Assembly: GCA_022483015.1 (NCBI GenBank)
Contig: JAKVOB010000001.1
Span: 1,450,902-1,514,901, forward strand
DNA length: 64,000 bases
Direction: 5' to 3'
DNA from: Atopobiaceae bacterium
GTDB lineage: Bacteria; Actinomycetota; Coriobacteriia; Coriobacteriales; Atopobiaceae
In this document: positions 1 through 64,000 of the stretch, piece after piece
How the letters are laid out: every line of letters begins with the position of its first letter
Numbering within the stretch: the stretch's first letter is position 1
The notes under the pieces: generated by a model
Databases searched by the model: none
Told to the model about the DNA's origin: nothing
Seen by the model: only the letters and a program-made list of their open reading frames with translations
Translations under genes and position numbers: made by a program

Positions 1-1
1 C

Positions 2-109
2 TTCAAACCACGGGCGGATGACTTCTATGACATGATCATGGGCGTGGCCGATGGCTCCCTGGGGTATGAGGACCTTCTCGGCTTCGTGAGGGAGAGCTGC
101 TCGTCGTAG
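2..109 (+). CDS. C-terminal fragment of an unidentified protein
   Basis: An open frame enters from the left edge and ends with TAG at 107-109, giving 35 residues that begin FKPRADDFYDMIMGVADG and end in RESCSS. The codon use is GC-rich like its neighbours and the reading is uninterrupted, so it is most likely the end of a real gene. Nothing in the short tail identifies a family. It is followed by a 194-base gap before the surface protein. Confidence 0.5.
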   Translation, partial: FKPRADDFYDMIMGVADGSLGYEDLLGFVRESCSS

Positions 110-190
110 GAAGCGCGGGCTGCGGACCATCGCCCGATCATTCAGCCTTTGCCTATCCCAAGGTCCTTCTCGCGCGTCTCATATGCCTTC

Positions 191-272
191 GCCGACCGTA
201 TCTGCCTGCGCTGATACCGTCTGGCAAAAAGCTGAACATTCATCAATATATTTGACCTTCCCATGCTAGAAT
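191..272 (+). promoter_or_regulatory. AT-rich promoter region of the surface protein gene
   Basis: This stretch is clearly richer in A/T than its surroundings. It contains a -10-like TAGAAT at 267-272, 31 bases before the TTG start. A TTGACC at 252-257 looks like a -35 but sits only 9 bases from TAGAAT, so the two cannot pair in a normal sigma-70 promoter. An imperfect inverted repeat (GCCGACCGTATC at 191-202 against GATACCGTCTGGC at 213-225) lies just upstream and could be an operator or a weak terminator of the preceding gene. Confidence 0.35.
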
Positions 273-303
273 CGGTGGCAATGCCGCGAGGGAAGGGGCT
301 CTC

Positions 304-3300
304 TTGAACAATGCCACGCGAAGGTTTTCCGCACCGTTGATCGTCTCCATCCTGCTGGGCCTGATCCTCTGCCTGTGCATGGCGCCCCAGGCGCATGCCG
401 AGGGTACCAAGGATCTCGTCGCCAACGGGGGCTACCGTCCCTACACCGAGCGCTATAACGCCCTCACCCAGGGCGAGAACCGCCTCTCGGTGATGCACGT
501 CTACCTCAAGCAGGGCGAGACCGCCTACTTCGGCACGTCCGTCTCGACTGCCAAGCTCTATGAGGTCGCGGACAACAAGAACTCCGGCTACCTCTTCAGC
601 AACGCCGAGATGGGCACGAGCTTCTCTGACTCCGAGCTCACCTACCTCAACACCGCTGACGTCTACGTGGCCAAGGGCAACTACTCGTCTGTGACCGACG
701 CGCTGCCGTATGCCAATGGGACGCTGAACTCGGACGTCACCCTGATCGACCTGCCTGACGCCTCTACCAGCACCACCCCCGGCTACATCTACGACTCCAC
801 GCAGGAGGCGGGCGGCGTCGACGTCTCGGGCACCGGTACCGGCTACAAGGTCAGCTCCACCAACGGCCTCACCCCGGTGGGCTCGGTGGCCGCCAGTGCC
901 AAGACCGACGCCAATGCCTTCACGGCCCCCTCGGACGGCGTCTACACCGTGGTGTTCTTCTCGTCGGGACACACGCGCCAGGATCCGGTCAAGACGCTCG
1001 CAAGCAACACGACCCCCTTCGCGCAGACCCAGCGTGGCGGCACCGTGGCCTCGTGGGACATCTCGGTCTATGACAACGGGACGCTCCAGACCGGCCGCGT
1101 CTTCACGAGCACCCTCTTCCTCAACATGGGCGGCAACGTCCTGGGCGGCAACGACTCGCTCGACTCCACGGTCTACGCGGTCACCAACGACGGCTACAAG
1201 TACAAGGTCGACTTCAACGGCATGGACCCGTACGGGTTCATGTTCTTCGCCAACAACCGAGGCCTTCTCACCACGTCGACCAACTCGTCGCTCTACCACG
1301 GTGTCAGGTCGAATAACAACCAGCTCTCGGACATCGTGAACCACGACGTCACGCTCAACAAGGAGCCCTCTGACTCCACGCTCGACGAGACGTACAACCT
1401 CTTCTACGAGAGCCCGTCCTCGGATGCCCTCACGGCTCTGGGAATCTCCGACCCGTCGAGCGGGCAAGGCGGCGTCTCGGACCTCAAGTTCACCGGTACC
1501 GACGACTCCACGGCCAACGAGGGCTACGTGGGCAAGGGTGGCACGTTCAGCTTCACCGCCGACGCCAACACGAGCGCCACGTCATACCAGATCGAGCTCG
1601 ACTTCTCCTCGACGGGCGGTGGCACCGTGGTGCTGTCGAACGCCCTCAAGAAGGGTACGACCAACACCATCACCTGGGACGGCAAGGACGCCAATGGCAA
1701 CTACGTCCCGGCGGGCACGTACCAGACGCTCAACGGCAAGCTCAAGCTCAAGGGCGGCGAGGTCCACTTCCCGCTGCTCGACGTGGAGCAGAACCATGCC
1801 GGCATCAAGATCGGCCGCATCAACGGCACCGGTGCCTCGGAGTCGAGCCCTGACTACACGGTCTACTTCAACAACTCGTCCTCCAACGCGGGCGACACCA
1901 CCAGCCCCTGGACGCTCTCCAAGAACTGGGAGGTCGGCAACCAGACCGATGCCACGGCAGGCGTGAGCTCCGAGAATGGCGCCATGGCGTTCACCAACAC
2001 CAACACCAAGAACAGTGCCAAGGGCATGAACCTCGTCGGAGACGGCGACCAGTGCGCGCTGGACGTGTGGGCCTACTACAACCGCACGGTCGACGAGTCG
2101 AACTTCTCGTTCAAGCTCGTGGACACCACGTTCACGGTGACCAAGGCCTGGGACCGCGGCACCGAGACGAACCCGAAGTCAGTGACCATGACGCTCATGG
2201 ATTCCGACGGCAACGAGGTCACGACCGACGCGACGGGGACGGCCATCCTGAACCCGGTCACCTATGACACGACGACCTCTGCCACCTACACCTGGGAGCA
2301 CCTCGACGCGACCAAGACCTATCACGTGGTCGAGACGGCTATCGACAGCTATACGACGGCCTATGGGAACGTGACCGGTAGCGCGACCGACGGCTACGCC
2401 CAGACGGTCACGAACACGCTGAAGCCCACCAGCCTCACCATCAACAAGGTCTGGGACATGAACGGTTCCAACGAGGCTCATCCTACGTCGGTCGACGTGC
2501 ATGTGTATACGGATTCCGCCAGGACGCAGGAGATCACAGGTTCGCCGTTCACCCTGAACGAGACGAACAACTGGACGATTACGATCTCTGACCTCGACCC
2601 GATGCTCACCTACTACGTCTATGAGGATCCGGTCACCGGCTACAGTACCTACGGGGATGGTCAGGCGAGCGGCAACGCAAACGATGGCTACACGTCCACC
2701 ATCGCCAACACCTTCAACTCCGGTGACTACATGTCCGTGGCCGTCTACAAGATCTGGAAGGGCGACGGCACGTACAGCGCCTATCAGCCGTCCTCGGTCA
2801 AGATGACGCTGCTGAAGGACGGCCAGCCGGTCACGACTGACGCGCTCGGCAACACGATCACGAACCCGGTCACCCTCAATGCGGCGAACAGCTGGTACTA
2901 CGTCTGGCCTGCGCTCCTTGCCAAGGACACGAGCTCGACAGGATATACGGTCTCGGAGACCGATGCCAACGGCAATCCGCTCCAGGGCTATACCTCCACG
3001 TTCGACGGTGCCTCCTTCGGGCACAACTTCGGGTTCCTGGGAATGAGCAACGAGTACAAGACGACCACGTTCACGGTGAACAAGAGCTGGGACAACGGAG
3101 TCGATGCCAACGCGCCGACCTCGGTGACGATGCAGCTGCAGCAGTCGGTCGACGGAGGCACGACCTACACCGACTATGGCTCAGCGGTCGACCTGGACGA
3201 GGCCGGCACCTGGAAGCACCAGTGGACGGACCTGCCCACCTACACTGCCGAGAACAAGCAGATCCTCTATCGTGCGGTCGAGACGTCCGTGACCGGATAC

Positions 3301-4464
3301 ACCGCTGCTGATGGCGGGGTCACCGGGTCGGCGGCTGACGGCTACACCCAGACCTTCACCAACACCTATGGCTACACCAACCTGACCGTCAACAAGACGT
3401 GGGACCACGGCACGCAGCCGCAGGCCGAGTGGCCGAGCAGTGCGGTGTACACGCTCTACAACGGCACCACCGCCATCGACTCCTGCACGCTGAGCGACGC
3501 CAACTCCTGGACCTACACATTCGAGGGCCTTCCGCGTGATGGCTCCTTCTCGCTGGTCGAGAGCTCCGTGGACGGCTACGCCACGACCGGTGGCACCGTC
3601 ACCGGCAACGCGACCGATGGCTACACCGCATCCTTCAAGAACACCTACACGCCGACCACGTTCACGGCCACCAAGGTCTGGGACCACGGCACGCAGGCCC
3701 AGGCCGACTGGCCGGGATCGGTCACGCTGCAGCTCTATGCCGACGGCGTGGCCACGGGCGCACCGGTGACCCTCACCAGCGCGGATGCCGACGTGAGCGG
3801 CAACTGGGTCTACACGTGGACCGACCTCGACCCCTCCGCGAACTACACGGTGAGCGAGACCGCCGTCGATGGCTACGGCACGACCGTGGGCGACGTGACG
3901 GGGACGGCTGCCGACGGCTATGCCGCGACGATCACCAACACCTTCGATCCCACCACCGTGACCGTCACCAAGACCTGGGACCACGGCACGCAGGACAAGG
4001 CTGACTGGCCTGCCTCCGTGACCGTCCACCTGTACAAGAACGGGACCGAGATCGCCAGCTTCGCGCTGAACGAGGCGAACGGCTGGAAGCACACCTTCAC
4101 CGGACTCGCATCGGGCGCGACCTACACCGTGACCGAGGACGACGTCACCGGATACACCGGCAAGGTCGGTACCATGACCGGGTCGGACGCGGACGGCTGG
4201 ACGGTGGACGTGAGCAACACCTATGACGCGCCGCCTGCGACCACGACGCCTGCGACCACGACGCCTGCGACCACGACGCCCGAGACCCCCGCGGCCACCT
4301 CACCTGCCACCACGCCGGACAACCCGGCGGCGACGCCGGTGAGCGACGAGGCCACCACGCCTCGCACGGGTGACACGACCACGTCTGCCGCGGCAATCAT
4401 GCTGGTCGCGCTCCTTGGCGTGGGCTGCCTGGCGGCGTGCGTCTGGTACCGCAGGAAGGCCTAG
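304..4464 (+). CDS. Cell-wall-anchored surface protein with seven Cna-B-type repeats
   Basis: The 1386-residue product starts at TTG 304, chosen because GAGGGAAGGGG lies 6-7 bases upstream and no in-frame ATG is near. A signal peptide covers about residues 1-32, with likely cleavage after AHA. The N-terminal half (about 33-600) is unassigned apart from a FlgD-like beta motif WDGKDANGNYVPAGTY near 457. Seven tandem Cna-B-like domains start near residues 610, 710, 813, 922, 1026, 1119 and 1218. Each carries a Lys before the first Trp (for example TKTWDHGTQ), a central Glu and an Asn in a terminal NTY/NTF-like motif, the residues that form intramolecular isopeptide bonds in this family. A Thr/Pro/Ala stalk, a TPRTG sorting motif (1352-1356), a hydrophobic helix and a YRRKA tail follow. 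It is probably an adhesin or pilin-like stalk attached by sortase. The ligand cannot be told from sequence. Confidence 0.9.
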   Translation: MNNATRRFSAPLIVSILLGLILCLCMAPQAHAEGTKDLVANGGYRPYTERYNALTQGENRLSVMHVYLKQGETAYFGTSVSTAKLYEVADNKNSGYLFSNAEMGTSFSDSELTYLNTADVYVAKGNYSSVTDALPYANGTLNSDVTLIDLPDASTSTTPGYIYDSTQEAGGVDVSGTGTGYKVSSTNGLTPVGSVAASAKTDANAFTAPSDGVYTVVFFSSGHTRQDPVKTLASNTTPFAQTQRGGTVASWDISVYDNGTLQTGRVFTSTLFLNMGGNVLGGNDSLDSTVYAVTNDGYKYKVDFNGMDPYGFMFFANNRGLLTTSTNSSLYHGVRSNNNQLSDIVNHDVTLNKEPSDSTLDETYNLFYESPSSDALTALGISDPSSGQGGVSDLKFTGTDDSTANEGYVGKGGTFSFTADANTSATSYQIELDFSSTGGGTVVLSNALKKGTTNTITWDGKDANGNYVPAGTYQTLNGKLKLKGGEVHFPLLDVEQNHAGIKIGRINGTGASESSPDYTVYFNNSSSNAGDTTSPWTLSKNWEVGNQTDATAGVSSENGAMAFTNTNTKNSAKGMNLVGDGDQCALDVWAYYNRTVDESNFSFKLVDTTFTVTKAWDRGTETNPKSVTMTLMDSDGNEVTTDATGTAILNPVTYDTTTSATYTWEHLDATKTYHVVETAIDSYTTAYGNVTGSATDGYAQTVTNTLKPTSLTINKVWDMNGSNEAHPTSVDVHVYTDSARTQEITGSPFTLNETNNWTITISDLDPMLTYYVYEDPVTGYSTYGDGQASGNANDGYTSTIANTFNSGDYMSVAVYKIWKGDGTYSAYQPSSVKMTLLKDGQPVTTDALGNTITNPVTLNAANSWYYVWPALLAKDTSSTGYTVSETDANGNPLQGYTSTFDGASFGHNFGFLGMSNEYKTTTFTVNKSWDNGVDANAPTSVTMQLQQSVDGGTTYTDYGSAVDLDEAGTWKHQWTDLPTYTAENKQILYRAVETSVTGYTAADGGVTGSAADGYTQTFTNTYGYTNLTVNKTWDHGTQPQAEWPSSAVYTLYNGTTAIDSCTLSDANSWTYTFEGLPRDGSFSLVESSVDGYATTGGTVTGNATDGYTASFKNTYTPTTFTATKVWDHGTQAQADWPGSVTLQLYADGVATGAPVTLTSADADVSGNWVYTWTDLDPSANYTVSETAVDGYGTTVGDVTGTAADGYAATITNTFDPTTVTVTKTWDHGTQDKADWPASVTVHLYKNGTEIASFALNEANGWKHTFTGLASGATYTVTEDDVTGYTGKVGTMTGSDADGWTVDVSNTYDAPPATTTPATTTPATTTPETPAATSPATTPDNPAATPVSDEATTPRTGDTTTSAAAIMLVALLGVGCLAACVWYRRKA

Positions 4465-4499
4465 CACGGCGTCGAGCCGCGCTCGATGAGAACGTCCTT

Positions 4500-4535
4500 G
4501 CCACCCCGTGCCGCCTCCTCGCGTCACGGGGTGGC
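4500..4535 (+). terminator. Hairpin after the surface protein gene
   Basis: A perfect 11-bp stem (GCCACCCCGTG at 4500-4510 with CACGGGGTGGC at 4525-4535) and a 14-base loop lies 36 bases after the stop codon. It has no T tract on the + strand, so termination is inferred from position and stem strength. Confidence 0.55.
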
Positions 4536-4596
4536 GTGCGTCCGAGGGTGCTTGCCGGAGGTGGGTCGTCGCGTCGAGGGGATCGCGCCACAGAAA

Positions 4597-4672
4597 ACTC
4601 CCCGCCGGAATCTGGGTTCCGACGGGGAGTGGCTGTGCCCGGGTCTTCCCCGGGCGGCGCGTCTTTTGACGC
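4597..4672 (-). terminator. Cluster of three hairpins; first is a reverse-strand terminator
   Basis: The first hairpin (ACTCCCCGCCGGAA at 4597-4610 with TTCCGACGGGGAGT at 4617-4630, one mismatch) is followed on the reverse strand by TTTTCTG, a classic intrinsic terminator for the flavoprotein gene to the right. Next to it are GCCCGGG/CCCGGGC (4637-4655) and GCGTC-TTTT-GACGC (4659-4672). The 334-base gap between the two convergent genes (4465-4798) contains no plausible gene; these hairpins and the ones at 4500-4535 and 4742-4790 are what it holds. Confidence 0.6.
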
Positions 4673-4741
4673 TCCTGAGTGACTCTCTTCTACCCGCGGG
4701 GGAGGTTCTGTTTCGCATCGCCCACGTGCCTACCGAATACC

Positions 4742-4790
4742 GCCCGAGACCTACCGCTCGCCCTCGGGCCACGAGGGGATGGTTCCTCTC
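4742..4790 (-). terminator. Two hairpins just downstream of the flavoprotein stop
   Basis: GCCCGAG (4742-4748) pairs with CTCGGGC (4763-4769), and GAGGGGA (4773-4779) pairs with TCCTCTC (4784-4790, one G-T pair). On the reverse strand they begin 9 bases after the stop codon of the 4799-6877 gene. There is no strong T tract. Confidence 0.4.
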
Positions 4791-4798
4791 GCCGTGTG

Positions 4799-6877
4799 TC
4801 AGAGCTCCATCGCGAGCTGGTAGGCGTCCCAGATGGCGCCCATGATGTTGTGGACGTGGCGCGAGTCGCCGATGTCATAGGTGATGACGTCCTCGCGGGA
4901 CAGCTCGTCATAGAGCCGGGTGTCGGCGCGGTAGCCCACGGCGAGCAGCGTCGTGTCGGCAGGTATCTCGTGGTTGCCGCCTGGTGTGCTCACCACCACC
5001 GAGGCCTCCTTGACCTCGCTCGCCGTGGACGACTCGTAGAGCGTGACGTGGTGGAAGGCAAGCTCGTCCTTGAGCATGTCGTAGTTGGCGAAGCACATAC
5101 CCTCGCCCCCACCCAGGATCTGGGACGTTGCCTCGACGATGGCGACCTCGTGGCCCTGCTCGGCGAGCCAGAGCGCGGTCTCGCATCCTACCAGCCCGCC
5201 GCCCACGATGCAGACGCGGTTGCCGGGCGTGACCTTGCCGGTGAGCACGTCGTCTGCCAGAACGGGGAGGCCCTTGCCGCCCAGGTCGACCTGGATCGGC
5301 GTGGCGCCGCTCGCCACCACCACGACGTCGGCGTGCGCGGCAAGGATGTTCTTGCGAGTGGCCTCCTGGCCGAGGTGGACGTCCACGGGGAGCTTGTCGA
5401 GCTGGCGCGTGTACCAGGCGACCAGCGCCCGGTCATCGGACTTGAAGTCGGGCGCCGAGCCCACGCACACGTTACCGCCCAGATGGTCGGACTTCTCCCA
5501 GAGCGTGACCTTGTGGCCGCGGATGGCCAAGGCGCGGGCGGCCTCCATGCCGGCAACGCCGCCACCTACCACGAGGACCTTGCGTGGGGTCGCGGTGGGC
5601 GTGAGGGCGAAGTCGCGCTCGCGGCCGCAGGCGGGGTTCACGGCACACGAGAGGGGTTGGCCCTCGGCGAGGCGGGCGAGGCAGCCCTGTTGGCACGACA
5701 GGCAGGGGCGGATGTCAGCCTCGTCGCCGACCTTCACCTTGTTGGCCCAGTCGGGGTCGGCCAGGAGTGGGCGGCCCAGGCCGATGAGGTCGCAGTCTCG
5801 TCCGATGGAGTCGGCCGCCATGTCGGGATCGTCCATGCGGCCGGCGCAGATGATGGGGGCCTTGATGCCGTTCTCCTTCATCGCACGAGCGAACTCGCGG
5901 TACATCCCCTTCTGGAAGTACATGGGCGGGTGGTTCCAGTACCAGGAGTCATAGGTGCCGGCGTCCACGTTGAACATGTCATAGCCGGCCTGCTCGAGGA
6001 TGTGCGCAGCCTCCAGGCCCTCCTCGAGGTCCTTGCCCTTCTCGTCGAAGTCCTCGCCGGGAAGCGCTCCGTGGCGAATCGCCTTCACGAAGCTCTTGAG
6101 GCTGTAGCGCAGCGAGACGGGGTAATCATCGCCACATGCGGCGTGGATGCCCTGGACGATCTCGATGGCGGGGCGCAGGCGGTTCTCGAGGGAGCCGCCG
6201 TACTCGTCGCCGCGCTCGTTGTAGAGGCCGATGGCGAACTGGTCGAGGAGGTAGCCCTCGTGCACGGCATGGACCTCGACGCCGTCGAAGCCGGCGTGCT
6301 GTGCCGATGCCGCACAGGCGACCATGTCGCGGATGAGCTTGTGGATCTCGTCTGCGGTCATTCCCTGCTGGTGGATGCTGGGGTCCCAGCGGTTCTCCTG
6401 GTCGGAGGGGGCATAGAACCGCTTGGCCATGGGCGGGATGACGACGCGGCCGAAGCCGGCCGATATCTGCAGGAACATCACGGAGTCGAAGGCGTGGATG
6501 CGCCCGATCATCTCGTGGGTGGTCTTGGCGAACCACACCGGGTCATAGGCCGCGCAGGGGACCGAGAAGTCGTGCATCTCGTCGTAGTTGGCCAGCGTGA
6601 CGCCGCTCATGACGAGGCCGGTGCCGCCGCGGGCGCGCTCGACGTAGTAGTCCTGCGCGCGCTGGGTGAAGCCGCCGCGGGAGTCTGACATGCAGACCAT
6701 GCCGAGCGGTGCCATCGAGATGCGGTTCTTCACGGTGAGCGAGCCTATCCTGATGGGCTCGAAGAGCTTGGAGCGGTCGTGCGGGGCGGGGCTTGCGTCG
6801 CGTGCGTGGTCGTGCTTGCCGGCGTGGTCGTGCTTCGAGGTGTGGTCGTGATCGTGCTTGCTGCCGTGCTTTGACAT
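4799..6877 (-). CDS. Old-yellow-enzyme-family FMN/FAD/4Fe-4S oxidoreductase with His-rich N-terminus
   Basis: This 692-residue flavoenzyme belongs to the NADH:flavin oxidoreductase / 2,4-dienoyl-CoA reductase (FadH, BaiCD-like) family. Residues about 35-370 form the FMN TIM barrel, starting LFEPIRIGSLTVKNRISMAP. A Cys cluster near 392-412 (CLSCQQGC and later SCAVNPACG) binds the 4Fe-4S centre. Two Rossmann motifs follow: VLVVGGGVAGMEAA near 432 for FAD and VCIVGGGLVGCETA for NAD(P)H. Relatives reduce activated C=C bonds in anaerobes; the substrate here is unknown. The start is ATG 6877, preceded by GGGAGC. It adds about 34 residues containing nine His in repeated KHDH units, which the family does not normally have. 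The gene stands alone, convergent with the surface protein and divergent from the FMN reductase. Confidence 0.85.
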   Translation of the reverse strand: MSKHGSKHDHDHTSKHDHAGKHDHARDASPAPHDRSKLFEPIRIGSLTVKNRISMAPLGMVCMSDSRGGFTQRAQDYYVERARGGTGLVMSGVTLANYDEMHDFSVPCAAYDPVWFAKTTHEMIGRIHAFDSVMFLQISAGFGRVVIPPMAKRFYAPSDQENRWDPSIHQQGMTADEIHKLIRDMVACAASAQHAGFDGVEVHAVHEGYLLDQFAIGLYNERGDEYGGSLENRLRPAIEIVQGIHAACGDDYPVSLRYSLKSFVKAIRHGALPGEDFDEKGKDLEEGLEAAHILEQAGYDMFNVDAGTYDSWYWNHPPMYFQKGMYREFARAMKENGIKAPIICAGRMDDPDMAADSIGRDCDLIGLGRPLLADPDWANKVKVGDEADIRPCLSCQQGCLARLAEGQPLSCAVNPACGRERDFALTPTATPRKVLVVGGGVAGMEAARALAIRGHKVTLWEKSDHLGGNVCVGSAPDFKSDDRALVAWYTRQLDKLPVDVHLGQEATRKNILAAHADVVVVASGATPIQVDLGGKGLPVLADDVLTGKVTPGNRVCIVGGGLVGCETALWLAEQGHEVAIVEATSQILGGGEGMCFANYDMLKDELAFHHVTLYESSTASEVKEASVVVSTPGGNHEIPADTTLLAVGYRADTRLYDELSREDVITYDIGDSRHVHNIMGAIWDAYQLAMEL

Positions 6878-7122
6878 GCTGCTCCCATCGCCGTGACGAT
6901 ACGGACAATGAGGGTTCTACCCAGTGGGGGAGGGTCGTGTCGGCGGGCATGGGTTGCCCATGCGTCGTGGCGGAGTGCGCGTATGGTGCGCCATCGCATG
7001 GTCCCGCCTGTCCTGCTCGCCGCTTTTGCCTTGCCCGTGCCCGTTGGCCACACATCCCCTCGCATCACATCCCCATCCGCGCTACCCTGTATCGCAGTTC
7101 AACAACGTCGAGAGGAACCACC

Positions 7123-7749
7123 ATGCGCGTCCTGCTCATCAACGGCAGCCCCCATCCTCGTGGCTGCACCTACACCGCACTCCGTGCCGTCGCCTGCGCC
7201 ATCGAGGAGAACGGCGTCTCCACCGAGATCTACCAGATCGGCACCAAGCCCGTCTCGGGATGCCTTGGCTGCGGTCAGTGCTCCAAGCTGCACCATTGCG
7301 TGATCGACGACAACGTCAACGAGGTCGTTGCCCGCATGCGCGAGGCGGACGGCCTCGTCATCGGCTCGCCGGTCCACTATGCCAGCCCGTCGGGCGCCAT
7401 CGAGAGCTTCTGCGACCGCCTGTTCACCGCGACCCCGAAGGACCTTCTCCGCCACAAGCCCTGTGCCGTCGTGGCCAGCGCCCGTCGCGCCGGTACCTCG
7501 GCCACGCTCGACGCGCTCGCCAAGTACCCCACGATCTGCGAGATGCCACTCGTCTCGTCCAAGTACTGGAACGAGGTCCATGGCGCCACGCCCGCCGACG
7601 TCGAGAAGGACGAGGAGGGCATGCAGACCATGCAGGTCCTGGGCGCCAACATGGCCTACGTCCTCAAGTGCCGTCGTGCCGCCGAGCAGGCCGGCATCGA
7701 GGCCCCCGTGCCGCCCGAGAACCGCGTCATGACCAACTTCATCAGGTAG
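7123..7749 (+). CDS. NADPH-dependent FMN reductase / iron-sulfur flavoprotein-like
   Basis: The 208-residue product starts at ATG 7123 behind GAGAGG. It opens with the flavodoxin-like FMN motif MRVLLINGSPHPRGCTYTAL. A Cys-rich segment follows, CLGCGQCSKLHHCVIDD (about 47-63), typical of multimeric flavodoxin/WrbA-like reductases of anaerobes. GSPVHYASPSG is the second flavin-contacting loop. It probably uses NAD(P)H to reduce FMN or an electron acceptor. Its head-to-head position with the old-yellow-enzyme gene suggests a shared redox role, but that is inference. The upstream gap (6878-7122) has no gene and holds a 7-bp hairpin GCATGGG/CCCATGC at about 6948-6964. Confidence 0.85.
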   Translation: MRVLLINGSPHPRGCTYTALRAVACAIEENGVSTEIYQIGTKPVSGCLGCGQCSKLHHCVIDDNVNEVVARMREADGLVIGSPVHYASPSGAIESFCDRLFTATPKDLLRHKPCAVVASARRAGTSATLDALAKYPTICEMPLVSSKYWNEVHGATPADVEKDEEGMQTMQVLGANMAYVLKCRRAAEQAGIEAPVPPENRVMTNFIR

Positions 7750-7783
7750 GCTTCCGCGCCCTCCTGGAGGACCCCGCGATCGT

Positions 7784-7817
7784 GGCCGGCACCCTGCGAA
7801 CCTGCGGGGTGCCGGCC
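7784..7817 (+). terminator. Terminator after the FMN reductase
   Basis: GGCCGGCACCC (7784-7794) pairs with GGGTGCCGGCC (7807-7817). The stem is perfect and long, lies 35 bases after the stop, and is followed by TCTTGG. Confidence 0.7.
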
Positions 7818-7866
7818 TCTTGGCGTCACCGCTGCCATGCGCCCCGCCGGTCCCTCCGTGTCCACT

Positions 7867-7881
7867 CGCTTTCAGAAAGCG
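7867..7881. promoter_or_regulatory. 15-bp inverted repeat upstream of dltB (possible operator)
   Basis: CGCTTTC-A-GAAAGCG is a perfect dyad about 145 bases before dltB and 63 bases before a -10-like TAGACT (7944-7949). The surrounding 12-mer ACTCGCTTTCAG (7864-7875) recurs exactly upstream of dltA at 11181-11192. This suggests a binding site for one regulator of both dlt units. No regulator is encoded nearby. Confidence 0.4.
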
Positions 7882-8024
7882 TTTCACGTCGTGTCACGCG
7901 CATGACGATGTCTGCCGGCATCTTCAGCTACCCAAACATGTCCTAGACTGGCCCTATGCAGAGGCCCAGGACACAGCCAACGACTCATCAGCCGGACGCC
8001 ACCCAGCAGGGGAGTGCCCGCTAG

Positions 8025-9212
8025 ATGTCCTTCTACTCCGACCCCAGCTTCTTCTTCCTCCTCGCTGCTGTCGTGGCGGGGGCCGTCGTGCTGGGATTGC
8101 TCGAGCGCCCGCTCGGCCGCTATGGCCTGGTCGTCTCACTCGCCATGCTCGTCTGCCTCTTCTCGGACGACTGGTCAGGCCTCGTCCTGGCGCTTGCCTC
8201 CGTGGCCCTGGGATATGTCGCCACCCGTCTCGTGCTGGCCCGCTGCTCGAGCGAGCGCGGCCTCACCGCACCCGTGCGCCTCCTTGGCCTTGCTGCGGCC
8301 ATCGGCCCGCTCGTGGTCTATAAGGTCACGACGGCGGCTGCCGCCCCCTTGGGCGGCTTCATCGGCATCTCGTACATGACGTTCAAGATCACGCAGGTCC
8401 TCCTCGAGGTGGAGGACGGCCTCATCACCGACCTCCCCTTCCTCGACTACGTCGGCTTCCTCGTCTTCTTCCCGGTCTTCACCTCAGGCCCCATCGACCG
8501 CTCGCGCCGCTTCATGGCAGACGCCCACAAGGCACGTCCGCGTGCCGAGTACCTCGATCTTCTCGGCCGAGGCATCGTGCAGCTCCTGGTGGGCGCGGCG
8601 ATGCAGATGGTGCTCGCGACGCTTGCCAGGCAGTACTACCAGCCGGCGGCGATCGACCTCACCAAGGATCTCGGACCGCAGCTGCAGACCGCCTTCGTGA
8701 CCGCCTGGGCCTACGCGGGCTTCCTCTACTTCGACTTCGCCGGCTACTCCCTCATGGCGCAGGGGGCCTCTCGCGCGCTCGGCATCGACACGCCGGCCAA
8801 CTTCCGCCTCCCGTTCCTCTCGTGCTCGATGGAGGAGTTCTGGGACCGCTGGCACATCACGCTCTCGCATTGGCTGCGCGACTACGTCTTCATGCGCCTC
8901 GAGCGCTCGCTCACGCGGCACCGAATCCCCAGGAAGCGGGACACCCGCGCCGCCGTCGGCCTCATCGCCGACATGTGCCTCATGGGGGCCTGGCATGGCA
9001 TCGCGCCGCAGTACCTCCTCTACGGGCTGTACCACGGACTCCTCCTTGCCGGCGAGACGCTCATGCGACGTCGCTGGCATTTCTACAAGGTCCACCATGC
9101 CGACCTGCCCGTGCGGGTCGTATGCTGGTTCGTGACCATCAACCTGGTGGTCATCGGATTCACGCTCTTCTCCGGTCAGGCGTTCACGTTCCTAGGAGGA
9201 ATTCATGGCTGA
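8025..9212 (+). CDS. dltB: DltB-like MBOAT-family D-alanyl transferase
   Basis: This 395-residue polytopic membrane protein is a membrane-bound O-acyltransferase. It carries the family landmarks FDFAGYSLMAQG, FWDRWHITLSHWLRDYVF and GAWHG, with catalytic His324. In the D-alanylation pathway DltB takes D-alanine from DltC-phosphopantetheine on the cytoplasmic side and passes it across the membrane to teichoic acid or another wall glycan. ATG 8025 has AGGGGAG about 10 bases upstream. It is the first gene of a tight run: its last 8 bases overlap dltC, and dltD and the DltX-like gene follow. The gene context supports DltB over an alginate-acetylating AlgI. Confidence 0.9.
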   Translation: MSFYSDPSFFFLLAAVVAGAVVLGLLERPLGRYGLVVSLAMLVCLFSDDWSGLVLALASVALGYVATRLVLARCSSERGLTAPVRLLGLAAAIGPLVVYKVTTAAAAPLGGFIGISYMTFKITQVLLEVEDGLITDLPFLDYVGFLVFFPVFTSGPIDRSRRFMADAHKARPRAEYLDLLGRGIVQLLVGAAMQMVLATLARQYYQPAAIDLTKDLGPQLQTAFVTAWAYAGFLYFDFAGYSLMAQGASRALGIDTPANFRLPFLSCSMEEFWDRWHITLSHWLRDYVFMRLERSLTRHRIPRKRDTRAAVGLIADMCLMGAWHGIAPQYLLYGLYHGLLLAGETLMRRRWHFYKVHHADLPVRVVCWFVTINLVVIGFTLFSGQAFTFLGGIHG

Positions 9213-9453
9213 CGCATCCGAGGTCAAGGACAGGCTGCTTGACGATCTGGCGGACATCTGTGCTGACGAGGGGGTCCGCGACGACCTCGACGAGGACCTC
9301 TTCACCGCAGGGCTGCTCGACTCCATGGGGGCCATCGAGCTGCTCGTGGCCATCGAGGAGGACTTCGGCGTCAAGATCGCTCCGACGGCCGTCCCGCGCG
9401 ACCAGATGAACACCGCCAACAAGATCATCGCCCAGGTCGCGAGCCGTCTCTAG
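9205..9453 (+). CDS. dltC: D-alanyl carrier protein DltC
   Basis: This 82-residue acidic acyl-carrier protein has the phosphopantetheine site GLLDSMGAIELLVAIEE, with attachment at Ser40. It carries D-alanine activated by DltA to DltB. The start at ATG 9205 has a near-perfect AGGAGG five bases away, inside the end of dltB, so translation is probably coupled. Length and position match DltC (usually about 78-82 residues). Confidence 0.92.
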   Translation: MADASEVKDRLLDDLADICADEGVRDDLDEDLFTAGLLDSMGAIELLVAIEEDFGVKIAPTAVPRDQMNTANKIIAQVASRL

Positions 9454-9456
9454 CCC

Positions 9457-10773
9457 ATGTCTGACGAACCTGCCACAGACCACGTGACGCCCGCCGAGAA
9501 GGACGTGCCTGTCGCGAACGCGTCGCCCGCCGCCGGCGAGGCCTCGTCTGTCGACCCTATGCTGTCTCGCCGGGCCTTCCTGCGGCTCGCTGGCCTGGGT
9601 GTGGGCGCGCTCGCCGTGGGAGGCGGCCTGGCCGCCGCGGACTCGGCCGTGCCCGCGGCCTCTGCGGTGGGTCCACGCCTCTACGACTACGCCTTCGTCC
9701 GCGACAAGTTCAAGAGTCCGGCCTTCGCGCTCGCGAACCGTCAGGCCGACTCGATCCTCTCGTTCGGCTCGTCCGAGTTCCGCACCTACGTCTCGACGGT
9801 TCCCCAGATGCCGCGCGCGGTCTTCGGCGACCACGACTGCGGCCTCGACATGTGGGTCATAGGGGAGGGCTATAACCAGAGCCTCTGGCACTCGATCGCC
9901 TTCGGGGCCTACGCCGGCGCGCTCGACGACACCGACCCTGGCGGCATCTACGCCGACGGCTCGCGGAAGGCCGTCTTCATCGTCTCGCCCCAGTGGTTCT
10001 ACGAGGGAGGGGTGCCCGCCAACGCCTCGCGCTCGCTCTTCTCGTACAACCTCTGGCACGGCTTCTGCGCCAACCCGCGCGTCTCGGCCGACTCGGTCGC
10101 CTACGCACGGCAGCGCCTGCTCGACCTCGGCGTCGACTCCACGAAGGTGTGGGCTGGCACGCACAACATGGTCACGGACGCCCTGAACGACGTCTACCTC
10201 CAGGCCAAGGAGGACTACGACGTCCGGAAGCTCCTGGTGGACGTCCGCGCGTCGAAGGGCGACGAGATGCCTTCCGCCAAGGTGGGCGCCACGGGGTGCG
10301 AGGGAACGCCCGACTGGGACGCCCTGTGGCAGCAGGCGTTGGTCGACGGCGAGGCACATTGCACCACCAACTCCTTCTACATCGACGACGAGGTCTGGAA
10401 CCGCGAGGACGCCAAGCCCTACTCGGCCGGCACGCTCAGGAACTACCTGTCCAAGCGCACGTTCCTCAAGGCCCCGACCGAGGACGCCGACCTCGACCAT
10501 GCGCTCACCGTGGCGAGCGAGGTGGGCCTCGAGCTGCTGGTGGTCCTTCTTCCCGTGGGCGGCCCGTGGTACGACTACGAGGGCTTTCCCAACGACGACC
10601 GCGACCAGCGCTACGAGCTCGTGCGCGACACGGTCTCGGCGCACGGGACGCAGCTCTGCGACCTCTCGGGCTACGAGTACGAGCCGTTCTTCACCTGCGA
10701 CGGCACGCACCTGGGCTGGACCGGATGGGTGGCTGCCGAGAAGGCCATCTACGAGTTCGCGAAGGGGGCATGA
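9457..10773 (+). CDS. dltD: DltD-like lipoteichoic acid D-alanylation protein with Tat-like signal
   Basis: The 438-residue protein has a twin-arginine-like N-terminal segment, SRRAFLRLAGLGVGALAVGG (about 37-56), then an extracellular SGNH/DltD domain. Ser106 in FGSSEF and Asp415/His418 in CDGTHLGW form the expected catalytic triad. DltD completes delivery of D-alanine to the glycan acceptor outside the membrane. It starts 3 bases after dltC. No strong ribosome site precedes ATG 9457, and an internal ATG at 9559 (MLSRRAFLRL) would give a more usual Tat signal, so the true start could be there. The Tat-like motif is unusual because Firmicutes DltD carries a plain membrane anchor. Confidence 0.87.
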   Translation: MSDEPATDHVTPAEKDVPVANASPAAGEASSVDPMLSRRAFLRLAGLGVGALAVGGGLAAADSAVPAASAVGPRLYDYAFVRDKFKSPAFALANRQADSILSFGSSEFRTYVSTVPQMPRAVFGDHDCGLDMWVIGEGYNQSLWHSIAFGAYAGALDDTDPGGIYADGSRKAVFIVSPQWFYEGGVPANASRSLFSYNLWHGFCANPRVSADSVAYARQRLLDLGVDSTKVWAGTHNMVTDALNDVYLQAKEDYDVRKLLVDVRASKGDEMPSAKVGATGCEGTPDWDALWQQALVDGEAHCTTNSFYIDDEVWNREDAKPYSAGTLRNYLSKRTFLKAPTEDADLDHALTVASEVGLELLVVLLPVGGPWYDYEGFPNDDRDQRYELVRDTVSAHGTQLCDLSGYEYEPFFTCDGTHLGWTGWVAAEKAIYEFAKGA

Positions 10774-10774
10774 C

Positions 10775-11053
10775 ATGGCCGAGAAGAACCTCCGGGCTAG
10801 GAAGGCCTCCCAAGCTGTGCCCGCGGGCACGACGTCGCCTGCGGGTGGGACGACCCCGGCAGCTACGACGGCGGCTGCGGGTGCCGGTCGGCTTTCGCGG
10901 CTCCGCACGTGGGCACGGACGTTCGCGGCCTCGCCTGCCGCCGCGTTCCTGGTCGGCCTGGTGGTGGTCTGCGCGGTCGCGCTTCTCGTCTGGTGGTTCG
11001 TGATGGACTCGGGCATCGGAGCCCCTGCCGGCTTCGTCTACCAGGAGTACTGA
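10775..11053 (+). CDS. Small membrane protein with DltX-type C-terminal motif
   Basis: The 92-residue protein begins at ATG 10775, immediately after the dltD stop. It has a basic, Ala/Thr-rich N-terminus, one transmembrane helix (about 53-77) and ends exactly in FVYQEY (87-92). Firmicutes DltX is a single-pass protein of about 50 residues, encoded in dlt operons, that ends in FIYxEF-like residues; its Tyr is thought to help pass the acyl group from DltB to DltD. Position, topology and the C-terminal motif all fit. It is longer than DltX because of its N-terminal extension. The assignment is by motif and context, not overall similarity. Confidence 0.7.
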   Translation: MAEKNLRARKASQAVPAGTTSPAGGTTPAATTAAAGAGRLSRLRTWARTFAASPAAAFLVGLVVVCAVALLVWWFVMDSGIGAPAGFVYQEY

Positions 11054-11161
11054 GGCCAGGGTCCTTGCCATGCGCGGTGTTGGCTGCGTAGCTGGCTGGA
11101 CGGTGTGGCGGCGCGACGTCTTGCGCCATCGGTCGCATCTTGCGTGCCATCGTCCGCGCTG

Positions 11162-11192
11162 CGCTTTCAGCTCACCAGCAACTCGCTTTCAG
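11162..11192. promoter_or_regulatory. Direct repeat of CGCTTTCAG upstream of dltA
   Basis: CGCTTTCAG occurs at 11162-11170 and 11184-11192, 22 bases apart (two helical turns). The second copy lies in the 12-mer ACTCGCTTTCAG also found before dltB. The 278-base gap 11054-11331 otherwise shows no gene; its promoter hexamers are not clear. Confidence 0.4.
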
Positions 11193-11331
11193 GCTCCGCT
11201 ATCCCTTGTACAGGTCTCGTAAGGCCTTGCCATCCGTGCCTCGGACCTCCTCTGACAGTGCCATACCTATCCCATGGAACATGCCGTTCGGGGGCTGCCT
11301 CGCCGCAATCTCCGCAAGGAACGAGGTCACC

Positions 11332-12982
11332 ATGGATTCGTCGAGAAACGCCCTGCTCGCTGCAGTCGAGGAGCAGGCCCATCGCACGCCGGACGCGATC
11401 GCCTGGGAGACGAGCGATGGCGACCTCCTCACCTATGGCGAGCTGTGGGATGCCTCTGACGACCTGGCATGCAAGCTGCGCGACATCCCGGCCCCGGACG
11501 AGGACGTCGTGGTCTACGGCAACAAGAGCCCCCTCATGGTCTGTGCCTTCCTGGCCTGCCTCAAGTCGGGGCATGCCTATGTCCCTACCGACTCCGGCGT
11601 CCCGGACGCCCGCGTGGCAAACATCCTCGGCCAGCTCCATGCCACCTGCGTCATAGCGGTGGACCCCCTCTCGGTCGAGGCCACCCAGGACCGGCCCGGC
11701 ATGCGGCTCGTCGGTCCCTCCGAGCTCCGCGACTCGCTCTCCGCGGCACGCAGCGCCAGCCCCGCGCGACCGCGTCGTAGGCTGGGAGGTCACCGGTGCG
11801 GCCACCCAGTACGTCATCTTCACGTCGGGCTCGACGGGCGCCCCCAAGGGCGTCGAGGTCTCGGCCGATGACGTCGCCAACTTCATGCCGTGGGACCGGT
11901 CGCTCTTCGCAGGCGCGACCCATCCCGCGACCTTCGTGAACCAGGCGCTCCTCTCGTTCGACCTGTCGGTCACCGAGCTCGTGGCCGCCCTCTCGACCGG
12001 CTCGCGCGTCTTCTCGCTCACCACGCCCTGCCAGCACGACCTCTCTCTGTGCTTCAAGCGCCTGGCGGCCTCGGGTGCCACCTGCTGGGTGTCGACGCCC
12101 TCGTTCGTGACGATGTGCCTGGCGGACCCCTCGTTCGGCCCCGACCTCATGCCAGACCTCACGCACTTCTTCTTCTGTGGCGAGGCGCTCGTGCCTGCCG
12201 TGGCTCGCGAGCTCCTCGACCGCTTCCCGGGCGCACACGTGGTGAACGCCTACGGTCCTACCGAATCGACCGTGGCGGTCTCGTCCGTCGAGGTCACGCC
12301 CCAGATGGCTGCCGCAGACGAGCTCCCGGTGGGCGTCCCCCGCAAGGGCACGCGCATCCTCGTGTGCGACCCGGCGACCGGCAAGGTCATGGTTCCCGGT
12401 GCGCAGGGCGAGATCGTGATCTGTGGTGACACCGTCGCCACCGGCTACTACGGGGAGCCTGACAAGACCCGCGCCGTCTTCGGCACCAGGCAGGTCGATG
12501 GCACGACCATGCGCACCTACCGCACCGGCGACCTCGGCCATGTGGACGAGAAGGGCATGCTGTGGTGTGCCGGCCGCATCGACGGTCAGGTCAAGGTCAA
12601 CGGCTATCGCATCGAGCTGGGCGAGGTGGAGTCGGCCCTCACGGACGCCCCTGAGGTCAAGCTCGCCTGCGTCGTGGTCCGTCGCCGCCGTGTGTCGTCG
12701 TGCCTCGAGGCGCACGTGGAGCTCGTGGGCGACCATGGGACCGATGACGTGGCCCGTCTCGCCCGTGACCTCAGGTGCCGCCTGGCCGGCAGGCTGCCCG
12801 CCTACATGGTCCCCCGACGCATCGTGGTCGAGCCTGAGGTGGCGCTCACGCCCAACGGCAAGATCGACCGGAAGGTCTACCAGGCTCCCGCAGCCGAGAC
12901 GTCCCGCAGGTCCTCGCACGCTCCGCACGTCTCGCGCCCCGCTCCCGTAGCCGCAGCGCTCGCTCCGCGATTCAATGCCTAA
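11332..12982 (+). CDS. dltA: D-alanine--D-alanyl carrier protein ligase DltA, frameshifted in this sequence
   Basis: This is an adenylation enzyme that activates D-alanine with ATP and loads it on DltC. ATG 11332 follows GGAACGAGG. The first about 144 codons run in one frame to about 11760 and the rest in the next frame, so one extra base lies in 11760-11767 (a run of four C). Joined, the product is about 549 residues and intact. It has A3 FTSGSTGAPKG, A5 NAYGPTEST, A7 YRTGDL, A8 VKVNGYRIELGEVE and A10 PNGKIDRK with the catalytic Lys. It is normally the first gene of a dlt operon; here it follows dltBCDX as a separate unit. The break may be a consensus error or a real mutation. Confidence 0.85.
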
Positions 12983-13021
12983 GCTCGCCTCCGCTTGCCC
13001 TAGCATCTGCTATGGACAATC

Positions 13022-13040
13022 GCCGGGGATGGTCCCCGGC
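13022..13040 (+). other. Small perfect hairpin before fucO
   Basis: GCCGGGGA-TGG-TCCCCGGC lies 40 bases after dltA and 20 bases before the GTG start of fucO. It could end dltA transcription or act in the fucO leader. A -10-like TAGCAT lies at 13001-13006. Confidence 0.4.
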
Positions 13041-13060
13041 TCGTGAAGCGAGGAGGAACC

Positions 13061-14225
13061 GTGGCAAATCGCATCGTGCTCAACACCATCTCCTATCACG
13101 GAGAGGGCGCCATCGACGAGATCTCAGGTGAGATCGAGAGGCGTGGCCATACAAAGGCCTTCGTCTGCTCTGACCCTGACCTCGTGAAGTTCGGTGTCAC
13201 GGACAAGGTCACGCAGAAGCTCGACGCGGCCGGCATCCCGTGGTCGCTCTACTCCGAGATCAAGCCCAACCCGACCATCAAGAACGTCCAGGACGGCGTC
13301 GCGGCCTTCCAGGCGTCCAGCGCCGACTGCATCGTGGCCATCGGCGGTGGCTCGTCCATGGACACGGCCAAGGGCATCGGCATCATCGCCACCAACCCCG
13401 AGTTCGCCGACGTGCGCTCGCTCGAGGGCGTGGCCCCCACCAAGAACCATGCCGTCTTCACCATCGCCGTCCCCACCACGGCGGGCACCGCGGCCGAGGT
13501 CACCATCAACTATGTGATCACCGACCCTGAGAGGCGCCGCAAGTTCGTCTGCGTCGACACCAACGACATCCCCGAGGTCGCTTGCGTCGACCCGGCCATG
13601 ATGGCGAGCATGCCCGTGGGCCTCACGGCATCGACCGGCATGGACGCGCTCACGCACGCCATCGAGGGCTACACCACCAAGGCCGCCTGGCAGATCCCCG
13701 ACATGTTCCACCTCGAGGCCATCCGTCTCATCTCCGAGAACCTGCGTGACGCCGTCGCCGAGGCCAAGTCCGGCACGCCCGGCACCGGCCGCGAGGCCAT
13801 GGCCCTTGGCCAGTACATCGCCTGGCATGGGCTTCTCCAACGTCGGTCTGGGCATCGCCCACTCCATGGCCCACTGCCTGGGAGCTAACTACGATACGCC
13901 CCACGGCGTGGCCTGCGCGATGATGCTCCCCAACGTCATGGAGTACAACGCCCCGGTCTGCGCGTCGCGCATGCGTGACGTCGCCGTCGCCATGGGCGTC
14001 GAGGGCGCCAAGGACATGACCCCCGAGGCCGGTGCCGCCGCTGCGGTGGCAGCCGTCCGCCAGCTCGGCGAGGACGTGGGCATCCCCAAGGTGGTCGACG
14101 CCCTCAAGGAGGACGACCTCGACCGTCTCGCGACCGACACCCTGGCCGACGCCTGCTGCCCAGGCAACCCCCGCGACGCGACCGCCGACGACGTCAAGGA
14201 CCTGTTCCGCAAGGTCATGAGGTAA
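13061..14225 (+). CDS. fucO: Lactaldehyde reductase FucO-like iron-dependent alcohol dehydrogenase, frameshifted in this sequence
   Basis: This group III iron-containing alcohol dehydrogenase closely matches the FucO pattern: IAIGGGSSMDTAKGIGII, a long identical-looking block PTTAGTAAEVTINYVITD, and metal ligands in DALTHAIEGY, HSMAHCLG and DTPHGV. FucO reduces L-lactaldehyde from fucose or rhamnose breakdown to 1,2-propanediol, regenerating NAD+. GTG 13061 is chosen because GAGGAGGAACC precedes it; joined length is about 387 residues, close to the usual 382. Around 13820-13824 the frame changes. The expected QYIAGMGFSN is obtained only by removing one base (the T at 13823). The downstream frame is otherwise complete to the TAA at 14223-14225. 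Confidence 0.85.
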
Positions 14226-14262
14226 TTCTCCCGTAAGCGGGTCGTCTCGTACCCGTCATGAG

Positions 14263-14292
14263 GGGGCGGTTCCACATCCGTGGGGCCGCCCC
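14263..14292 (+). terminator. Terminator after fucO
   Basis: GGGGCGG (14263-14269) pairs with CCGCCCC (14286-14292), with an inner CCAC/GTGG stem. It lies 38 bases after the stop. A -10-like TATACT at 14298-14303, right after the hairpin, is a candidate promoter for rfbA. Confidence 0.65.
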
Positions 14293-14359
14293 TTCGCTAT
14301 ACTGGCGATAGCTCATACGACCAGAGGGGCGGCCAGGCCGCCCGAGAGGGGACTCATCT

Positions 14360-15232
14360 ATGAAGGGCATCATCCTTGCCGGCGGCTACGGAACCCGACT
14401 CCAGCCCATCACGCTTGCTACTTCGAAGCAGCTGCTTCCCATCTATGACAAGCCGATGATCTACTACCCGCTGTCCACGCTCATGATGGCCGGCATCCGC
14501 GACATCCTCATCATCTCGCGTCCCGAGGACCAGGCGAGCTTCAAGCGCCTCTTCGGCGACGGCAGCCAGCTCGGGCTCACTATCAGCTATGCCGAGCAGA
14601 CCGAGGCTGGCGGAATCGCGCAGGCCTTCCTCATCGGCGAGAAGTTCATCGACGGCGACGCCTGCGCCCTCATCTACGGCAGCAACCTCTTCTATGGCCG
14701 CGGGTTCACCAAGCAGCTCGAGGAGGCAGCCGCCCGCCCCGAGGGCGCCACCGTCTTCGGCTGCCATGTCGAGCATCCCGAGCAGTACGGCATCGTCGAG
14801 GTCGGGGAGGGCGGCAAGGCCGTCTCCATCGAGGAGAAGCCCGACGTCCCCAAGTCCAACCTCGCCGTCACGGGCCTGTTCTTCTATGACTCCCACGTGT
14901 GCGAGTATGCCCACGAGCTGGAGCCCTCTGCCCGCGGCGAGCTCGAGATCACGGACCTCAACCAAATCTACCTCCAGAAGAGCGAGCTCAACGTCGCCGA
15001 GCTCGGGCGCAGCTTCGCCTGGTTCAGCATGGAGACGGCCGACGGCGTCTTCGACGCGAGCGAGTACATCCGCGTGGTCCAGAAGAACACCGGCGTGAAG
15101 GTGGCCTGCATCGAGGAGATCGCGTACAACCAGGGCTGGATCCGTCGTGCGCAGCTGCTCGCGCTCTCCGAGAAGCTCAACCAGACCGAGTACGGCCGCT
15201 ACATCGAGCGCATAGCCCTCTCGAGCCGCTAG
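14360..15232 (+). CDS. rfbA: Glucose-1-phosphate thymidylyltransferase (RmlA/RfbA) family, divergent metal site
   Basis: The 290-residue protein aligns by eye along its whole length with RmlA, which makes dTDP-glucose for dTDP-rhamnose synthesis. It has MKGIILAGGYGTRL, KQLLPIYDKPMIYYPLSTLM, EEKPDVPKSN and PSARGELEITD. ATG 14360 follows GAGAGGGG. Two expected Mg2+-binding Asp are missing. The usual LGDNIFYG reads YGSNLFYG (Ser108), and the usual WLDTGT reads WFSMET (Ser223). Other nearby motifs are also altered (GGY for GGS, no QPSPDG). It may be a catalytically altered paralogue or use a different metal arrangement. No rfbB, rfbC or rfbD accompanies it. Its stop codon shares CTAG with the convergent lipid kinase stop. 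Confidence 0.8.
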   Translation: MKGIILAGGYGTRLQPITLATSKQLLPIYDKPMIYYPLSTLMMAGIRDILIISRPEDQASFKRLFGDGSQLGLTISYAEQTEAGGIAQAFLIGEKFIDGDACALIYGSNLFYGRGFTKQLEEAAARPEGATVFGCHVEHPEQYGIVEVGEGGKAVSIEEKPDVPKSNLAVTGLFFYDSHVCEYAHELEPSARGELEITDLNQIYLQKSELNVAELGRSFAWFSMETADGVFDASEYIRVVQKNTGVKVACIEEIAYNQGWIRRAQLLALSEKLNQTEYGRYIERIALSSR

Positions 15233-16203
15233 AGCTCCGGGAAGGCCTGCTCGTCAGCATCCGGGAAGAGGTCCTCCCCGCAGTTACCGTCGCCATAGCG
15301 GGCCATCTGGTCTACCACGAGGCGGTTGGCTGCGGGGAGGACGTGCGTCTCGTAGCTCGTGACGGCGTCCGCCACCACGTCCCCGTCGATTTGGAGCGGT
15401 ATGGCCGCCGATGAGGTGATATGGACGTCGGCCCCCTTGAAGCTCTCGATGTGGGGGCGTCCCGCGACCTTGCCAGAGCGGTCGACGAGCCCTCTCACCA
15501 GTGGCTTGAGCAGCTGTACGGATAGGTCGGCCTCGAGCACGATCACGTCGAGCAGACCGTCGTCCATCACGCAGTCGGGCACGATCTCGATGTCTGCCTG
15601 GATCATCGCGTTGTTCGCCACGAGGCAGGCGATGCCCTGTCTGACCTCGGTCCGCCCGTCGATGTCGATCGTGAAGGTGAGGACCGGGGGGTTGAGGTTG
15701 TTGAAGGCCGCCATGAAGTAGGCTGCCTCTCCCATGGCCCGCTTGTTGGGGATCGCCGCCTGCATGAGCTCGGCGTCATAGCCGGTGCCGCACATGAGCG
15801 AGAAGCCCTTCGTGTGCGGTTGCCCGTCCGCGTCTGTCCAAGAGGTCTCGCCGAGGTCGGTGGTGGCGCAGCGGCCGGCGCGGCAGGCACGGGCAAGCGC
15901 CGCGGGCTCGAGGGCGCATCCGAGGTTGGCGAACATGAGGTTGGCCGTCCCCGAGGGGAAGATGCACGTCCGCACGTTGCGGCCGCGCAGGGCATAGAGT
16001 ATGGCGGCCACGGTGCCGTCGCCTCCCGATACCACGACCACGTCGTAGCCCTCGGCATCCCTCGTGACCTCGTCAGGCGAGAACCCGTCGCCCACGGCCC
16101 TCAGGAGCACCTCGTCACCGTGGCGCACGAGCGAGCGCTCGAACTCGAAGACGGCGTCGGAGCCGAACCCCGAGTCGAGGTTGTGGATGATGAGGCACCG
16201 CAT
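15229..16203 (-). CDS. Diacylglycerol kinase-family lipid kinase
   Basis: The 324-residue protein has a DAGK catalytic domain: nucleotide-binding VVVVSGGDGTVAAILYAL near 60, FPSGTANLMFANLG near 84, and MDDGLLDVIV with QIDGDVV in the C-terminal half, as in DgkB/YegS/BmrU-type kinases. Such enzymes phosphorylate diacylglycerol or another lipid at the inner membrane face. Two ATGs are possible; 16203 is preferred because GGAGG abuts the ATG at 16209 with no spacing but sits six bases before 16203. It is divergent from rnd. A perfect dyad CGTGGCCC-GA-GGGCCACG (16266-16283) lies between the two starts. Confidence 0.85.
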   Translation of the reverse strand: MRCLIIHNLDSGFGSDAVFEFERSLVRHGDEVLLRAVGDGFSPDEVTRDAEGYDVVVVSGGDGTVAAILYALRGRNVRTCIFPSGTANLMFANLGCALEPAALARACRAGRCATTDLGETSWTDADGQPHTKGFSLMCGTGYDAELMQAAIPNKRAMGEAAYFMAAFNNLNPPVLTFTIDIDGRTEVRQGIACLVANNAMIQADIEIVPDCVMDDGLLDVIVLEADLSVQLLKPLVRGLVDRSGKVAGRPHIESFKGADVHITSSAAIPLQIDGDVVADAVTSYETHVLPAANRLVVDQMARYGDGNCGEDLFPDADEQAFPEL

Positions 16204-16341
16204 GCGCATCCTCCGTAAGGTGGGTCCCGTGCGAACCGGCGCACGGGTGTACGGCTATCATTGGTCGTGGCCCGAGGGCCACGTACGTCACTGCACATCC
16301 TAACCGTTTGGCCCCAGGCCGAGCGACCCAAAGGGGCATGC

Positions 16342-17472
16342 GTGTTCATATCCACTGCCGACGACCTCTCAGCCTTCTGCGAGCGGGCCGCCACGTCAAA
16401 GGTCCTGGCCGTCGATACCGAGTTCCTCCGCGAGCGCACGTACTACCCTAAGCTGTGCCTGCTCCAGATGGCCGCGGGAGACGACATCGTCGCCGTCGAC
16501 CCCCTGACGCTCACCGACCTCGCGCCCGTCGCCGACCTGTTCCGTGACACCTCGATCACCAAGGTCATCCACGCCTGCTCGCAGGACCTCGAGGTCCTCT
16601 ACCAGACCATGGGCTGCGTGCCGCAGCCGGTCTTCGACACCCAGGTGGCCGCCGCGTTCCTGGGCTTCCGCACGCAGCTGGGCTACGGCCCGCTCGTGGA
16701 GGCCTACACCGGGGTCCACCTCGCCAAGGCCGAGTCGCTCACCGACTGGTCCAAGCGCCCGCTCGATGCCGAGCAGCTGAGCTATGCCGAGGACGACGTC
16801 CGCTACCTGCCACAGATCTACGACCGGATGATGTGCGACCTGGTCGAGAAGAACCGCCTCTCGTGGCTCCAACCCGAGCTGGCCAGCGTCTGCGACCCGT
16901 CACACTACGCCCATGACCCGCGTGAGGCCTACAAGCATGTCAAGCGCGTGACCTCCCTCACACGGCGTCAGCTCGCCGTCTGCCGTGAGGTCGCGGGCTG
17001 GCGAGAGGCACGCGCCCAGGACCGTGACATCCCGCGCAAGTGGGTCATGACTGACGAGGTGGTGCTCGAGCTCAGCAAGCGCGGTCCCAAGGACGCGGCC
17101 CGTCTCCACAAGATTCGTGGGACCGAGCAGGTCTCGGGGCGCGACGCGACCGCCATCGTGGATGCCGTCCGCACGGGGCTGTCGTGCCCCTCCGAGGAGT
17201 GCCCGCGCCTTCCCAAGCGGAGTCGTCCGGCACCCGAGCTCGAGAGCGTGGTCGACCTCATGTACGCCCTGGTGCGCGTGGTCTCCGAGAAGAGCGGCGT
17301 GGCCACCCCGCTCATCGCCACCAGGGACGACCTGGTCTCGTTCGCGCAGGACCGCTCCTCGGGTCGCCTGGCGGAAGGCTGGCGGCACGAGCTCGTGGGC
17401 TCGCAGCTCGAGCGCCTGCTCGACGGGCAGGTCGGCCTCACCGTGAAGGCGGGGCGCATCGAGGTCCTGTAG
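16342..17472 (+). CDS. rnd: Ribonuclease D
   Basis: This 3'-5' exoribonuclease is involved in tRNA and small RNA 3' maturation. Its DEDDy residues are visible: VDTEFLRERTYYPKLCLLQ, HACSQDLEVL and SYAEDDVRYLPQIY. A HRDC-type helical region fills the C-terminal half. GTG 16342 is chosen because AAAGGGG is 6-7 bases upstream; it gives 376 residues, the usual family size, whereas longer in-frame openings lack a ribosome site. It is transcribed divergently from the lipid kinase. Confidence 0.9.
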   Translation: MFISTADDLSAFCERAATSKVLAVDTEFLRERTYYPKLCLLQMAAGDDIVAVDPLTLTDLAPVADLFRDTSITKVIHACSQDLEVLYQTMGCVPQPVFDTQVAAAFLGFRTQLGYGPLVEAYTGVHLAKAESLTDWSKRPLDAEQLSYAEDDVRYLPQIYDRMMCDLVEKNRLSWLQPELASVCDPSHYAHDPREAYKHVKRVTSLTRRQLAVCREVAGWREARAQDRDIPRKWVMTDEVVLELSKRGPKDAARLHKIRGTEQVSGRDATAIVDAVRTGLSCPSEECPRLPKRSRPAPELESVVDLMYALVRVVSEKSGVATPLIATRDDLVSFAQDRSSGRLAEGWRHELVGSQLERLLDGQVGLTVKAGRIEVL

Positions 17473-17564
17473 CATCCGCACGGGCCGACGCCTGCCGCTC
17501 ACGGTTGGGTACAAGCTAGGACAAGCCGCGACCATCTGATTGCGCATGCTCGGGAAGGGGTTCC

Positions 17565-18260
17565 ATGTACTACGGCTACGGATACGGCATGAACTGGAGC
17601 TACATCGCCCTCGTTGTGGTGTCGCTCGTCCTCGGGCTCATCACGCAGGCCTACATCAAGCGCACCTATGCCACCTGGTCGAAGGTCCCCACCTCGACGG
17701 GCGAGACGGGCGCCACCGTGGCACGGCGCATGCTCGACACCGAGGGCGCCTCCGCCGTCGGCATCACCTCGGTCGCGGGGCACCTCACCGACTTCTATGA
17801 CCCACGTGACAACATGCTGCACCTCTCGCCTGAGAACCAGTCAGGCGGCTCGGTCGCGTCGGTGGCCGTGGCCTGCCATGAGGCTGGCCACGCCGTCCAG
17901 ACGGCGCGCGGGTTCGTTCCTGGCAAGATTCGCACTGCGCTCGTCCCGGTGGTCAACTTCACCTCGAACATCTGGATGGTCGTGTTCCTCATCGGCATCT
18001 TCATGAACATGGCCGGCTTCACCACGCTCGCCATCATCCTGTTCGCCTTCACGGTCATCTTCCAGCTGGTAACGCTCCCGGTCGAGATCGATGCCAGCCG
18101 CCGTGCCGTGGCCTTCGTCGGCAGCTCGGCGGGGCTCGACCCCACGGCCGAGCGCGGCGCCAAGAAGGTCCTTACGGCGGCCGCCCTCACCTATGTGGCA
18201 GCAGCCCTCGTCTCTGTGCTGCAGCTTCTCTATCTCATCGGTCAGTCGGACAGGCGCTAG
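17565..18260 (+). CDS. Membrane zinc metallopeptidase, YugP family
   Basis: This 231-residue membrane protein has an N-terminal helix (WSYIALVVVSLVLGLITQ), the zinc motif HEAGH near residue 105 and two or three further helices, ending LLYLIGQSDRR. This layout and length match the YugP/Zn_peptidase_2 family, whose substrates are unknown. ATG 17565 follows GGAAGGGG. It ends one base before xseA and so probably opens an operon that continues to about 20826. Confidence 0.85.
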   Translation: MYYGYGYGMNWSYIALVVVSLVLGLITQAYIKRTYATWSKVPTSTGETGATVARRMLDTEGASAVGITSVAGHLTDFYDPRDNMLHLSPENQSGGSVASVAVACHEAGHAVQTARGFVPGKIRTALVPVVNFTSNIWMVVFLIGIFMNMAGFTTLAIILFAFTVIFQLVTLPVEIDASRRAVAFVGSSAGLDPTAERGAKKVLTAAALTYVAAALVSVLQLLYLIGQSDRR

Positions 18261-18261
18261 C

Positions 18262-19650
18262 ATGGCCTGGTCCAAGCAGGACGAGCAGGGCGAGAGGGGC
18301 GCGCACGGCCCGCAGGCCCTCTCCGTCTCGGAGGCGGTCGCCACGGCCAAGGGGGCGGTGGCAGGGCTCGGCACCTTCGTCGTGATGGGCGAGGTCACCG
18401 GCTTCCGTGGTCCCAATGCACGCTCGGGCCACTGCTACTTCCAGGTGAAGGACGACTCCTCCTCCATGGACTGCATCGTCTGGAGGGGCGTCGCCGCGCA
18501 CATGGGCTTCGAGCTGCGTGACGGCCTCAAGATTCAGGTCACCGGCGCGTTCGACGTCTATGCCGGAAGCGGTCGCCTCTCGTTCGTCGCCAAGCACGTC
18601 GAGGTGGCAGGGGAGGGGCTCCTGCGGCAGCAGGTCGCCGAGCTCGCTCGACGCCTCGAGCGCGAGGGTCTCATGGATCAGGGCCGCAAGCGCGCCATCC
18701 CTCGGTTCTGCACCCGCGTGGGCGTGGTCACGTCCCTCTCGGGCAGCGTGATCGAGGACGTCAAGCGCACCCTGGCTCGCAGGAACCCCCTGGTCGAGCT
18801 CGAGGTCGCCGGCTGCTCGGTCCAAGGTCCGGGGGCTGCGGCCTCCGTCGAGCAGGCCTTGGCCGTCGCCGAGGCCACCGCTCCCGACTGCATCCTCCTC
18901 GTGCGCGGGGGCGGCTCGTTCGAGGACCTCATGACCTTCAACGACGAGGGCCTGGCCCGCGCCGTCGCCCGCTGCGCGGTGCCCGTGGTCTGTGGCATAG
19001 GACATGAGCCTGACGTCTCGATCTGCGACATGGTCTGCGACCGCCGCTGCTCCACCCCCACGGCTGCCGCCGAGTCCGTGGCACCTGCGCTCGACGAGGT
19101 CGAGGCCGCCATCGCCGACCGGTCGGGCCGCCTCGTCTCGGCCCTCCAGGGCCTCTGTCAGCGCGACGTGCTCAAGGTCGAGGCCTCCGCCGATGCGCTC
19201 ACGCGTGCCATGGACGCACGCCTCACCCGCGAGCGTGCGACCGTTGACGCCTTCGCGACGCACCGCTGCCTGTCAGACCCTGCCTTCGTCCTCGAGGGAC
19301 GCGAGAACGACCTTCTCGCCCTCGAGCAGCGCCTGCATGATGCCATTCCGCGCAGCATGGCTCGCAGGGCTGCCGAGGTCGACGCAGCGGGTCGGCGCCT
19401 CACGTCGCTCGGCTCGCGACTCCTCGACCCGTACGAGGCCACCCTCGCCAGGTCGGCGGCCACGCTCGAGGCGCTCTCGCCCCTGCGTGTGCTGGGGCGT
19501 GGCTATGCCATCGCGCGGGACGCCCGGGGGCACGTGCTCTCGCATGCCGACCCATCGCTCGTCGGCCAGGACGTGACCGTCATGCTTGGTGACGGCACCC
19601 TCACGGCCAACGTCACCGCGGCAGATGCCGGGGGCGACCCCTCGAAGTAA
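18262..19650 (+). CDS. xseA: Exodeoxyribonuclease VII large subunit
   Basis: The 462-residue XseA has an N-terminal OB-fold (residues about 20-120, containing VMGEVTGFRGPNARSGHCYF). The nuclease domain includes VVTSLSGSVIEDV, LVRGGGSFEDLMTFNDE and GIGHEPDVSICDMV-DRRCSTPTAAAE. A long helical C-terminal region follows. With XseB it degrades single-stranded DNA to acid-soluble oligonucleotides. The ATG at 18262 is one base after the previous stop; earlier in-frame Mets lie inside the protease gene. Confidence 0.93.
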   Translation: MAWSKQDEQGERGAHGPQALSVSEAVATAKGAVAGLGTFVVMGEVTGFRGPNARSGHCYFQVKDDSSSMDCIVWRGVAAHMGFELRDGLKIQVTGAFDVYAGSGRLSFVAKHVEVAGEGLLRQQVAELARRLEREGLMDQGRKRAIPRFCTRVGVVTSLSGSVIEDVKRTLARRNPLVELEVAGCSVQGPGAAASVEQALAVAEATAPDCILLVRGGGSFEDLMTFNDEGLARAVARCAVPVVCGIGHEPDVSICDMVCDRRCSTPTAAAESVAPALDEVEAAIADRSGRLVSALQGLCQRDVLKVEASADALTRAMDARLTRERATVDAFATHRCLSDPAFVLEGRENDLLALEQRLHDAIPRSMARRAAEVDAAGRRLTSLGSRLLDPYEATLARSAATLEALSPLRVLGRGYAIARDARGHVLSHADPSLVGQDVTVMLGDGTLTANVTAADAGGDPSK

Positions 19651-19728
19651 CCCATGGACGGCCCCACTGCCGCCCGCCATATCCGTCAGATACGTCGGGG
19701 CCGAGGCCCCAGGAGGAGAGGAAGCATC

Positions 19729-19992
19729 ATGGCCGACGAACCACGTCCGGTGAAGGACCTCACGTTCAAGGAGGCCTCGGTCGAGCTCGAGCAGATCGTG
19801 CGTGCCCTCGAGGCGGGGGACCTCGAGCTCGAGGAGTCGCTCACGCGCTACCAGCGCGGGGTCGAGCTGCTCGCGAGCCTCAAGGAGCGCCTGGCCGATG
19901 CCGACCAGAAGGTGAAGGTGCTTCTCGACCAGACCGGGACCACCGCCACGGACACCACCGCGGCCCCGGCGACGGCGTTCATCGACGACTAA
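19729..19992 (+). CDS. xseB: Exodeoxyribonuclease VII small subunit
   Basis: The 87-residue XseB has the conserved core LTFKEASVELEQIVRALEAG, then DLELEESLTRYQRGVELL. A Thr/Ala-rich tail extends it slightly. ATG 19729 follows AGGAGGAGAGG. It pairs with XseA, encoded 78 bases upstream. A dyad GGGGCC-GA-GGCCCC (19697-19710) lies just before its ribosome site and might tune expression of the small subunit. Confidence 0.93.
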   Translation: MADEPRPVKDLTFKEASVELEQIVRALEAGDLELEESLTRYQRGVELLASLKERLADADQKVKVLLDQTGTTATDTTAAPATAFIDD

Positions 19993-20030
19993 CGAGCATG
20001 CGCCGGCCCACCGGCCGGGGAGGGAGCACC

Positions 20031-20390
20031 ATGTCAGACTGCATCTTCTGCAAGATCGCCAACCACGAGATACCCTCGACCATCGTCTTCGAGGACGATG
20101 ACGTCGTGGCGTTCAAGGACCTGAACCCCCAGGCGCCGGTCCACGTGCTCGTGGTGCCCAAGCACCACTATGACAACATCATCGATGACGTCCCCGCCCC
20201 GGTGCTCGCCGCCATGGTCCATGCCGTGGGCGTCGTGGCGCACGACACCGGCATCGACCAGACCGGCTTCCGCGTGATCGCGAACACGGGGGATGCCGCC
20301 GGCCAGACGGTCCACCACCTCCACATGCACGTGCTGGGTGGCTGTGACCTCGGCGAGGGCCTCGTTCCTGTGCCGGCAGAGGAGGCCTAG
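20031..20390 (+). CDS. HIT-family nucleotide hydrolase
   Basis: The 119-residue protein starts CIFCKIANHEIPSTIVFEDD and ends with the histidine triad HHLHMHVLGG, typical of Hint/HinT purine nucleoside phosphoramidases. The two Cys of CIFC may bind zinc. ATG 20031 follows GGGGAGGG. It lies 38 bases after xseB and one base before the next gene, so the genes are probably co-transcribed. Confidence 0.92.
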   Translation: MSDCIFCKIANHEIPSTIVFEDDDVVAFKDLNPQAPVHVLVVPKHHYDNIIDDVPAPVLAAMVHAVGVVAHDTGIDQTGFRVIANTGDAAGQTVHHLHMHVLGGCDLGEGLVPVPAEEA

Positions 20391-20391
20391 C

Positions 20392-20826
20392 ATGGTCCCT
20401 GACACCGCCTCCGAGCGCGCCGCCGCGCTCCACAACGCCGGTTACAACTGCGCACAGGCCGTCGCCTGCTCCTTCGCCGATGACCTCGGCGTGGACGAGC
20501 GGACGATCTTCCGCGCCTGCGAGGGCCTGGGCCTGGGCATGGGCGGGACCGCCTGCACCTGCGGCGCCGTCTCCGGCGCCTGCGTGGCGGTGGGGCTCGC
20601 CACCTCCGACGGCGACCTCGACGACCCGCGGACCAAGCGTGACAGCTACGCGCTCTCCCGGCAGGTCACGGAGCGCTTCGGCCAGAGGAACGGCTCCACC
20701 ACCTGCTGCGAGCTCAAGGGCATGACAGGCGGACCCATGCTGCGGACCTGCGACGGCTGCGTGCGCGACGCGGCGGCTATCGCGGCGGAGCTGCTTGGCA
20801 GCGAGGTCCCTGGGCAGGACGCCTGA
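20392..20826 (+). CDS. C_GCAxxG_C_C family protein (Cys-motif, possibly redox)
   Basis: The 144-residue protein has the Cys pattern of the C_GCAxxG_C_C family: GYNCAQAV (about 19-26), GGTACTCGAVSGACVAVG, TTCCELKG, and TCDGCVRDAA near the end. Family members are small, common in anaerobes and of unknown function; the conserved Cys suggest metal or FeS binding. ATG 20392 directly follows the HIT gene stop. It ends the operon before ackA. Confidence 0.8.
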   Translation: MVPDTASERAAALHNAGYNCAQAVACSFADDLGVDERTIFRACEGLGLGMGGTACTCGAVSGACVAVGLATSDGDLDDPRTKRDSYALSRQVTERFGQRNGSTTCCELKGMTGGPMLRTCDGCVRDAAAIAAELLGSEVPGQDA

Positions 20827-20948
20827 CGCTCGCCGAAGAGTCGACGCGTCATGCGCGCACGGACGTATGATGATGCGGGCGTCGCGGCTCCCCGCGCGCC
20901 TATCACTGGTGAATCGCACCCATGAGGGGTGCCATCGAGAGGAGTCAC

Positions 20949-22118
20949 ATGAACGTACTGGTCATCAATGCTGGCAGCTCTTCGCTCAAGTACCAGCTGC
21001 TCGACGTGGACACACGCGAGGTCTTCGCCAAGGGCAACTGCGAGCGCATCGGACTCGACGGTGCCTTCGTGGGCCACGAGGAGCAGGGCGCCAAGAAGGT
21101 CAAGACCATGATGGCGCTGCCCAACCACAAGGTCGCCGCCAAGTACGTGCTCGACCTGCTCGACGGCCTCGGCCTCAAGATCGACGGCATCGGCCACCGC
21201 ATCGTGCAAGGCGGCTGGTACTTCCCCGACTCTGCCATCGTGACCGATGAGACGCTCGGCTGGGTCCGTGAGGTCGCCCCGCTGGCGCCGCTCCACAACT
21301 ACGCCGAGGCCGACGTCATCGACTACTGCCGCGAGCGTATGCCCCAGATCGGCAACATCGTGGTCTGCGACACCTCGTTCCACCTGCAGATCCCCGAGGA
21401 GGCCCATCGCTACGCCCTTCCGCGTGACGTCGTGGACAAGCTGCACATCCGCAAGTACGGCGCGCACGGCACCTCGCACCGCTACATCTGGCGCGAGACC
21501 GACGCCTTCACCAACCACCAGGTCCACAAGCTCGTGAGCTGCCACATCGGCTCCGGCGCGTCGCTGTCGGCCATCAAGGACGGTCACGACATGGATACCA
21601 CCATGGGCCTCACCCCGCTCGACGGCCTCGTCATGGGTACGCGCTGCGGCAGCATCGACCCGGCCACGGTGGTCTACCTCCAGCGCGAGGGCGGCTACTC
21701 GGCCGACGCCGTCGACGACATGATGAACAAGCAGTCCGGCCTCCTTGCCCTGTCAGGCCGTTCGAGCGACATGCGCGACGTCCAGGCCGGCGTCGACGAG
21801 GGCGACGAGAACTGCCAGGTCGCCTTCGACTGCTTCACCTACCGCGCCTCCCTGCTCGTGGCCGAGATGGCACAGGCCATGCAGGGCTTCGACACCATGG
21901 CCTTCTCGGCTGGCGTCGGCGAGAACGCCGCCTCTGTCCGTGCTGACATCTGCCGCCGCCTGGGCTGGCTCGGCGTCAAGATCGACGACGAGAAGAACGA
22001 GGTCCACTCGGGAGAGACGCGCGACATCTCCGCGGCCGACTCCAAGATCCGCGTCCTCATCGTCCCGACCGACGAGGAGTACATGATCGCCCTCGACGTC
22101 AAGCGCCTGCTCGGATAG
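20949..22118 (+). CDS. ackA: Acetate kinase
   Basis: The 389-residue enzyme converts acetyl phosphate and ADP to acetate and ATP, the ATP-yielding step of acetate fermentation. It shows VINAGSSSLKYQLLD, GHRIVQGG, CDTSFH, YGAHGTSHRYI, CHIGSGASLSAI, DTTMGLTPLDG, GTRCGSIDP and FSAGVGENA. ATG 20949 has GAGAGGAG upstream. A -10-like TATGAT lies at 20866-20871, and a small hairpin GCACCC/GGGGTGC lies near 20916-20932 in the leader. Its partner Pta is encoded separately at 36.6-37.6 kb. Confidence 0.95.
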   Translation: MNVLVINAGSSSLKYQLLDVDTREVFAKGNCERIGLDGAFVGHEEQGAKKVKTMMALPNHKVAAKYVLDLLDGLGLKIDGIGHRIVQGGWYFPDSAIVTDETLGWVREVAPLAPLHNYAEADVIDYCRERMPQIGNIVVCDTSFHLQIPEEAHRYALPRDVVDKLHIRKYGAHGTSHRYIWRETDAFTNHQVHKLVSCHIGSGASLSAIKDGHDMDTTMGLTPLDGLVMGTRCGSIDPATVVYLQREGGYSADAVDDMMNKQSGLLALSGRSSDMRDVQAGVDEGDENCQVAFDCFTYRASLLVAEMAQAMQGFDTMAFSAGVGENAASVRADICRRLGWLGVKIDDEKNEVHSGETRDISAADSKIRVLIVPTDEEYMIALDVKRLLG

Positions 22119-22119
22119 C

Positions 22120-22815
22120 ATGGCCGCTACCTCCTCAGGAGAAGCACCCTCGCGCCGGCATGTCGTCCCTCCCCGGGATGCCATGCCGGCCGAGCCTTGG
22201 CTCGCCTGGGCCCGAGAGCTCCAGGCCATAGCCCAGGCCGGCCTCTACTACACGAAGGACGTCTTCGACCGCGAGCGCTTCGAGCGCGTGCGCGAGCTTG
22301 CCTGCGAGTGCATGGGCGAGCTGTCTGCTGAGCCGATCGAGCAGGTCCGGGGCCTGTTCGCCAACGAGGACGGCTACCAGACGCCCAAGATGGACACGCG
22401 TGCCGCCATCCCCGACGAGGAGGGACGCCTCTGTCTCGTCCACGAGCGGGGAGGGGGGTGGTCGCTGCCCGGCGGTTGGGTCGACCAGGGGCAGACGGTC
22501 TTCTCCAACACCGTCAAGGAGGCACGCGAGGAGGCCGGCCTCCTGGTCGAGCCGGTGCGCCTCGTCGCCATCCAGGAGCACAACCTGCACAACCCTCACC
22601 CATGCGCCTGGGGGATCATGAAGCACTTCGTGCTCTGCCGAAACCTCGGCGGCGAGTTCGTCCCCAACGACGAGACGGTCGAGCGCGGGTTCTTCTCGGC
22701 TGACGAGCTACCCGAGCTCTTCGAGTCGAAGAACACGGCCGACCAACTCGCGCTCTGCTTCGACTGCCTCGAGGTCACGCGGGCCGGGGGAGCCTGGGAC
22801 CCGTCGGTCGACTGA
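22120..22815 (+). CDS. Nudix hydrolase
   Basis: The 231-residue protein has an N-terminal helical region (ELQAIAQAGLYYTKDVFDRERFERV) of the type that precedes some Nudix domains, then LVHERGGGWSLPGGWVDQG and the box helix TVKEAREEAGLL. Compared with the consensus box, the first Glu is Gln (DQGQT) and the Arg is Lys (VKEAREE). The metal-binding EE is kept. It probably cleaves a nucleoside diphosphate derivative; the substrate is unknown. ATG 22120 is one base after ackA. ATG 22183 is a possible later start, as neither has a strong ribosome site. Confidence 0.8.
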   Translation: MAATSSGEAPSRRHVVPPRDAMPAEPWLAWARELQAIAQAGLYYTKDVFDRERFERVRELACECMGELSAEPIEQVRGLFANEDGYQTPKMDTRAAIPDEEGRLCLVHERGGGWSLPGGWVDQGQTVFSNTVKEAREEAGLLVEPVRLVAIQEHNLHNPHPCAWGIMKHFVLCRNLGGEFVPNDETVERGFFSADELPELFESKNTADQLALCFDCLEVTRAGGAWDPSVD

Positions 22816-22866
22816 CGAGAGCAGGTCCGGCAGCCATGTGCACGCGTGGATGTGTGGGCAATCAGG

Positions 22867-22898
22867 CATGTATGGTCATATAAGAAAACATGTATGAT
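22867..22898 (+). promoter_or_regulatory. AT-rich direct repeat and promoter upstream of manA
   Basis: CATGTATG occurs at 22867-22874 and 22889-22896, 22 bases apart, in an A/T-rich stretch unlike its surroundings. TATGAT at 22893-22898 is a good -10 hexamer. No clear -35 is visible, so an activator bound to the repeats is possible. Confidence 0.45.
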
Positions 22899-22937
22899 AT
22901 TGGCAACGCAGGAGCATCTACCGAAAGGGGACTTGCC

Positions 22938-23867
22938 ATGTCCGACCTCATCTTCCTCACACCCGTCTTCCACGAGAAGATCTGGGGAGGTCGCAAGCTC
23001 GAGACCGTGTACGGCTATGACATCCCCGACGGGGCCATCGGCGAGTGCTGGGCCATCAGCGCGCACCCCCATGGTGACTGCGTCGTGGCGGAGGGGGAGT
23101 ATGCGGGCAAGCACCTCTCCGAGCTCTGGGAGGAGCACCGCGAGCTCTTCGGCAACCTCGAGGGTGACCGCTTCCCGCTGCTCATCAAGATCATCGATGC
23201 CGCCGGCGACCTCTCCATCCAGGTGCATCCCGACGACGAGTACGCCCGTGTGCACGAGAACGGCAGCCTGGGCAAGCGCGAGTGCTGGTACGTTCTCGAC
23301 GCCGACCCCGGTACCACGATCGTGATCGGCCAGAAGGCCCATGACAAGGCCGAGTTCGCAAAGATGGTGGCCGAGGGTCGCTGGTCCGACCTGCTGAACG
23401 AGGTCCCGTGCCATACCGGTGACTTCTTCCAGATCGATCCCGGCACGATCCATGCCATCAAGGGCGGCACCCTCATCCTCGAGAGCCAGCAGTCGAGCGA
23501 CGTCACCTACCGCGTCTATGACTATGACCGCGTGCAGGCGGACGGCACCAAGCGGCCGCTGCACGTGCGGCAGTCCGAGGACGTCGTGGACTACTCCATG
23601 GTGGCGCCTGAGTCCGGCAAGATCACCAATCCCGAGGTCGATGGCATCACCAACCTCGTCACCTGCAAGAACTACGCCGTCGACCGCGTGCGTGTGGACG
23701 GGTCCAAGACCTTGGCCGCGCCTGCGACCTTCCTGGACGTGAGCGTCATCGAGGGTTCCGGATCGGTGTGCGGGCACGAGGTGCACAAGGGTACCCACCT
23801 GGTGGTGCCTGCTGGCGTCGCGCCTGCGTTCGAGGGCACCATGACCCTCATCACGAGCAGGCCGTAG
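22938..23867 (+). CDS. manA: Mannose-6-phosphate isomerase, class I type
   Basis: The 309-residue enzyme interconverts mannose 6-phosphate and fructose 6-phosphate. Zinc ligands sit in LSIQVHPDDEYA, KRECWYVLDA and DPGTIHAI. WGGRKLETVYG and GECWAISAHPHG are family landmarks. The length is that of the short Gram-positive form. ATG 22938 follows AAAGGGG. It is monocistronic, with an AT-rich promoter upstream and a strong bidirectional terminator downstream. Confidence 0.92.
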   Translation: MSDLIFLTPVFHEKIWGGRKLETVYGYDIPDGAIGECWAISAHPHGDCVVAEGEYAGKHLSELWEEHRELFGNLEGDRFPLLIKIIDAAGDLSIQVHPDDEYARVHENGSLGKRECWYVLDADPGTTIVIGQKAHDKAEFAKMVAEGRWSDLLNEVPCHTGDFFQIDPGTIHAIKGGTLILESQQSSDVTYRVYDYDRVQADGTKRPLHVRQSEDVVDYSMVAPESGKITNPEVDGITNLVTCKNYAVDRVRVDGSKTLAAPATFLDVSVIEGSGSVCGHEVHKGTHLVVPAGVAPAFEGTMTLITSRP

Positions 23868-23906
23868 GGCTGGGTCGCAAGCGGCGGCATTTCGATACGT
23901 AAGGCA

Positions 23907-23944
23907 GGAAGCCGACGGGTCGCAGGTCTGACCCGTCGGCTTCC
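23907..23944. terminator. Bidirectional terminator between manA and the aldose epimerase gene
   Basis: GGAAGCCGACGGGTC (23907-23921) pairs perfectly with GACCCGTCGGCTTCC (23930-23944) around an 8-base loop, followed by TTGTGC. It lies between two convergent genes. Confidence 0.85.
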
Positions 23945-23975
23945 TTGTGCTGCGGTGCGCCTGAGGGCCGTCCGC

Positions 23976-24854
23976 CTAGAGCAGCGTGATCGCGAAGGCG
24001 CGCACGTCGGTGGCGCCGGGCTCGAGCATCGTGACGTCCTGCTTGTGCTCCATCACGTCGTCCTCGTCCGTGCGCGTGGCCGTGCCGCTCCAGGGCTCGA
24101 GGGCCACGAACGGCGCGTCGCCGGCGGCCGACCAGATGCCGATGTAGTCGAAGCCCGGGAACTCGATCCTGACGCCACGGTCGGACGTGGTGTCGCGCAG
24201 GGTGACGGTGCGCTCGGGCACGTCCTCGAGCACGATGGCGTCGTTGGCGAACAGCTCGTGGGTCACGGGCAGCACGTCCTTCTCGGTGAGGAGCGTGGTG
24301 GTGTGGTCGTAGTCGAGCAGGCCGCCATCGGCGATGACGGGGGTGGAGCAGCTCCAAGGCTCCTCGAAGGCCAGCTCGTAGTCATCGAAGGAGCCGTCGC
24401 TGCCGGGCATGGGCACGTTGAACGCCGGGTGCCCACCCACCGAGAAGGGCATGGTCTCGTCTCCGGTGTTGGTCACCGAGAAGCGCTGCTCGAGGCAGTC
24501 GTCCTCGATGACGGTGTAGGTCATCTCGAGGCGGAAGGGATAGGGGTAGGCGGCGAGCGTCTCGTCCGTGCTCTCGAAGCAGAAGGTGACGGAGTCGGGC
24601 GAGGAGGTCTTGACCGTGTGCTCGTTGATGCGTGCGAGGCCGTGGCGCGGCATGGTGCAGGTGCCAGCCGCGGATGCTGCGGTGTCTCCCCTGAGCGAGC
24701 CGACGATGGGGAACAGGACGGGCGCGTGCTTGCCCCATACGGCGGGGTCGGCCTGCCAGAGGTACTCATGTCCGTCGAGCGTGAGGCTCGAGAGCTGCGC
24801 GCCCATCGAGTCGATGCTCGCCGTCATCCGTCCGCGTGCGATGCGTGTCTGCAT
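23976..24854 (-). CDS. Aldose 1-epimerase family protein (LacX-like)
   Basis: The 292-residue protein has the galactose-mutarotase-like fold with ALSSLTLDG-type strands, LFPIVGSLRG, catalytic His in VGGHPAFNVP and catalytic Glu in FVALEPWSG. It probably interconverts alpha and beta anomers of a hexose or sugar phosphate. ATG 24854 is chosen because AAGGAAG precedes it; an upstream ATG at 24896 lacks a ribosome site. It converges with manA, and the two may serve related sugar metabolism. Confidence 0.85.
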   Translation of the reverse strand: MQTRIARGRMTASIDSMGAQLSSLTLDGHEYLWQADPAVWGKHAPVLFPIVGSLRGDTAASAAGTCTMPRHGLARINEHTVKTSSPDSVTFCFESTDETLAAYPYPFRLEMTYTVIEDDCLEQRFSVTNTGDETMPFSVGGHPAFNVPMPGSDGSFDDYELAFEEPWSCSTPVIADGGLLDYDHTTTLLTEKDVLPVTHELFANDAIVLEDVPERTVTLRDTTSDRGVRIEFPGFDYIGIWSAAGDAPFVALEPWSGTATRTDEDDVMEHKQDVTMLEPGATDVRAFAITLL

Positions 24855-25308
24855 GGTCTTCCTTTCGCTACGGGCGCGTTCCCCCTCGCAACCCACCTGT
24901 GGCGACCTCGGCCGCCAGGACGTCCGTCACGTCCTGTCCCTATCATGCCCCAAGTCGCACGGAACCGCGGCGCGGCTAGGCGAGTTTCCGGGGATGCGGG
25001 TGCGGACGATGGGCCATGCCCGCTGAGATGCCGACAGACGGCCTTCTGTGTCACCACGCCCTGCCTGTCGTGCCGCCCGGCTGGACGCAGTGGCCTCGCT
25101 CGTAGGCCAGGCGTGCTACCCCTGTGTCTCTCTACAGGTCCTTCACGAGCTGCCAGCGGAATTGCCGTCTCGGATATGTCCGCTACCGCTCACCAGAAGC
25201 ACGTCCGTTCCGCTTGCCCTGAGGGATACACTCTGCTCCGCATGCGAACTTGCCGGGCGCGTCAGCTCCTGGCAGGGTCGTGACGGCGTCGACGAGAGGG
25301 GAGCGCAC
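24855..25308. other. Divergent intergenic region without a gene
   Basis: The 454-base gap separates the starts of the epimerase (reverse) and the Gfo/Idh gene (forward) and should hold both promoters. I see a short hairpin TGGCCT/AGGCCA at 25091-25109. A -10-like TACACT near 25228 lies about 80 bases before the forward ATG. No convincing coding frame with a ribosome site is present. Confidence 0.4.
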
Positions 25309-26313
25309 ATGGAGCAGGTCAGGTTCGCCACCATAGGCACCTCTATGATCACGGGGCTCATGATCGATGCCCTGAAGGTCTCGCAGCGAGCTACCTACCT
25401 CGGATCCTTCTCGCGTGATCCCGAGCATGCCCGCGCCTATACGGCCGAGCACGGCGGGGTCCAGCCCTTCTCGTCGCTCGATGCCATCGCGCACTGCCCC
25501 GACGTCGACGCGGTGTATGTCGCGAGTCCCAACGCGCTCCATGCCGCCCAGGCCATCCAGATGGTCGAGGCCGGCAAGCATGTGCTGGTCGAGAAGCCCT
25601 TCGCGTCGAACCGTCGCGAGGCGCTGTCGGTCTTCGAGGCCGCCCGAGCCTCGGGCGTCCACGTGATGGAGGCCATGCGTACCCTCCACGACCCCGCGTT
25701 CCGGGCCGTCAGGGAGGCCCTCCCGCGCCTCGGCACGACCCGCTCGGCCTGCATCCGCTACGGCAAGCGCTCCAGTCGCTATGACGAGTACCTCGCCGGG
25801 CGCCACACCAACATCTTCGATGCCTCCATGGCCACCGGTGCCCTCATGGACCTCGGCGTCTACTGCGTCGAGCCCATGGTCGAGCTCTTCGGCATCCCCA
25901 ACGACATCAGGTGCTTCTCGACCAAGCTCGCCGGCGGCATCGATGCGGCCGGCGGCATCCTGGCAGACTATGACGACCTCGTCTGCGAGCTCGCCTACTC
26001 CAAGATCACCAACGACCTCGTGCCAAGCCAGGTCCAGGGGGAGGCGGCCACGCTCGTCGTGGACCACATGAACGCCCCCACCTCCGCCATCATCACCCGT
26101 CTGGACGGCACCAGCGAGGACGTCTCGCTCGGCGCCGGCTGTGACGGACCATCCCCTTCCGTCATGGCGCACGAGGTCGACGACTTCTGTGCTGCCATTG
26201 CGGGGGAGCTCGACATATTGCATTACCAGAAGGTCACGCTTGCGAGCCTCGCTATCATGGACGAGGCACGCTATCAGTGTGGGATCTCGTTTCCGGCCGA
26301 CGAGGAGGACTGA
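25309..26313 (+). CDS. Gfo/Idh/MocA-family NAD(P)-dependent oxidoreductase
   Basis: The 334-residue protein has an N-terminal Rossmann fold (VRFATIGTSMITGLMIDAL), the family motif HVLVEKPFASNRREAL near residue 100 and a C-terminal alpha/beta substrate domain. The EKP Lys is the usual catalytic residue. The substrate is probably a sugar, polyol or sugar-derived compound and cannot be named. ATG 25309 follows GAGAGGGGAG. Its stop is 4 bases before the GltD-like gene, whose ribosome site lies in the end of this gene, so it probably heads the operon with the hydrogenase. A functional link is not obvious. Confidence 0.88.
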   Translation: MEQVRFATIGTSMITGLMIDALKVSQRATYLGSFSRDPEHARAYTAEHGGVQPFSSLDAIAHCPDVDAVYVASPNALHAAQAIQMVEAGKHVLVEKPFASNRREALSVFEAARASGVHVMEAMRTLHDPAFRAVREALPRLGTTRSACIRYGKRSSRYDEYLAGRHTNIFDASMATGALMDLGVYCVEPMVELFGIPNDIRCFSTKLAGGIDAAGGILADYDDLVCELAYSKITNDLVPSQVQGEAATLVVDHMNAPTSAIITRLDGTSEDVSLGAGCDGPSPSVMAHEVDDFCAAIAGELDILHYQKVTLASLAIMDEARYQCGISFPADEED

Positions 26314-26317
26314 TCTA

Positions 26318-28147
26318 ATGGCACGTCTGCATGTCATGGAGAGAAGCGAAGCGCAGGAGGTGATGGACGGCCTTCACGAGGCGCTCGGGCGCAGGCTCTC
26401 GGTGAGCTCGCTGGCACCGTGCCCCGTGGAGTTCACAGCCGCCTACATCGGGATGTGCGCTACGCAGAGCTGCGGCAAGTGCACGCCCTGTCGCGTCGGC
26501 CTGGGGGTGCTCCAGGACCTGCTCAACGACGTCCTCGAGAACCGCGCCGACGCGCACACGCTCGAGCTCATCGAGCGCACTGCCGAGAGCATCTACCTCT
26601 CGGCAGACTGCGCGATCGGCTACGAGGCCGGCCAGATGGCGCTCACCGCCATCCGCGGCTTCCATGACGACTTCGAGCATCATGTCAAGAACCATGCCTG
26701 CGGCTTCACGCAGAGCCAGCTGGTGCCCTGCGTGTCCGGCTGCCCGGCGGGTGTCGACATACCCGGCTACATCAGCCTGGTGGAGGCCGGCCGCTACACC
26801 GACGCCGTCCGCCTCATCCGGAAGGACAATCCGCTGCCGGTGGTCTGCGGCCTCGTGTGCGAGCACCCCTGCGAGATGCACTGCCGCCGTGGCATGGTCG
26901 ACGATCCCATGAACATCCGCGGGCTCAAGCGCTTTGCCTGCGAGCACATGGAGCATGACTACAAGCCCAACATCCAGGATCCCACCGGCAAGCGCATCGC
27001 CGTGGTGGGCGGCGGCCCCGCCGGCCTCTCGGCGGCCTACTACCTTACCCTCATGGGCCACAAGGTCACGGTCTTCGAGGCACGAAAGCACCTCGGCGGC
27101 ATGCTGCGCTATGGCATCCCCGCCTATCGCCTTCCCCGCGAGGACCTCGACGCCGAGATCCAGTGGATCCTCGACTGCGGCATCGACGTCCAGTTGGAGC
27201 ACCCGGTCGACCCGGACGAGCTCGCCCGCCTGCGTGCCGACTACGACTCCGTCTACTTCGCCATCGGCGCCCACACTGACCACAAGCTCGGCCTCGACGG
27301 TGAGAACGCTGACGGCGTCGTCTCGGCCGTGCAGATGCTGCGTGCCATCGGCGATGGCGACAACCCCGACCTCACCGGCAAGCGTGTCTGCGTCATCGGG
27401 GGCGGCAACGTCGCCATGGACGTCTCGCGCTCGGCCGTCCGTTGTGGCGCCTCCAAGGTCTCGATCCTATACCGTCGACGCATCGCGGACATGACGGCCC
27501 AGGACGCCGAGATCGCCGGCGCGCAGGCCGAGGGCTGCGAGGTCCTCGAGCTCCATGCGCCCCTCTCGATCCAGGTCGACGCCTCGGGCAAGGTCACGGG
27601 CGTCGTCACCCAGCCTCAGATCATCGGCGGCCCCCAGCGTGGGCGTCCGGCTCCGCGTGCTGCCGAGGCCGAGGTCGAGGTCATCCCCTGCGACCGCGTG
27701 ATCGTGGCCGTCGGCCAGGTCATCGACTCGGCCCCGTTCGAGGCTGCGGGCATCCCCTGCAAGCGTGGCAAGGTCGTGACCGACGCCGGAGGTGCCGTGC
27801 CCGGACAGGACGGCCTCTTCTCCGGCGGCGACTGCCAGACCGGTCCGGCCACCGTCATACGTGCCATCAACGCCGGTAAGGTCGCGGCCTCCAACATCGA
27901 CCATCACCTCGGCTTCGAGCATGTGATCACGCTTGACGTCGACCTGCCGCCCGTGCAGTTCAAGGGCAAGACGCTGTGCGCCAGGTGCGAGATGACCGAG
28001 CGCGAGGCCTCCGAGCGCGTCGCTGACTTCGACAACGTCGAGAACGGCCTCACGCCCGAGGAAGCCCACCAGGAGGCGTCGAGGTGCCTGAGGTGCGACC
28101 ACTTCGGGTACGGCGCGTTCAGGGGAGGGAGGATCGAGCAATGGTAG
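26318..28147 (+). CDS. GltD-like FAD/NAD(P) FeS oxidoreductase with NuoF-type 4Fe-4S segment; hydrogenase partner
   Basis: The 609-residue protein opens with a segment like the C-terminus of NuoF/HydB, with CGKCTPCRVG (about 51-60) for a 4Fe-4S cluster. A glutamate-synthase-small-chain-type ferredoxin region follows (CVSGCPAGVDIPGY, VCGLVCEHPCEMHCRR). Two nucleotide-binding folds come next: IAVVGGGPAGLSAAYYL for FAD and VCVIGGGNVAMDVSRSA for NAD(P)H. A C-terminal extension holds CARCEMTE and CLRCDHFG. ATG 26318 has AGGAGG upstream and the stop overlaps an ATG of hydA. It probably moves electrons between NAD(P)H and the hydrogenase. This resembles the glutamate-synthase-linked [FeFe] hydrogenase group; the direction of flow is unknown. 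Confidence 0.85.
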   Translation: MARLHVMERSEAQEVMDGLHEALGRRLSVSSLAPCPVEFTAAYIGMCATQSCGKCTPCRVGLGVLQDLLNDVLENRADAHTLELIERTAESIYLSADCAIGYEAGQMALTAIRGFHDDFEHHVKNHACGFTQSQLVPCVSGCPAGVDIPGYISLVEAGRYTDAVRLIRKDNPLPVVCGLVCEHPCEMHCRRGMVDDPMNIRGLKRFACEHMEHDYKPNIQDPTGKRIAVVGGGPAGLSAAYYLTLMGHKVTVFEARKHLGGMLRYGIPAYRLPREDLDAEIQWILDCGIDVQLEHPVDPDELARLRADYDSVYFAIGAHTDHKLGLDGENADGVVSAVQMLRAIGDGDNPDLTGKRVCVIGGGNVAMDVSRSAVRCGASKVSILYRRRIADMTAQDAEIAGAQAEGCEVLELHAPLSIQVDASGKVTGVVTQPQIIGGPQRGRPAPRAAEAEVEVIPCDRVIVAVGQVIDSAPFEAAGIPCKRGKVVTDAGGAVPGQDGLFSGGDCQTGPATVIRAINAGKVAASNIDHHLGFEHVITLDVDLPPVQFKGKTLCARCEMTEREASERVADFDNVENGLTPEEAHQEASRCLRCDHFGYGAFRGGRIEQW

Positions 28148-28164
28148 ACAAGAAGGAGAGCACC

Positions 28165-29931
28165 ATGGTGACCCTCACCATCGATGGCAAGGACGTCACG
28201 GTGCCGGAGCACACCACGATCCTCGATGCGGCCGTCAAGGCCGGCATCAGGATCCCGACGCTGTGCTACCTGCGCGACCTCAACGAGATCGGCGCCTGCC
28301 GCGTCTGCATCGTCGAGGTCGAGGGCATCGACCAGCTCGTGGCCTCATGCAACAACTACGTGCTCGACGGCATGGTCGTGCACACCAACAGCCCCAAGGT
28401 CCGTGCGGCCAGGAAGACCAACGTCGAGTTCATCCTCTCGCAGCACGACTCCGAGTGCACGAGCTGCGTGCGCTCCGGCAACTGCACGCTCCAGACTCTG
28501 GCCAACGACCTCGGTATCTTCGAGCTCCCGTACAAGAAGCACCTGCCCCACGAGCCGTGGGACCAGTCGTTCCCGCTCATCCGCAACAACGACAAGTGCA
28601 TCAAGTGCCTGCGTTGCATCCAGGTGTGCGAGAAGGTCCAGGCCACGGGCATCTGGGACATCGCCAACCGCGCGAGCCACGCCAACGTCAACGTCGCAGG
28701 CGGCGTGCCCATCGACCAGACCGACTGCGCCCTCTGCGGCCAGTGCATCACGCACTGCCCCACGGGCGCGCTCCGCGAGCGCGACGACACCGACCGCGTC
28801 TTCGACGCGCTGGCTGACCCCGACAAGGTCGTCCTGGTGCAGATCGCCCCGTCCGTGCGTGCCGCCTGGGGCGAGCCCCTCGGCCTCACCCACGAGCAGG
28901 CCACGGTCAAGCGCCTGGTGGCGGCCCTGCGTCCCATGGGCTTCGACTACATCTTCGACACGGACTTCTCGGCCGACCTCACCATCATGGAAGAGGCCAG
29001 CGAGTTCTTGGCCCGCGTGGGCGAGGCTGCCGACGACCCCTCGGTCAAGTTCCCGATGTTCACCTCGTGCTGCCCGGGCTGGGTGCGCTTCGTGAAGTCG
29101 CATCACCCCGAGCTGCTCGACCAGATCTCGACCTCCAAGAGCCCCCAGGGCATGTTCGGCGCCATCGCCAAGAGCTACTACGCCGAGCTCATGGGCATCG
29201 ACCCCCACAAGATCTTCTCGGTGTCCATCATGCCGTGCCTCGCCAAGAAGGCCGAGTGCGACATTCCCGTGCTGAACGACGCCTGCGGAGACCCCGACGT
29301 GGACTGCGTCCTCACCGTGCGCGAGGTCGACCGTATGATCCGCGCCGAGCACGTGGACGTGTGCAACCTCGAGGAGGCCGAGTTCGACAGCCCCCTGGGC
29401 ATCGGTACCGGCGCCGGCGTCATCTTCGGTGCCACCGGCGGCGTCATGGAGGCCGCGCTCAGGAGCGCCTACCACTTCGTCACCGGTGACGACCCCGACC
29501 CCGACGCCTTCTCTGACGTCCGCGGGCTCGACGGCTGGAAGGAGTCCACGTTCGACCTGGCGGGAACCACCCTCCATGTGGCCGTGGCGAGCGGTCTGGG
29601 CAATGCCGAGCGGCTCATCGAGGCCCTCGAGGCCGGCGAGGTCTCCTATGACTTCGTCGAGATCATGGCCTGCCCCGGCGGCTGCGCGGGCGGCGGTGGC
29701 CAGCCCATCCACGACGGCGAGGAGCTCGCCGGCGTCCGTGGCGACGTCCTCTGGGGGCTCGACAAGGTCTCTGACCTTCGCATGAGCTACCAGAACCCCT
29801 CCATCCAGGCCTGCTACAGGGACTTCCTCGACAAGCCCCTCTCGGAGCGTGCCGAGAAGCTCCTGCATACCGACCAGTTCGCCTGGCTCATGCCCGGCGA
29901 GCCCGACCAGCGTGGCAAGGAGGGCGAGTAG
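28165..29931 (+). CDS. hydA: [FeFe] hydrogenase, M3-type catalytic subunit
   Basis: The 588-residue enzyme reversibly reduces protons to H2. From the N-terminus: a [2Fe-2S] domain (CYLRDLNEIGACRVC), a His-Cys3 [4Fe-4S] site (HDSECTSCVRSGNC), two [4Fe-4S] sites (CIKCLRCIQVCEK and CALCGQCITHCPTG), and the H-cluster motifs FTSCCPGW (about 298), MPCLAKKAE (about 356) and MACPGGCAGGGG (about 501). A small-subunit-like C-terminus follows. ATG 28165 has AAGGAGAG upstream. ATG 28141, overlapping the previous stop as ATGGTAG, would add eight residues and is an alternative. No HydE, HydF or HydG maturase is in the window, so these must lie elsewhere. Confidence 0.93.
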   Translation: MVTLTIDGKDVTVPEHTTILDAAVKAGIRIPTLCYLRDLNEIGACRVCIVEVEGIDQLVASCNNYVLDGMVVHTNSPKVRAARKTNVEFILSQHDSECTSCVRSGNCTLQTLANDLGIFELPYKKHLPHEPWDQSFPLIRNNDKCIKCLRCIQVCEKVQATGIWDIANRASHANVNVAGGVPIDQTDCALCGQCITHCPTGALRERDDTDRVFDALADPDKVVLVQIAPSVRAAWGEPLGLTHEQATVKRLVAALRPMGFDYIFDTDFSADLTIMEEASEFLARVGEAADDPSVKFPMFTSCCPGWVRFVKSHHPELLDQISTSKSPQGMFGAIAKSYYAELMGIDPHKIFSVSIMPCLAKKAECDIPVLNDACGDPDVDCVLTVREVDRMIRAEHVDVCNLEEAEFDSPLGIGTGAGVIFGATGGVMEAALRSAYHFVTGDDPDPDAFSDVRGLDGWKESTFDLAGTTLHVAVASGLGNAERLIEALEAGEVSYDFVEIMACPGGCAGGGGQPIHDGEELAGVRGDVLWGLDKVSDLRMSYQNPSIQACYRDFLDKPLSERAEKLLHTDQFAWLMPGEPDQRGKEGE

Positions 29932-29937
29932 CGCCTG

Positions 29938-30984
29938 ATGCGACGTGACCACCCCATCAGAAGGTTCTGCCTCGCCGCCATCGTGAGCTGTCTCGTGGTG
30001 GGCGTCCTGGCCCTTATGGGCTGCGGAGGGTCCTCCTCCGACACGGCGTCCACCACGCAGGCGGCCACCACGGCTGAGGCCTCCACGAACTCCGGCACCA
30101 CGGTGCGCGTGGCCTCGCTCAAGGGGCCCACGTCCGTGGGGCTCGTCTCGTTCATGGAGAAGGCCAAGGCAGGGCAGTGTGCCAACGACTACCAGTTCAC
30201 CATCTCTGGCACGGCCGACGAGATCGTCCCCAAGGTCATCTCTGGTGACGTCGACATCGCGCTCGTCCCTGCCAACGTGGCCTCGGTGCTCTCCAACAAG
30301 ACGGACGGTGACATCTCGATCATCGACATCAACACGCTGGGCGTCCTCTCCGTCGTGACGGGTGACTCGTCGATCAAGGACTTCTCCGACCTCGCGGGGC
30401 ACACCGTCTACATGACGGGCAAGGGTTCCACGCCCGAGTACGTCATGGAGTACCTGCTCGACCAGGCGGGCATCGCCGACCAGGTCACGCTCGAGTTCAA
30501 GAGCGAGGCCACCGAGGTCTCGAGCGCGCTCGCGGCCGACCCCTCGGCCATAGGCGTGCTCCCCGAGCCCTACACCACGGCTGTCACCACCAAGAACTCT
30601 CAGCTCAAGTCCGTCATCAGCCTCACTGACGTCTGGGATGACGTCACGGGTGGCTCGAGCCAGCTCGTCACGGGCGTGACCATCGTGCGCAACGAGTTCC
30701 TGACGGCGCACCCCGACGTGGTCCAGGACTTCATCACGGAGCAGTCTGCCTCGGTCGACGCCGTGAACGCCGACCCTGCGGGCTCCGCCCAGGGCGTGGT
30801 CGACGCGGGCATCGTCGACAGCGTGGAGGTCGCCGAGAAGGCCATCCCCAACTGTCAGCTCGTCTGCATCACCGGCGCCAAGATGTCCAAGGCGCTCGGC
30901 GGCTACTACAACGTGCTCTACTCGGCTGACCCGTCCTCCGTGGGCGGCTCGGTCCCCACCGAGAACATGTACTACCTCGGATAG
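29938..30984 (+). CDS. ABC transporter substrate-binding lipoprotein, SsuA/THI5-like
   Basis: The 348-residue secreted protein has a signal peptide with lipobox LMGC (Cys near residue 29), a Ser/Thr/Ala-rich linker and a two-lobed binding domain. Motifs such as VRVASLKGPTSVGLVSFM, VDIALVPANVASVL and LAGHTVYMTGKGSTPEYVM match the NMT1/THI5, nitrate/sulfonate/taurine binding superfamily. The ligand is unknown; thiamine precursors, sulfonates and related small molecules are transported by relatives. It follows hydA by 6 bases and precedes the fused permease-ATPase by one base, so the pair forms one transporter. Confidence 0.87.
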   Translation: MRRDHPIRRFCLAAIVSCLVVGVLALMGCGGSSSDTASTTQAATTAEASTNSGTTVRVASLKGPTSVGLVSFMEKAKAGQCANDYQFTISGTADEIVPKVISGDVDIALVPANVASVLSNKTDGDISIIDINTLGVLSVVTGDSSIKDFSDLAGHTVYMTGKGSTPEYVMEYLLDQAGIADQVTLEFKSEATEVSSALAADPSAIGVLPEPYTTAVTTKNSQLKSVISLTDVWDDVTGGSSQLVTGVTIVRNEFLTAHPDVVQDFITEQSASVDAVNADPAGSAQGVVDAGIVDSVEVAEKAIPNCQLVCITGAKMSKALGGYYNVLYSADPSSVGGSVPTENMYYLG

Positions 30985-30985
30985 C

Positions 30986-32431
30986 ATGGCATCCGAAACA
31001 CAAGGTGGCGTGACACCAGGCGGGGACGTGCCAAGGCGCGCCCCCGCTCGTGCCATCGCGCGCAAGGTCGGTGTCGTCGCCTTCTGGCTCGTGGTGTGGG
31101 AGGCGGCATCGCTCGTGGTGGGATCTCCGCTCATCCTGGCCGGACCCCTTGACACGGCGGTCGCGCTCGGCGGCATCCTCACGGGCGGTCGGCTCCTGGG
31201 TGTGGTGGGCTTCTCGTTCGTGCGCATCGTGGGCGGCTTCCTTGTCGCCTTCGTAGGTGGGCTCCTGCTCGGGGCCCTCTCGGCACGTCATGACCTCCTC
31301 CGCGAGCTCCTGAGCCCCCTCATGTCGATGCTCAAGTCCACGCCGGTCGTGTGTCTGGTGGTACTTCTCCTCATCTGGTTCGGGTCGGCCAACGTGTCGG
31401 CCGTGGCGGTCGCCCTCGTGGTGCTGCCTGCCATCTGGTTCACGGTGGTCGAGGCCGTTGGCCACCTCGACAGGGACGAGGCGGACATGCTCGACGTCTT
31501 CCACGTGCACGGCCTACGTCGTCTTGCCGCCTCGTCGTGGCGCCAGATCCTGCCCTACCTGGACTCGATCTGCCGGACGGTCGTCGGCATGAGCTGGAAG
31601 GCCGGTGTTGCGGCCGAGCTCATCGGCATTCCCATGGGCAGCATGGGCGAGAGGATCTACCAGTCCAAGCTCCTGCTCGAGACGGCCGACCTCTTCGCCT
31701 GGACGGCCGTCATCATCGCGCTGGCCTTCCTCTGCGAGAAGGGCTTCCTGTGGCTGCTGCGAAGGTCCGGCTCCTGGGCGCTCGCCTGGTCGGTGCGCCC
31801 CTCAACCCACGTCGTGCATCCGTCCTGTGCGTCAGAGTCCCTTGCCGCGCGTGATGCCGACCTGGGACATGACGGGGTCGGCGTCCTGCGCGGCCTCACG
31901 AGGGAGTTCCCGCGTGGCAGCAGGACATGCCTGCTCGACGTCTCCGGCGCCGGCAAGTCCACGCTGCTGAGGGCACTTGCGGGCGTCGACGAACCGATTG
32001 CGGGGACCGTGGAGGTACCCGGGCGTACGGGGCTCTCGTTCCAGGGGACCTGCCTCATCGACGAGCTCTCCGCACGGGGAAACGTCGCGCTCGTGGCAGG
32101 TCGTGAGGTCTCGGCGGCTGACATCGCGGCGCTGCTCGGCGAGCTGCTCCCGGCGGAGGTGCTGGACCGGCCGGTGAGGGAGCTCTCGGGAGGTCAGCGG
32201 CAGCGCGTGGAGCTGGTACGTGCGATGGCCTGGCCTTCCTCGGCGGTGCTTCTCGACGAGCCCTTCGCTGGCCTTGATGTCGATATGCACTGGCGGGCGG
32301 CAGGGTTCGTGGACACCCATCTTGGCGGACGCACCCTTGTGGTGGCGACCCATGACAACGGCGATGCCATGGCGCTCAGGGCGCGGGTGGCGGTGCCGCT
32401 TGCGCCGGGCGCGCGCCCGGGAATCAAGTGA
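30986..32431 (+). CDS. Fused ABC transporter permease and ATPase (SsuC-SsuB-like)
   Basis: The 481-residue protein joins an SsuC/TauC-type permease (about 1-270, several helices; coupling-loop region VFHVHGLRRLAASSWRQILP) to a short ATPase (about 285-481). The ATPase has Walker A near 318-326 reading DVSGAGKST, the signature LSGGQRQRVELVRAM, Walker B SAVLLDEPFAGLD and switch ATHDN. The first Gly of the Walker A consensus is Asp. The ATPase is about 50 residues shorter than usual. ATG 30986 follows the lipoprotein stop directly. Usually these subunits are separate, so this fusion would bring two permease and two ATPase halves as a simple homodimer. Confidence 0.87.
   Translation: MASETQGGVTPGGDVPRRAPARAIARKVGVVAFWLVVWEAASLVVGSPLILAGPLDTAVALGGILTGGRLLGVVGFSFVRIVGGFLVAFVGGLLLGALSARHDLLRELLSPLMSMLKSTPVVCLVVLLLIWFGSANVSAVAVALVVLPAIWFTVVEAVGHLDRDEADMLDVFHVHGLRRLAASSWRQILPYLDSICRTVVGMSWKAGVAAELIGIPMGSMGERIYQSKLLLETADLFAWTAVIIALAFLCEKGFLWLLRRSGSWALAWSVRPSTHVVHPSCASESLAARDADLGHDGVGVLRGLTREFPRGSRTCLLDVSGAGKSTLLRALAGVDEPIAGTVEVPGRTGLSFQGTCLIDELSARGNVALVAGREVSAADIAALLGELLPAEVLDRPVRELSGGQRQRVELVRAMAWPSSAVLLDEPFAGLDVDMHWRAAGFVDTHLGGRTLVVATHDNGDAMALRARVAVPLAPGARPGIK
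32405..32420. terminator. 16-bp perfect palindrome at the end of the ABC gene
   Basis: CCGGGCGCGCGCCCGG lies in the last codons of the fused ABC gene, 18 bases before the stop of the convergent gene. With only 6 bases between the two stop codons there is no room for another terminator, so it may end transcription from both sides. Confidence 0.4.
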
Positions 32432-32437
32432 CCCAGG

Positions 32438-33730
32438 CTAGGCGTGGCGCGCCAGCAGCTCGACCTGCTCGGCGGTGACGTCGAGGACCTGCTGGGCCAC
32501 CTCGGCGGCCTCGTCGGAGGCATCCATGCAGGCGGTGAGGGTGCAGGTGCCGCCGAACGTGTGGGCGCTCAGCTGGAAGGTGGGCCATGGCCTGGTCGCC
32601 GTGGCCACCAGCATATCGGTGACCTTGGTCTGGCCGAAGTCGACCTGGGCCTCGCGGGTCACGCCGAGGTTGGTGTATGAGAGGGCGTCAGGCATGCCGG
32701 CGTTCTCGAAGATGCCGCGCATGGCGTCGTAGGGCAGCGCTTTGACGGCCTCGAGCATCAGTGGGTCCCTGAGGCCGGCATCGCTGGCCTTCGCCACGCG
32801 CATCTGGCGCGAGACAGCGGCGATGGTGGCCATGAGGGGTTCGCGCACATAGGAGCTCACGCGGCACGAGAGCGACCCGGTGAGGTTACAGACGCCGCAG
32901 GTCTGGCCGGCCCGCGCGTAGCGCCTGAGGTCGATGGGGCAGGGGAGTACGACTGAGTCAGAGCCCACCGCCGAGCACAACGTGCGGCCGTATGCCGCAA
33001 GCAGGAGGTCGTTCGCGGTGGCACCGACAGCGGCCACCGTGGCACATGCTTGCTCGAAGTCGGCCGCGGCTATGTCCCTGCGGGCGAGTCTGGGGCAGGC
33101 AGACCCTGAGGCGGCGGGCATGACGAGGTCAGGGTCGGCCTTCGGGGCGCGAGGGTCATGTGCGAGGACGCGGGCCAGATGCGTCGCCGGGATGTTGCGG
33201 GTGATCTGCAGGAGGCCTCGCGTGGCGGGGACGGTGAGGCTGGGCGCGGCGTCGGATCCGGTGTCCTCGCCGGTCGCGCGCGCATAGGCTGACGACAGCA
33301 GGGAGAGCACCTGGCGGAAGCCCCCGAAGTCACAGAGCATATGATGGGCGCAGACGACCAGCGTGTCCGGGCCCGTCGGACGACGGACCACGGTGACGCG
33401 AAGCTGCGGGGCCACCATCGGGTTGAGGTGTGCGAGGAGCGCCGTGCGGACGGTCTTGTCGTAGGCATCGTCGTCGCAGGTCAGGAGTCGGAGGATGCGC
33501 ACCGAGGCATCGTCGAATGTGCGCCAGCAGTTGGCGCGCGCATCGAAGGCACCCGCCGCGGCGGGGACGGCCGTGACGACGTGGGCGCAGGCCTCCTTGA
33601 GGGCCGCGAGGTTGAGGCGCCCGTCCAGGGCGAGCGCGCATCGCACGAGGGCCTCCTGGCGCTCGTCGAAGTAGCGCTGGATGGTGTCGAGCGGCTGAAG
33701 GGGGACGATGGCGCCCTGGTCCTGGGTCAT
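32438..33730 (-). CDS. Condensation-domain-like acyltransferase
   Basis: The 430-residue protein looks like a stand-alone condensation/CAT-superfamily acyltransferase. The active-site motif reads VVCAHHMLCDFGGFRQVL near 120, matching HHxxxD with G displaced, and a later ATANDLLLAAYGRTL is typical of the second half of the fold. Relatives form ester or amide bonds from acyl-CoA or carrier-bound acyl groups. No carrier protein or NRPS gene is adjacent. ATG 33730 follows GAGGGAAGG. It is convergent with the ABC gene and divergent from the cyclophilin. The 287-base gap upstream (33731-34017) has no gene; a reverse -10-like TATGGT lies at 33774-33779. Confidence 0.7.
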   Translation of the reverse strand: MTQDQGAIVPLQPLDTIQRYFDERQEALVRCALALDGRLNLAALKEACAHVVTAVPAAAGAFDARANCWRTFDDASVRILRLLTCDDDAYDKTVRTALLAHLNPMVAPQLRVTVVRRPTGPDTLVVCAHHMLCDFGGFRQVLSLLSSAYARATGEDTGSDAAPSLTVPATRGLLQITRNIPATHLARVLAHDPRAPKADPDLVMPAASGSACPRLARRDIAAADFEQACATVAAVGATANDLLLAAYGRTLCSAVGSDSVVLPCPIDLRRYARAGQTCGVCNLTGSLSCRVSSYVREPLMATIAAVSRQMRVAKASDAGLRDPLMLEAVKALPYDAMRGIFENAGMPDALSYTNLGVTREAQVDFGQTKVTDMLVATATRPWPTFQLSAHTFGGTCTLTACMDASDEAAEVAQQVLDVTAEQVELLARHA

Positions 33731-34017
33731 GTCGATGCCTTCCCTCTGGTGGAGCGGGTCACGTTCCTGAAGCACCATACCCCATGTCGATGGACGGGTG
33801 ATGTGGCGGAGGTGCCGCGTCGATCCGGGGCGACGCCGTGTGCGATGCGGGCTGGCGGCGGTGACATGCCTGCACGGTCGGTGGTGCTCGCCAGGCCAGC
33901 CCGATGTCGTTCGTGGGCGCCTTGCGACCCCTGCCTCCTGGCAGCGGGTGGCCGCCTGCGTCGTGCTAGGCTATGACCTGCTACTCAACCCTGTTTCTCT
34001 CGCGAAGGGATCTTCCC

Positions 34018-34725
34018 ATGACCTGCACGTGCCGTCGCCTCCGCACGGCCCCGTTGTTCGCGATCGCATGCGCCTGCGTCTGCTGCCTGGTCGCCCTCGC
34101 GGGGTGCTCGACCGCCTCGGCCTCCTCGTCGTCCACGGCCTCCGCGGCCTCCACCGGCTCCGGCTCGGCCACGACGTCCTCCTCCTCTTCCTGTGCCACC
34201 GCGGCCGTCGGCGATGCCAAGTACTCGACGGGTCTCCATCACGCCACCATCGAGGTCGAGGGTTACGGCACCATACAGGTCGAGCTCAACGCCAGCATCG
34301 CTCCTATCACCGTCTCGAACTTCGCCCGCCTCGTCGACGAGGGCTTCTACGACGGACTCACGTTCCATCGTGTGATCTCGGGCTTCATGATCCAGGGCGG
34401 GGACCCCAAGGGCAACGGCACCGGTGGCTCTGACCAGTGCATCAAGGGTGAGTTCTCGAAGAACGGCGTGGTGAACACCCTGTCGCACACGCGTGGGACC
34501 ATCTCGATGGCGCGCTCGACCAACTACAACTCGGCAAGCTCGCAGTTCTTCATCATGCAGGCCGACAACACCTCGCTCGACGGCCAGTACGCCGCCTTCG
34601 GCCATGTGACCTCGGGCATGGACGTGGTGGACGCCATCTGTGCCAACGTCCCCACGACCGACTCGAACGGGACCGTCGCTGCCGAGAACCAGCCCAAGAT
34701 CACCTCGATCACGATGGTCGACTAG
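34018..34725 (+). CDS. Cyclophilin-type peptidyl-prolyl isomerase lipoprotein
   Basis: The 235-residue protein has a signal peptide with lipobox LAGC (Cys near 30), a Ser/Thr/Ala linker (about 31-60) and a cyclophilin domain: FHRVISGFMIQGGDPKGNGTGG, MARSTNYNSASSQFFIMQ and YAAFGHVTSGMDVVDAI. The catalytic Arg of FHRV is kept. It probably assists folding of exported proteins at the outer membrane surface of the cytoplasmic membrane. ATG 34018 follows GAAGGGA; an upstream ATG at 33973 lacks a ribosome site and would spoil the signal peptide. Confidence 0.92.
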   Translation: MTCTCRRLRTAPLFAIACACVCCLVALAGCSTASASSSSTASAASTGSGSATTSSSSSCATAAVGDAKYSTGLHHATIEVEGYGTIQVELNASIAPITVSNFARLVDEGFYDGLTFHRVISGFMIQGGDPKGNGTGGSDQCIKGEFSKNGVVNTLSHTRGTISMARSTNYNSASSQFFIMQADNTSLDGQYAAFGHVTSGMDVVDAICANVPTTDSNGTVAAENQPKITSITMVD

Positions 34726-34764
34726 TCGGTCGAGGGCCGCAGGCAACGTCCGCACTTCCCACGT

Positions 34765-34798
34765 CGCACGACGCATCCGACCCGAGATGCGTCGTGCG
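34765..34798 (+). terminator. Terminator after the cyclophilin gene
   Basis: CGCACGACGCATC (34765-34777) pairs perfectly with GATGCGTCGTGCG (34786-34798) around an 8-base loop, followed by TCCTCATG. Confidence 0.8.
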
Positions 34799-34853
34799 TC
34801 CTCATGTGAGCCACCGCTTGCGGACAAGTCTGCTTCGTGTCGGTGCGCTCGGG

Positions 34854-34896
34854 TATAAGCGACAAAGTGTGCGATGTGGGGCATATCCTCATCGCA
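34854..34896 (+). promoter_or_regulatory. pckA promoter -10 and leader hairpin
   Basis: TATAAG at 34854-34859 is a good -10 hexamer; the -35 is unclear. Downstream, TGCGATG (34870-34876) pairs with CATCGCA (34890-34896) in the leader, 38 bases before the pckA start. Confidence 0.4.
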
Positions 34897-34934
34897 AGAG
34901 CTCAACGCATACCGCGCCTGACACGGGAGGCATC

Positions 34935-36527
34935 ATGACCCTCGATATTCTTCGTGCTGCTGGCATCGACTGCCCGCCAGAGAAGCTCCACGCCGACCTT
35001 ACGGCCGCCGAGCTGGTGGAATGGGCGCTCAAGAGGGGAGAGGGCGAGCTCGCCGTCAATGGCTCGCTCTGCGTGACCACCGGCGAACGTACGGGCCGTT
35101 CGCCCAACGACCGCTTCGTGGTCGATGACCCCGCCATCCATGACCGTGTTGCCTGGGGGCCGGTCAACGTCCCGATCGACCGCGCGCACTTCTCGTCCAT
35201 CCGCGACCGAGCGGCAGGTCGCCTCTCCGACCGCAACCTCTTCGTGGTCCGTGCCATGGCAGGCGCCGACCGCGCGCACTCGCGCAAGGTCATGGTCGTC
35301 TGCGAGCTGGCGAGCCAGGCGCTCTTCGCCCATCAGATGCTCATCCGTCCCACGGCCGCGGAGCTAGCGGACTACGGTCAGCCTGACATCCTCGTCCTGG
35401 CAGCCCCGGGGCTTCACACCGACCCCGAGCGCGACGCCGTCCATTCCGACGCGGCGGTCATCCTCGACCTTGCTCGCGGCCAGATCGTGGTGGCGGGCAC
35501 GGCCTACTCCGGCGAGATCAAGAAGGGCGTCTTCTCGTTCATGAACTGGCTGCTCCCCGTCGAGGACGACGTGCTTCCCATGCACTGCTCGGCCAACATG
35601 GACCAGGCCACGGGCGAGACGGCCGTCCTGTTCGGGCTCTCGGGCACCGGCAAGACGACACTGTCGGCAGACCCCTTCCGTGACCTCATCGGCGATGACG
35701 AGCATGGCTGGTCCGACAAGGGCGTCTTCAACATCGAGGGCGGCTGCTACGCCAAGACCATCGACCTCGACGCTGCGGCCGAGCCTCAGATCTACAACGC
35801 CATCAGCTTCGGTTCCATGTGCGAGAACGTCGTCATCGACTCGCATACGCGCCGGCCCGACTACACGGATGGCTCGCTCACCGAGAACACGCGCGTGGCC
35901 TATCCCGTGGAGCACATCGACAAGGTCAACGTGAGAGGAACCGGCCAGGTCCCATCGGTGGTGCTGTTCCTTGCCTGTGACGCCTTCGGCGTGCTGCCCC
36001 CCATCTCGCGCCTCTCGCGCGATGGCGCCATGTATCACTTCCTCATGGGGTTCACCAGCAAGGTCGCCGGCACCGAGCAGGGCGTGAAGACGCCACAGCC
36101 CACGTTCTCCGCCCTCTTCGGCGAGCCGTTCATGCCGCTTGACCCCATGGAGTACGCCCGCATGCTGGGTGACCGCATCGACCGTTACCACACGCGCGTC
36201 TATCTGGTGAACACCGGCTGGTCAGGGGGTCCCTATGGGGTCGGCAGCCGCATCAAGCTCAAGGTCACGCGTGCCCTCGTCACGGCCGCGCTCGCCAACT
36301 CGATCGGCGACGGAGGCTGGTGGCATGACGACCGCCTCAACCTCGACGTCCCGCGTGACTGCCCGTTCGTGAAGCATGCGATGCTCGATCCCAAGAGCAC
36401 CTGGAAGGATCCCGAGGCCTACAAGGCGGCGGCGCTTACCCTGGCCGAGATGTTCGAGGAGCATCGCAAGGACCGCTATCCCGACCTGGACGCGGATGTG
36501 ATCGCGGCAGGGCCGAGCGTCTCGTAA
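34935..36527 (+). CDS. pckA: Phosphoenolpyruvate carboxykinase (ATP)
   Basis: The 530-residue ATP-type PEPCK interconverts oxaloacetate and PEP. It shows TGRSPNDRFVV, GTAYSGEIKKGVFSFMNW, the P-loop GLSGTGKTTLS, DDEHGWSDKGVFNIEGGCYAK and FLACDAFGVLPPISRL. In fermenters it often runs toward oxaloacetate with ATP gain, but the sequence cannot show direction. ATG 34935 follows GGGAGG. It converges with pta across a strong terminator and feeds the PEP pool that the shikimate enzymes at the right end also use. Confidence 0.95.
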   Translation: MTLDILRAAGIDCPPEKLHADLTAAELVEWALKRGEGELAVNGSLCVTTGERTGRSPNDRFVVDDPAIHDRVAWGPVNVPIDRAHFSSIRDRAAGRLSDRNLFVVRAMAGADRAHSRKVMVVCELASQALFAHQMLIRPTAAELADYGQPDILVLAAPGLHTDPERDAVHSDAAVILDLARGQIVVAGTAYSGEIKKGVFSFMNWLLPVEDDVLPMHCSANMDQATGETAVLFGLSGTGKTTLSADPFRDLIGDDEHGWSDKGVFNIEGGCYAKTIDLDAAAEPQIYNAISFGSMCENVVIDSHTRRPDYTDGSLTENTRVAYPVEHIDKVNVRGTGQVPSVVLFLACDAFGVLPPISRLSRDGAMYHFLMGFTSKVAGTEQGVKTPQPTFSALFGEPFMPLDPMEYARMLGDRIDRYHTRVYLVNTGWSGGPYGVGSRIKLKVTRALVTAALANSIGDGGWWHDDRLNLDVPRDCPFVKHAMLDPKSTWKDPEAYKAAALTLAEMFEEHRKDRYPDLDADVIAAGPSVS

Positions 36528-36586
36528 GGGTGGGGTGGAGAAGGCACTTTGCGGTAAAGCCCTGTGCCATAGCGTGAATGCATGAA

Positions 36587-36621
36587 GAGGCCCCCGACAC
36601 CACGTAGGTGTCGGGGGCCTC
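36587..36621. terminator. Bidirectional terminator between pckA and pta
   Basis: GAGGCCCCCGACACC (36587-36601) pairs perfectly with GGTGTCGGGGGCCTC (36607-36621) around ACGTA; flanking AA and TT extend the stem to 17 bp. Confidence 0.85.
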
Positions 36622-36646
36622 TTGTGCAGGACGTTGGGTATCGAGC

Positions 36647-37633
36647 CTACTCGGCAGCCGCGGCCATCTGGGCCTGGACGGCGGTGATGGCGATGACGCC
36701 CACGATGTCGGTGGCAGAGCAGCCGCGCGAGAGGTCGTTGACCGGCTTGGCGATGCCCTGGAGCAGCGGGCCATAGGCCTCTGCCTTGCCAAGGCGCTGG
36801 ACGAGCTTGTAGCCGATGTTGCCCGCGTCGAGGTTGGGGAACACGAGGACGTTGGCCTGGCCGGCAACCTTGGAGTCCGGTGCCTTGAGGGAGGCGACCT
36901 CGGGGATGAGGGCGGCGTCAAGCTGCAGCTCGCCGTCACAGGCAAGCTCGGGGGCCTTCTCGTTCACGGCCGCGGCAGCGTTGCGGACCTTCTCGACGTA
37001 CTCACCCTTGGCAGAGCCCTTGGTGGAGTACGAGAGCATGGCGACCTTGGCCTCGGTGCCCATGAAGGCCTTCCAGGTGGCTCCGCATGAGATGGCGATC
37101 TCTGAGAGCTGGTCTGCGTCGGGGTACTCGTTGAGGCCGATGTCAGAGAAGAGGAACGTGCCGTTCTGGCCCATCTCGCAGTCGGGTACGCAGACCATCA
37201 TGAAGCCCGAGACGAGCTTGGTGCCCGGGGCCGTCTTGATGATCTGGAGTGCGGGGCGCAGCGTGTTGGCCGTGGAGTGGCAGGCGCCTGAGACCAGGCC
37301 GTCGGCATCACCCATCTTGACCATCATCATGCCGAAGTAGGTGTTGTCATCCACGGTCTCGCGAGCCTGCTCGATGGTCATGCCCTTCTTGGCACGGAGC
37401 TCGGCGAGCTTGGCGGCGTAGGCCTCGTGCTTGTCGGAGGCCTTGGGGTCTACGACGGTGGCGCCGGGCACGTCGATGGTGGCCGGGTCGCCCAGGATCA
37501 CGAGGTCGGCAAGGCCCTCCTCGATGACGGCCTTGGCTGCGGCGATGGTACGGGGGTCCTCGCCCTCGGGCAGTACGATCGTCTTCTTGTCGGCGGCCGC
37601 TGCCTTCTTCATACGGTCTAGAAAGTCGCTCAT
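36647..37633 (-). CDS. pta: Phosphate acetyltransferase
   Basis: The 328-residue Pta makes acetyl phosphate from acetyl-CoA for acetate kinase. It has IVLPEGEDPRTIAAAKAVIE, DADGLVSGACHSTANTLRPA, MLSYSTKGSAKGEYVEKV, DGELQLDAALIPEVA, and VLVFPNLDAGNIGYKLVQRL. The short length is the single-domain Gram-positive form. ATG 37633 is chosen because AAGGAGAAGGAG precedes it. Upstream codons to 37744 cover the promoter region and are not translated. A reverse -10-like TATACT lies at 37685-37690. Confidence 0.95.
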   Translation of the reverse strand: MSDFLDRMKKAAAADKKTIVLPEGEDPRTIAAAKAVIEEGLADLVILGDPATIDVPGATVVDPKASDKHEAYAAKLAELRAKKGMTIEQARETVDDNTYFGMMMVKMGDADGLVSGACHSTANTLRPALQIIKTAPGTKLVSGFMMVCVPDCEMGQNGTFLFSDIGLNEYPDADQLSEIAISCGATWKAFMGTEAKVAMLSYSTKGSAKGEYVEKVRNAAAAVNEKAPELACDGELQLDAALIPEVASLKAPDSKVAGQANVLVFPNLDAGNIGYKLVQRLGKAEAYGPLLQGIAKPVNDLSRGCSATDIVGVIAITAVQAQMAAAAE

Positions 37634-37684
37634 GAACGCTCCTTCTCCTTGTGCGTTTCGTACCTTATGGTGCCAAGCACATCC

Positions 37685-37707
37685 AGTATAAGGGCGCGTG
37701 ATAGAAT
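37685..37707. promoter_or_regulatory. Divergent pta / glf promoter region
   Basis: TATACT on the reverse strand (37685-37690) points toward pta and TAGAAT on the forward strand (37702-37707) points toward glf. Matching -35 boxes are weak. The 196-base gap contains no gene. Confidence 0.4.
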
Positions 37708-37829
37708 CGGTACCGAGATCGAGTCGTGCACGCACCGCGTACACCTCGATTTCTTCGTGTTATGGGAAGGTCGGTCGCGGGGTGGCACGTCGCATGCCGA
37801 GGTCGGCAGAGCTGTTCGAGAGGATATAG

Positions 37830-39032
37830 ATGACGCTCCAGAGTGGTCTGCCCCAGGATTTCAATGCCGAGAACTACGACATGCTCGTGGTCGGTGCAGG
37901 TTACGCAGGCGCCGTCTGCGCGAGGAGCCTTGCCGAGGCCTGTGGCTGGCATGTGGCCGTGCTCGAGCGTCGCGACCACGTCGCGGGCAACGCCTATGAC
38001 TTCTATGACAAGGACGGCATCCTCGTCCACAAGTATGGTCCGCACATCTATCACACCGAGAACGATCGGGTGCACCAGTTCCTCTCGCGCTTCACGGAGT
38101 GGACCGACTACCAGCACAAGGTCCTCGCCAACATCCACGGCACCCTGATGCCGGTCCCGTTCAACCATGCCTCGCTGAAGCTCGCCTTCGGGCCTGAGCG
38201 CGGCGAGCGCCTCTATGCCAAGCTCGTGGCGACCTTCGGTGAGAACAAGAAGGTCCCCATCATGGAGCTTCGCGAGAAGAACGACGCCGACCTCGCAGAG
38301 GTGGCCGACTACGTCTACGAGAACGTCTTCCTGCACTACACCATGAAGCAGTGGGGCAAGACGCCTGACCAGATCGATCCCTCCATCACCGGCCGTGTCC
38401 CCGTGTTCGTGGGCGACGACGACCGGTACTTCCCCAAGGCCCCGCACCAGGGCATGCCTGCCGACGGCTATACCAAGCTCTTCGACCGTCTGCTCGACCA
38501 TGACCTCATCGACGTGTTCTGTGACGTCGATGCTCGCGACATCCTCGAGGTCACGCCTTCGTATGCCATGGTCTCGGGCAAGCCCTACGGCGGCGAGATC
38601 GTCTATACGGGCCCGCTCGACGAGCTCTTCGGGCTCGACCTCGGCGGCCTGCCGTATCGCACGCTCGACATGCGGTTCGAGACGCTCGACCAGGACCAGT
38701 TCCAGCCCGTGGGCACGGTCAACTACACCACGAGCGAGGACTTCACCCGCATCACCGAGTTCAAGAACATGACCGGCCAGGTCGTCCCCGGCAAGACCGT
38801 CATCATGCGCGAGTATCCCAAGGCCTACGAGCCAGGCAGCGGCGAGACCCCGTACTACGCCATCCTCGAGGATGGGTCGCGTGCCCTCTACAAGCGCTAC
38901 CTCGATCGCGTCGAGGGCGTCTCGAACTTCCATCCGGTGGGACGCCTCGCCGAGTACCGCTACTACGACATGGACGGCGTGGTGGCATCCGCCCTCGACC
39001 TGTCCGACGAGCTCGTGGCCGCGCACTCCTAG
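37830..39032 (+). CDS. glf: UDP-galactopyranose mutase
   Basis: The 400-residue flavoenzyme converts UDP-galactopyranose to UDP-galactofuranose. It has the FAD motif DMLVVGAGYAGAVCARSLAE, RRDHVAGNAYD, HKYGPHIYHTEND, the conserved MKQWGKTPDQID, VPVFVGDDDRYFPKAPHQGMPADGYT and ITEFKNMTGQ. The active-site Tyr and Arg regions are intact. ATG 37830 follows GAGAGGAT. It heads a three-gene glycan run with GT2 and GT8 enzymes, implying a galactofuranose-containing envelope polymer. Confidence 0.95.
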   Translation: MTLQSGLPQDFNAENYDMLVVGAGYAGAVCARSLAEACGWHVAVLERRDHVAGNAYDFYDKDGILVHKYGPHIYHTENDRVHQFLSRFTEWTDYQHKVLANIHGTLMPVPFNHASLKLAFGPERGERLYAKLVATFGENKKVPIMELREKNDADLAEVADYVYENVFLHYTMKQWGKTPDQIDPSITGRVPVFVGDDDRYFPKAPHQGMPADGYTKLFDRLLDHDLIDVFCDVDARDILEVTPSYAMVSGKPYGGEIVYTGPLDELFGLDLGGLPYRTLDMRFETLDQDQFQPVGTVNYTTSEDFTRITEFKNMTGQVVPGKTVIMREYPKAYEPGSGETPYYAILEDGSRALYKRYLDRVEGVSNFHPVGRLAEYRYYDMDGVVASALDLSDELVAAHS

Positions 39033-39074
39033 GCCTGCCCGCCCCAACCCGCACGAAGGAGGGGAGCCATCCCC

Positions 39075-40109
39075 ATGAGCAAGACCATCACGTTCGGCGT
39101 TCCCTGCTACAACTCCGCCGAGTACATGGACACGTGCATCTCCTCGATCATCGACGGCTCGGACGCCGCCGATGACGTCCAGCTCATCATCGTCGATGAC
39201 GGCTCCACCAAGGACGACACGTTTGCCAAGGCGCAGGAGTGGGAGACCCGCTATCCCACCATCGTGAAGGCGGTCCATCAGGAGAACGGCGGTCATGGCA
39301 TCGCGGTCCTGAAGGCCCTCTCCCTCGCCGAGGGAACCTACTTCAAGATCGTGGACTCCGACGACTGGCTCGATGCCGCCGCCCTGAAGGAGCTTCTCGC
39401 GAACCTTCGCGGCTTCGTGAACCATGACGTGCGCATCGACCTCGTGATCTCCAACTACGTCTACGAGCATGTGGAGGACGCTCGTCAGACCTTCGTGGAC
39501 TACCGGTTCGCGCTGAAGCCTGACAAGATTCTCACCTGGCATGACATCGGTCACTTCACCATGAGCCAGAACCTGCTCATGCACTCGCTGTGCTACCGCA
39601 CCGACATCCTGCAGGCGGGCGGCATCCCCATGCCTGCCCACACCTTCTACGTGGACAACATCTACGCCTACGTGCCGCTCCCGCGCTGCAAGACGCTCTA
39701 CTACCTCGACATAGACCTGTACCGCTACTTCATCGGCCGCGAGGACCAGTCTGTGAACGAGAAGGTCATGGCAAGTCGCATCGACCAGCAGATCCGCATC
39801 ACGCGCATCATGATGCACGCCTATCACCTGTACGACGACATCGACTCGTTCCACCTCCGCAGTTACATGGTGGGGTACTTCACGATGATGATGGCACTGT
39901 GCTCGATCTTCTCGCGCCTCTCCGACAAGCCGAACGCCATGGCCGAGTGCAAGGCGCTCTGGGACGAGCTCCGGGAGTACGACAGCAGGATGTACCGGCG
40001 TGCGAGCAAGGGCGTCCTCGGCCTCTCGACCAACCTACCCACCAAGACGGGCGAGAAGGTCACCATCGGCCTGTACCGCTTCGCCCAGAAGCTCGTGAAG
40101 TTCAACTGA
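39075..40109 (+). CDS. Family 2 glycosyltransferase
   Basis: The 344-residue GT-A enzyme starts ITFGVPCYNSAEYMDTCISS, followed by LIIVDDGSTKDD and the metal-binding FKIVDSDDWLDAAAL. It transfers a sugar from a nucleotide donor, possibly UDP-galactofuranose made by Glf directly upstream. The C-terminal half is rich in basic and aromatic residues but has no clear membrane helix. ATG 39075 follows GAAGGAGGGG. Confidence 0.88.
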   Translation: MSKTITFGVPCYNSAEYMDTCISSIIDGSDAADDVQLIIVDDGSTKDDTFAKAQEWETRYPTIVKAVHQENGGHGIAVLKALSLAEGTYFKIVDSDDWLDAAALKELLANLRGFVNHDVRIDLVISNYVYEHVEDARQTFVDYRFALKPDKILTWHDIGHFTMSQNLLMHSLCYRTDILQAGGIPMPAHTFYVDNIYAYVPLPRCKTLYYLDIDLYRYFIGREDQSVNEKVMASRIDQQIRITRIMMHAYHLYDDIDSFHLRSYMVGYFTMMMALCSIFSRLSDKPNAMAECKALWDELREYDSRMYRRASKGVLGLSTNLPTKTGEKVTIGLYRFAQKLVKFN

Positions 40110-40180
40110 CCACGCTCGCAACTGTCTGCATGCCTGGACCGAGCGTCCGGCGTGCGGCTCGTATCGGAGGCATCCGCACC

Positions 40181-41320
40181 TTGGCTTTCAAGAGACCGGC
40201 AACCGTCGCCCTCGGATCGGGCAACGTCTACCGTGACCACGGCACCTCTGCCACGAGCTCGGCGGAGCTCGGCCTTGCCCTGGACGACGTGGTCATCCTC
40301 TTCGCCAGCGACGAGTGGTACGTGCCCTATCTCTCGGTGGCCCTCGAGTCGATCGTGGAGCATACCGACCCGGCCCGTAACTACGACGTCGTGATCCTCT
40401 CGACCAACATCACCCCGGTGAGCATGAGGACCCTCTGTGACCAGGTGGAGCGCGACAACTTCCACATCGGTTTCCTTGACGCCCCCACGGCGATGGGAGA
40501 TGTCGAGCTGCCCTGCCGCGGCCACTTCAGGAAGGAGACCTACTACCGCCTCATGGCGCCTGAGATGCTGCCAGACGTGAGCAAGGCCATCTACCTCGAT
40601 AGCGACCTTGTCGCTCTGACCGACGTGGCCGCCCTGTTCGACACGGACGTCGATGGCTACCTGCTCGCGGCGACCCGTGACGCCGACACGGCCGGGCAGT
40701 GCGACGGATACGATTGCACGGTCAAGGCCTATCTTGAGGGGCAGGTCGGCCTCGACGACACGCATACCTACTTCCAGGCGGGCGTGCTCCTGCTCAACCT
40801 CGAGGAGTTCAGGCGTCGCACCACGTCAGACGAGCTCGTTGGCCTCGCCACGGAGCATACCTGGAAGTGGCTCGACCAGGACGTCCTCAACCACGTGGCG
40901 CGCAACGGCGGCTATCGTGCGGTCGACATGCGCTGGAACGTGCTCGTGGACTGGGAAGGGCTGCGTCGTACCCACATCATCGGCGCCGCAGCCCCCGAGG
41001 TCCGTGCCGCCTACGAGAAGGCTCGCCTCGATCCGCTCATCGTGCACTATGCGGGCACGGACGACCGTCCCTGGGTCAACCCCAAGATGGACATGGCCGA
41101 GTACTTCTGGGACTATGCCTCGAGGTGCCCCTATCATGACGAGATCCTGCAGCGGCTCCACCAATCCCGGCACACCTTGCACGGATGGCTCCATCGCTTC
41201 CCGGCCTTCTTCATGTTCAAGTTCGGCATGCCGATCGTCGACTGGTGCCTGCCTCCGGGAAGGCGCAGGCGTGCCTGGTTCATCCTGAAGTTCTACCATT
41301 TCGGTGGTTACACGGGCTAG
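40181..41320 (+). CDS. Family 8 glycosyltransferase
   Basis: The 379-residue protein has VVILFASDEWYVPYLSVALESI, the DxD motif KAIYLDSDLVALTDV, FQAGVLLLNLEEFR, WLDQDVLN and IVHYAGTDDRPW, all typical of GT8 (LgtC/GspA-like) galactosyl or glucosyl transferases. TTG 40181 is preferred because GGAGG lies about 9 bases upstream; ATG 40130 is an alternative without a ribosome site. It follows the GT2 gene and its stop shares CTAG with the convergent HAD gene. A basic GRRRRAW stretch near the C-terminus may hold it at the membrane. Confidence 0.87.
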   Translation: MAFKRPATVALGSGNVYRDHGTSATSSAELGLALDDVVILFASDEWYVPYLSVALESIVEHTDPARNYDVVILSTNITPVSMRTLCDQVERDNFHIGFLDAPTAMGDVELPCRGHFRKETYYRLMAPEMLPDVSKAIYLDSDLVALTDVAALFDTDVDGYLLAATRDADTAGQCDGYDCTVKAYLEGQVGLDDTHTYFQAGVLLLNLEEFRRRTTSDELVGLATEHTWKWLDQDVLNHVARNGGYRAVDMRWNVLVDWEGLRRTHIIGAAAPEVRAAYEKARLDPLIVHYAGTDDRPWVNPKMDMAEYFWDYASRCPYHDEILQRLHQSRHTLHGWLHRFPAFFMFKFGMPIVDWCLPPGRRRRAWFILKFYHFGGYTG

Positions 41321-42177
41321 ATGTCCCGATCTTGAACCGGCGTGTGCTGGGGTGCCACGAAGTGGTCCACGACCTCGGCGATGACGCCCTCGTCGCAGGT
41401 GGCCGAGCAGACGTAGTCGCAGCTCGGGGCGACGTCCGGCGTGACGTTGGCAGCCCCCACCCCAAGTCCCGCCGCGCGGATCATGGCGAGGTCGTTCACG
41501 GAGTCGCCGCAGCCTATGCACTCGTCCAGGCCGATGCCGAGCAGGCCTGCAAGGTGCGCGAGCCCGGAGCCCTTGTCGACGCCCTTGGGACAGAACTCGA
41601 TGTAGCGGTTCGACGAGTAGACCACGGTCGTGCTCTCGACGAGGTGCTCGGCGCCATATCGTGCGGGATCGCGGCCGACCTCGTGCAGGAAGCCGAAGTC
41701 GTCTGACTGGATGAGGCACTTGGCGATCGGCTCATTCGCCAGGAAGTCGACGTCGTCCTCTGGGAAGTCCTCCACGAGCATGCGTCCGGCGAGGAAGTCG
41801 CGCTCGGAGGCGTTCATCCGCGAGCACCATACCGGTCCGTTGAGGACATAGGCATGGAAGCACAGGTCCAGTCGCCGCGAGAGTTCGAAGGCCTCCTCGA
41901 GCAGGTCGAAGGGCATGGTCGCGCTCGTGAGGACCCTGCCCGTGCCCGCCTCGGTGATGCAGCCCCCGTTGTATGAGATGACATGCGAAGGTGCGAGCCC
42001 TGCGCTCGTGAGCCCTTCGAGGGTCATCATGACCGAGTCGAACCCACGCCCGCTCGCCGGGACGAACTCCACCCCGAGGTCTGCCAGCCTTCGTACCGCC
42101 TCGAGGTTGGCCGCCGGGATGGTGTGGTCGTGGGCGAGGAACGTCTCGTCCATGTCACTTGCGACGAGCTTGTACAT
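41317..42177 (-). CDS. Cof-type HAD-superfamily hydrolase
   Basis: The 286-residue phosphatase has HAD motif I VASDMDETFLAHDHTIP, a Cof-type C2 cap, Lys in FCPKGVDKGSGL and motif IV ECIGCGDSVNDLAMIRAAG. These enzymes remove phosphate from sugar phosphates or cofactors; the substrate is not predictable. ATG 42177 follows AAGGAG. It is the last gene of a reverse-strand run that begins at ppk. Confidence 0.9.
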   Translation of the reverse strand: MYKLVASDMDETFLAHDHTIPAANLEAVRRLADLGVEFVPASGRGFDSVMMTLEGLTSAGLAPSHVISYNGGCITEAGTGRVLTSATMPFDLLEEAFELSRRLDLCFHAYVLNGPVWCSRMNASERDFLAGRMLVEDFPEDDVDFLANEPIAKCLIQSDDFGFLHEVGRDPARYGAEHLVESTTVVYSSNRYIEFCPKGVDKGSGLAHLAGLLGIGLDECIGCGDSVNDLAMIRAAGLGVGAANVTPDVAPSCDYVCSATCDEGVIAEVVDHFVAPQHTPVQDRDI

Positions 42178-42235
42178 GGGACTCCTTAGGAGGCTGATGT
42201 GGGGCAGGGCGATGCGAGGGGAACGGGTGTGGTCG

Positions 42236-43204
42236 TCAGTCGGCGGCTCCGGGGAGGCCGAAGGCCCCCTCGGCTGTGGCAGCGCCGCGTGCGATCGCCT
42301 GCTCGAGGGCACGGCAGGCGAGCGTCCCCACGACGTCGACGGGCGCGATCAACGTCCCCTTGGCCATCACGAAGACGGTATCGCCGTCGTTGGTGGTATG
42401 CGTGGGCTTTATGGCATGTGCATAGGCGTCGGCCGCCATCTGGGCGACCTTCGTCGCCTGGGCCTTGGTGAGCGATGCATTCACGATGACGCACGAGATG
42501 GTGGTATTGGTTCGCGAGAGGGGCATGGTCGCCGCCGCGTCGAGGAGGAGCCGGGACTCGCTCACGACCTCGCGTGAGGCCGCGTCGGCGCGAAGGCCCG
42601 CGATCCAGGCACCGGTGTCGGGGTCGCAGACGTTCCCGCAGGCGTTCACGGCGGCGATCGCGGCGCAGGTGAGCTCGCCAGCGTGCTCGACGCAGGCCCC
42701 CAGCCCTGACTTCATGGCACGCTCGGGGCCGGCCAGCTTGCCGACGGTGCATCCGGCTCCTGCGCCCACGTTGCCGCAGACCACATGTCGTCCGTCGCCG
42801 TCGATTGCCGAGGTCACGGCTGCCGCGCCGTCCTTCGCAGTAGGGCGCACGGAGGGATCCCCGCAGGCGAGGTCGAACAGGCAGGCAGAGCTCACGATGG
42901 GGACGCGCCCCACGCCCACGTCGAGGCCGATCCCGCGTCGTTCGAGCTCGTCGGCCACTCCGCATGACGTCGCAAGGCCGAAGGCGGAGCCTCCCGAGAG
43001 CACGACGGCGTCGAGCACGTCCACCGTCTCCTCCGGGCGGAGCAGGTCGGTCTCGCGCGTGGCCGGGGCACCTCCGCGCACGTCGACGGCACCTGTGGCC
43101 CCCTCGGGACAGACGATGCAGGTGCAGCCCGTCCCGGCGGCCGCGTGGGTGACCTGGCCCACATAGAACCCCTCGAGCTCCGAGATGTCGACGATCTCAT
43201 GCAT
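42236..43204 (-). CDS. P1-family (S58) peptidase, DmpA/L-aminopeptidase-like
   Basis: The 322-residue protein resembles the self-processing N-terminal-nucleophile peptidases of family S58. It has GCTCIVCPEGATGAVDVRGG, VVLSGGSAFGLATSCGV, VGAGAGCTVGKLAG and SRTNTTISCVIVNASLT, where cleavage before the Thr of NTT would expose the nucleophile. Relatives cut amides from the N-terminus of small peptides. ATG 43204 follows GGGAGG. It lies 26 bases downstream of maf and 58 bases upstream of the HAD gene. Confidence 0.88.
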   Translation of the reverse strand: MHEIVDISELEGFYVGQVTHAAAGTGCTCIVCPEGATGAVDVRGGAPATRETDLLRPEETVDVLDAVVLSGGSAFGLATSCGVADELERRGIGLDVGVGRVPIVSSACLFDLACGDPSVRPTAKDGAAAVTSAIDGDGRHVVCGNVGAGAGCTVGKLAGPERAMKSGLGACVEHAGELTCAAIAAVNACGNVCDPDTGAWIAGLRADAASREVVSESRLLLDAAATMPLSRTNTTISCVIVNASLTKAQATKVAQMAADAYAHAIKPTHTTNDGDTVFVMAKGTLIAPVDVVGTLACRALEQAIARGAATAEGAFGLPGAAD

Positions 43205-43230
43205 GACGTGTTCCTCCCTGTCGTACTCGC

Positions 43231-43830
43231 TTATCGTTCCGGTGCGTCCGTCTCGGCGCCCAGGGCGTCCATCTCACGTACCAGGCGCGCGATGGGAAGG
43301 CCCACCACGTTGTAGTAGTCACCGTCGATCTTGCGGACCAGGAGGCGGCCTGCCCCCTGGATACCATAGGCGCCGGCCTTGTCGGCTGGCTCGCCCGTCC
43401 GCACATAACCGGCGATGAGGTCGTCGTCGAGGTCATAGAACGCGACCTCTGTGGTCTCCACGAAGTCGCGCTCGCGTGTGTCGGCGGAGCGTGCGGGATC
43501 GGCCGTGCGGAGCAGGCAGACCCCGGTCGAGACCTCGTGGGTACGGCCGGACAGGGCCCTCAGCATGGCCTGCGCCTCGGCTCCGTCGGCCGGCTTTCCC
43601 AGTGAACGACCGTCGAGCTCGACGGTGGTGTCGGCTGCGATGACGAGCTCGCCAGGTGTGGCCTGGGACGCGACGGCATGGGCCTTGGCGCAGGCGAGCC
43701 TGTCGACGAGCTGCTTGGGCGTCTCTCCCGTGCGCGGGGTCTCGTCGATGTCCGCAGGGATGACGCGTGCGTCGTAGCCTGCCTCGAAGAGGAGCTCGAT
43801 GCGACGAGGCGATGAGGAGGCGAGGATCAT
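43231..43830 (-). CDS. Maf-like nucleoside triphosphate pyrophosphatase
   Basis: The 199-residue protein begins MILASSSPRRIELLFEAG, the Maf signature, and has PADIDETPRTGETPKQLV, IAADTTVELDGRSLGKP and GAYGIQGAGRLLVRKIDGDYYNVVGLP. Maf proteins hydrolyse non-canonical nucleotides such as m5UTP or dTTP/UTP. ATG 43830 overlaps the stop of the DJ-1 gene as ATGA, so translation is coupled. Confidence 0.92.
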   Translation of the reverse strand: MILASSSPRRIELLFEAGYDARVIPADIDETPRTGETPKQLVDRLACAKAHAVASQATPGELVIAADTTVELDGRSLGKPADGAEAQAMLRALSGRTHEVSTGVCLLRTADPARSADTRERDFVETTEVAFYDLDDDLIAGYVRTGEPADKAGAYGIQGAGRLLVRKIDGDYYNVVGLPIARLVREMDALGAETDAPER

Positions 43831-44390
43831 CGGCCCTGCTCCGGTCCGAGGGCGAGCCCGGCGCGGACCTTGTCCACCGCGCTGGCGCCGCCGATGGCAC
43901 GCACGATCTCGAGCGAGAAGGGCAGGGCCCACCCCATGCCCGAGGCCGTGATGAGGTTACCGTCCACGTAGACGCCCTCCTCAGCGGGGCGCACGCCTGC
44001 AGGGAAGTCCTTGTCGCAGCAGGGGAAGCACGTCGCCCTGCGGCCTTCGAGAAGCCCGAGCTCGGCCAGGATCGAGGGCGCAGCACAGATCGCCGCGACA
44101 TGCCCGTGGTCCATGAATCGGGCGAGAAGGTCACAGACGCGCTGCTGTGCGCGGAGGTTGGGCGTGCCGGGGATGCCACCGGGGCACACGACCCAGTCGC
44201 AGGCGTCGAAGTCGTAGTCGTCAATGAGCACGTCGGCCACCACGGGCACCTGCTGGGAGCTCGTGACCGTGAGGCTCCTCATGCACGAGACGTCGGCGAC
44301 GTCCACGCCGGCCCGCCTCAGCACGTCGGTCACCGTGAGGGCCTCGATCGTCTCGAAGCCGTCTGCCAACAGAACCGCTGCCTTGGTCAT
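43827..44390 (-). CDS. DJ-1/PfpI family protein
   Basis: The 187-residue protein has KAAVLLADGFETIEALTVTDVLRR, DWVVCPGGIPGTPNL and the reactive Cys elbow VAAICAAPSILAELG. This is the DJ-1/YajL/ThiJ type, acting as a glyoxalase, deglycase or protease-like stress protein. ATG 44390 is preferred over ATG 44399 because AAAGG lies nine bases before the former and abuts the latter. Its end overlaps maf. Confidence 0.9.
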   Translation of the reverse strand: MTKAAVLLADGFETIEALTVTDVLRRAGVDVADVSCMRSLTVTSSQQVPVVADVLIDDYDFDACDWVVCPGGIPGTPNLRAQQRVCDLLARFMDHGHVAAICAAPSILAELGLLEGRRATCFPCCDKDFPAGVRPAEEGVYVDGNLITASGMGWALPFSLEIVRAIGGASAVDKVRAGLALGPEQGR

Positions 44391-44438
44391 GATGACCATC
44401 CTTTCACATAGGTGACGCCGGTGCATGAAGCCATTGGG

Positions 44439-45755
44439 TCAGTGCTGGGCCCTCGCGAGGATCGTGACGCACTCCACGTGGAAGGTCTGGGGGAAGAGGT
44501 CCACCGGGGTGAGAGAGACGGGCTCGAAGGTGCCTGCCTCGCGGAAGCGTGCGAGGTCGCGCGCGAGCGTTGCCGGGTCGCACGAGACATAGGCGATGGC
44601 GCGTGCGCCTGTTGCCGAGAGCTGCTCCACCACATGGGGCGCCAGGCCGGCACGGGGCGGGTCGACCACGATGACGTCGGCATCCTCGTCAGGGAACTCG
44701 CGGTCGGCGTCGCCGCCCACGGCATCGACGTTGTCGAGACCCGAGGACTCGAGGTTACGTCTCAGGTCGCGGACCGCAGGGCCATAGCTCTCGACGGCGG
44801 CCACGTACGAGCAGCGTCGTGCCAAGGGTAGCGTGAAGGTGCCCGCTCCTGAGTAGAGGTCCATCGCGACGTCGTCATCGGCGGGTGCCAGCCCCTCGAG
44901 CACGAGCTCGACGAGCCTCTCGGCACCCTTCGTGTTGACCTGGAAGAACGATGGGGCCGAGAGGCGCATGTCCTCGCCGAGGACGCGCTCGTGCCAGGAG
45001 CCGGTGCCGGAGAGGCGCTCGACGCCGGCGATGCGGCGGGCCTTCTCGGGCCCTCGCGTCATGACCCGTACGACGGAGGTCGCCTTCACGGGTGCGAGGA
45101 CGCGCGACGCCTGCCCGCGCGGGAATGCGCCGGAGGGGCCCCAGAGGGCGACCTCGACGTCACCGGTGGCATCCGAGGCCCGGATCCCCACGCGGTCGAG
45201 GGCGAGGTCGTGGCTCCCCGCCAGATAGGCGAGGGACCCCGAGACGGACTTGACCAGCTTGGAGTGGCTGTGCGAGAGGAGCGGGCAGGTCGTGACCTTG
45301 ACGATGGAGTCGCTCGCGGCCGCATGCATGCCGACGAGGGCCCTACCGCCGCGGCGTTGGAAGGCGAGCTCCACCTTGTTGCGGTAGCCCCAGGCAGGTC
45401 CGGGGTCCTCGATGGGGCGCAGGACCTGGTCGACGAGCTCCTGCGGCAGGTGCCCGGTCCTCGTGAGGGCGTCCTCGACGTTGGCCTGCTTGGCCGCGAG
45501 CTGTGCGGGGCGCGCGAGGGATGCCCACGGGCAGCCGCCACAGACCGCGGAGAGTGGGCATGCGCTGGTGACACGGTCGGGGGACGGCTGCACGACGGAG
45601 TCCACCCGTGCGCGCGAGAAGCTCTTCCCGTCGCTCGTGATGGTGGCGTCGACGACGTCCCCTGCCAAGCCGCCCGAGACGAAGACGGTCTTGCCCCCGT
45701 CGGTATGGGCGATGGCATCGCAGCCATAGGTCATGCGTTCGCAGGTGAGCCTCAC
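44439..45755 (-). CDS. rlmD: 23S rRNA (uracil-C5)-methyltransferase, RlmD/RumA family
   Basis: The 438-residue enzyme has a TRAM-like N-terminus, Cys residues CPLSAVCGGCPW for the 4Fe-4S cluster, the SAM fold (MDLYSGAGTFTLPLARR), VVDPPRAGL and the catalytic Cys motif VSCDPATLARDL, ending with FPQTFHVECV. It methylates uridine in 23S rRNA using S-adenosylmethionine; tRNA cannot be fully ruled out. It starts at GTG 45755, overlapping the ppk stop by one base (TAGTG), so it is coupled to ppk. Confidence 0.88.
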   Translation of the reverse strand: MRLTCERMTYGCDAIAHTDGGKTVFVSGGLAGDVVDATITSDGKSFSRARVDSVVQPSPDRVTSACPLSAVCGGCPWASLARPAQLAAKQANVEDALTRTGHLPQELVDQVLRPIEDPGPAWGYRNKVELAFQRRGGRALVGMHAAASDSIVKVTTCPLLSHSHSKLVKSVSGSLAYLAGSHDLALDRVGIRASDATGDVEVALWGPSGAFPRGQASRVLAPVKATSVVRVMTRGPEKARRIAGVERLSGTGSWHERVLGEDMRLSAPSFFQVNTKGAERLVELVLEGLAPADDDVAMDLYSGAGTFTLPLARRCSYVAAVESYGPAVRDLRRNLESSGLDNVDAVGGDADREFPDEDADVIVVDPPRAGLAPHVVEQLSATGARAIAYVSCDPATLARDLARFREAGTFEPVSLTPVDLFPQTFHVECVTILARAQH

Positions 45756-48691
45756 TATTCCTGGCCCTCGTGATCGTCATGCCTCTTGGCCTTGCCGAAG
45801 AGGAGGGTCTTGAAGCCGAGCCCGATGAGGGCGAACGCGGTATAGAAGCGTCCGTGCTGGCGCTTGACGAGCGTGGGGGCAGGTTCGGGCTGAGGTGCGG
45901 TCGCCTGGCCATTCGCGTCGTCCTTGGCCGGTGCTGACTCTATGACATGGGCCTCGACTGGTGTGGCAGCTACGTCGGCAGGTGTTGCAGGGCTCTCGGC
46001 TCCTTCTGCCTCGGGCGCCGTCGGCATGGGCCCTGCCTCTGGCACGGACTCAGTCTCGGCCTCGGCCGCGGCTGAGTCCATGTGCTCCGACGTGGGGGAC
46101 GCCTCTGAGCCGGATGTCGCCACGGACTCGAGCGGCTGCTCGGATATGGCCTCGACCTCGGGCTCAGGGATCGGCTCAGTCCCGTCGTCTCTCGCGGGCT
46201 CTGATGCGACCTCGGCCGCTGGCTCGGGTGCGGCTCCCTCGTCTGTCGTGGGCTCGGGTCGCGGTTCCGGCCTGGCAACCGTGGCCTCCGCGCATGCATG
46301 GTCGCCCATGACGTCGGTCGCGACGGCCCGTGCGATCTTCTCGGATGCGAGGGTCACGAGCTCGGGGAACGAGAAGGGCGTCTTCATGGCGCGGAGCTCC
46401 TCGGCGACCTGCGGCTCGAGGGAGGCCATCGTCTGGCCGAGCGGTACCAGACGGCTCTCGGGGTCGTCGTCGGCGAGCATCGCCCTGCGGTAGGCGAGCG
46501 CGATGAGCGTCTGCTGGCTGTTGACGTGCGCCACGCCCTCAGGGGCCGGGATGGGCTCCCAGGTGCCCTCGGGGGTGAGCCTCCGTGCCTTGACGTTGTC
46601 AAGTACCTGCAGGTTCATGTACTGGATGACCATGTCGCGGCAGACGGGGTCGAGCACGGGGTAGCAGATCTCGACGCGGCGCTCGGTGTTGCGCGTCATC
46701 ATGTCTGCGCTCGAGAGGTAGACCACGTCGGTGTCCGCGCCGAAGGCGTAGACGCGCGAGTGCTCGAGGAGCCGCCCCACGATCTGGTGCACGATGAGGC
46801 CGTCGGTCTTTCCGGGGACGCCTGCCCTTATGCAGCAGATGCCTCGGATGATCATGATGACCGTCACGCCGGCCTCGCAGGCCTCCGAGATCTTGTCGAT
46901 GACGTCGCGGTCGGTGAGCGAGTTGAGCTTCATGAAGACCTTGGCGGGCTCTCCGGAGCGCGCGCGGCCGATCTCGCGGTCGAGGCCCCGCATGATGAGG
47001 GGCTTGAGGCCGATGGGTGCCACGCCGAGGAACTTGTAGGTGCCGGCGAGGTTGCCGATGGAGAGGTTCCGGAAGAAGGAGTTGCCGTCCTCGCCGATGC
47101 CCTCGTGCGCCGTGAGCAGCATGAAGTCAGAGTAGAGGCGGGCGGTCTTCTCGTTGAAGTTGCCCGTCCCGAGGCAGGTGATGCGGCGGATCTTGCCATC
47201 GGCGTGATAGGTGATCTGGCAGATCTTGGAGTGGCACTTGAACCCCTCCGAGCCATAGATCACCGTGCAGCCGGCGTTCTCGAGGCGCTCTGCCCACTCG
47301 ATGTTGTTCTCCTCGTCGAAGCGGGCGCGCAGCTCCATGAGGACGGTGACGTCCTTGCCGTTCTCGGCGGCGGCGATGAGGCTCTCGCAGAGGCGTGACT
47401 GCTTGGCCACGCGGTACAGGGTGATCTTGACCGAGATGCACTCGTCGTCGGTCGAGGCCTCGTGGAGGAGGTTCAGCAGCGGGTTCATGCTCTCGTACGG
47501 GTAGAAGAGCAGGACGTCATGGTCGAGCACCTGGTCGCGCACGGGCTTGGAGGCATCGACCATGGGGGACTGCTGGGGCTCGAACGGCTCCTCGACGAGC
47601 GTCGACCGCCGGGCCGTGGGGATCTTGGGCTCGAGCCCGAAGACGTAGCCGAGGTCCATGGGGAAGTCCTGGCTCGTCACGCGCTCCGGTGCGAGCTCGA
47701 GCTCGTCGAGGATGAAGTCGCGTAGGGCGGGGTCAAGCTCGCCTTCCATCTCGAGGCGGACCGGCTGCAGGCGCTGGCGGCGCTTGAGGACCTTCTTCAT
47801 GTGCTGGCGGTAGTCCTCCTCCTCCTCGACGCCCTCGCCGTCCGGGTCGATGTCGGCATTGCGGGTGACGCGGATGACGGCCGAGCTCGTGGGCTCGTAC
47901 TGTCCGAAGAGCGTGCCGAGGCGCGCGATGATGATGTCCTCGATGAGGGTGTAGCGGTAGTGCTCCTCGGTGGAGGGGAGCTCGACCACGCGCGGCAGGG
48001 TAGGTGGCACCTCGACCATGCCGAGGACGCCTGACTCCTCTGGGCCGTCGAGCGAGGCCATCACGTAGAGCAGGCCGTTCCTCAGGTTGGGGAACGGGTG
48101 GCGCGGGTCGACGACCATGGGCGAGATGATGGGGGAGAGGGACGACTCGATCCAGGTGTCGATGGTGGCCTTGTCGGCCTCGGTGGCCTCTGCGGGATAG
48201 ACGTGCTCGAGGCCTGCGTCCGCGAGCTCGCCCTCGATGCCGTGGAAGGCCTTCGACTGGCGCTCGATGAGGTCGGGGAGCATCTCGAAGAGGACGGCAA
48301 GCTGCTCGGAGGGCGTCTCGTTGGACTTGTTGTCGGCGGGCTGGTGCTTGAGGGTCGCCAGGTCCGAGAGGCCGCCCACGCGGATCATGAACCACTCGTC
48401 GAGGTTCGACGAGAAGATCGAGCAGAACTTGAGGCGCTCGAAGAGCGGCACCGTGGGGTCATAGGCCTCGTCGAGGACGCGGTTGTCGAACCTGAGCCAG
48501 CTCACCTCGCGGTTCTGGGTGTAGCTGAAGTCGTACTGCTCGCTCTCGTCGCGGTTGTCCGCGAAGCGGGCCGCCTTCTTGGCAAGGCTCGTGGCCGTCT
48601 GCTCGTACTCGGCCGCGACGCGGTCGTAGGCCTCGAGGGTCTCGTCGTCCAGGACCTTCGTGCGGGCCTTCTTGTCCTTCTTCTTGGCCAT
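45755..48691 (-). CDS. ppk: Polyphosphate kinase 1 with long acidic C-terminal tail
   Basis: The 978-residue enzyme makes polyphosphate from ATP. After a Lys-rich start it has NREVSWLRFDNRVLDEA, YPYESMNPLLNLLHEAS, the autophosphorylated His region GFKCHSKICQITYH, ITCLGTGNFNEKTARLYSD and IVGRLLEHSRVYAFG with the second His. The catalytic core ends near residue 795. A 183-residue extension follows, rich in Pro, Glu and Ala, and ends in a hydrophobic/basic segment (YTAFALIGLGFKTLLFGKAKR). PPK1 normally ends near residue 700. ATG 48691 has AGGAG upstream. It heads the run ppk-rlmD-DJ-1-maf-P1-HAD. Confidence 0.92.
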   Translation of the reverse strand: MAKKKDKKARTKVLDDETLEAYDRVAAEYEQTATSLAKKAARFADNRDESEQYDFSYTQNREVSWLRFDNRVLDEAYDPTVPLFERLKFCSIFSSNLDEWFMIRVGGLSDLATLKHQPADNKSNETPSEQLAVLFEMLPDLIERQSKAFHGIEGELADAGLEHVYPAEATEADKATIDTWIESSLSPIISPMVVDPRHPFPNLRNGLLYVMASLDGPEESGVLGMVEVPPTLPRVVELPSTEEHYRYTLIEDIIIARLGTLFGQYEPTSSAVIRVTRNADIDPDGEGVEEEEDYRQHMKKVLKRRQRLQPVRLEMEGELDPALRDFILDELELAPERVTSQDFPMDLGYVFGLEPKIPTARRSTLVEEPFEPQQSPMVDASKPVRDQVLDHDVLLFYPYESMNPLLNLLHEASTDDECISVKITLYRVAKQSRLCESLIAAAENGKDVTVLMELRARFDEENNIEWAERLENAGCTVIYGSEGFKCHSKICQITYHADGKIRRITCLGTGNFNEKTARLYSDFMLLTAHEGIGEDGNSFFRNLSIGNLAGTYKFLGVAPIGLKPLIMRGLDREIGRARSGEPAKVFMKLNSLTDRDVIDKISEACEAGVTVIMIIRGICCIRAGVPGKTDGLIVHQIVGRLLEHSRVYAFGADTDVVYLSSADMMTRNTERRVEICYPVLDPVCRDMVIQYMNLQVLDNVKARRLTPEGTWEPIPAPEGVAHVNSQQTLIALAYRRAMLADDDPESRLVPLGQTMASLEPQVAEELRAMKTPFSFPELVTLASEKIARAVATDVMGDHACAEATVARPEPRPEPTTDEGAAPEPAAEVASEPARDDGTEPIPEPEVEAISEQPLESVATSGSEASPTSEHMDSAAAEAETESVPEAGPMPTAPEAEGAESPATPADVAATPVEAHVIESAPAKDDANGQATAPQPEPAPTLVKRQHGRFYTAFALIGLGFKTLLFGKAKRHDDHEGQE

Positions 48692-48866
48692 GCCAGGGTC
48701 TCCTCTCGAAATGTATCAGCGCCTATTCTACCGTCTTGCACCTCGCCGAAGGGCCTCCGTGGGCATTCCCTGACATTTCTTGATGCGCCGCGTGTCCTTG
48801 CGACGCATGCATGGGCAGGGCCTTCCTGCTAGGGTTCTTGAGGTACGCCTCTGAGAGGAGAAGGCC

Positions 48867-50114
48867 ATGGCACGTCATACGGGGCTGCACGTCCCGAGCG
48901 AGATAAGCCCGCTGCGCAAGGTCTGCCTGCATCGGCCTGGCGAGGAGCTGCTGAACCTGCCGCCCGACGACCTGTCGGCCCTCCTGTTCGATGACATCCC
49001 CTTCCTCGAGGTCGCCCAGCAGGAGCACGACGCGTTTGCCGACATCCTCCGTGGCGAGGGGGTCGAGGTGGTCTACCTCGAGGACCTCGTGGCACAGGTC
49101 TTCGACGCGGTCCCTGGAACGAGGGAGCGCTTCCTCGACGAGTACCTCGACGAGTGCGGCCTCAAGGGCTCAGAGATGCTCGAGGCCGCCCGTGAGCGGC
49201 TCGAGGACATCCAAGACAACCGTGCCTTCGTCTGCAAGACCATGGCCGGCCTCACCAAGGGCGAGGTCGACCTTCCTCTCTCGGCGACCTCGACGCTCGC
49301 CGCGCTCGTGGGCGACATGGGCAGCGAGTCAGACCTCCTCGTCCCCCCGATGCCCAACCTCTACTTCACGCGCGACCCCTTCGCCGTCGTCGGCGCCGGG
49401 GTGACGCTCAACCACATGTACTCGCGGACGCGCCGTCGCGAGACGCTCTACGGGAAGTACGTCTTCACCTATCACCCCGACTACAAGGGGGTGCCGCTCT
49501 GGTTCAGGCGCGAGTCGGCGTTCCATCTCGAGGGTGGTGACGTCCTGAACCTCAACGAGCACACCCTTGCCGTGGGCATCTCGCAGCGCACGGAGCCTGC
49601 CGCCATCGACATCCTCGCGCAGAACCTCTTCTGGGGCCAGGTGCCGTCCCCCATAGACACCATCTATGCCTTCAAGATCCCGTCCTCGCGTGCCTTCATG
49701 CACCTCGACACCGTGTTCACGCAGATAGACGTCGACAAGTTCACCATCCATCCCGGAATCATGGGTGGACTGCAGGTGTTCCGCCTGAGGCGTGGGGCCC
49801 ACCATGGCGAGGTCGAGATCGAGGAGCTGTTCGACCGTCTCCAGAACGTGCTGGCGACGGCCCTCGGCCTCGACTCGGTCAGGCTCATCCGGTGCGGCGG
49901 ACGCGACCCGATCGCCGCGGCACGCGAGCAGTGGAACGACGGTTCCAACACGTTGGCCGTCTCACCTGGTACCATATGCGTCTATCAGAGGAACTCCGTC
50001 ACGAACGACATCCTCGACCATGAGGGGATGCACCTGCTCGTGGTGCCGTCCTCGGAGCTCTCGCGCGGCCGAGGCGGCCCTCGCTGCATGAGCATGCCCC
50101 TCTGGCGTGACTAG
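48867..50114 (+). CDS. arcA: Arginine deiminase
   Basis: The 415-residue enzyme converts arginine to citrulline and ammonia. It has MPNLYFTRDPFAVVG, FHLEGGDVLNL, FMHLDTVFTQID and the catalytic Cys motif SRGRGGPRCMSMPL. ATG 48867 follows GAGGAGAAGG. It is the first gene of the arginine deiminase pathway here and is followed by arcB; carbamate kinase (arcC) and the arginine/ornithine antiporter (arcD) are not in the window. It is divergent from ppk across 175 bases. Confidence 0.95.
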   Translation: MARHTGLHVPSEISPLRKVCLHRPGEELLNLPPDDLSALLFDDIPFLEVAQQEHDAFADILRGEGVEVVYLEDLVAQVFDAVPGTRERFLDEYLDECGLKGSEMLEAARERLEDIQDNRAFVCKTMAGLTKGEVDLPLSATSTLAALVGDMGSESDLLVPPMPNLYFTRDPFAVVGAGVTLNHMYSRTRRRETLYGKYVFTYHPDYKGVPLWFRRESAFHLEGGDVLNLNEHTLAVGISQRTEPAAIDILAQNLFWGQVPSPIDTIYAFKIPSSRAFMHLDTVFTQIDVDKFTIHPGIMGGLQVFRLRRGAHHGEVEIEELFDRLQNVLATALGLDSVRLIRCGGRDPIAAAREQWNDGSNTLAVSPGTICVYQRNSVTNDILDHEGMHLLVVPSSELSRGRGGPRCMSMPLWRD

Positions 50115-50146
50115 CCCTGCACGCACCTCTCCAGAAAGGAACCCCC

Positions 50147-51187
50147 ATGACCCCGGACCTCAACGGTCGCAGCTTCCTCAAGCTCCTCGACTACACCCCT
50201 GACGAGATTCGCTACCTGATCGACCTTGCCGCCGAGCTCAAGCGCAAGAAGCATGCCCACGAGGCCACGCGCTTCCTCGAGGGAAGGAACGTCGTGCTCC
50301 TCTTCGAGAAGACGTCCACGCGCACGAGGTGCTCCTTCGAGGTCGGCGCCATGGACCTTGGGATGGGCGTGACCTATCTCGAGCCGGGGTGCTCCCAGAT
50401 GGGCAAGAAGGAGTCCATCGCCGACACCGCACGCGTGCTCGGGCGCATGTACGACGGTATCGAGTATCGCGGGTTCGCGCAGGCGAACGTCGAATGCCTC
50501 GCCGAGATGAGCGGCGTGCCGGTCTGGAACGGCCTCACGACCGAGTTCCACCCCACGCAGATGCTCGCCGACATGCTCACGGTGCGCGAGCACTTCGGCA
50601 GCCTTGCGGGACACAGGCTCACGTTCATGGGTGACGCCGGCAACAACGTGGGCAACTCGCTCATGGTGGTCTGCGCGAAGCTCGGCATCGACTTCTGCGC
50701 GTGTGGCCCCGAGGAGCAGATGCCTGCCCCCGCGCTCGTGGCGACCTGCCGCGAGGTCGCTGCGCAGTCGGGTTCAAGCATCACGCTGACCTCCGACGTG
50801 GCCGCCGGCGTCGCTGGCTCTGACGTCATCTACACCGACATCTGGGTCTCGATGGGCGAGGACGAGTCGGTCTGGCCCGAGCGCATCAAGCTGCTCGAGC
50901 CCTATCGCGTGACCGACGAGGTGATGGATGCCGCTGCCACCGATGCGGTCTTCCTCCACTGCCTGCCGAGCTACCACGACACGAACACCCAGGTGGGAAA
51001 GCATATCGCCGAAGCCTATGGCATCAAGGAGATGGAGGTCACCGACCACGTCTTCGAGTCGGGACGCTCCCTCGTGTTCGACGAGGCCGAGAACCGCATG
51101 CACACCATCAAGGCCGTCATGTACGCGACGCTCGGGCATCCCGTGTCCGATCTTGGCGACGCCTGGGTGGGTGCAGCTCAGGCCTAG
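50147..51187 (+). CDS. arcB: Ornithine carbamoyltransferase, catabolic type
   Basis: The 346-residue enzyme has the carbamoyl-phosphate motif FEKTSTRTRCSFEV, HPTQMLADMLT, the ornithine-binding DVIYTDIWVSMGE and HCLPSYHD. Downstream of arcA it should run in the catabolic direction, phosphorolysing citrulline to ornithine and carbamoyl phosphate. ATG 50147 follows AAAGGA, 32 bases after the arcA stop. Confidence 0.94.
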   Translation: MTPDLNGRSFLKLLDYTPDEIRYLIDLAAELKRKKHAHEATRFLEGRNVVLLFEKTSTRTRCSFEVGAMDLGMGVTYLEPGCSQMGKKESIADTARVLGRMYDGIEYRGFAQANVECLAEMSGVPVWNGLTTEFHPTQMLADMLTVREHFGSLAGHRLTFMGDAGNNVGNSLMVVCAKLGIDFCACGPEEQMPAPALVATCREVAAQSGSSITLTSDVAAGVAGSDVIYTDIWVSMGEDESVWPERIKLLEPYRVTDEVMDAAATDAVFLHCLPSYHDTNTQVGKHIAEAYGIKEMEVTDHVFESGRSLVFDEAENRMHTIKAVMYATLGHPVSDLGDAWVGAAQA

Positions 51188-51202
51188 GGGGTCTTTGGCG
51201 AG

Positions 51203-52219
51203 ATGACGTCAATCGCGGTCGCATCGTGGGTCGTCTTCGGCATCCTTGCCACGTGGTTCGTGCTCTCGTTCGCTCATGAGCGCAGGCTCTATGCAAATGC
51301 GATCCTGCTCGGCGGGACGCTCCTCGTGCTGCTCGTGTGCCTGCTCCTCACATTCGACTCCTCACCTGCCAGGACGGTCGTCCTACTGCTCGTGGCATTC
51401 GGGATGCCGCTGTTCCTCGTGGTCTTCTCGGTCGTCTTCGTGGTCGACGGCATCACGACGGTCAGGCGTGAGGGAGCCTCGCTCTCGAGCATGGTCGGCT
51501 TCCTCTTCGTCGTGGGGATGTGGGGCGCCTTCGCGGTCGCGCTGTGGCTCCTCTTCGGCTCCTGGGGGGCGGGACGTCTGGGCACGTTCGTGGCGGCTGT
51601 GGGGGCACTCCTGCTCTGCGCCTGTGCCTACGTCCTCTTCACGTTCTTCTCGCTCGTCATCTATTCGTGGTTCTATCGGCTGCTGCCCCGCCGCAAGGAC
51701 TATGACTACATCGTGGTGCTGGGGGCAGGCCTCATGCCTGACGGCACGCCGACGCCGCTCTTGGCCGACCGCCTCGCGCGTGCTCTCGACGTGTGGGAGG
51801 GCTGCGGGCGCAGACCCTCGTTCGTGACGAGCGGTGGCAAGGGGTCCGACGAGGCCATGAGCGAGGCGGCCTCGATGGCTGTCTGGCTCGAGCAGAGGGG
51901 GGTGGGCGTCGACGAGGTCATCCTCGAGGACCGGTCGACGACCACGCTCGAGAACATGCGCTTCTCGAAGGAGGTCATGGACGCGCGTGGCCCCGAGTAC
52001 TCATGCGTCTTCGTGACCAACGACTTCCATGTCTTCAGGGCAGCGACCTGCGCCCGCATGGTCGGCCTCAAGGCCGAGGGCGTCGGCTGTCGTACGGCCG
52101 CGTGGTTCTGGCCGAGCGCGTTCGTACGGGAGTACGTGGCCATCATGAGGCGTCACCTCGTGCTGCCCGTCGTGCTGCTCGTCCTCTGGGCCCTTCTCCT
52201 CATGGCGGCGCTGGGCTAG
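51203..52219 (+). CDS. YdcF/SanA-like (DUF218) membrane protein
   Basis: The 338-residue protein has about five N-terminal helices (residues 5-160), a DUF218 domain opening YDYIVVLGAGLMPDGTPTPLLADRL, then FVTSGGKGSDEAMSEAASM and FVTNDFHVFRA, and a final hydrophobic helix. YdcF-type proteins are linked to envelope maintenance and have a Rossmann-like fold of unknown reaction. It begins 15 bases after arcB and is probably read through with it. It converges with trpS. Confidence 0.85.
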   Translation: MTSIAVASWVVFGILATWFVLSFAHERRLYANAILLGGTLLVLLVCLLLTFDSSPARTVVLLLVAFGMPLFLVVFSVVFVVDGITTVRREGASLSSMVGFLFVVGMWGAFAVALWLLFGSWGAGRLGTFVAAVGALLLCACAYVLFTFFSLVIYSWFYRLLPRRKDYDYIVVLGAGLMPDGTPTPLLADRLARALDVWEGCGRRPSFVTSGGKGSDEAMSEAASMAVWLEQRGVGVDEVILEDRSTTTLENMRFSKEVMDARGPEYSCVFVTNDFHVFRAATCARMVGLKAEGVGCRTAAWFWPSAFVREYVAIMRRHLVLPVVLLVLWALLLMAALG

Positions 52220-52242
52220 CCGGCAGGTCGACCGCTCCCTTG

Positions 52243-53293
52243 CTAGTAGACCATGCCCATGGCGTTGCGGACCTCGTCCAGGGTCTTGTCCGCGATGACG
52301 TTGGCCTGGGCGTTGCCGGCCATGAGGATGTCGTGGACACGGTCGGGGTCGGCGGCGATCGCCTCGCGACGCTCGCGGATGGGGGCAAGGTAGGAGTTCA
52401 CCGACTCCGTGACGTAGGACTTGAGGGCGCCGGCACCGGAGGCGCCGATCTCGTCGGCGATCTCCTCGGGGGTACGCCCGGTGCAGATGGCGGCCGTCGT
52501 GAGGAGGGCCGAGACGCCAGGACGTCCCTCGGGGTCATAGGTGATGATGCGCTCCGAGTCGGTGGGTGACTTCTTGATGCGCTTGGCGGTCTCGGCCGCG
52601 GTCATCGAGAGGTCGATGGCGTTGCCGTAGCTCTTGCTCATCTTGCGGCCGTCGAGTCCGGGCAGCAGGGGGACGTCGGAGAGGACGCCCGACACCTCGG
52701 GGAAGACCTTGCCATAGCGCTCGTTGAAACGGCGTGCGATGGTGCGGGTCAGCTCGATGTGGGGGAGCTGGTCACGGCCCACCGGCACGATGTCGCCCTT
52801 GCAGAACAGGATGTCGCAGGCCTGGTGCACGGGATAGGTGAGCAGGAGCCCTGTGAGGGCATGGCCCTGAGGCCTCCATCTCGGCCTTGACGGTGGGGTT
52901 CCTCTGGAGCTCGGCCTCGGTCACGAGCGAGAGGAACGGGAGCATCAGCTGGTTGGCGGCGGGAACCGCGGAGTGGCAGAAGATCATGGTCTTGTCGGGG
53001 TCGAGGCCGCAGGCCAGGTAGTCGACCACCATGTTGAAGACGTTGTCGGCGATGTGCTCGGTGGTGTCGCGGTCGGTGATGACCTGGTAGTCGGCGATGA
53101 GGACGTTCGTGTGGACCCCGAGGTCCTGGAGACGCACGCGCTCGGCGATGGTTCCGAAGTAGTGGCCGAGGTGGAGGCGTCCGGTGGGGCGGTCTCCTGT
53201 GAGCATGCAGTAGCGCTCGGGGTGTATCGGCAGGTCCTCCTGGATGCGACCGCTGCGTTCGAGTGCCGCCTCGTAGCTTCCCTCGTTGGGCAT
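52243..53293 (-). CDS. trpS: Tryptophan--tRNA ligase, frameshifted in this sequence
   Basis: This class I aminoacyl-tRNA synthetase charges tRNA-Trp. It has TGDRPTGRLHLGHYFG (the HIGH motif as HLGH), ADYQVITDRDT, the frame break after NPTVKAEMEASG, then HQACDILFCKGDIVPVGRDQLPH and GRKMSKSYGNAI (KMSKS). Joined length is about 349 residues, the normal size. ATG 53293 follows GAGG. On the reverse strand the expected ASGHALTGLLLTYPV is read only if one G is removed from a GGG run (ccc at 52865-52867 on the + strand). No second trpS is in the window. Confidence 0.88.
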
Positions 53294-53665
53294 GAAGGTC
53301 CTCGCTTCCCTCTGGCAGGGGAGATGGTCCCCGGCGTGTTCGTGTTTGTGGCGACCTCGTGGCGAGGCCGCGCGTGTGGTCGCGGACATGAGTCCGCCAC
53401 ACGGTCTCCCATGGTACGCCAAGGCGGCATCCTGTATGCCGAAGGCGGCGCGAGGTCCCTGCTTCAGGGCATGCACGAGGTCTTGGCCGAGGCCACGGGC
53501 ACATTCGATGTCAATGACGCCAACCACAACATGTTGTGCCCCGTTCACCGATTACACCCATCCGCTTGGATGTCAAGGCTACCCTTTGGAAATTCTCGCC
53601 GTATCATTGGGACCGTTGAATCGGAAGCGGGCATGACGCCTGCCGGACCATATGAAGAGGCAACC
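53294..53665. other. Divergent trpS / nrdD intergenic region
   Basis: The 372-base gap has no plausible gene. It holds a perfect 14-bp palindrome CACAACATGTTGTG at 53525-53538, a related ACAT-N3-ATGT at 53501-53511, a small hairpin CATCC/GGATG near 53561, and a -10-like TATCAT at 53602-53607 facing nrdD. Confidence 0.45.
53525..53538. promoter_or_regulatory. Palindrome CACAACATGTTGTG, candidate NrdR or other operator
   Basis: This is a perfect dyad 127 bases before nrdD. It resembles the A/T-rich ACAC-N6-GTGT logic of NrdR boxes but is more GC-rich in its core. NrdR boxes usually come in pairs; the neighbouring ACATTCGATGT is only a weak second candidate. Confidence 0.35.
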
Positions 53666-55879
53666 ATGAAGATCATCAAGCGCAACGGCTCGGAGCGAGA
53701 GTTCGATGCCTCCAAGATCGTCGCTGCCGTCAAGAAGGCCAACATCACGGTGTCCCAGGCGCAGCGCCTGAGCGATGACCAGATCCGCGATGCCGCCGAT
53801 GCCGTCGAGGTGGAGTGCTCGGCCTGCGGGCACACGCCCACGGTCGAGGAGGTCCAGGACATGGTCGAGGACCAGATCATGGCCAAGGGGGCCTTCACGG
53901 TCGCGCGGAACTACATCACGTACCGCTACGTGCAGAGCCTGAAGCGTACGTCCAACACCACCGACGACCGCATCCTCTCGCTCATCGAGTGCAACAACGA
54001 GGACGTCAAGCAGGAGAACTCCAACAAGAACCCCACCGTGAACTCCGTGCAGCGGGACTACATGGCCGGAGAGGTCTCGAAGGACCTCGCCATGCGCATG
54101 CTCCTTCCGGACGACGTGGTCGAGGCCCACAAGGAGGGCATCATCCACTTCCATGATGCCGACTACTACGCCCAGCACATGCACAACTGCGACCTCGTGA
54201 ACCTCGAGGACATGCTGCAGAACGGCACGGTCATCTCGGGCACGCTCATCGAGAAGCCGCACAGCTTCAGCACCGCCTGCAACATCGCCACGCAGATAAT
54301 CGCCCAGGTCGCCTCCAGCCAGTATGGCGGCCAGTCCATCTCGCTCACGCACCTCGCCCCCTTCGTCGACGTCTCCCGCAAGAAGATCAACCGTGACGTG
54401 GTGAAGGAGTTCGCGGAGGTCGGCATCGAGGCCACATCCGAGCAGGTCTCCGAGGTCGTCGAGGAGCGGCTGCTCGAGGAGATCCGTCGTGGCGTCCAGA
54501 CCATCCAGTACCAGGTCGTCACCCTCATGACCACCAACGGACAGGCCCCGTTCGTGACGGTCTTCATGTACCTCAACGAGGCCCGGGACGCCCAGGAGAA
54601 GCACGACCTCGCCCTCATCATCAAGGAGATGCTCCGTCAGCGTTACCAGGGCGTGAAGAACGAGGCCGGCGTCTGGATCACGCCTGCCTTCCCCAAGCTC
54701 ATCTATGTGCTCGAGGAGGACAACATCCGCCCCGGCTCCAAGTACTACTCGCTCACCGAGCTCGCTGCCAAGTGCACCGCCAAGCGCATGGTGCCCGACT
54801 ACATCTCCGAGAAGAAGATGAAGGAGCTCAAGATCAACGGCAACGGCGAGGGCGACTGCTACACCTGCATGGGCTGCCGCAGCTTCCTCACCCCTGACAA
54901 GAGCGGGGACGGCTTCGACAACGTGGCGGGGGCCCTCAACTACGACCCGGCAAAGCCCAAGTACTACGGCCGCTTCAACCAGGGCGTCGTCACCATCAAC
55001 CTTCCCGATGTGGCACTCTCCTCGGGCGGCGACATGGACTCCTTCTGGAAGATCTTCGACGAGCGGCTGGAGCTGTGCTACCGCGCGCTCATGTGCCGTC
55101 ACGACCGTCTCATGGGTACCCTCTCGGACGCGGCACCCATCCTCTGGCAGTACGGTGCGCTCGCCCGTCTCAAGAAGGGCGAGAAGATCGACAAGCTTCT
55201 CTTCGGTGGCTACTCCACCATCAGCTTGGGCTATGCCGGCCTCTACGAGTGCGTCAAGTACATGACGGGCCACTCGCACACCGACCCCGAGGCCACGCCC
55301 TTCGCGCTTGAGGTCATGCAGCACATGAATGACAAGTGTGCCGAGTGGAAGGCCAAGGAGAACATCGACTTCTCCCTCTATGGCACACCCCTCGAGTCCA
55401 CCACCTACACGTTTGCCAAGTCCCTCCAGCGCCGCTTCGGCGTCATCCCTGGCATCACGGACAAGGGCTACATCACCAACAGCTATCACGTCCACGTCAC
55501 CGAGAAGATCGATGCCTTCACGAAGCTCAAGTTCGAGAGCGAGTTCCAACGCCTCAGCCCAGGTGGTGCCATCTCCTATGTCGAGGTCCCGAACATGCAG
55601 GACAACCTCGAGGCCGTGATGAGCGTCCTGGCGTTCATCTATGACAACATCATGTATGCCGAGCTCAACACCAAGTCCGACTACTGCCAGTGCTGCGGCT
55701 ACGATGGCGAGATCAAGATCGTCGAGGACGACGGGAAGCTCGTCTGGGAGTGCCCCAAGTGCGGCAACCGTGACCAGACCAAGCTCAATGTGGCGCGCCG
55801 TACCTGTGGCTACATCGGGACTCAGTTCTGGAACCAGGGCCGCACCGAGGAGATCCGCGACCGCGTCATGCACCTGTAG
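53666..55879 (+). CDS. nrdD: Anaerobic ribonucleoside-triphosphate reductase
   Basis: The 737-residue class III reductase makes dNTPs without oxygen. It has an N-terminal ATP-cone (KIIKRNGSEREFDASKIVAAV), the substrate-site Cys CYTCMGCRSFLTP, the Zn ligands CQCCGY and CPKCGNRD near the C-terminus and the glycyl radical motif RRTCGYIGTQFWNQGR. ATG 53666 follows GAAGAGG; longer in-frame openings extend over the intergenic region and trpS antisense. nrdG follows in the same direction. Confidence 0.95.
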   Translation: MKIIKRNGSEREFDASKIVAAVKKANITVSQAQRLSDDQIRDAADAVEVECSACGHTPTVEEVQDMVEDQIMAKGAFTVARNYITYRYVQSLKRTSNTTDDRILSLIECNNEDVKQENSNKNPTVNSVQRDYMAGEVSKDLAMRMLLPDDVVEAHKEGIIHFHDADYYAQHMHNCDLVNLEDMLQNGTVISGTLIEKPHSFSTACNIATQIIAQVASSQYGGQSISLTHLAPFVDVSRKKINRDVVKEFAEVGIEATSEQVSEVVEERLLEEIRRGVQTIQYQVVTLMTTNGQAPFVTVFMYLNEARDAQEKHDLALIIKEMLRQRYQGVKNEAGVWITPAFPKLIYVLEEDNIRPGSKYYSLTELAAKCTAKRMVPDYISEKKMKELKINGNGEGDCYTCMGCRSFLTPDKSGDGFDNVAGALNYDPAKPKYYGRFNQGVVTINLPDVALSSGGDMDSFWKIFDERLELCYRALMCRHDRLMGTLSDAAPILWQYGALARLKKGEKIDKLLFGGYSTISLGYAGLYECVKYMTGHSHTDPEATPFALEVMQHMNDKCAEWKAKENIDFSLYGTPLESTTYTFAKSLQRRFGVIPGITDKGYITNSYHVHVTEKIDAFTKLKFESEFQRLSPGGAISYVEVPNMQDNLEAVMSVLAFIYDNIMYAELNTKSDYCQCCGYDGEIKIVEDDGKLVWECPKCGNRDQTKLNVARRTCGYIGTQFWNQGRTEEIRDRVMHL

Positions 55880-55909
55880 ACACGGCCCGGAGGCCTGTCG
55901 AACGATTCC

Positions 55910-55932
55910 GGGGCGGCCGAGCTGGTCGCCCC
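55910..55932 (+). other. Intercistronic hairpin between nrdD and nrdG
   Basis: GGGGCGGCC (55910-55918) pairs with GGTCGCCCC (55924-55932) with one G-T pair. It is 18 bases before the nrdG start and may attenuate or stabilise the transcript. Confidence 0.45.
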
Positions 55933-55950
55933 GACCTGTGAGGAGCACGC

Positions 55951-56496
55951 GTGAACTACGCGACCATCAAGTACTGTGACATCGCAAACGGCGCCGGGGT
56001 CAGGACGAGCCTGTTCGTCTCGGGGTGCACGCGTCACTGCAAGGACTGCTTCAATGCGGTCGCCTGGCCCTTCGACTACGGCGAACCCTTCGACGACGAG
56101 GTCGCTGACGAGGTCGTCAAGAGCCTCGATGCCCCGTATGTCGCCGGGCTGTCGCTCCTGGGCGGGGAGCCCATGGAGCCTCAGAACCAGGTCGGACTCG
56201 TGGGCCTCGTCGAGCGCGTCCGTCGCGAGCGCCCGGACAAGACCATCTGGTGCTACACGGGTGACGTCCTCGACGACGTGCTCGTGGGTGGGCGTCACCA
56301 CACGGACGTGACCGACCGGTTCCTCTCGTGCATCGACGTCCTCGTGGATGGGGCCTTCGACACCGAGCGCCATGACATCTCGCTGAGGTTCAGGGGCTCC
56401 GCCAACCAGCGCATCATCGACCTGCCAAAGACGCTTGCGGCAGGCCACGTCGTGGTCTGGGCCGACGACCCGGTCTTCTCGACGCACACCGTCTAG
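55951..56496 (+). CDS. nrdG: Anaerobic ribonucleotide reductase activating protein
   Basis: The 181-residue radical SAM enzyme installs the glycyl radical on NrdD. It has CTRHCKDCFNAVAW (CxxxCxxC), SLLGGEPMEP and IWCYTGDVLDDV. GTG 55951 is chosen because GAGGAGCAC precedes it. It sits 71 bases after nrdD, the usual order. Confidence 0.93.
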   Translation: MNYATIKYCDIANGAGVRTSLFVSGCTRHCKDCFNAVAWPFDYGEPFDDEVADEVVKSLDAPYVAGLSLLGGEPMEPQNQVGLVGLVERVRRERPDKTIWCYTGDVLDDVLVGGRHHTDVTDRFLSCIDVLVDGAFDTERHDISLRFRGSANQRIIDLPKTLAAGHVVVWADDPVFSTHTV

Positions 56497-56499
56497 GCA

Positions 56500-56516
56500 G
56501 GGGCGAGGGCCGCCCC
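56500..56516. terminator. Bidirectional terminator after nrdG
   Basis: GGGGCG (56500-56505) pairs with CGCCCC (56511-56516) in the 36-base gap between convergent genes. Confidence 0.5.
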
Positions 56517-56532
56517 CCACCACGCCTGGACG

Positions 56533-58143
56533 CTAATGGGTGAGTATCACGTACCCTGCGCCTTCGACCACTTCCGTGGCGTCCGTCAGCCTGTCGCTGA
56601 CCTCGTCGTAATAGTCGGTCGGCAGGATGATCATGGCCTCGTCGTCCCCGAGGAACCCGGATATCCCAGACTGCTCTGCCGTGACGTCACCATAGAGCTC
56701 GGCGATGGCGAGGGTCCCCTGGGCCAGCCCCTTGGTGGTCTGGCCGCGCTCCAGCGACGAGCTGCTGGCATCCTCGTAATAGAGGTCCATCCCCTGCGCG
56801 AGGCTCCCTGACTCGAAGGAGTCCTCGAGGACTCCCTGGAGGGCCTCCTGATAGCTCCTGTCCTCTAACGAGTAGCCCCAGCTCGCCGGGAGCTCGTCGT
56901 AGACGACGATTCGATAGGTCTGGTAGAGCCCGAGCCCGGCCACCGCGCAGACCGCGGTGAGCATGAGGGCTGGGATGATCCGTCTCGCGCCCATACGCTC
57001 CCTGATGGCATGCATGATCCGGGCAGCCTCGATGCCGCCGAGCGCGAAGAGCGCGATCACGGTGGGGTAGACGTACCAGACGAGCTTCGTGGAAGCGATG
57101 GAGAACAGCAGGAAGGGCACCGCGAACCAGAGGAAGAGCCCCCAGACGGTCAAGGCGTCCGGCTCCCCTCCCGTGCTCGTCGGCGCCGCATGGCGGACGT
57201 GCGCTCTGATGCGCCGTATGAGGGTCCCCACCAGGAGCAGCGACGCCAGCGCCGCGGAGGCGAGGAACCCCGGGTCACGAAGCATGATGGCTGCGTAGGT
57301 GAGGAAGTTCCCGGAATTGCCCTCGAGTGCCGTGGTCGAGCGCGAGAGCAGGTCGTAGGAGACCATGCTCTCGAAGAACGTCGTCCCATCGAACGAGTAC
57401 CGTGCGATGGCCCATATGGCTATCGGTGCCAGGCAGCAGCCGAGGTAGCCCAGCACATCCCGCGGCCTGAGGGCGCGCCAGCGGCGCGTCGTCAGGAGCC
57501 AGACGAGGACCACTGCGGGGATGATGCCGGCATGCCAGCTCTTCTCCAGGAAGGCCAACGAGAAGGAGAGGCCCGAAAGGCATGTCCAACGCGTACCTTC
57601 GTCAGAGAGGAGCATGCAGACAAGGGAGCAGGTGGTGAGGAGCACGAAGACCGAGTCCGCGTCCCCCGAGCGGACCATATGGAAGCCGAAGAGATGTGAG
57701 CAGGTCAGGCCGAGCGCCATGGAGCACAACGCCGCGGTCCTCCCGAAGCGATGCCGTACGAACAGGCCGAGGACGAGCATCGTGAGCACGTAGGCGAGGG
57801 CCGAGTAGCAACGGAAGGCGAAGGTGGTGAAGCCGAGGAGCCTATAGAAGCCCATGATGAGCCAGAAGCTCAAGGGGGGCTTGAGGTTCCAGTAGTCGAG
57901 GTCGCCGCCGTAGCTGTTCGCGATGAGGTTGCCGCTCCGGAGCATCTCGTAGGCGTTGACGGCATGGCGCGACTCGTCCGAGTCCCATACCACGCCTGCT
58001 CCGAGGTCATAGAAGCAGAAGAAGGCGGTCAGGGCGAGGAGGCCCAGGAAGAGCACGACATAGAGCACCGAGCCACGGGCGGGTGCCATATGTCTGGCGG
58101 CGCCGTTGGTGGCCGAGGGGCATGTCTTGTCATGCACTCGCAT
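56533..58143 (-). CDS. Family 39 (ArnT/PMT-like) membrane glycosyltransferase
   Basis: The 536-residue polytopic protein has a first helix (YVVLFLGLLALTAFFCFYDL), the conserved extracytoplasmic acidic loop VWDSDESRHAVNAYEMLRSG, then WNLKPPLSFWL. About ten helices and a soluble C-terminal domain (about 430-536) follow. Relatives transfer sugars from polyprenyl phosphates to proteins or lipids outside the membrane. ATG 58143 is preferred because TTGGAG precedes it; the ATG at 58209 overlaps the promoter TATAAT. It converges with nrdG. Confidence 0.85.
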   Translation of the reverse strand: MRVHDKTCPSATNGAARHMAPARGSVLYVVLFLGLLALTAFFCFYDLGAGVVWDSDESRHAVNAYEMLRSGNLIANSYGGDLDYWNLKPPLSFWLIMGFYRLLGFTTFAFRCYSALAYVLTMLVLGLFVRHRFGRTAALCSMALGLTCSHLFGFHMVRSGDADSVFVLLTTCSLVCMLLSDEGTRWTCLSGLSFSLAFLEKSWHAGIIPAVVLVWLLTTRRWRALRPRDVLGYLGCCLAPIAIWAIARYSFDGTTFFESMVSYDLLSRSTTALEGNSGNFLTYAAIMLRDPGFLASAALASLLLVGTLIRRIRAHVRHAAPTSTGGEPDALTVWGLFLWFAVPFLLFSIASTKLVWYVYPTVIALFALGGIEAARIMHAIRERMGARRIIPALMLTAVCAVAGLGLYQTYRIVVYDELPASWGYSLEDRSYQEALQGVLEDSFESGSLAQGMDLYYEDASSSSLERGQTTKGLAQGTLAIAELYGDVTAEQSGISGFLGDDEAMIILPTDYYDEVSDRLTDATEVVEGAGYVILTH

Positions 58144-58167
58144 CGCGTCTCCAACGCCCGCTACGCC

Positions 58168-58185
58168 ATTAATATTGTAATTATA
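58168..58185 (-). promoter_or_regulatory. AT-rich promoter of the GT39 gene
   Basis: A perfect -10 TATAAT on the reverse strand (58180-58185) lies in an 18-base run of nearly pure A/T, rare in this GC-rich window. It is 37 bases before the chosen ATG. The -35 is not clear. Confidence 0.6.
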
Positions 58186-58370
58186 GCGTCCCAAACTGAA
58201 AATGGGCACGAGGCATGGTGTCGCGCAGACCTTGGATGTGCCCTTCGCTTGGCAGGCCCTCAGACTTGTGCGACTCCTGAGGAAGCGTCCGCATGGTCCG
58301 ATCGCTCGCGTTCGTGGTCCCGTCCCTGGGTATGTTTGAAGTCGAGCACACGAGGCGAGGGAGAGCGTCT

Positions 58371-58994
58371 ATGTCCGATGGGTTCTGGAGTGCGGTCGCA
58401 GGGGTCGATCATGCCGGGGTCGCGCAGGCCTCGGAGGTGAGCTCCCACGGCGACGTCGGCATCGCCCATGGTGCTGACGGCCGCGAGGTCGTCGTCTCTG
58501 ACGGGGTCGCATATGCCTCCGGCGACGATGGTCCCGCGTCCCCGCTTCCCAGGGACGCCTCCCTCGAATCGTGCCAGGTCGCCTTCTTCGACCATTACGC
58601 ACCGGTCTTCCTCGCCAACGACCTCGCGAGCCTCTCGGACCTGTTCCGTTCGCTTGATGCCAGGAGGGTGGTCTCGCGGTCGCCTGAGGCGATCTTCGTC
58701 CTCATGGCCACCGGTTCGTTCGGTGAGGTGGACGTCAAGTGTGACGATGGTCGTGTGCTCGACTTCATCGGGCTGGAGGGGACCCTCGTCGGGGTCAGGA
58801 TGCCGGTGTCCTTGGGTTCGGTGTCAAACGTGGGATGGCACCTGCACCTCCTCTCGCAGGGGAGGAAGATAGCGGGTCACCTTCTGGGATTCGACGGGGC
58901 GAGCCTGGCGTGCCAGGTCTGTCGCTATGACGAGTGCTCGGTCCGGCTCCCGTCTGCCAGGTGCGCCGCGAGGTCGCCGATGGCCTTCGCGTAG
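58371..58994 (+). CDS. Alpha-acetolactate decarboxylase-like protein
   Basis: The 207-residue protein resembles acetolactate decarboxylase (BudA/AlsD), which makes acetoin from acetolactate. The N-terminal half has VVVSDGVAYASGDDGP; the C-terminal half has IGLEGTLVGVRMP and the zinc-binding GWHLHLLSQGRKIAGHLLGF with three His. The usual length is 230-260 residues. Several conserved blocks are loose, so activity is uncertain. ATG 58371 follows GAGGGAG. The last 70 bases overlap the convergent EIIB-AroQ gene, past the point where the family normally ends. Confidence 0.65.
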   Translation: MSDGFWSAVAGVDHAGVAQASEVSSHGDVGIAHGADGREVVVSDGVAYASGDDGPASPLPRDASLESCQVAFFDHYAPVFLANDLASLSDLFRSLDARRVVSRSPEAIFVLMATGSFGEVDVKCDDGRVLDFIGLEGTLVGVRMPVSLGSVSNVGWHLHLLSQGRKIAGHLLGFDGASLACQVCRYDECSVRLPSARCAARSPMAFA

Positions 58995-59911
58995 CCCTCG
59001 AGGCCAAGGCCCATGATGGTCTCGAAGCATGCCGCGCGTACGTATGAGACCTGCCTGAAGTCCTCGCGTTCGTCCACCTTCGAGATATGCACCTCGACGC
59101 AGGGGATGTCAACTGCCTTCAGGGCGTCGAGGAGCGCGATGGAGGTGTGCGTGAGGGCGCCTGGGTTGATGACGATGCCGTCATAGACCTTCCAAGCGGC
59201 TTGGATCTCGTCGATGAGGTCTCCCTCGTGGTTCGACTGGAAGCACGTGACCTCCGAGAAGCCTGTGGCTTGGCCTGCGGTGTGGCAGAGCGCCACGAGG
59301 GTCGCATAGTCTGCGTTGCCATAGATGGCGGGCTCGCGGATGCCGAGCATGTTGATGTTCGGGCCATTGATGACGAGGATGCGACGGTCCGGAGGGGTGG
59401 TGTCGGTGACCTCATGTGAGGGCGCGATGGTCTCCTCCTCGGCCTCGCGGTCATCTACGTCCGCCTGGCCGTCCGGGTCGTCCTCGAAGAGATGGCGCAA
59501 GGCGTCGACATCCGAGTCGTCCGGTGTCGCCTCGACGCTGGTCGAGGCGACTTGGGCCTCATAGCTCCGGCGCTGACCGGGGCTGATCTCGACCCTCAAC
59601 GGGTCTGCCGACGACTCGCGTCCACCGAGGGCATCCTTGTGGCCGGACATCCCCATGCCGTGACCCGAGAGCCTCGAGAACTCGCGGGCGACCGCATCGA
59701 CCGAAGAGGGCCCGAAGACCACCTCTATGCCTGACTGGCCCCTTCTGGTGAGGCCGAGGACGCTATGAAGTGCGTTGATGGCATCTGCGTCGACCTTCGA
59801 AGGGTCCAGGAGGGTGAGCCTGAGCCGGGTCATGCAGACGGAGTTGGAGATGATGTTGTCAGATCCACCAACCGCCTCGAGCACATCGCGTGCGATGAGG
59901 GCGTTGTTCAT
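58925..59911 (-). CDS. aroQ: PTS EIIB domain fused to type II 3-dehydroquinate dehydratase (AroQ)
   Basis: The 328-residue protein is a fusion. Residues about 1-85 are a glucose-type PTS EIIB domain: RDVLEAVGGSDNIISN, the phosphorylated Cys motif CMTRLRLTL with Cys26, SKVDADAINALHSVLGL and EVVFGPSSVDAVAREFSRL. An acidic, probably flexible linker covers about 90-175. Residues about 176-320 are type II 3-dehydroquinase, which dehydrates 3-dehydroquinate in the shikimate pathway: RRILVINGPNINMLGIRE, catalytic Tyr197, FQSNHEGDLIDEI, INPGALTHTS with His255, and VEVHISKVDEREDFRQVSYV. The usual AroQ is about 145 residues and free-standing. No EIIC or EIIA is nearby. ATG 59911 has AAAGG upstream. It follows aroE/aroK after a 154-base gap with its own possible operator. 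Confidence 0.88.
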   Translation of the reverse strand: MNNALIARDVLEAVGGSDNIISNSVCMTRLRLTLLDPSKVDADAINALHSVLGLTRRGQSGIEVVFGPSSVDAVAREFSRLSGHGMGMSGHKDALGGRESSADPLRVEISPGQRRSYEAQVASTSVEATPDDSDVDALRHLFEDDPDGQADVDDREAEEETIAPSHEVTDTTPPDRRILVINGPNINMLGIREPAIYGNADYATLVALCHTAGQATGFSEVTCFQSNHEGDLIDEIQAAWKVYDGIVINPGALTHTSIALLDALKAVDIPCVEVHISKVDEREDFRQVSYVRAACFETIMGLGLEGYAKAIGDLAAHLADGSRTEHSS

Positions 59912-59941
59912 GTGAGAGATACCTTTCGAGATGATGCGAGC

Positions 59942-60041
59942 TAACGGTTACCACGTGCATACAGCTTCTTTCAGTGTCGCGCAACCACGGCCAGCGCCTC
60001 CGACCAAAGCGTGGGCGGCTCCGTATGGACCCGTTAACGGT
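59942..60041. promoter_or_regulatory. Repeated TAACGGT motif and CCGTTAACGG palindrome upstream of the EIIB-AroQ gene
   Basis: TAACGGT occurs at 59942-59948 and 60035-60041. The second copy lies in the perfect 10-bp palindrome CCGTTAACGG (60031-60040). The 154-base gap is otherwise gene-free and separates this gene from the rest of the aro cluster, suggesting independent control. Confidence 0.35.
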
Positions 60042-60065
60042 CAGAACCGCAGCCTGACGATGGGA

Positions 60066-61397
60066 TTATGTGCAGATGCTGTGTGCCGGCCCATCGTCGG
60101 GCCAAGCTCCCAGGAGCCGCACGATCTTCTCGGCATCCCCCTCGGCGGATCCCGTGCAGCGGATGACCAGGTCTGACCAGGAACGATAGAGTGGCATGCG
60201 AGATGCCGCGATCGAGTCGACCCCGCGTGCGGCCGTGACGGGCCTGCCGTCGCAGGCGAGCTCGTCGAGCGCGCGGTCGAGCATGACGACGAGCCCATTC
60301 TGCCTGAGGAGGTCGAGGTTCTCCGGACGTTCGACCACGCCACCCCCGCAGGCGATGACGAGACCTGACTGCCCGGCGTAGGTGGCAAGGACCTTGGTCT
60401 CGAGGTCACGGAAGGCGGCCTCGCCATGGCGCTCGAAGTACGACGGTATGTCACAGCCCGCCTCGAGCACGGCCGCGTCGTCGAGGTCCACGAAAGGACG
60501 GCTCAGGAGGCGCGCGAGCCTCCTGCCGGCACCGGTCTTGCCGGACCCGGGCATGCCTATCAGGAAGACGCTCGTGGTCTGCCTCATGATGTCACGCTCG
60601 ATGGACGTGACGGCGTCGTCGGGCAGCGCGGTCCCCTGGAAGAGCTCGCTCGAGAAGCGCGCCTGCGCCACGAGCATCGCGAGGCCGCTCTCATACGGGA
60701 TTCCGAGGTGTCCGGCAGCGAGGCAGATACCCGTGCGGTGTGGGTTGTAGACCACATCGAGCACGCCTTCGAGCTGGGGGAGGGCGGCAAGCGTGGCCTC
60801 GGGGAGGGCGCTTGCCGGACAGGCGGGATACATGCCTACCGGTGTGGCGTTCACGACGAGCAAGGCATCTCGATGCCTCTGGGCGAGGTCGGCATACGTG
60901 TCGGGGCCCTTCCGGGAGATCACGCTCACGCAGGCCCCGACGCCCTCGAGCGCGCACGTCACGGCTCGTGAGGCCCCGCCTGAACCGAGGACGAGCACCT
61001 GCCTGCCCGTCAGCACCTGGCTTGCGTCACCTTCGAGCTCGCGGGTGCAGAATCGTTGCAACATCCATGAGAACCCCGTCACGTCGGTGTTGTCCGCAAG
61101 GATGGTGCCGTCCGGGCGTCTTACGAGCGTGTTGGCGGCTCCCACCCGTCCGACCAAAGGCGTGACCTCGTCAGCGAGGGCGATGACGTCGCGCTTGTAG
61201 GGGATGGTCACGTTGAGGCCGCGCCAGGTGGCGTCCTCGCGGACGGCCGCCCGAAGTCCCGCTGGCTCCACCTCGCGGAGGTCATAGGGTGCGCTCCCGA
61301 GGGCGGCATGGATCTGGGGCGACCAGGAGTGCCCGAGCGTGCGACCGAGGAGCCCATAGGGTGCAGATGCGACCTGCGACGAGGGGTTGCTCTGCAT
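60066..61397 (-). CDS. aroE/aroK: Fused shikimate dehydrogenase and shikimate kinase (AroE-AroK)
   Basis: The 443-residue protein joins two consecutive pathway enzymes. Residues about 10-265 are shikimate dehydrogenase: GRTLGHSWSPQIH, NVTIPYK with Lys68, DNTDVTG with Asp105, VLGSGGASRAVTCAL for NADP and VNATPVGMYP. Residues about 275-435 are shikimate kinase: P-loop IGMPGSGKTGAGRRLA, FVDLDDAAV, FERHGEAAFRDLE and ACGGGVV. It converts 3-dehydroshikimate to shikimate 3-phosphate. ATG 61397 lies 2 bases after the pheA stop, so the genes are coupled. Confidence 0.92.
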   Translation of the reverse strand: MQSNPSSQVASAPYGLLGRTLGHSWSPQIHAALGSAPYDLREVEPAGLRAAVREDATWRGLNVTIPYKRDVIALADEVTPLVGRVGAANTLVRRPDGTILADNTDVTGFSWMLQRFCTRELEGDASQVLTGRQVLVLGSGGASRAVTCALEGVGACVSVISRKGPDTYADLAQRHRDALLVVNATPVGMYPACPASALPEATLAALPQLEGVLDVVYNPHRTGICLAAGHLGIPYESGLAMLVAQARFSSELFQGTALPDDAVTSIERDIMRQTTSVFLIGMPGSGKTGAGRRLARLLSRPFVDLDDAAVLEAGCDIPSYFERHGEAAFRDLETKVLATYAGQSGLVIACGGGVVERPENLDLLRQNGLVVMLDRALDELACDGRPVTAARGVDSIAASRMPLYRSWSDLVIRCTGSAEGDAEKIVRLLGAWPDDGPAHSICT

Positions 61398-61399
61398 CC

Positions 61400-62545
61400 C
61401 TAGACCTGCTCGGTATAGCTGCCGAGGTACCTGAACTCCTCGCAGACGTCGTCGAGCGAGGCCATCAGCGTGGCGAACTCGGGAGCGGCCACGGAGCAGG
61501 CGAGGTCGAAGTAGAACATGAACTCGAAGTCGCGTTCGGGGATGGGCCGGCTCTCGAGCTTGACGAGGTTGATGTCGAGCGAGTAGAAGCGTGCGAGCAC
61601 CTTGTACAGGCTGCCGGGCTCGTTCGCGGTGACCATCATGAGGCTCGTGCGGTCAGCCCCAGGGAAGATCTGGAGGTCCTTGGTGATGCAGGCGAAGCGC
61701 GTGAAGTTGTTGCCCTCGTCCTGCACGGAGCGGGCAAGCGTGTCGAGGTCATAGAGGTCGGCGCAGCTGCGGCTGGCAAGGGCTGCGACGTCGGTGCGCT
61801 CGGAGGCGGCCACCATCTTGGCGGCCTCGGCGGTGTTCTCGCAGACGTGGACCCGCACGCCCTCGAGGGTGTCGAGGAAACCGCTGCACTGCTCGATGGC
61901 CTGTTGGTGGCTGTAGATGTCATGGACGTCCTCGAGCGTCGTCCCGTGCTTGGCGAGCAGGTTGTGGTCGACCTTCAGGCGCACGGTCCTCGCGATGTGG
62001 AAGTCGTGCTCCATCATGAGGTCATAGACCTGGTTGACCGTGCCGGCAGTCGAGTTCTCGACGGGGAGCACCCCGTAGGAGGCAAGTCCCTCGTCGACCG
62101 CTCGGAAGACACCCTCGAAGGTGTTGAGGTAGGTGATGGTGGGGTGCTTGAAGAGACGATCGGCCGCGATCTGCGAGTAGGCGCCCTCGACGCCCTGGCA
62201 TGCCACGTATGCCCGCTGGGGGAAGAGCTCCGGTGTCGTCCTGACAGCCGATTCTATCTGGCTGGCAAGCTCGCTCGTGGCCCCGAGGCGTGCGCTCTGG
62301 TTGGCCTTGGAGACCTCGGTGAGTAGCCCGAAGACGAGACCGGCATAGGTCTGGAGGTCCTCGGGGACCTTGTCGCACACGTCCGAGAGGTGCTGACGCT
62401 CGCGGGTGCGATCGAGCACGGGGAGGTCATGGGCCCGCTTGTAGTCGGCGATGTCGTTCGTGACGCCCATCCGCTCGCAGAAGAGGGAGCGGATCTCGTC
62501 GTCGATGGAGTCGATGCGCGCACGGGCGCTCGTGAGGTCTTCCAT
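61400..62545 (-). CDS. pheA: Bifunctional chorismate mutase / prephenate dehydratase
   Basis: The 381-residue enzyme makes phenylpyruvate for phenylalanine. It has an AroQ-class chorismate mutase (about 1-90, RARIDSIDDEIRSLFCERM), a prephenate dehydratase (about 108-285, YLNTFEGVFRAVDEG, VLPVENSTAGTV, NNFTRFACI with the catalytic Thr) and an ACT regulatory domain (about 300-381, ANEPGSLYKVL and ESRPIPERDFEFMFYFD). The ESRP motif is the phenylalanine-binding site, so feedback inhibition is likely. ATG 62545 follows AGGA. It lies between aroC and aroE/aroK. Confidence 0.94.
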   Translation of the reverse strand: MEDLTSARARIDSIDDEIRSLFCERMGVTNDIADYKRAHDLPVLDRTRERQHLSDVCDKVPEDLQTYAGLVFGLLTEVSKANQSARLGATSELASQIESAVRTTPELFPQRAYVACQGVEGAYSQIAADRLFKHPTITYLNTFEGVFRAVDEGLASYGVLPVENSTAGTVNQVYDLMMEHDFHIARTVRLKVDHNLLAKHGTTLEDVHDIYSHQQAIEQCSGFLDTLEGVRVHVCENTAEAAKMVAASERTDVAALASRSCADLYDLDTLARSVQDEGNNFTRFACITKDLQIFPGADRTSLMMVTANEPGSLYKVLARFYSLDINLVKLESRPIPERDFEFMFYFDLACSVAAPEFATLMASLDDVCEEFRYLGSYTEQV

Positions 62546-62587
62546 GGGGGTCCTATTCTCGAGGGGACAGATGCTTCTGGGCCTAGC

Positions 62588-63742
62588 TTACCCCTCGCAG
62601 GAGGCTGGCTCGGCGTCGGTGTGGCGATCTGGGTCGGCAGGCCAGGTGAGCAGCGCGTCGAGGAGCGTGAGCGCGCAGACCGCCTCGACCACGGGCGCGG
62701 CGCGTGGCGCGATGCAGGGGTCGTGGCGTCCGTGGACGGCGAGTCGGCATGCCTCACCGGTGCGGAGGTCGACGGAGTCCTGTTCGCGCCCGATGCTTGC
62801 CGTCGGCTTCACGGCCACGCGGAAGCGGATGGGTGCCCCGGTGGTGATGCCTCCGAGGATGCCGCCGGCGTCGTTCTTGGCGGGGAGGGGACCCGAGGGC
62901 GAGGGAACGTAGGGGTCGTTGTGTGCGCTCCCACGCATCCCGGCCGCCTCGAAGCCGGCGCCGAACTCTATCGCCTTCACCGCAGGTATCGCGAAGGCCG
63001 CTCGGGACAGGAGGTTCTCGATGCCATCGGCCATGGGGGAGCCGACGCCGCAGGGCATCCCGCTGGCGACGCACTCGATGGTGCCCCCCACCGAGTCGGC
63101 ATCCTTGCGGGCGGCCTCGATGGCCTCCCTCATACGCTCACCGGCCGACTCGTCGAGAACGGGGAAGGCCGCCTCCGAAAGAACGGTCATCTGCCGTGCG
63201 AGCCGGTCCTGCGAGTCGGGCGTGAGCTCGCGCCATGAGAGGGGCTCGTCGACCACCCCCGCGACCGACGAGAGGTGGGCCGCGACGCGCACGCCACGGG
63301 CCTCGAGCATCTGGAGGCAGATCCCCCCAGCCACACAGAGCGGAGCGGTGAGCCGCCCGGAGAAGTGGCCGCCGCCAGCCACGTCCTGGGCACCGTGCCA
63401 CTTGGCCTGCGCGACGAGGTCGGCATGCCCAGGACGTGGGACGGATGCGACCTGGGCATAGTCCTGCGAGCGTGTGTCGGTGTTCTCGATCACGGCAGCG
63501 AGTGGCGCACCACAGGTGAGGCCCTCCCGGTCGAGGCCTGAGACGATGCGTGGGGTGTCGGCCTCGTGGCGCGTGGTCGCCCAGGGCCCCTGCCCGGGGG
63601 CCCTTCTCGCCATGAGGTGGGCAAGTGCGTCGAGGTCCACAGGGAACCCGGAGGGGAGTCCCTCTATGACGCATCCGATGGCAGGTGAGTGGGACTGTCC
63701 GAAGACGGAGACCCTCACGGTCGTACCGAGCATCGAAGGCAT
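62588..63742 (-). CDS. aroC: Chorismate synthase
   Basis: The 384-residue FMN-dependent enzyme converts EPSP to chorismate. It has TVRVSVFGQSHSPAIGCVIEG, RPGHADLVAQAKWHG, GGGHFSGRLTAPLCVAGG and NDAGGILGGITTG. The FSGRLTAPL form is the variant seen in many clostridia, not the SSGRETA form. ATG 63742 lies 6 bases after the aroA stop; a second ATG at 63733 is possible. Confidence 0.94.
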   Translation of the reverse strand: MPSMLGTTVRVSVFGQSHSPAIGCVIEGLPSGFPVDLDALAHLMARRAPGQGPWATTRHEADTPRIVSGLDREGLTCGAPLAAVIENTDTRSQDYAQVASVPRPGHADLVAQAKWHGAQDVAGGGHFSGRLTAPLCVAGGICLQMLEARGVRVAAHLSSVAGVVDEPLSWRELTPDSQDRLARQMTVLSEAAFPVLDESAGERMREAIEAARKDADSVGGTIECVASGMPCGVGSPMADGIENLLSRAAFAIPAVKAIEFGAGFEAAGMRGSAHNDPYVPSPSGPLPAKNDAGGILGGITTGAPIRFRVAVKPTASIGREQDSVDLRTGEACRLAVHGRHDPCIAPRAAPVVEAVCALTLLDALLTWPADPDRHTDAEPASCEG

Positions 63743-63748
63743 GTCAGG

Positions 63749-64000
63749 TCACGCTCCCAACGTCGTGACCGAGCCACCGAGGGTGGCAAGGTCCTGGAAG
63801 AACCCCGGATAGGACTTGGCCACGCACTCGGCATGGAGGATGGTCACCGGCGCGGATGAGCGCACGGAGCAGATGGCGGCCATCATGGCGATGCGGTGGT
63901 CGTTTGACGGGTCGATGGTGCCACCCGCGAGCGAGGGTACCCCGTGGATGGTGATGGTGTCAGCCGACGCCGTGATGTCCGCGCCGAGCGTGGACAGGAC
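63749..64000 (-). CDS. aroA: 5-enolpyruvylshikimate-3-phosphate synthase, C-terminal part
   Basis: The reverse-strand frame is open from the right edge to a TGA at 63749-63751 and gives 83 residues. They contain SNDHRIAMMAAI and AKSYPGFFQDLATLGG, the conserved C-terminal features of EPSP synthase (DHRxAM and KSYPxFFxxL). The gene is truncated by the window edge. It heads the visible part of the aro run and consumes PEP. Confidence 0.88.
   Translation of the reverse strand, partial: VLSTLGADITASADTITIHGVPSLAGGTIDPSNDHRIAMMAAICSVRSSAPVTILHAECVAKSYPGFFQDLATLGGSVTTLGA

Follow-up and report, generated by a model that had tools for sequence, protein, structure and literature searches.

The window, that is, the whole 64,000-nucleotide stretch of a gut-type actinobacterium analysed here, carries a dlt cluster in the order dltB-dltC-dltD-X-dltA, where X is a short ORF. 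The features of the cluster are as follows.

8025..9212, + strand: dltB, MBOAT acyltransferase (TIGR04091, 389 bits, cut-off 375)
9205..9453, + strand: dltC, D-alanyl carrier protein (NF003464, 78 bits, cut-off 68)
9457..10773, + strand: dltD, SGNH-type transferase (PF04914, 207 bits; TIGR04092, 192 bits, cut-off 150; FGSSEF and DGTHLG motifs)
10775..11053, + strand: ORF assigned to a divergent DltX, 92 aa (ATG at 10775, stop TGA at 11051-11053)
10943..11005, + strand: single predicted transmembrane (TM) helix of DltX, about residues 57-77 (hydrophobic stretch, by sequence)
11033..11050, + strand: C-terminal acyl-shuttle hexapeptide FVYQEY (in-register alignment with FIYNEF of Bacilli DltX)
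11332..12982, + strand: dltA, D-alanine-DltC ligase (reading frame shifted by +1 near 11757-11775 in the assembly)

Both conserved His residues were found in the DltB of the window: H277, which is nearly invariant, and H324, which is invariant. The start of DltD (9457-9640) contains a Tat-like twin-arginine stretch (MLSRRAFLRLAGLGVGA). Similar DltD N-termini occur in seven other genomes (G020, G035, G040, G046, G050, G052 and G209), and TatC is encoded in the genome of the window (G000).

The ATG of the DltX ORF lies one base beyond the dltD stop codon (10771-10773) and is immediately preceded by a GGGGG run. Analysis of the ORF confirmed the first-pass annotation of a small protein after dltD with one TM segment and ending exactly in FVYQEY. 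The basic residues of RLSRLRTWAR lie on the N-terminal side of the TM segment. Based on hydrophobicity and these basic residues, the protein is predicted to be N-in/C-out, with its tail outside the cytoplasm. It thus has the form expected of DltX: a small, single-pass protein of predicted N-in/C-out topology encoded within a dlt cluster. The tail comprises F87, V88, Y89, Q90, E91 and Y92. With respect to the FXYXXF motif, position 1 is Phe (F87) and position 3 is the invariant Tyr (Tyr89 of 92; codon TAC, 11039-11041), the putative relay residue. Position 6 is Tyr (Y92) rather than Phe, as it is in the congener G020, and the protein was therefore filed as a variant and not as a strict member. 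Accordingly, the likeness to the aromatic-Tyr tail of Firmicutes that had been proposed holds for the Phe, the Tyr and the final aromatic residue, while the last residue departs from FXYXXF (PMC12148441). The long N-terminal extension noted earlier is also present: the protein has 92 residues versus 65 in G020, the only congener with the gene, and mostly 50-70 across the class. The additional ~27 N-terminal residues are mainly an Ala/Thr/Pro-rich insertion, and the extension is specific to the species.

The dltA gene is interrupted by its +1 frame change, and no intact copy of equal quality was found in the genome. Its orthologue in G020 is a single open frame. An iron-type alcohol dehydrogenase gene next to dltA (13043-14225) is also frameshifted, near 13825-13840. 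As both genes are affected, sequencing error is likely but unproven; unless it is the cause, the pathway may be inactive in the strain. The frame change in dltA, together with the existence, in the genome G075, of a second dlt locus that has decayed but keeps its DltX, could mean that the cluster is decaying in the window strain and that its DltX is an unused relic. This is compatible with descent from DltX. Nevertheless, the frameshift in the neighbouring dehydrogenase gene is consistent with assembly errors, the other four genes of the cluster (dltB, dltC, dltD and DltX) have open frames, and dltA is intact in G020. We therefore regard decay as unlikely, though a reading to be kept in mind.

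Standard models do not detect the protein. PF12459, the Pfam DltX model (curated cut-off of 25 bits), gave no match to it even at E 10 and, over the whole genome, nothing at the DltX gene, the best hit (E 0.5) lying elsewhere. Across 296 Coriobacteriia genomes, the model yielded one weak match (18 bits) and none above 25 bits. The prediction that the protein would be overlooked by similarity search was thus borne out. Among 43 Coriobacteriia DltX sequences, 7 were weakly matched (best, 18.8 bits); Bacilli DltX from plasmid records scored 57-74 bits. Even among Bacillota DltX, only 24 of 55 sequences matched at E 0.01, indicating that PF12459 is narrow in general and not only with respect to Coriobacteriia. 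NCBIfam returned a DltX match for 0 of the 98 sequences tried, and a PDB sequence search using the window DltX returned no match. Hits to PF06724 (DUF1206; E 0.0026) and to the HokA model (E 0.055) were rejected as chance, both being below cut-off and located on the TM stretch.

In a profile-profile comparison, the alignment of the 43 Coriobacteriia sequences to the 55 Bacillota DltX yielded an E-value of 7.4e-8, with the register held to the last residue. Upon removal of the hexapeptide, the value was 1.1e-4 versus 0.016 for the best decoy, where the decoys were TM segments of DltB and all E-values apply to single comparisons. Against Latilactobacillus DltX, the window protein gave a BLASTP E-value of 2e-4, with SGIGAPAGFVYQEY aligned over SGIGSPKFIYNEF. 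The protein is thus homologous in sequence to the DltX of Bacillota. A genome scan yielded bridging loci from Lachnospiraceae, other Clostridia, Gemella and streptococci. Over all of these, the dlt gene order is circularly permuted and X stays at the junction of D and A. Bacilli have X-A-B-C-D; most Clostridia and Coriobacteriia, A-B-C-D-X; some Clostridium, D-X-A-B-C; and the window and its congener, B-C-D-X-A. The DltX-like identity first proposed is upheld by the profile match and by the place of the gene in the cluster, and the window protein is almost certainly a highly diverged DltX. Our literature search yielded no publication on the dlt genes or DltX of Coriobacteriia; the primary relay paper (Nat Microbiol 2023) may already list Coriobacteriia homologues.

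To establish the distribution of the protein, the flanks of dltD were read in the genomes encoding DltD: 45 of 140 in the family and 64 of 296 in the class. A single-pass ORF directly follows dltD in nearly all Coriobacteriia dltD loci examined. Moreover, nearly every locus uncut by a contig end encodes, beside dltD, a single-pass microprotein that has Tyr at -4 and terminates in Phe or Tyr. Such ORFs were seen in Atopobiaceae, Eggerthellaceae, Coriobacteriaceae and two further families, with tails such as FIYSQY (the congener), FVYGGF, FIYNQF, FVYEQF and, in one case, LIYAGF. A DltX of their own is lacking at loci truncated by a contig end, L019 among them, and for the second dltD (F lineage) of Olsenella sp. 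SW781. The place after dltD is not peculiar to Coriobacteriia, as X lies there in most Clostridia loci too. In a sample of the phylum, DltD was present in 7 of 346 genomes, all Coriobacteriia of a single order. The label "actinobacterial" previously given to the protein is therefore correct as to the host class, Coriobacteriia, but does not extend to the rest of the phylum sample, where DltD was lacking.

In 74 Coriobacteriia proteins, position 1 of the hexapeptide was F in 62, P in 11 and L in 1; position 3 was Y in all 74, the set having been selected on this Tyr; and position 6 was F in 71 and Y in 3. Because this set was chosen by motif, the tail test was repeated on a motif-blind set: TM-bearing ORFs of 35-130 aa starting -60 to +150 bases from the dltD stop. 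Tyr occurred at -4 in 98 of these 103 ORFs and was combined with F/Y at -1 in 96, the loci being partly redundant. In a six-frame comparison using all TM ORFs of the same loci, the corresponding number was 205 of 1348 and was dominated by true DltX genes. The dltD genes that lacked a following TM ORF were mainly those of Bacilli, in which X precedes dltA, of P-type loci (see below) and at contig ends. Tyr is the sole invariant residue of the tail: the first Phe is replaced by Pro, Leu or Tyr, and the last by Tyr.

The coding sequence of the tail is constrained as well. Over the last 15 codons of 18 related Atopobiaceae sequences, there were 1042 synonymous versus 196 nonsynonymous pairwise differences; the six tail residues are identical in all of the proteins, and synonymous sites vary. 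This codon pattern reflects purifying selection on the DltX tail, and FVYQEY is not a chance sequence. It had been set beforehand that the proposal would be refuted if orthologues did not conserve the last six residues; they do. Finally, a Coriobacteriia DltX profile searched over the 140 family genomes found strong matches only beside dltD, except at one relic locus (G075). Most of the matched sequences had trained the profile, but that of G097 (P-type) had not. The relic (L220, about 4100-4800) is a second dlt locus consisting of dltC, a DltX ending in FVYNQF and a 23-residue remnant of DltD.

A strict FXYXXF scan had suggested that DltX is absent from Collinsella-type and a few other loci. 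This was rejected, as relaxing position 1 revealed a P-type DltX with tails such as PVYAEF, PAYAAY, PIYEGF and PVYENF. The P-type genes lie mostly between dltC and dltD but, in two Adlercreutzia-type loci, between dltD and dltA. The F-type and P-type sets matched in profile comparison with E 6e-15. When mapped on a tree built from 123 DltD, the P label required 3 changes versus 15.3 for shuffled labels, and 15 of the 16 P-labelled rows fell within a single branch of 21 rows (support 100). The remaining row is the second DltD of Olsenella sp. SW781, which belongs to the F lineage. In this locus (L045 3920-9762 / L130), the genes are ordered A-B-X(P-type)-D-C-D, and of the two DltD one is of the P clade and the other of the F clade. 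A foreign X-D pair appears to have been acquired here. That the P-type tail tracks one DltD clade suggests that position 1 of the hexapeptide is read by DltD; the pairing may also be plain co-inheritance, which is inseparable here from such reading. It is thus a tentative proposal, somewhat short of an even chance, that Coriobacteriia have at least two co-adapted kinds of DltX, an F-type and a P-type that travels with its own DltD clade. If so, position 1 would be a DltD-recognition site and the chemistry would be performed by the Tyr alone.

Compared to known systems, the window protein resembles the DltX of Bacilli (PF12459, formerly DUF3687; B. thuringiensis, lactobacilli, enterococci) in being a small, single-pass N-in/C-out protein of a dlt operon, with an F-x-Y-x-x-aromatic tail and profile homology in register. 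It differs in being below Pfam detection, in its length (92 versus about 50 aa) and in its final Tyr in place of Phe. Its gene follows dltD and precedes dltA, whereas that of Bacilli is first in the operon, and a Leu conserved among Bacilli DltX (PMC5541007) varies in Coriobacteriia. The DltX-like ORFs of Clostridia, Gemella and some streptococci also follow dltD (A-B-C-D-X), with tails such as KFVYSQF and GFTYAEF, but have a shorter N-terminus and, in the sample, always end in Phe. The Collinsella-type DltX (PxYxx[FY]) is likewise a single-pass microprotein of a dlt cluster with profile homology to that of the window; it differs in having Pro for the first Phe, a gene mostly between dltC and dltD, and its own DltD clade. 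PatA-type MBOAT proteins share with DltX an acyl-shuttle hexapeptide (FXYXXF) and acyl-Tyr chemistry (PMC12148441). However, in these the hexapeptide is part of the MBOAT itself, carried on additional TM helices, the donor is acyl-CoA and there is no carrier protein, whereas the window encodes a separate microprotein with DltA and DltC.

Several related loci were encountered. L104 (9-1553), L105 (91-1644) and L140 encode, next to their dlt genes, a second MBOAT whose C-terminus is YNPFIYFQF, a fused shuttle of the PatA type. A Subdoligranulum MBOAT (L128, 3123-4598) has a fused tail ending in TPIYFQF, with Pro at position 1. Oral streptococci (L157, L166, L167) have a B-D-X cluster, in L157 as A-B-C-B-D-X with two DltB, which is apparently a second MBOAT-SGNH-shuttle system. 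A plasmid dlt operon of Lactobacillus helsingborgensis (L121, 4976-7234) is without a recognisable DltX, and its DltD is unusually long (752 aa).

In the reviewed route, D-alanine is passed by DltB from DltC to the invariant Tyr of the DltX tail (motif FXYXXF) and goes on to the Ser of DltD (PMC12148441). In PatA, acetylation of the equivalent Tyr was shown directly, and a Tyr-to-Phe substitution abolishes labelling (PMC12148441). In B. thuringiensis, D-alanylation requires DltX, whose topology is also N-in/C-out (PMC5541007). Very probably, the window protein is a diverged DltX that acts as this published acyl-Tyr shuttle between DltB and DltD. The single-pass protein (N-in, C-out) would sit with DltB and DltD. 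DltB would take D-alanine from D-Ala-DltC and place it on Tyr89 in the extracytoplasmic tail, which would then swing to DltD for transfer of the D-alanine to a surface polymer. Both this complex and the covalent charging of Tyr89 are inferred from what has been published on DltX and PatA (PMC12148441). What the sequences themselves establish is the gene, its constant position within dlt clusters, the invariant Tyr, a tail under purifying selection and profile kinship with Bacillota DltX. The variation within Coriobacteriia fits a relay, with the Tyr constant and the aromatic flanks variable.

A protein descended from DltX could instead be a structural adaptor that joins DltB and DltD, with the Tyr serving in packing rather than in carrying D-alanine. 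Indeed, the DltX and DltD helices have been suggested as possible regulators of DltB (PMC11035591), and the aromatic residues flanking the Tyr are also largely kept. Nevertheless, it is only the Tyr that never varies, the flanking positions admitting the replacements described above, and the labelling of the equivalent Tyr of PatA and its loss upon substitution with Phe (PMC12148441) point to a carrier; we consider an adaptor improbable. That the ORF is spurious, or an unrelated small membrane protein with a tail DltX-like by chance, is refuted for practical purposes: neither Pfam nor NCBIfam assigns it a family and its N-terminus is low-complexity Ala/Thr/Pro, but the place and tail are conserved class-wide, selection acts at the codon level, and the profiles match with and without the motif.

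As a shuttle, the protein would extend acyl-Tyr relay to a whole class of Actinomycetota in which the Pfam DltX stays below its cut-off; the same model also misses many Bacillota DltX. The finding raises the question of which polymer would be D-alanylated: despite its dlt cluster, no LtaS (PF00884) or TagF-type (PF04464) polymerase was found in the genome of the window. For the relay model, the natural variation of the tail amounts to an independent test by evolution, and it points to the residues worth mutating. The finding is of value mainly for annotation and as a mutational experiment of nature on the acyl-Tyr shuttle.

Follow-up and report, generated by a model that had tools for sequence, protein, structure and literature searches.

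A single gene in the 64,000-nucleotide stretch of Atopobiaceae DNA analyzed here (the window) encodes both the permease and the ATPase of an ABC importer, and its Walker A motif begins with an Asp. The locus raises the question of whether such a fusion is a genuine and working transporter and, if so, what it serves. The reading that, taken as a whole, we consider probable is that the protein works as a fused homodimer, imports a small solute of the anion type and is linked to fermentation based on hydrogenase. The genes and sites concerned are as follows.

25309-26313 (+), Gfo/Idh/MocA oxidoreductase, start inferred, 4 bases ahead of the hydB-like gene
26318-28147 (+), electron-transfer subunit with a NuoF C-terminal Fe-S domain and a GltD-like NAD(P) oxidoreductase, overlapping hydA by 7 bases
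28141-29931 (+), [FeFe] hydrogenase catalytic subunit HydA, group A (A6-like), 6 bases ahead of the binding protein gene
29938-30984 (+), substrate-binding lipoprotein with a nitrate/sulfonate/taurine-type fold, 1 base ahead of the fused gene
30986-32431 (+), fused importer subunit of 481 residues, permease (TMD) plus ABC ATPase (NBD), from ORF, Pfam and AlphaFold analysis
31043-31810 (+), permease domain, approximately residues 20-275, BPD_transp_1, with NrtB and CmpB as solved sequence relatives
31835-32410 (+), ATPase domain, residues 284-475, aligning to MalK 2-213
31937-31963 (+), Walker A DVSGAGKST, residues 318-326, Asp for the first Gly
32042-32044 (+), Q-loop Gln353
32183-32197 (+), signature LSGGQ, residues 400-404
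32249-32263 (+), Walker B LLDEP with Glu425 (DE, residues 424-425)
32351-32353 (+), H-loop His456

The permease and ATPase are not encoded separately in the window but lie in a single intact frame, in agreement with the preliminary description. Both domains scored above their Pfam cut-offs, namely BPD_transp_1 (PF00528; residues 92-249, 45.4 bits versus 26.4), which marks a type I importer permease, and ABC_tran (PF00005; residues 302-428, 69.5 bits versus 25), which marks an ABC ATPase. Between positions 31701 and 32002, both other forward frames contain stops and that of the fused gene contains none; third-position GC falls from 0.86 in the permease to 0.64 in the 25-codon linker and returns to 0.82 in the ATPase. 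Together, the open frame and the GC profile give no hint of a frame break within the domains. The Asp in place of the first Gly had been noted before, together with the retained Lys and Ser, signature motif and Walker B, and all of these were read at the positions given above; the Q-loop and H-loop are also present, and the first Gly of GxxGxGK[ST] is the only motif position that departs. The DNA pattern of this Walker A occurs once in the window, which confirms its position only, because the search pattern was copied from the gene itself. The ATPase had also been called short. It does comprise only ~190 residues, but its model (pLDDT 87.5 for the fused protein) aligns to MalK 2-213 (192 residues aligned, rmsd 2.0 Å, Z 23.6), indicating a compact rather than a truncated domain.

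The initial assignment as SsuBC-type proved too specific. The permease obtained 28.6 bits with SsuC (cut-off 347), 27.4 bits with TauC (cut-off 342) and 42.4 bits with NtrB (cut-off 209.05), and its best curated match, SaoP (NF040733), gave 52.5 bits at a cut-off of 295. The binding protein reached 49.3 bits with the SsuA family model TIGR01728, far below the cut-off of 163.5, although its predicted fold (pLDDT 91.2) resembles those of SsuA (Z 26.4) and TauA (Z 25.7). The window proteins combine this similar fold and a weakly similar permease with scores far under the curated cut-offs for SsuABC, a transporter of aliphatic sulfonates, and TauABC, the genes of which are separate. NrtB and CmpB were the only solved sequence matches of the permease up to an E value of 1 (8w9m_B, 6e-9; 9u9z_A, 1.4e-5), and the likeness to NrtBCD and CmpBCD extends to the folds of the ATPase (Z 21-22) and the binding protein (Z 23-26). 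However, these systems have separate permease and ATPase chains, and their chain C contains a regulatory binding-protein-like domain, whereas the window protein is one chain without such a domain. The closest structural neighbor of the binding protein is 3hn0 (BDI_1369 of Parabacteroides distasonis; Z 32.0), followed by 3un6, PqqT, SsuA, TauA, CmpA and NrtA at about Z 25-28. It is also the only solved sequence relative at an E value of 0.01 (1.6e-10), but shares just 20% identity; its source genus contains two loci with a separately fused importer (L100 and L106). In the whole-chain fold search, the half-size exporters IrtB and MsbA topped the Foldseek list because they, too, carry TMD and NBD in one chain. 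With an rmsd near 15 Å or more in the exporter rows shown, a TMD that is importer-type by sequence and an adjoining binding protein, an exporter identity was set aside as a one-chain bias. A second fold comparison covered mainly residues 282-476, so that the permease fold is drawn from sequence and the model.

Of the 37 loci fetched, 34 have a binding protein gene no more than 4 kb upstream on the same strand; none was found adjoining the fused importers of L034 and L046, and in L052 it is on the opposite strand. In the window protein, Cys29 of a lipobox read by eye is conserved. Conserved positions cluster in GPT, PAN and TP stretches where helices of the model begin and include few charged residues, a pattern that would fit a small anion or a neutral solute held by backbone groups. 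Riboswitches were considered as a further clue to the substrate and dropped. There was no Rfam match in the window between 24000 and 34000. A search of 31 loci (22 from the 48 distant ones and 9 from the 37 fetched relatives) gave no riboswitch beside the binding protein and a single one elsewhere, of the lysine type, ~5 kb downstream of the importer in L089.

The preliminary description did not mention that the fused gene is the last gene of an [FeFe]-hydrogenase operon. Its order is Gfo/Idh/MocA oxidoreductase, NuoF-GltD-like subunit, HydA, binding lipoprotein and fused importer, and the successive genes are separated by 4, -7, 6 and 1 bases. The start of the electron-transfer subunit was inferred from a Shine-Dalgarno-like stretch, and its domains were scanned on the longer frame 26141-28147. 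HydA exceeded the cut-off of the group A model TIGR02512 (472.1 versus 405.95 bits) and fell just below that of the A6 model NF040763 (753.3 versus 765 bits). No promoter-like site was found between 24890 and 32700, where 0.6 were expected by chance.

The neighborhoods of its relatives bear on our question of what the importer serves. Of 40 related genomes, 15 had a hydrogenase domain (PF02906) within 10 kb of the importer, where 0.68 were expected; among 48 distant loci, 15 contained one, against 0.55 expected. The corresponding tail values, near 1e-17 and 1e-18, assume independence and ignore shared descent and are not to be taken literally. At the genome level, among the matches listed for 60 related genomes, PF02906 was detected in 39 of 41 genomes with the importer and in 8 of 19 without it (Fisher p 1.2e-5). 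Here, the importer was counted as present where the permease matched or, in G029 and G034, where a fragment lay at a contig end, and the 41 genomes include three distant split relatives (G035, G047 and G057; permease 27-34% identical). In the 40-genome test, G034 was left out and G041 was taken from a contig-end fragment. The 48 distant loci remained from 80 after the removal of 25 without a permease match, three in which no ATPase was detected (L080, L098, L099) and four that were distant or rearranged (L112, L114, L116, L146).

The hydrogenases next to these importers are of several kinds, including A6 enzymes above the cut-off (L107, L117), B1 enzymes above the cut-off (L070, L105, L145) and hydrogenase-like proteins that carry MCP, PAS or FeS domains (L087, L094, L091, L103). 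Cellulomonas (L088, L093) and Christensenella (L107) likewise have the genes in the order hydrogenase, binding protein, permease, ATPase; Bacteroides (L117) does so too, but there a regulator gene intervenes. In 9 of the 51 distant loci that were clustered, the binding protein gene is directly preceded by that of a Crp/Fnr-like regulator (e.g., L117:4365-4985 and L092:4201-4878), the L092 protein being the one covered by a Pfam scan. In Cellulomonas (L088:1793-4987, L093:1793-4987) and a Micrococcales MAG (L085:1830-4988), the GltD-like subunit and HydA form one ORF of ~1060 residues, which in L088 matched the PRK12814 model at 9-641 and the A6 model at 576-1050.

The strongest competing explanation is that of an ordinary nitrate/sulfonate/taurine-type importer with a neutral fusion, for which the nearby hydrogenase is an inherited neighborhood without any functional tie. 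We regard this as a serious, albeit rather unlikely, alternative. It draws on the fact that for most importers no adjoining hydrogenase was observed (25 of the 40 related genomes and 33 of the 48 distant loci, some contigs ending there) and that six importer-bearing genomes, G037 and G053 among the related and four of the 48 distant ones, have no PF02906. Genes for PEPCK (10), AckA (7) and Pta (6) also recur in the 37 fetched stretches, and PEPCK-cluster genes lie near L077 and L081, both from genomes without PF02906. These observations together make functional coupling a proposal rather than a result. Mere inheritance, however, accounts poorly for unlike hydrogenases (group A, monomeric B1 and MCP/PAS forms) recurring far above the expected number at loci that we take to span Actinomycetota, Bacillota, Bacteroidota and Spirochaetota.

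According to the preferred reading, that of the hydrogenase-tied homodimeric importer, the window gene would encode a half-transporter in which a type I importer permease is joined to its own ATPase. The complete translocator would consist of two such chains, receive its substrate from the lipoprotein encoded separately upstream and take up a small anion-type solute of the nitrate/sulfonate/bicarbonate-like class. The importer would be expressed together with the genes of [FeFe]-hydrogenase-based fermentation and be coupled to it in function. A bolder version, which we put forward as speculation and rather doubt, is an importer dedicated to [FeFe] hydrogenases, lying beside hydrogenases of several groups in what appear to be four phyla, that supplies a precursor, ligand or electron-accepting solute required by hydrogenase-based metabolism, that was repeatedly condensed to a TMD-ATPase chain and that in one lineage acquired an Asp-headed P-loop. 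A type I importer with one kind of chain for the whole translocator would offer a simple system for studying the coupling of permease and motor and, if the hydrogenase link is functional, would point to a new nutrient or cofactor input for the hydrogen metabolism of anaerobes.

The membership of the importer in a hydrogenase operon and the enrichment of hydrogenases near it go beyond the preliminary description. Among the titles and abstract openings listed in a literature search, with subscription journals mostly outside its reach, none dealt with a hydrogenase-linked importer of this family or with this fusion besides an article that reports COG0715-COG0600-COG1116 importers and Fe-hydrogenase genes near cooS (PMC11338639). 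A link to CO dehydrogenase was dropped for this family, as CooS (TIGR01702) scored above its threshold in no more than 2 of the 48 distant and 3 of the 60 related genomes; in G007 it was just below.

To place the fusion, we used a tree of 89 permease-plus-ATPase systems. Permease and ATPase are split in 53 of them, which makes separate genes the commoner arrangement, in line with the earlier remark that the two are normally separate in this class. The window gene and 28 further fused rows form one clade (SH-aLRT 97), the named members of which are a Coriobacteriaceae MAG and Collinsella (L068, L069); the tree is a quick one, with some long branches and long-branch warnings (L112 with L114). 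Over the whole tree at least six changes between the fused and split states are required, and the fusions in L071, L077/L081, L142, L143 and L100/L106, which according to their record titles belong to Lachnospiraceae, Clostridiales and Parabacteroides, accordingly appear to be separate events. The fusion in the window lineage probably arose once.

The Asp at the head of the Walker A motif is real, but it is no oddity of a single gene, as its presentation as an alteration had suggested. In the 36 fused systems, the first Walker A residue is G (14), D (13), A (7) or Q (2), whereas in the 53 split systems it is G (46), A (6) or S (1) and never Asp. All 13 Asp rows fall inside the 29-row clade, in which Asp is the commonest residue without reaching a majority (13/29) and at least four changes of the residue took place. 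In the closest fusions, Asp was found in 34 of 49 loci, a count that covers 49 of 51 best matches to the window (two were too short) and leans toward close relatives; L025 has a gap at this position in that count and Gly in another alignment. Being frequent in the fusion clade and absent from 53 split systems, Asp is a lineage trait, varying within the clade, and not a lesion. It is probably a tolerated state, although it could lower the affinity for ATP.

This last possibility leads to a second alternative, a degenerate or regulatory ATPase in which Asp weakens nucleotide binding and the protein senses rather than pumps. The restriction of Asp to fused systems agrees with it, as do a fused relative (L053) without the H-loop His and the LSYGQ of L100/L106. 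Against this, K324, Q353, SGG and DE are invariant across 22 aligned fusions, and the first Walker A residue switches among A, G, Q and D within the clade, so that we judge a sensor to be improbable. From the retention of the catalytic residues, ATP hydrolysis would be expected for the window protein, and its P-loop may serve as a natural test of the role of the first Walker A residue. L053 combines the missing His with a Gln in Walker A, and its ATPase is possibly failing. The LSYGQ that replaces LSGGQ in L100 and L106 belongs to the separately fused importers of Parabacteroides.

The fusion itself is genuine and lineage-wide, within a known class of transporters. By hand count among the matches listed, 51 of 140 family genomes contain it at full length without an internal stop, several of them single-contig assemblies; a match at an E value of 1e-40 or better was present in 96 of 140. 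Three further full-length rows (G012, G194, G134) each have one stop inside the match. The sole other genome of the genus carries the fusion too, at 57% identity. The preliminary description had named separate genes in close relatives, together with read evidence for a missing stop codon or indel, as the observation that would speak against a fusion, but the best-scoring relatives are fused as well. Split relatives with nearly abutting genes do occur, but a merger of two genes through a missing stop or an indel in the assembly or annotation is almost certainly wrong, since independent genomes share the fusion and the fused genes form one phylogenetic clade.

The split relatives suggest how the fusion may have come about. 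The 37 further stretches fetched, from 36 genomes, comprised 26 fused and 11 split loci. Nine of the 11 split loci show a 4-bp overlap between a possible ATPase start and the permease stop; in the other two (L064, L066), such a start lies 2 and 7 bases past the stop. Loss of such an overlapping junction between two ancestral genes would be a simple route to the fusion and is probably the one taken in the window lineage. One genome (G127; C1 612280 and 1041097) contains, along with the fused importer, another match that covers the permease alone and has a frame of its own. In the window, the operon is followed by a convergent gene (32438-33778, minus strand), the product of which weakly resembles a peptide synthetase model and has no Pfam match; a relative of this product, with 48% identity, is encoded at the corresponding position of the genus's other genome.
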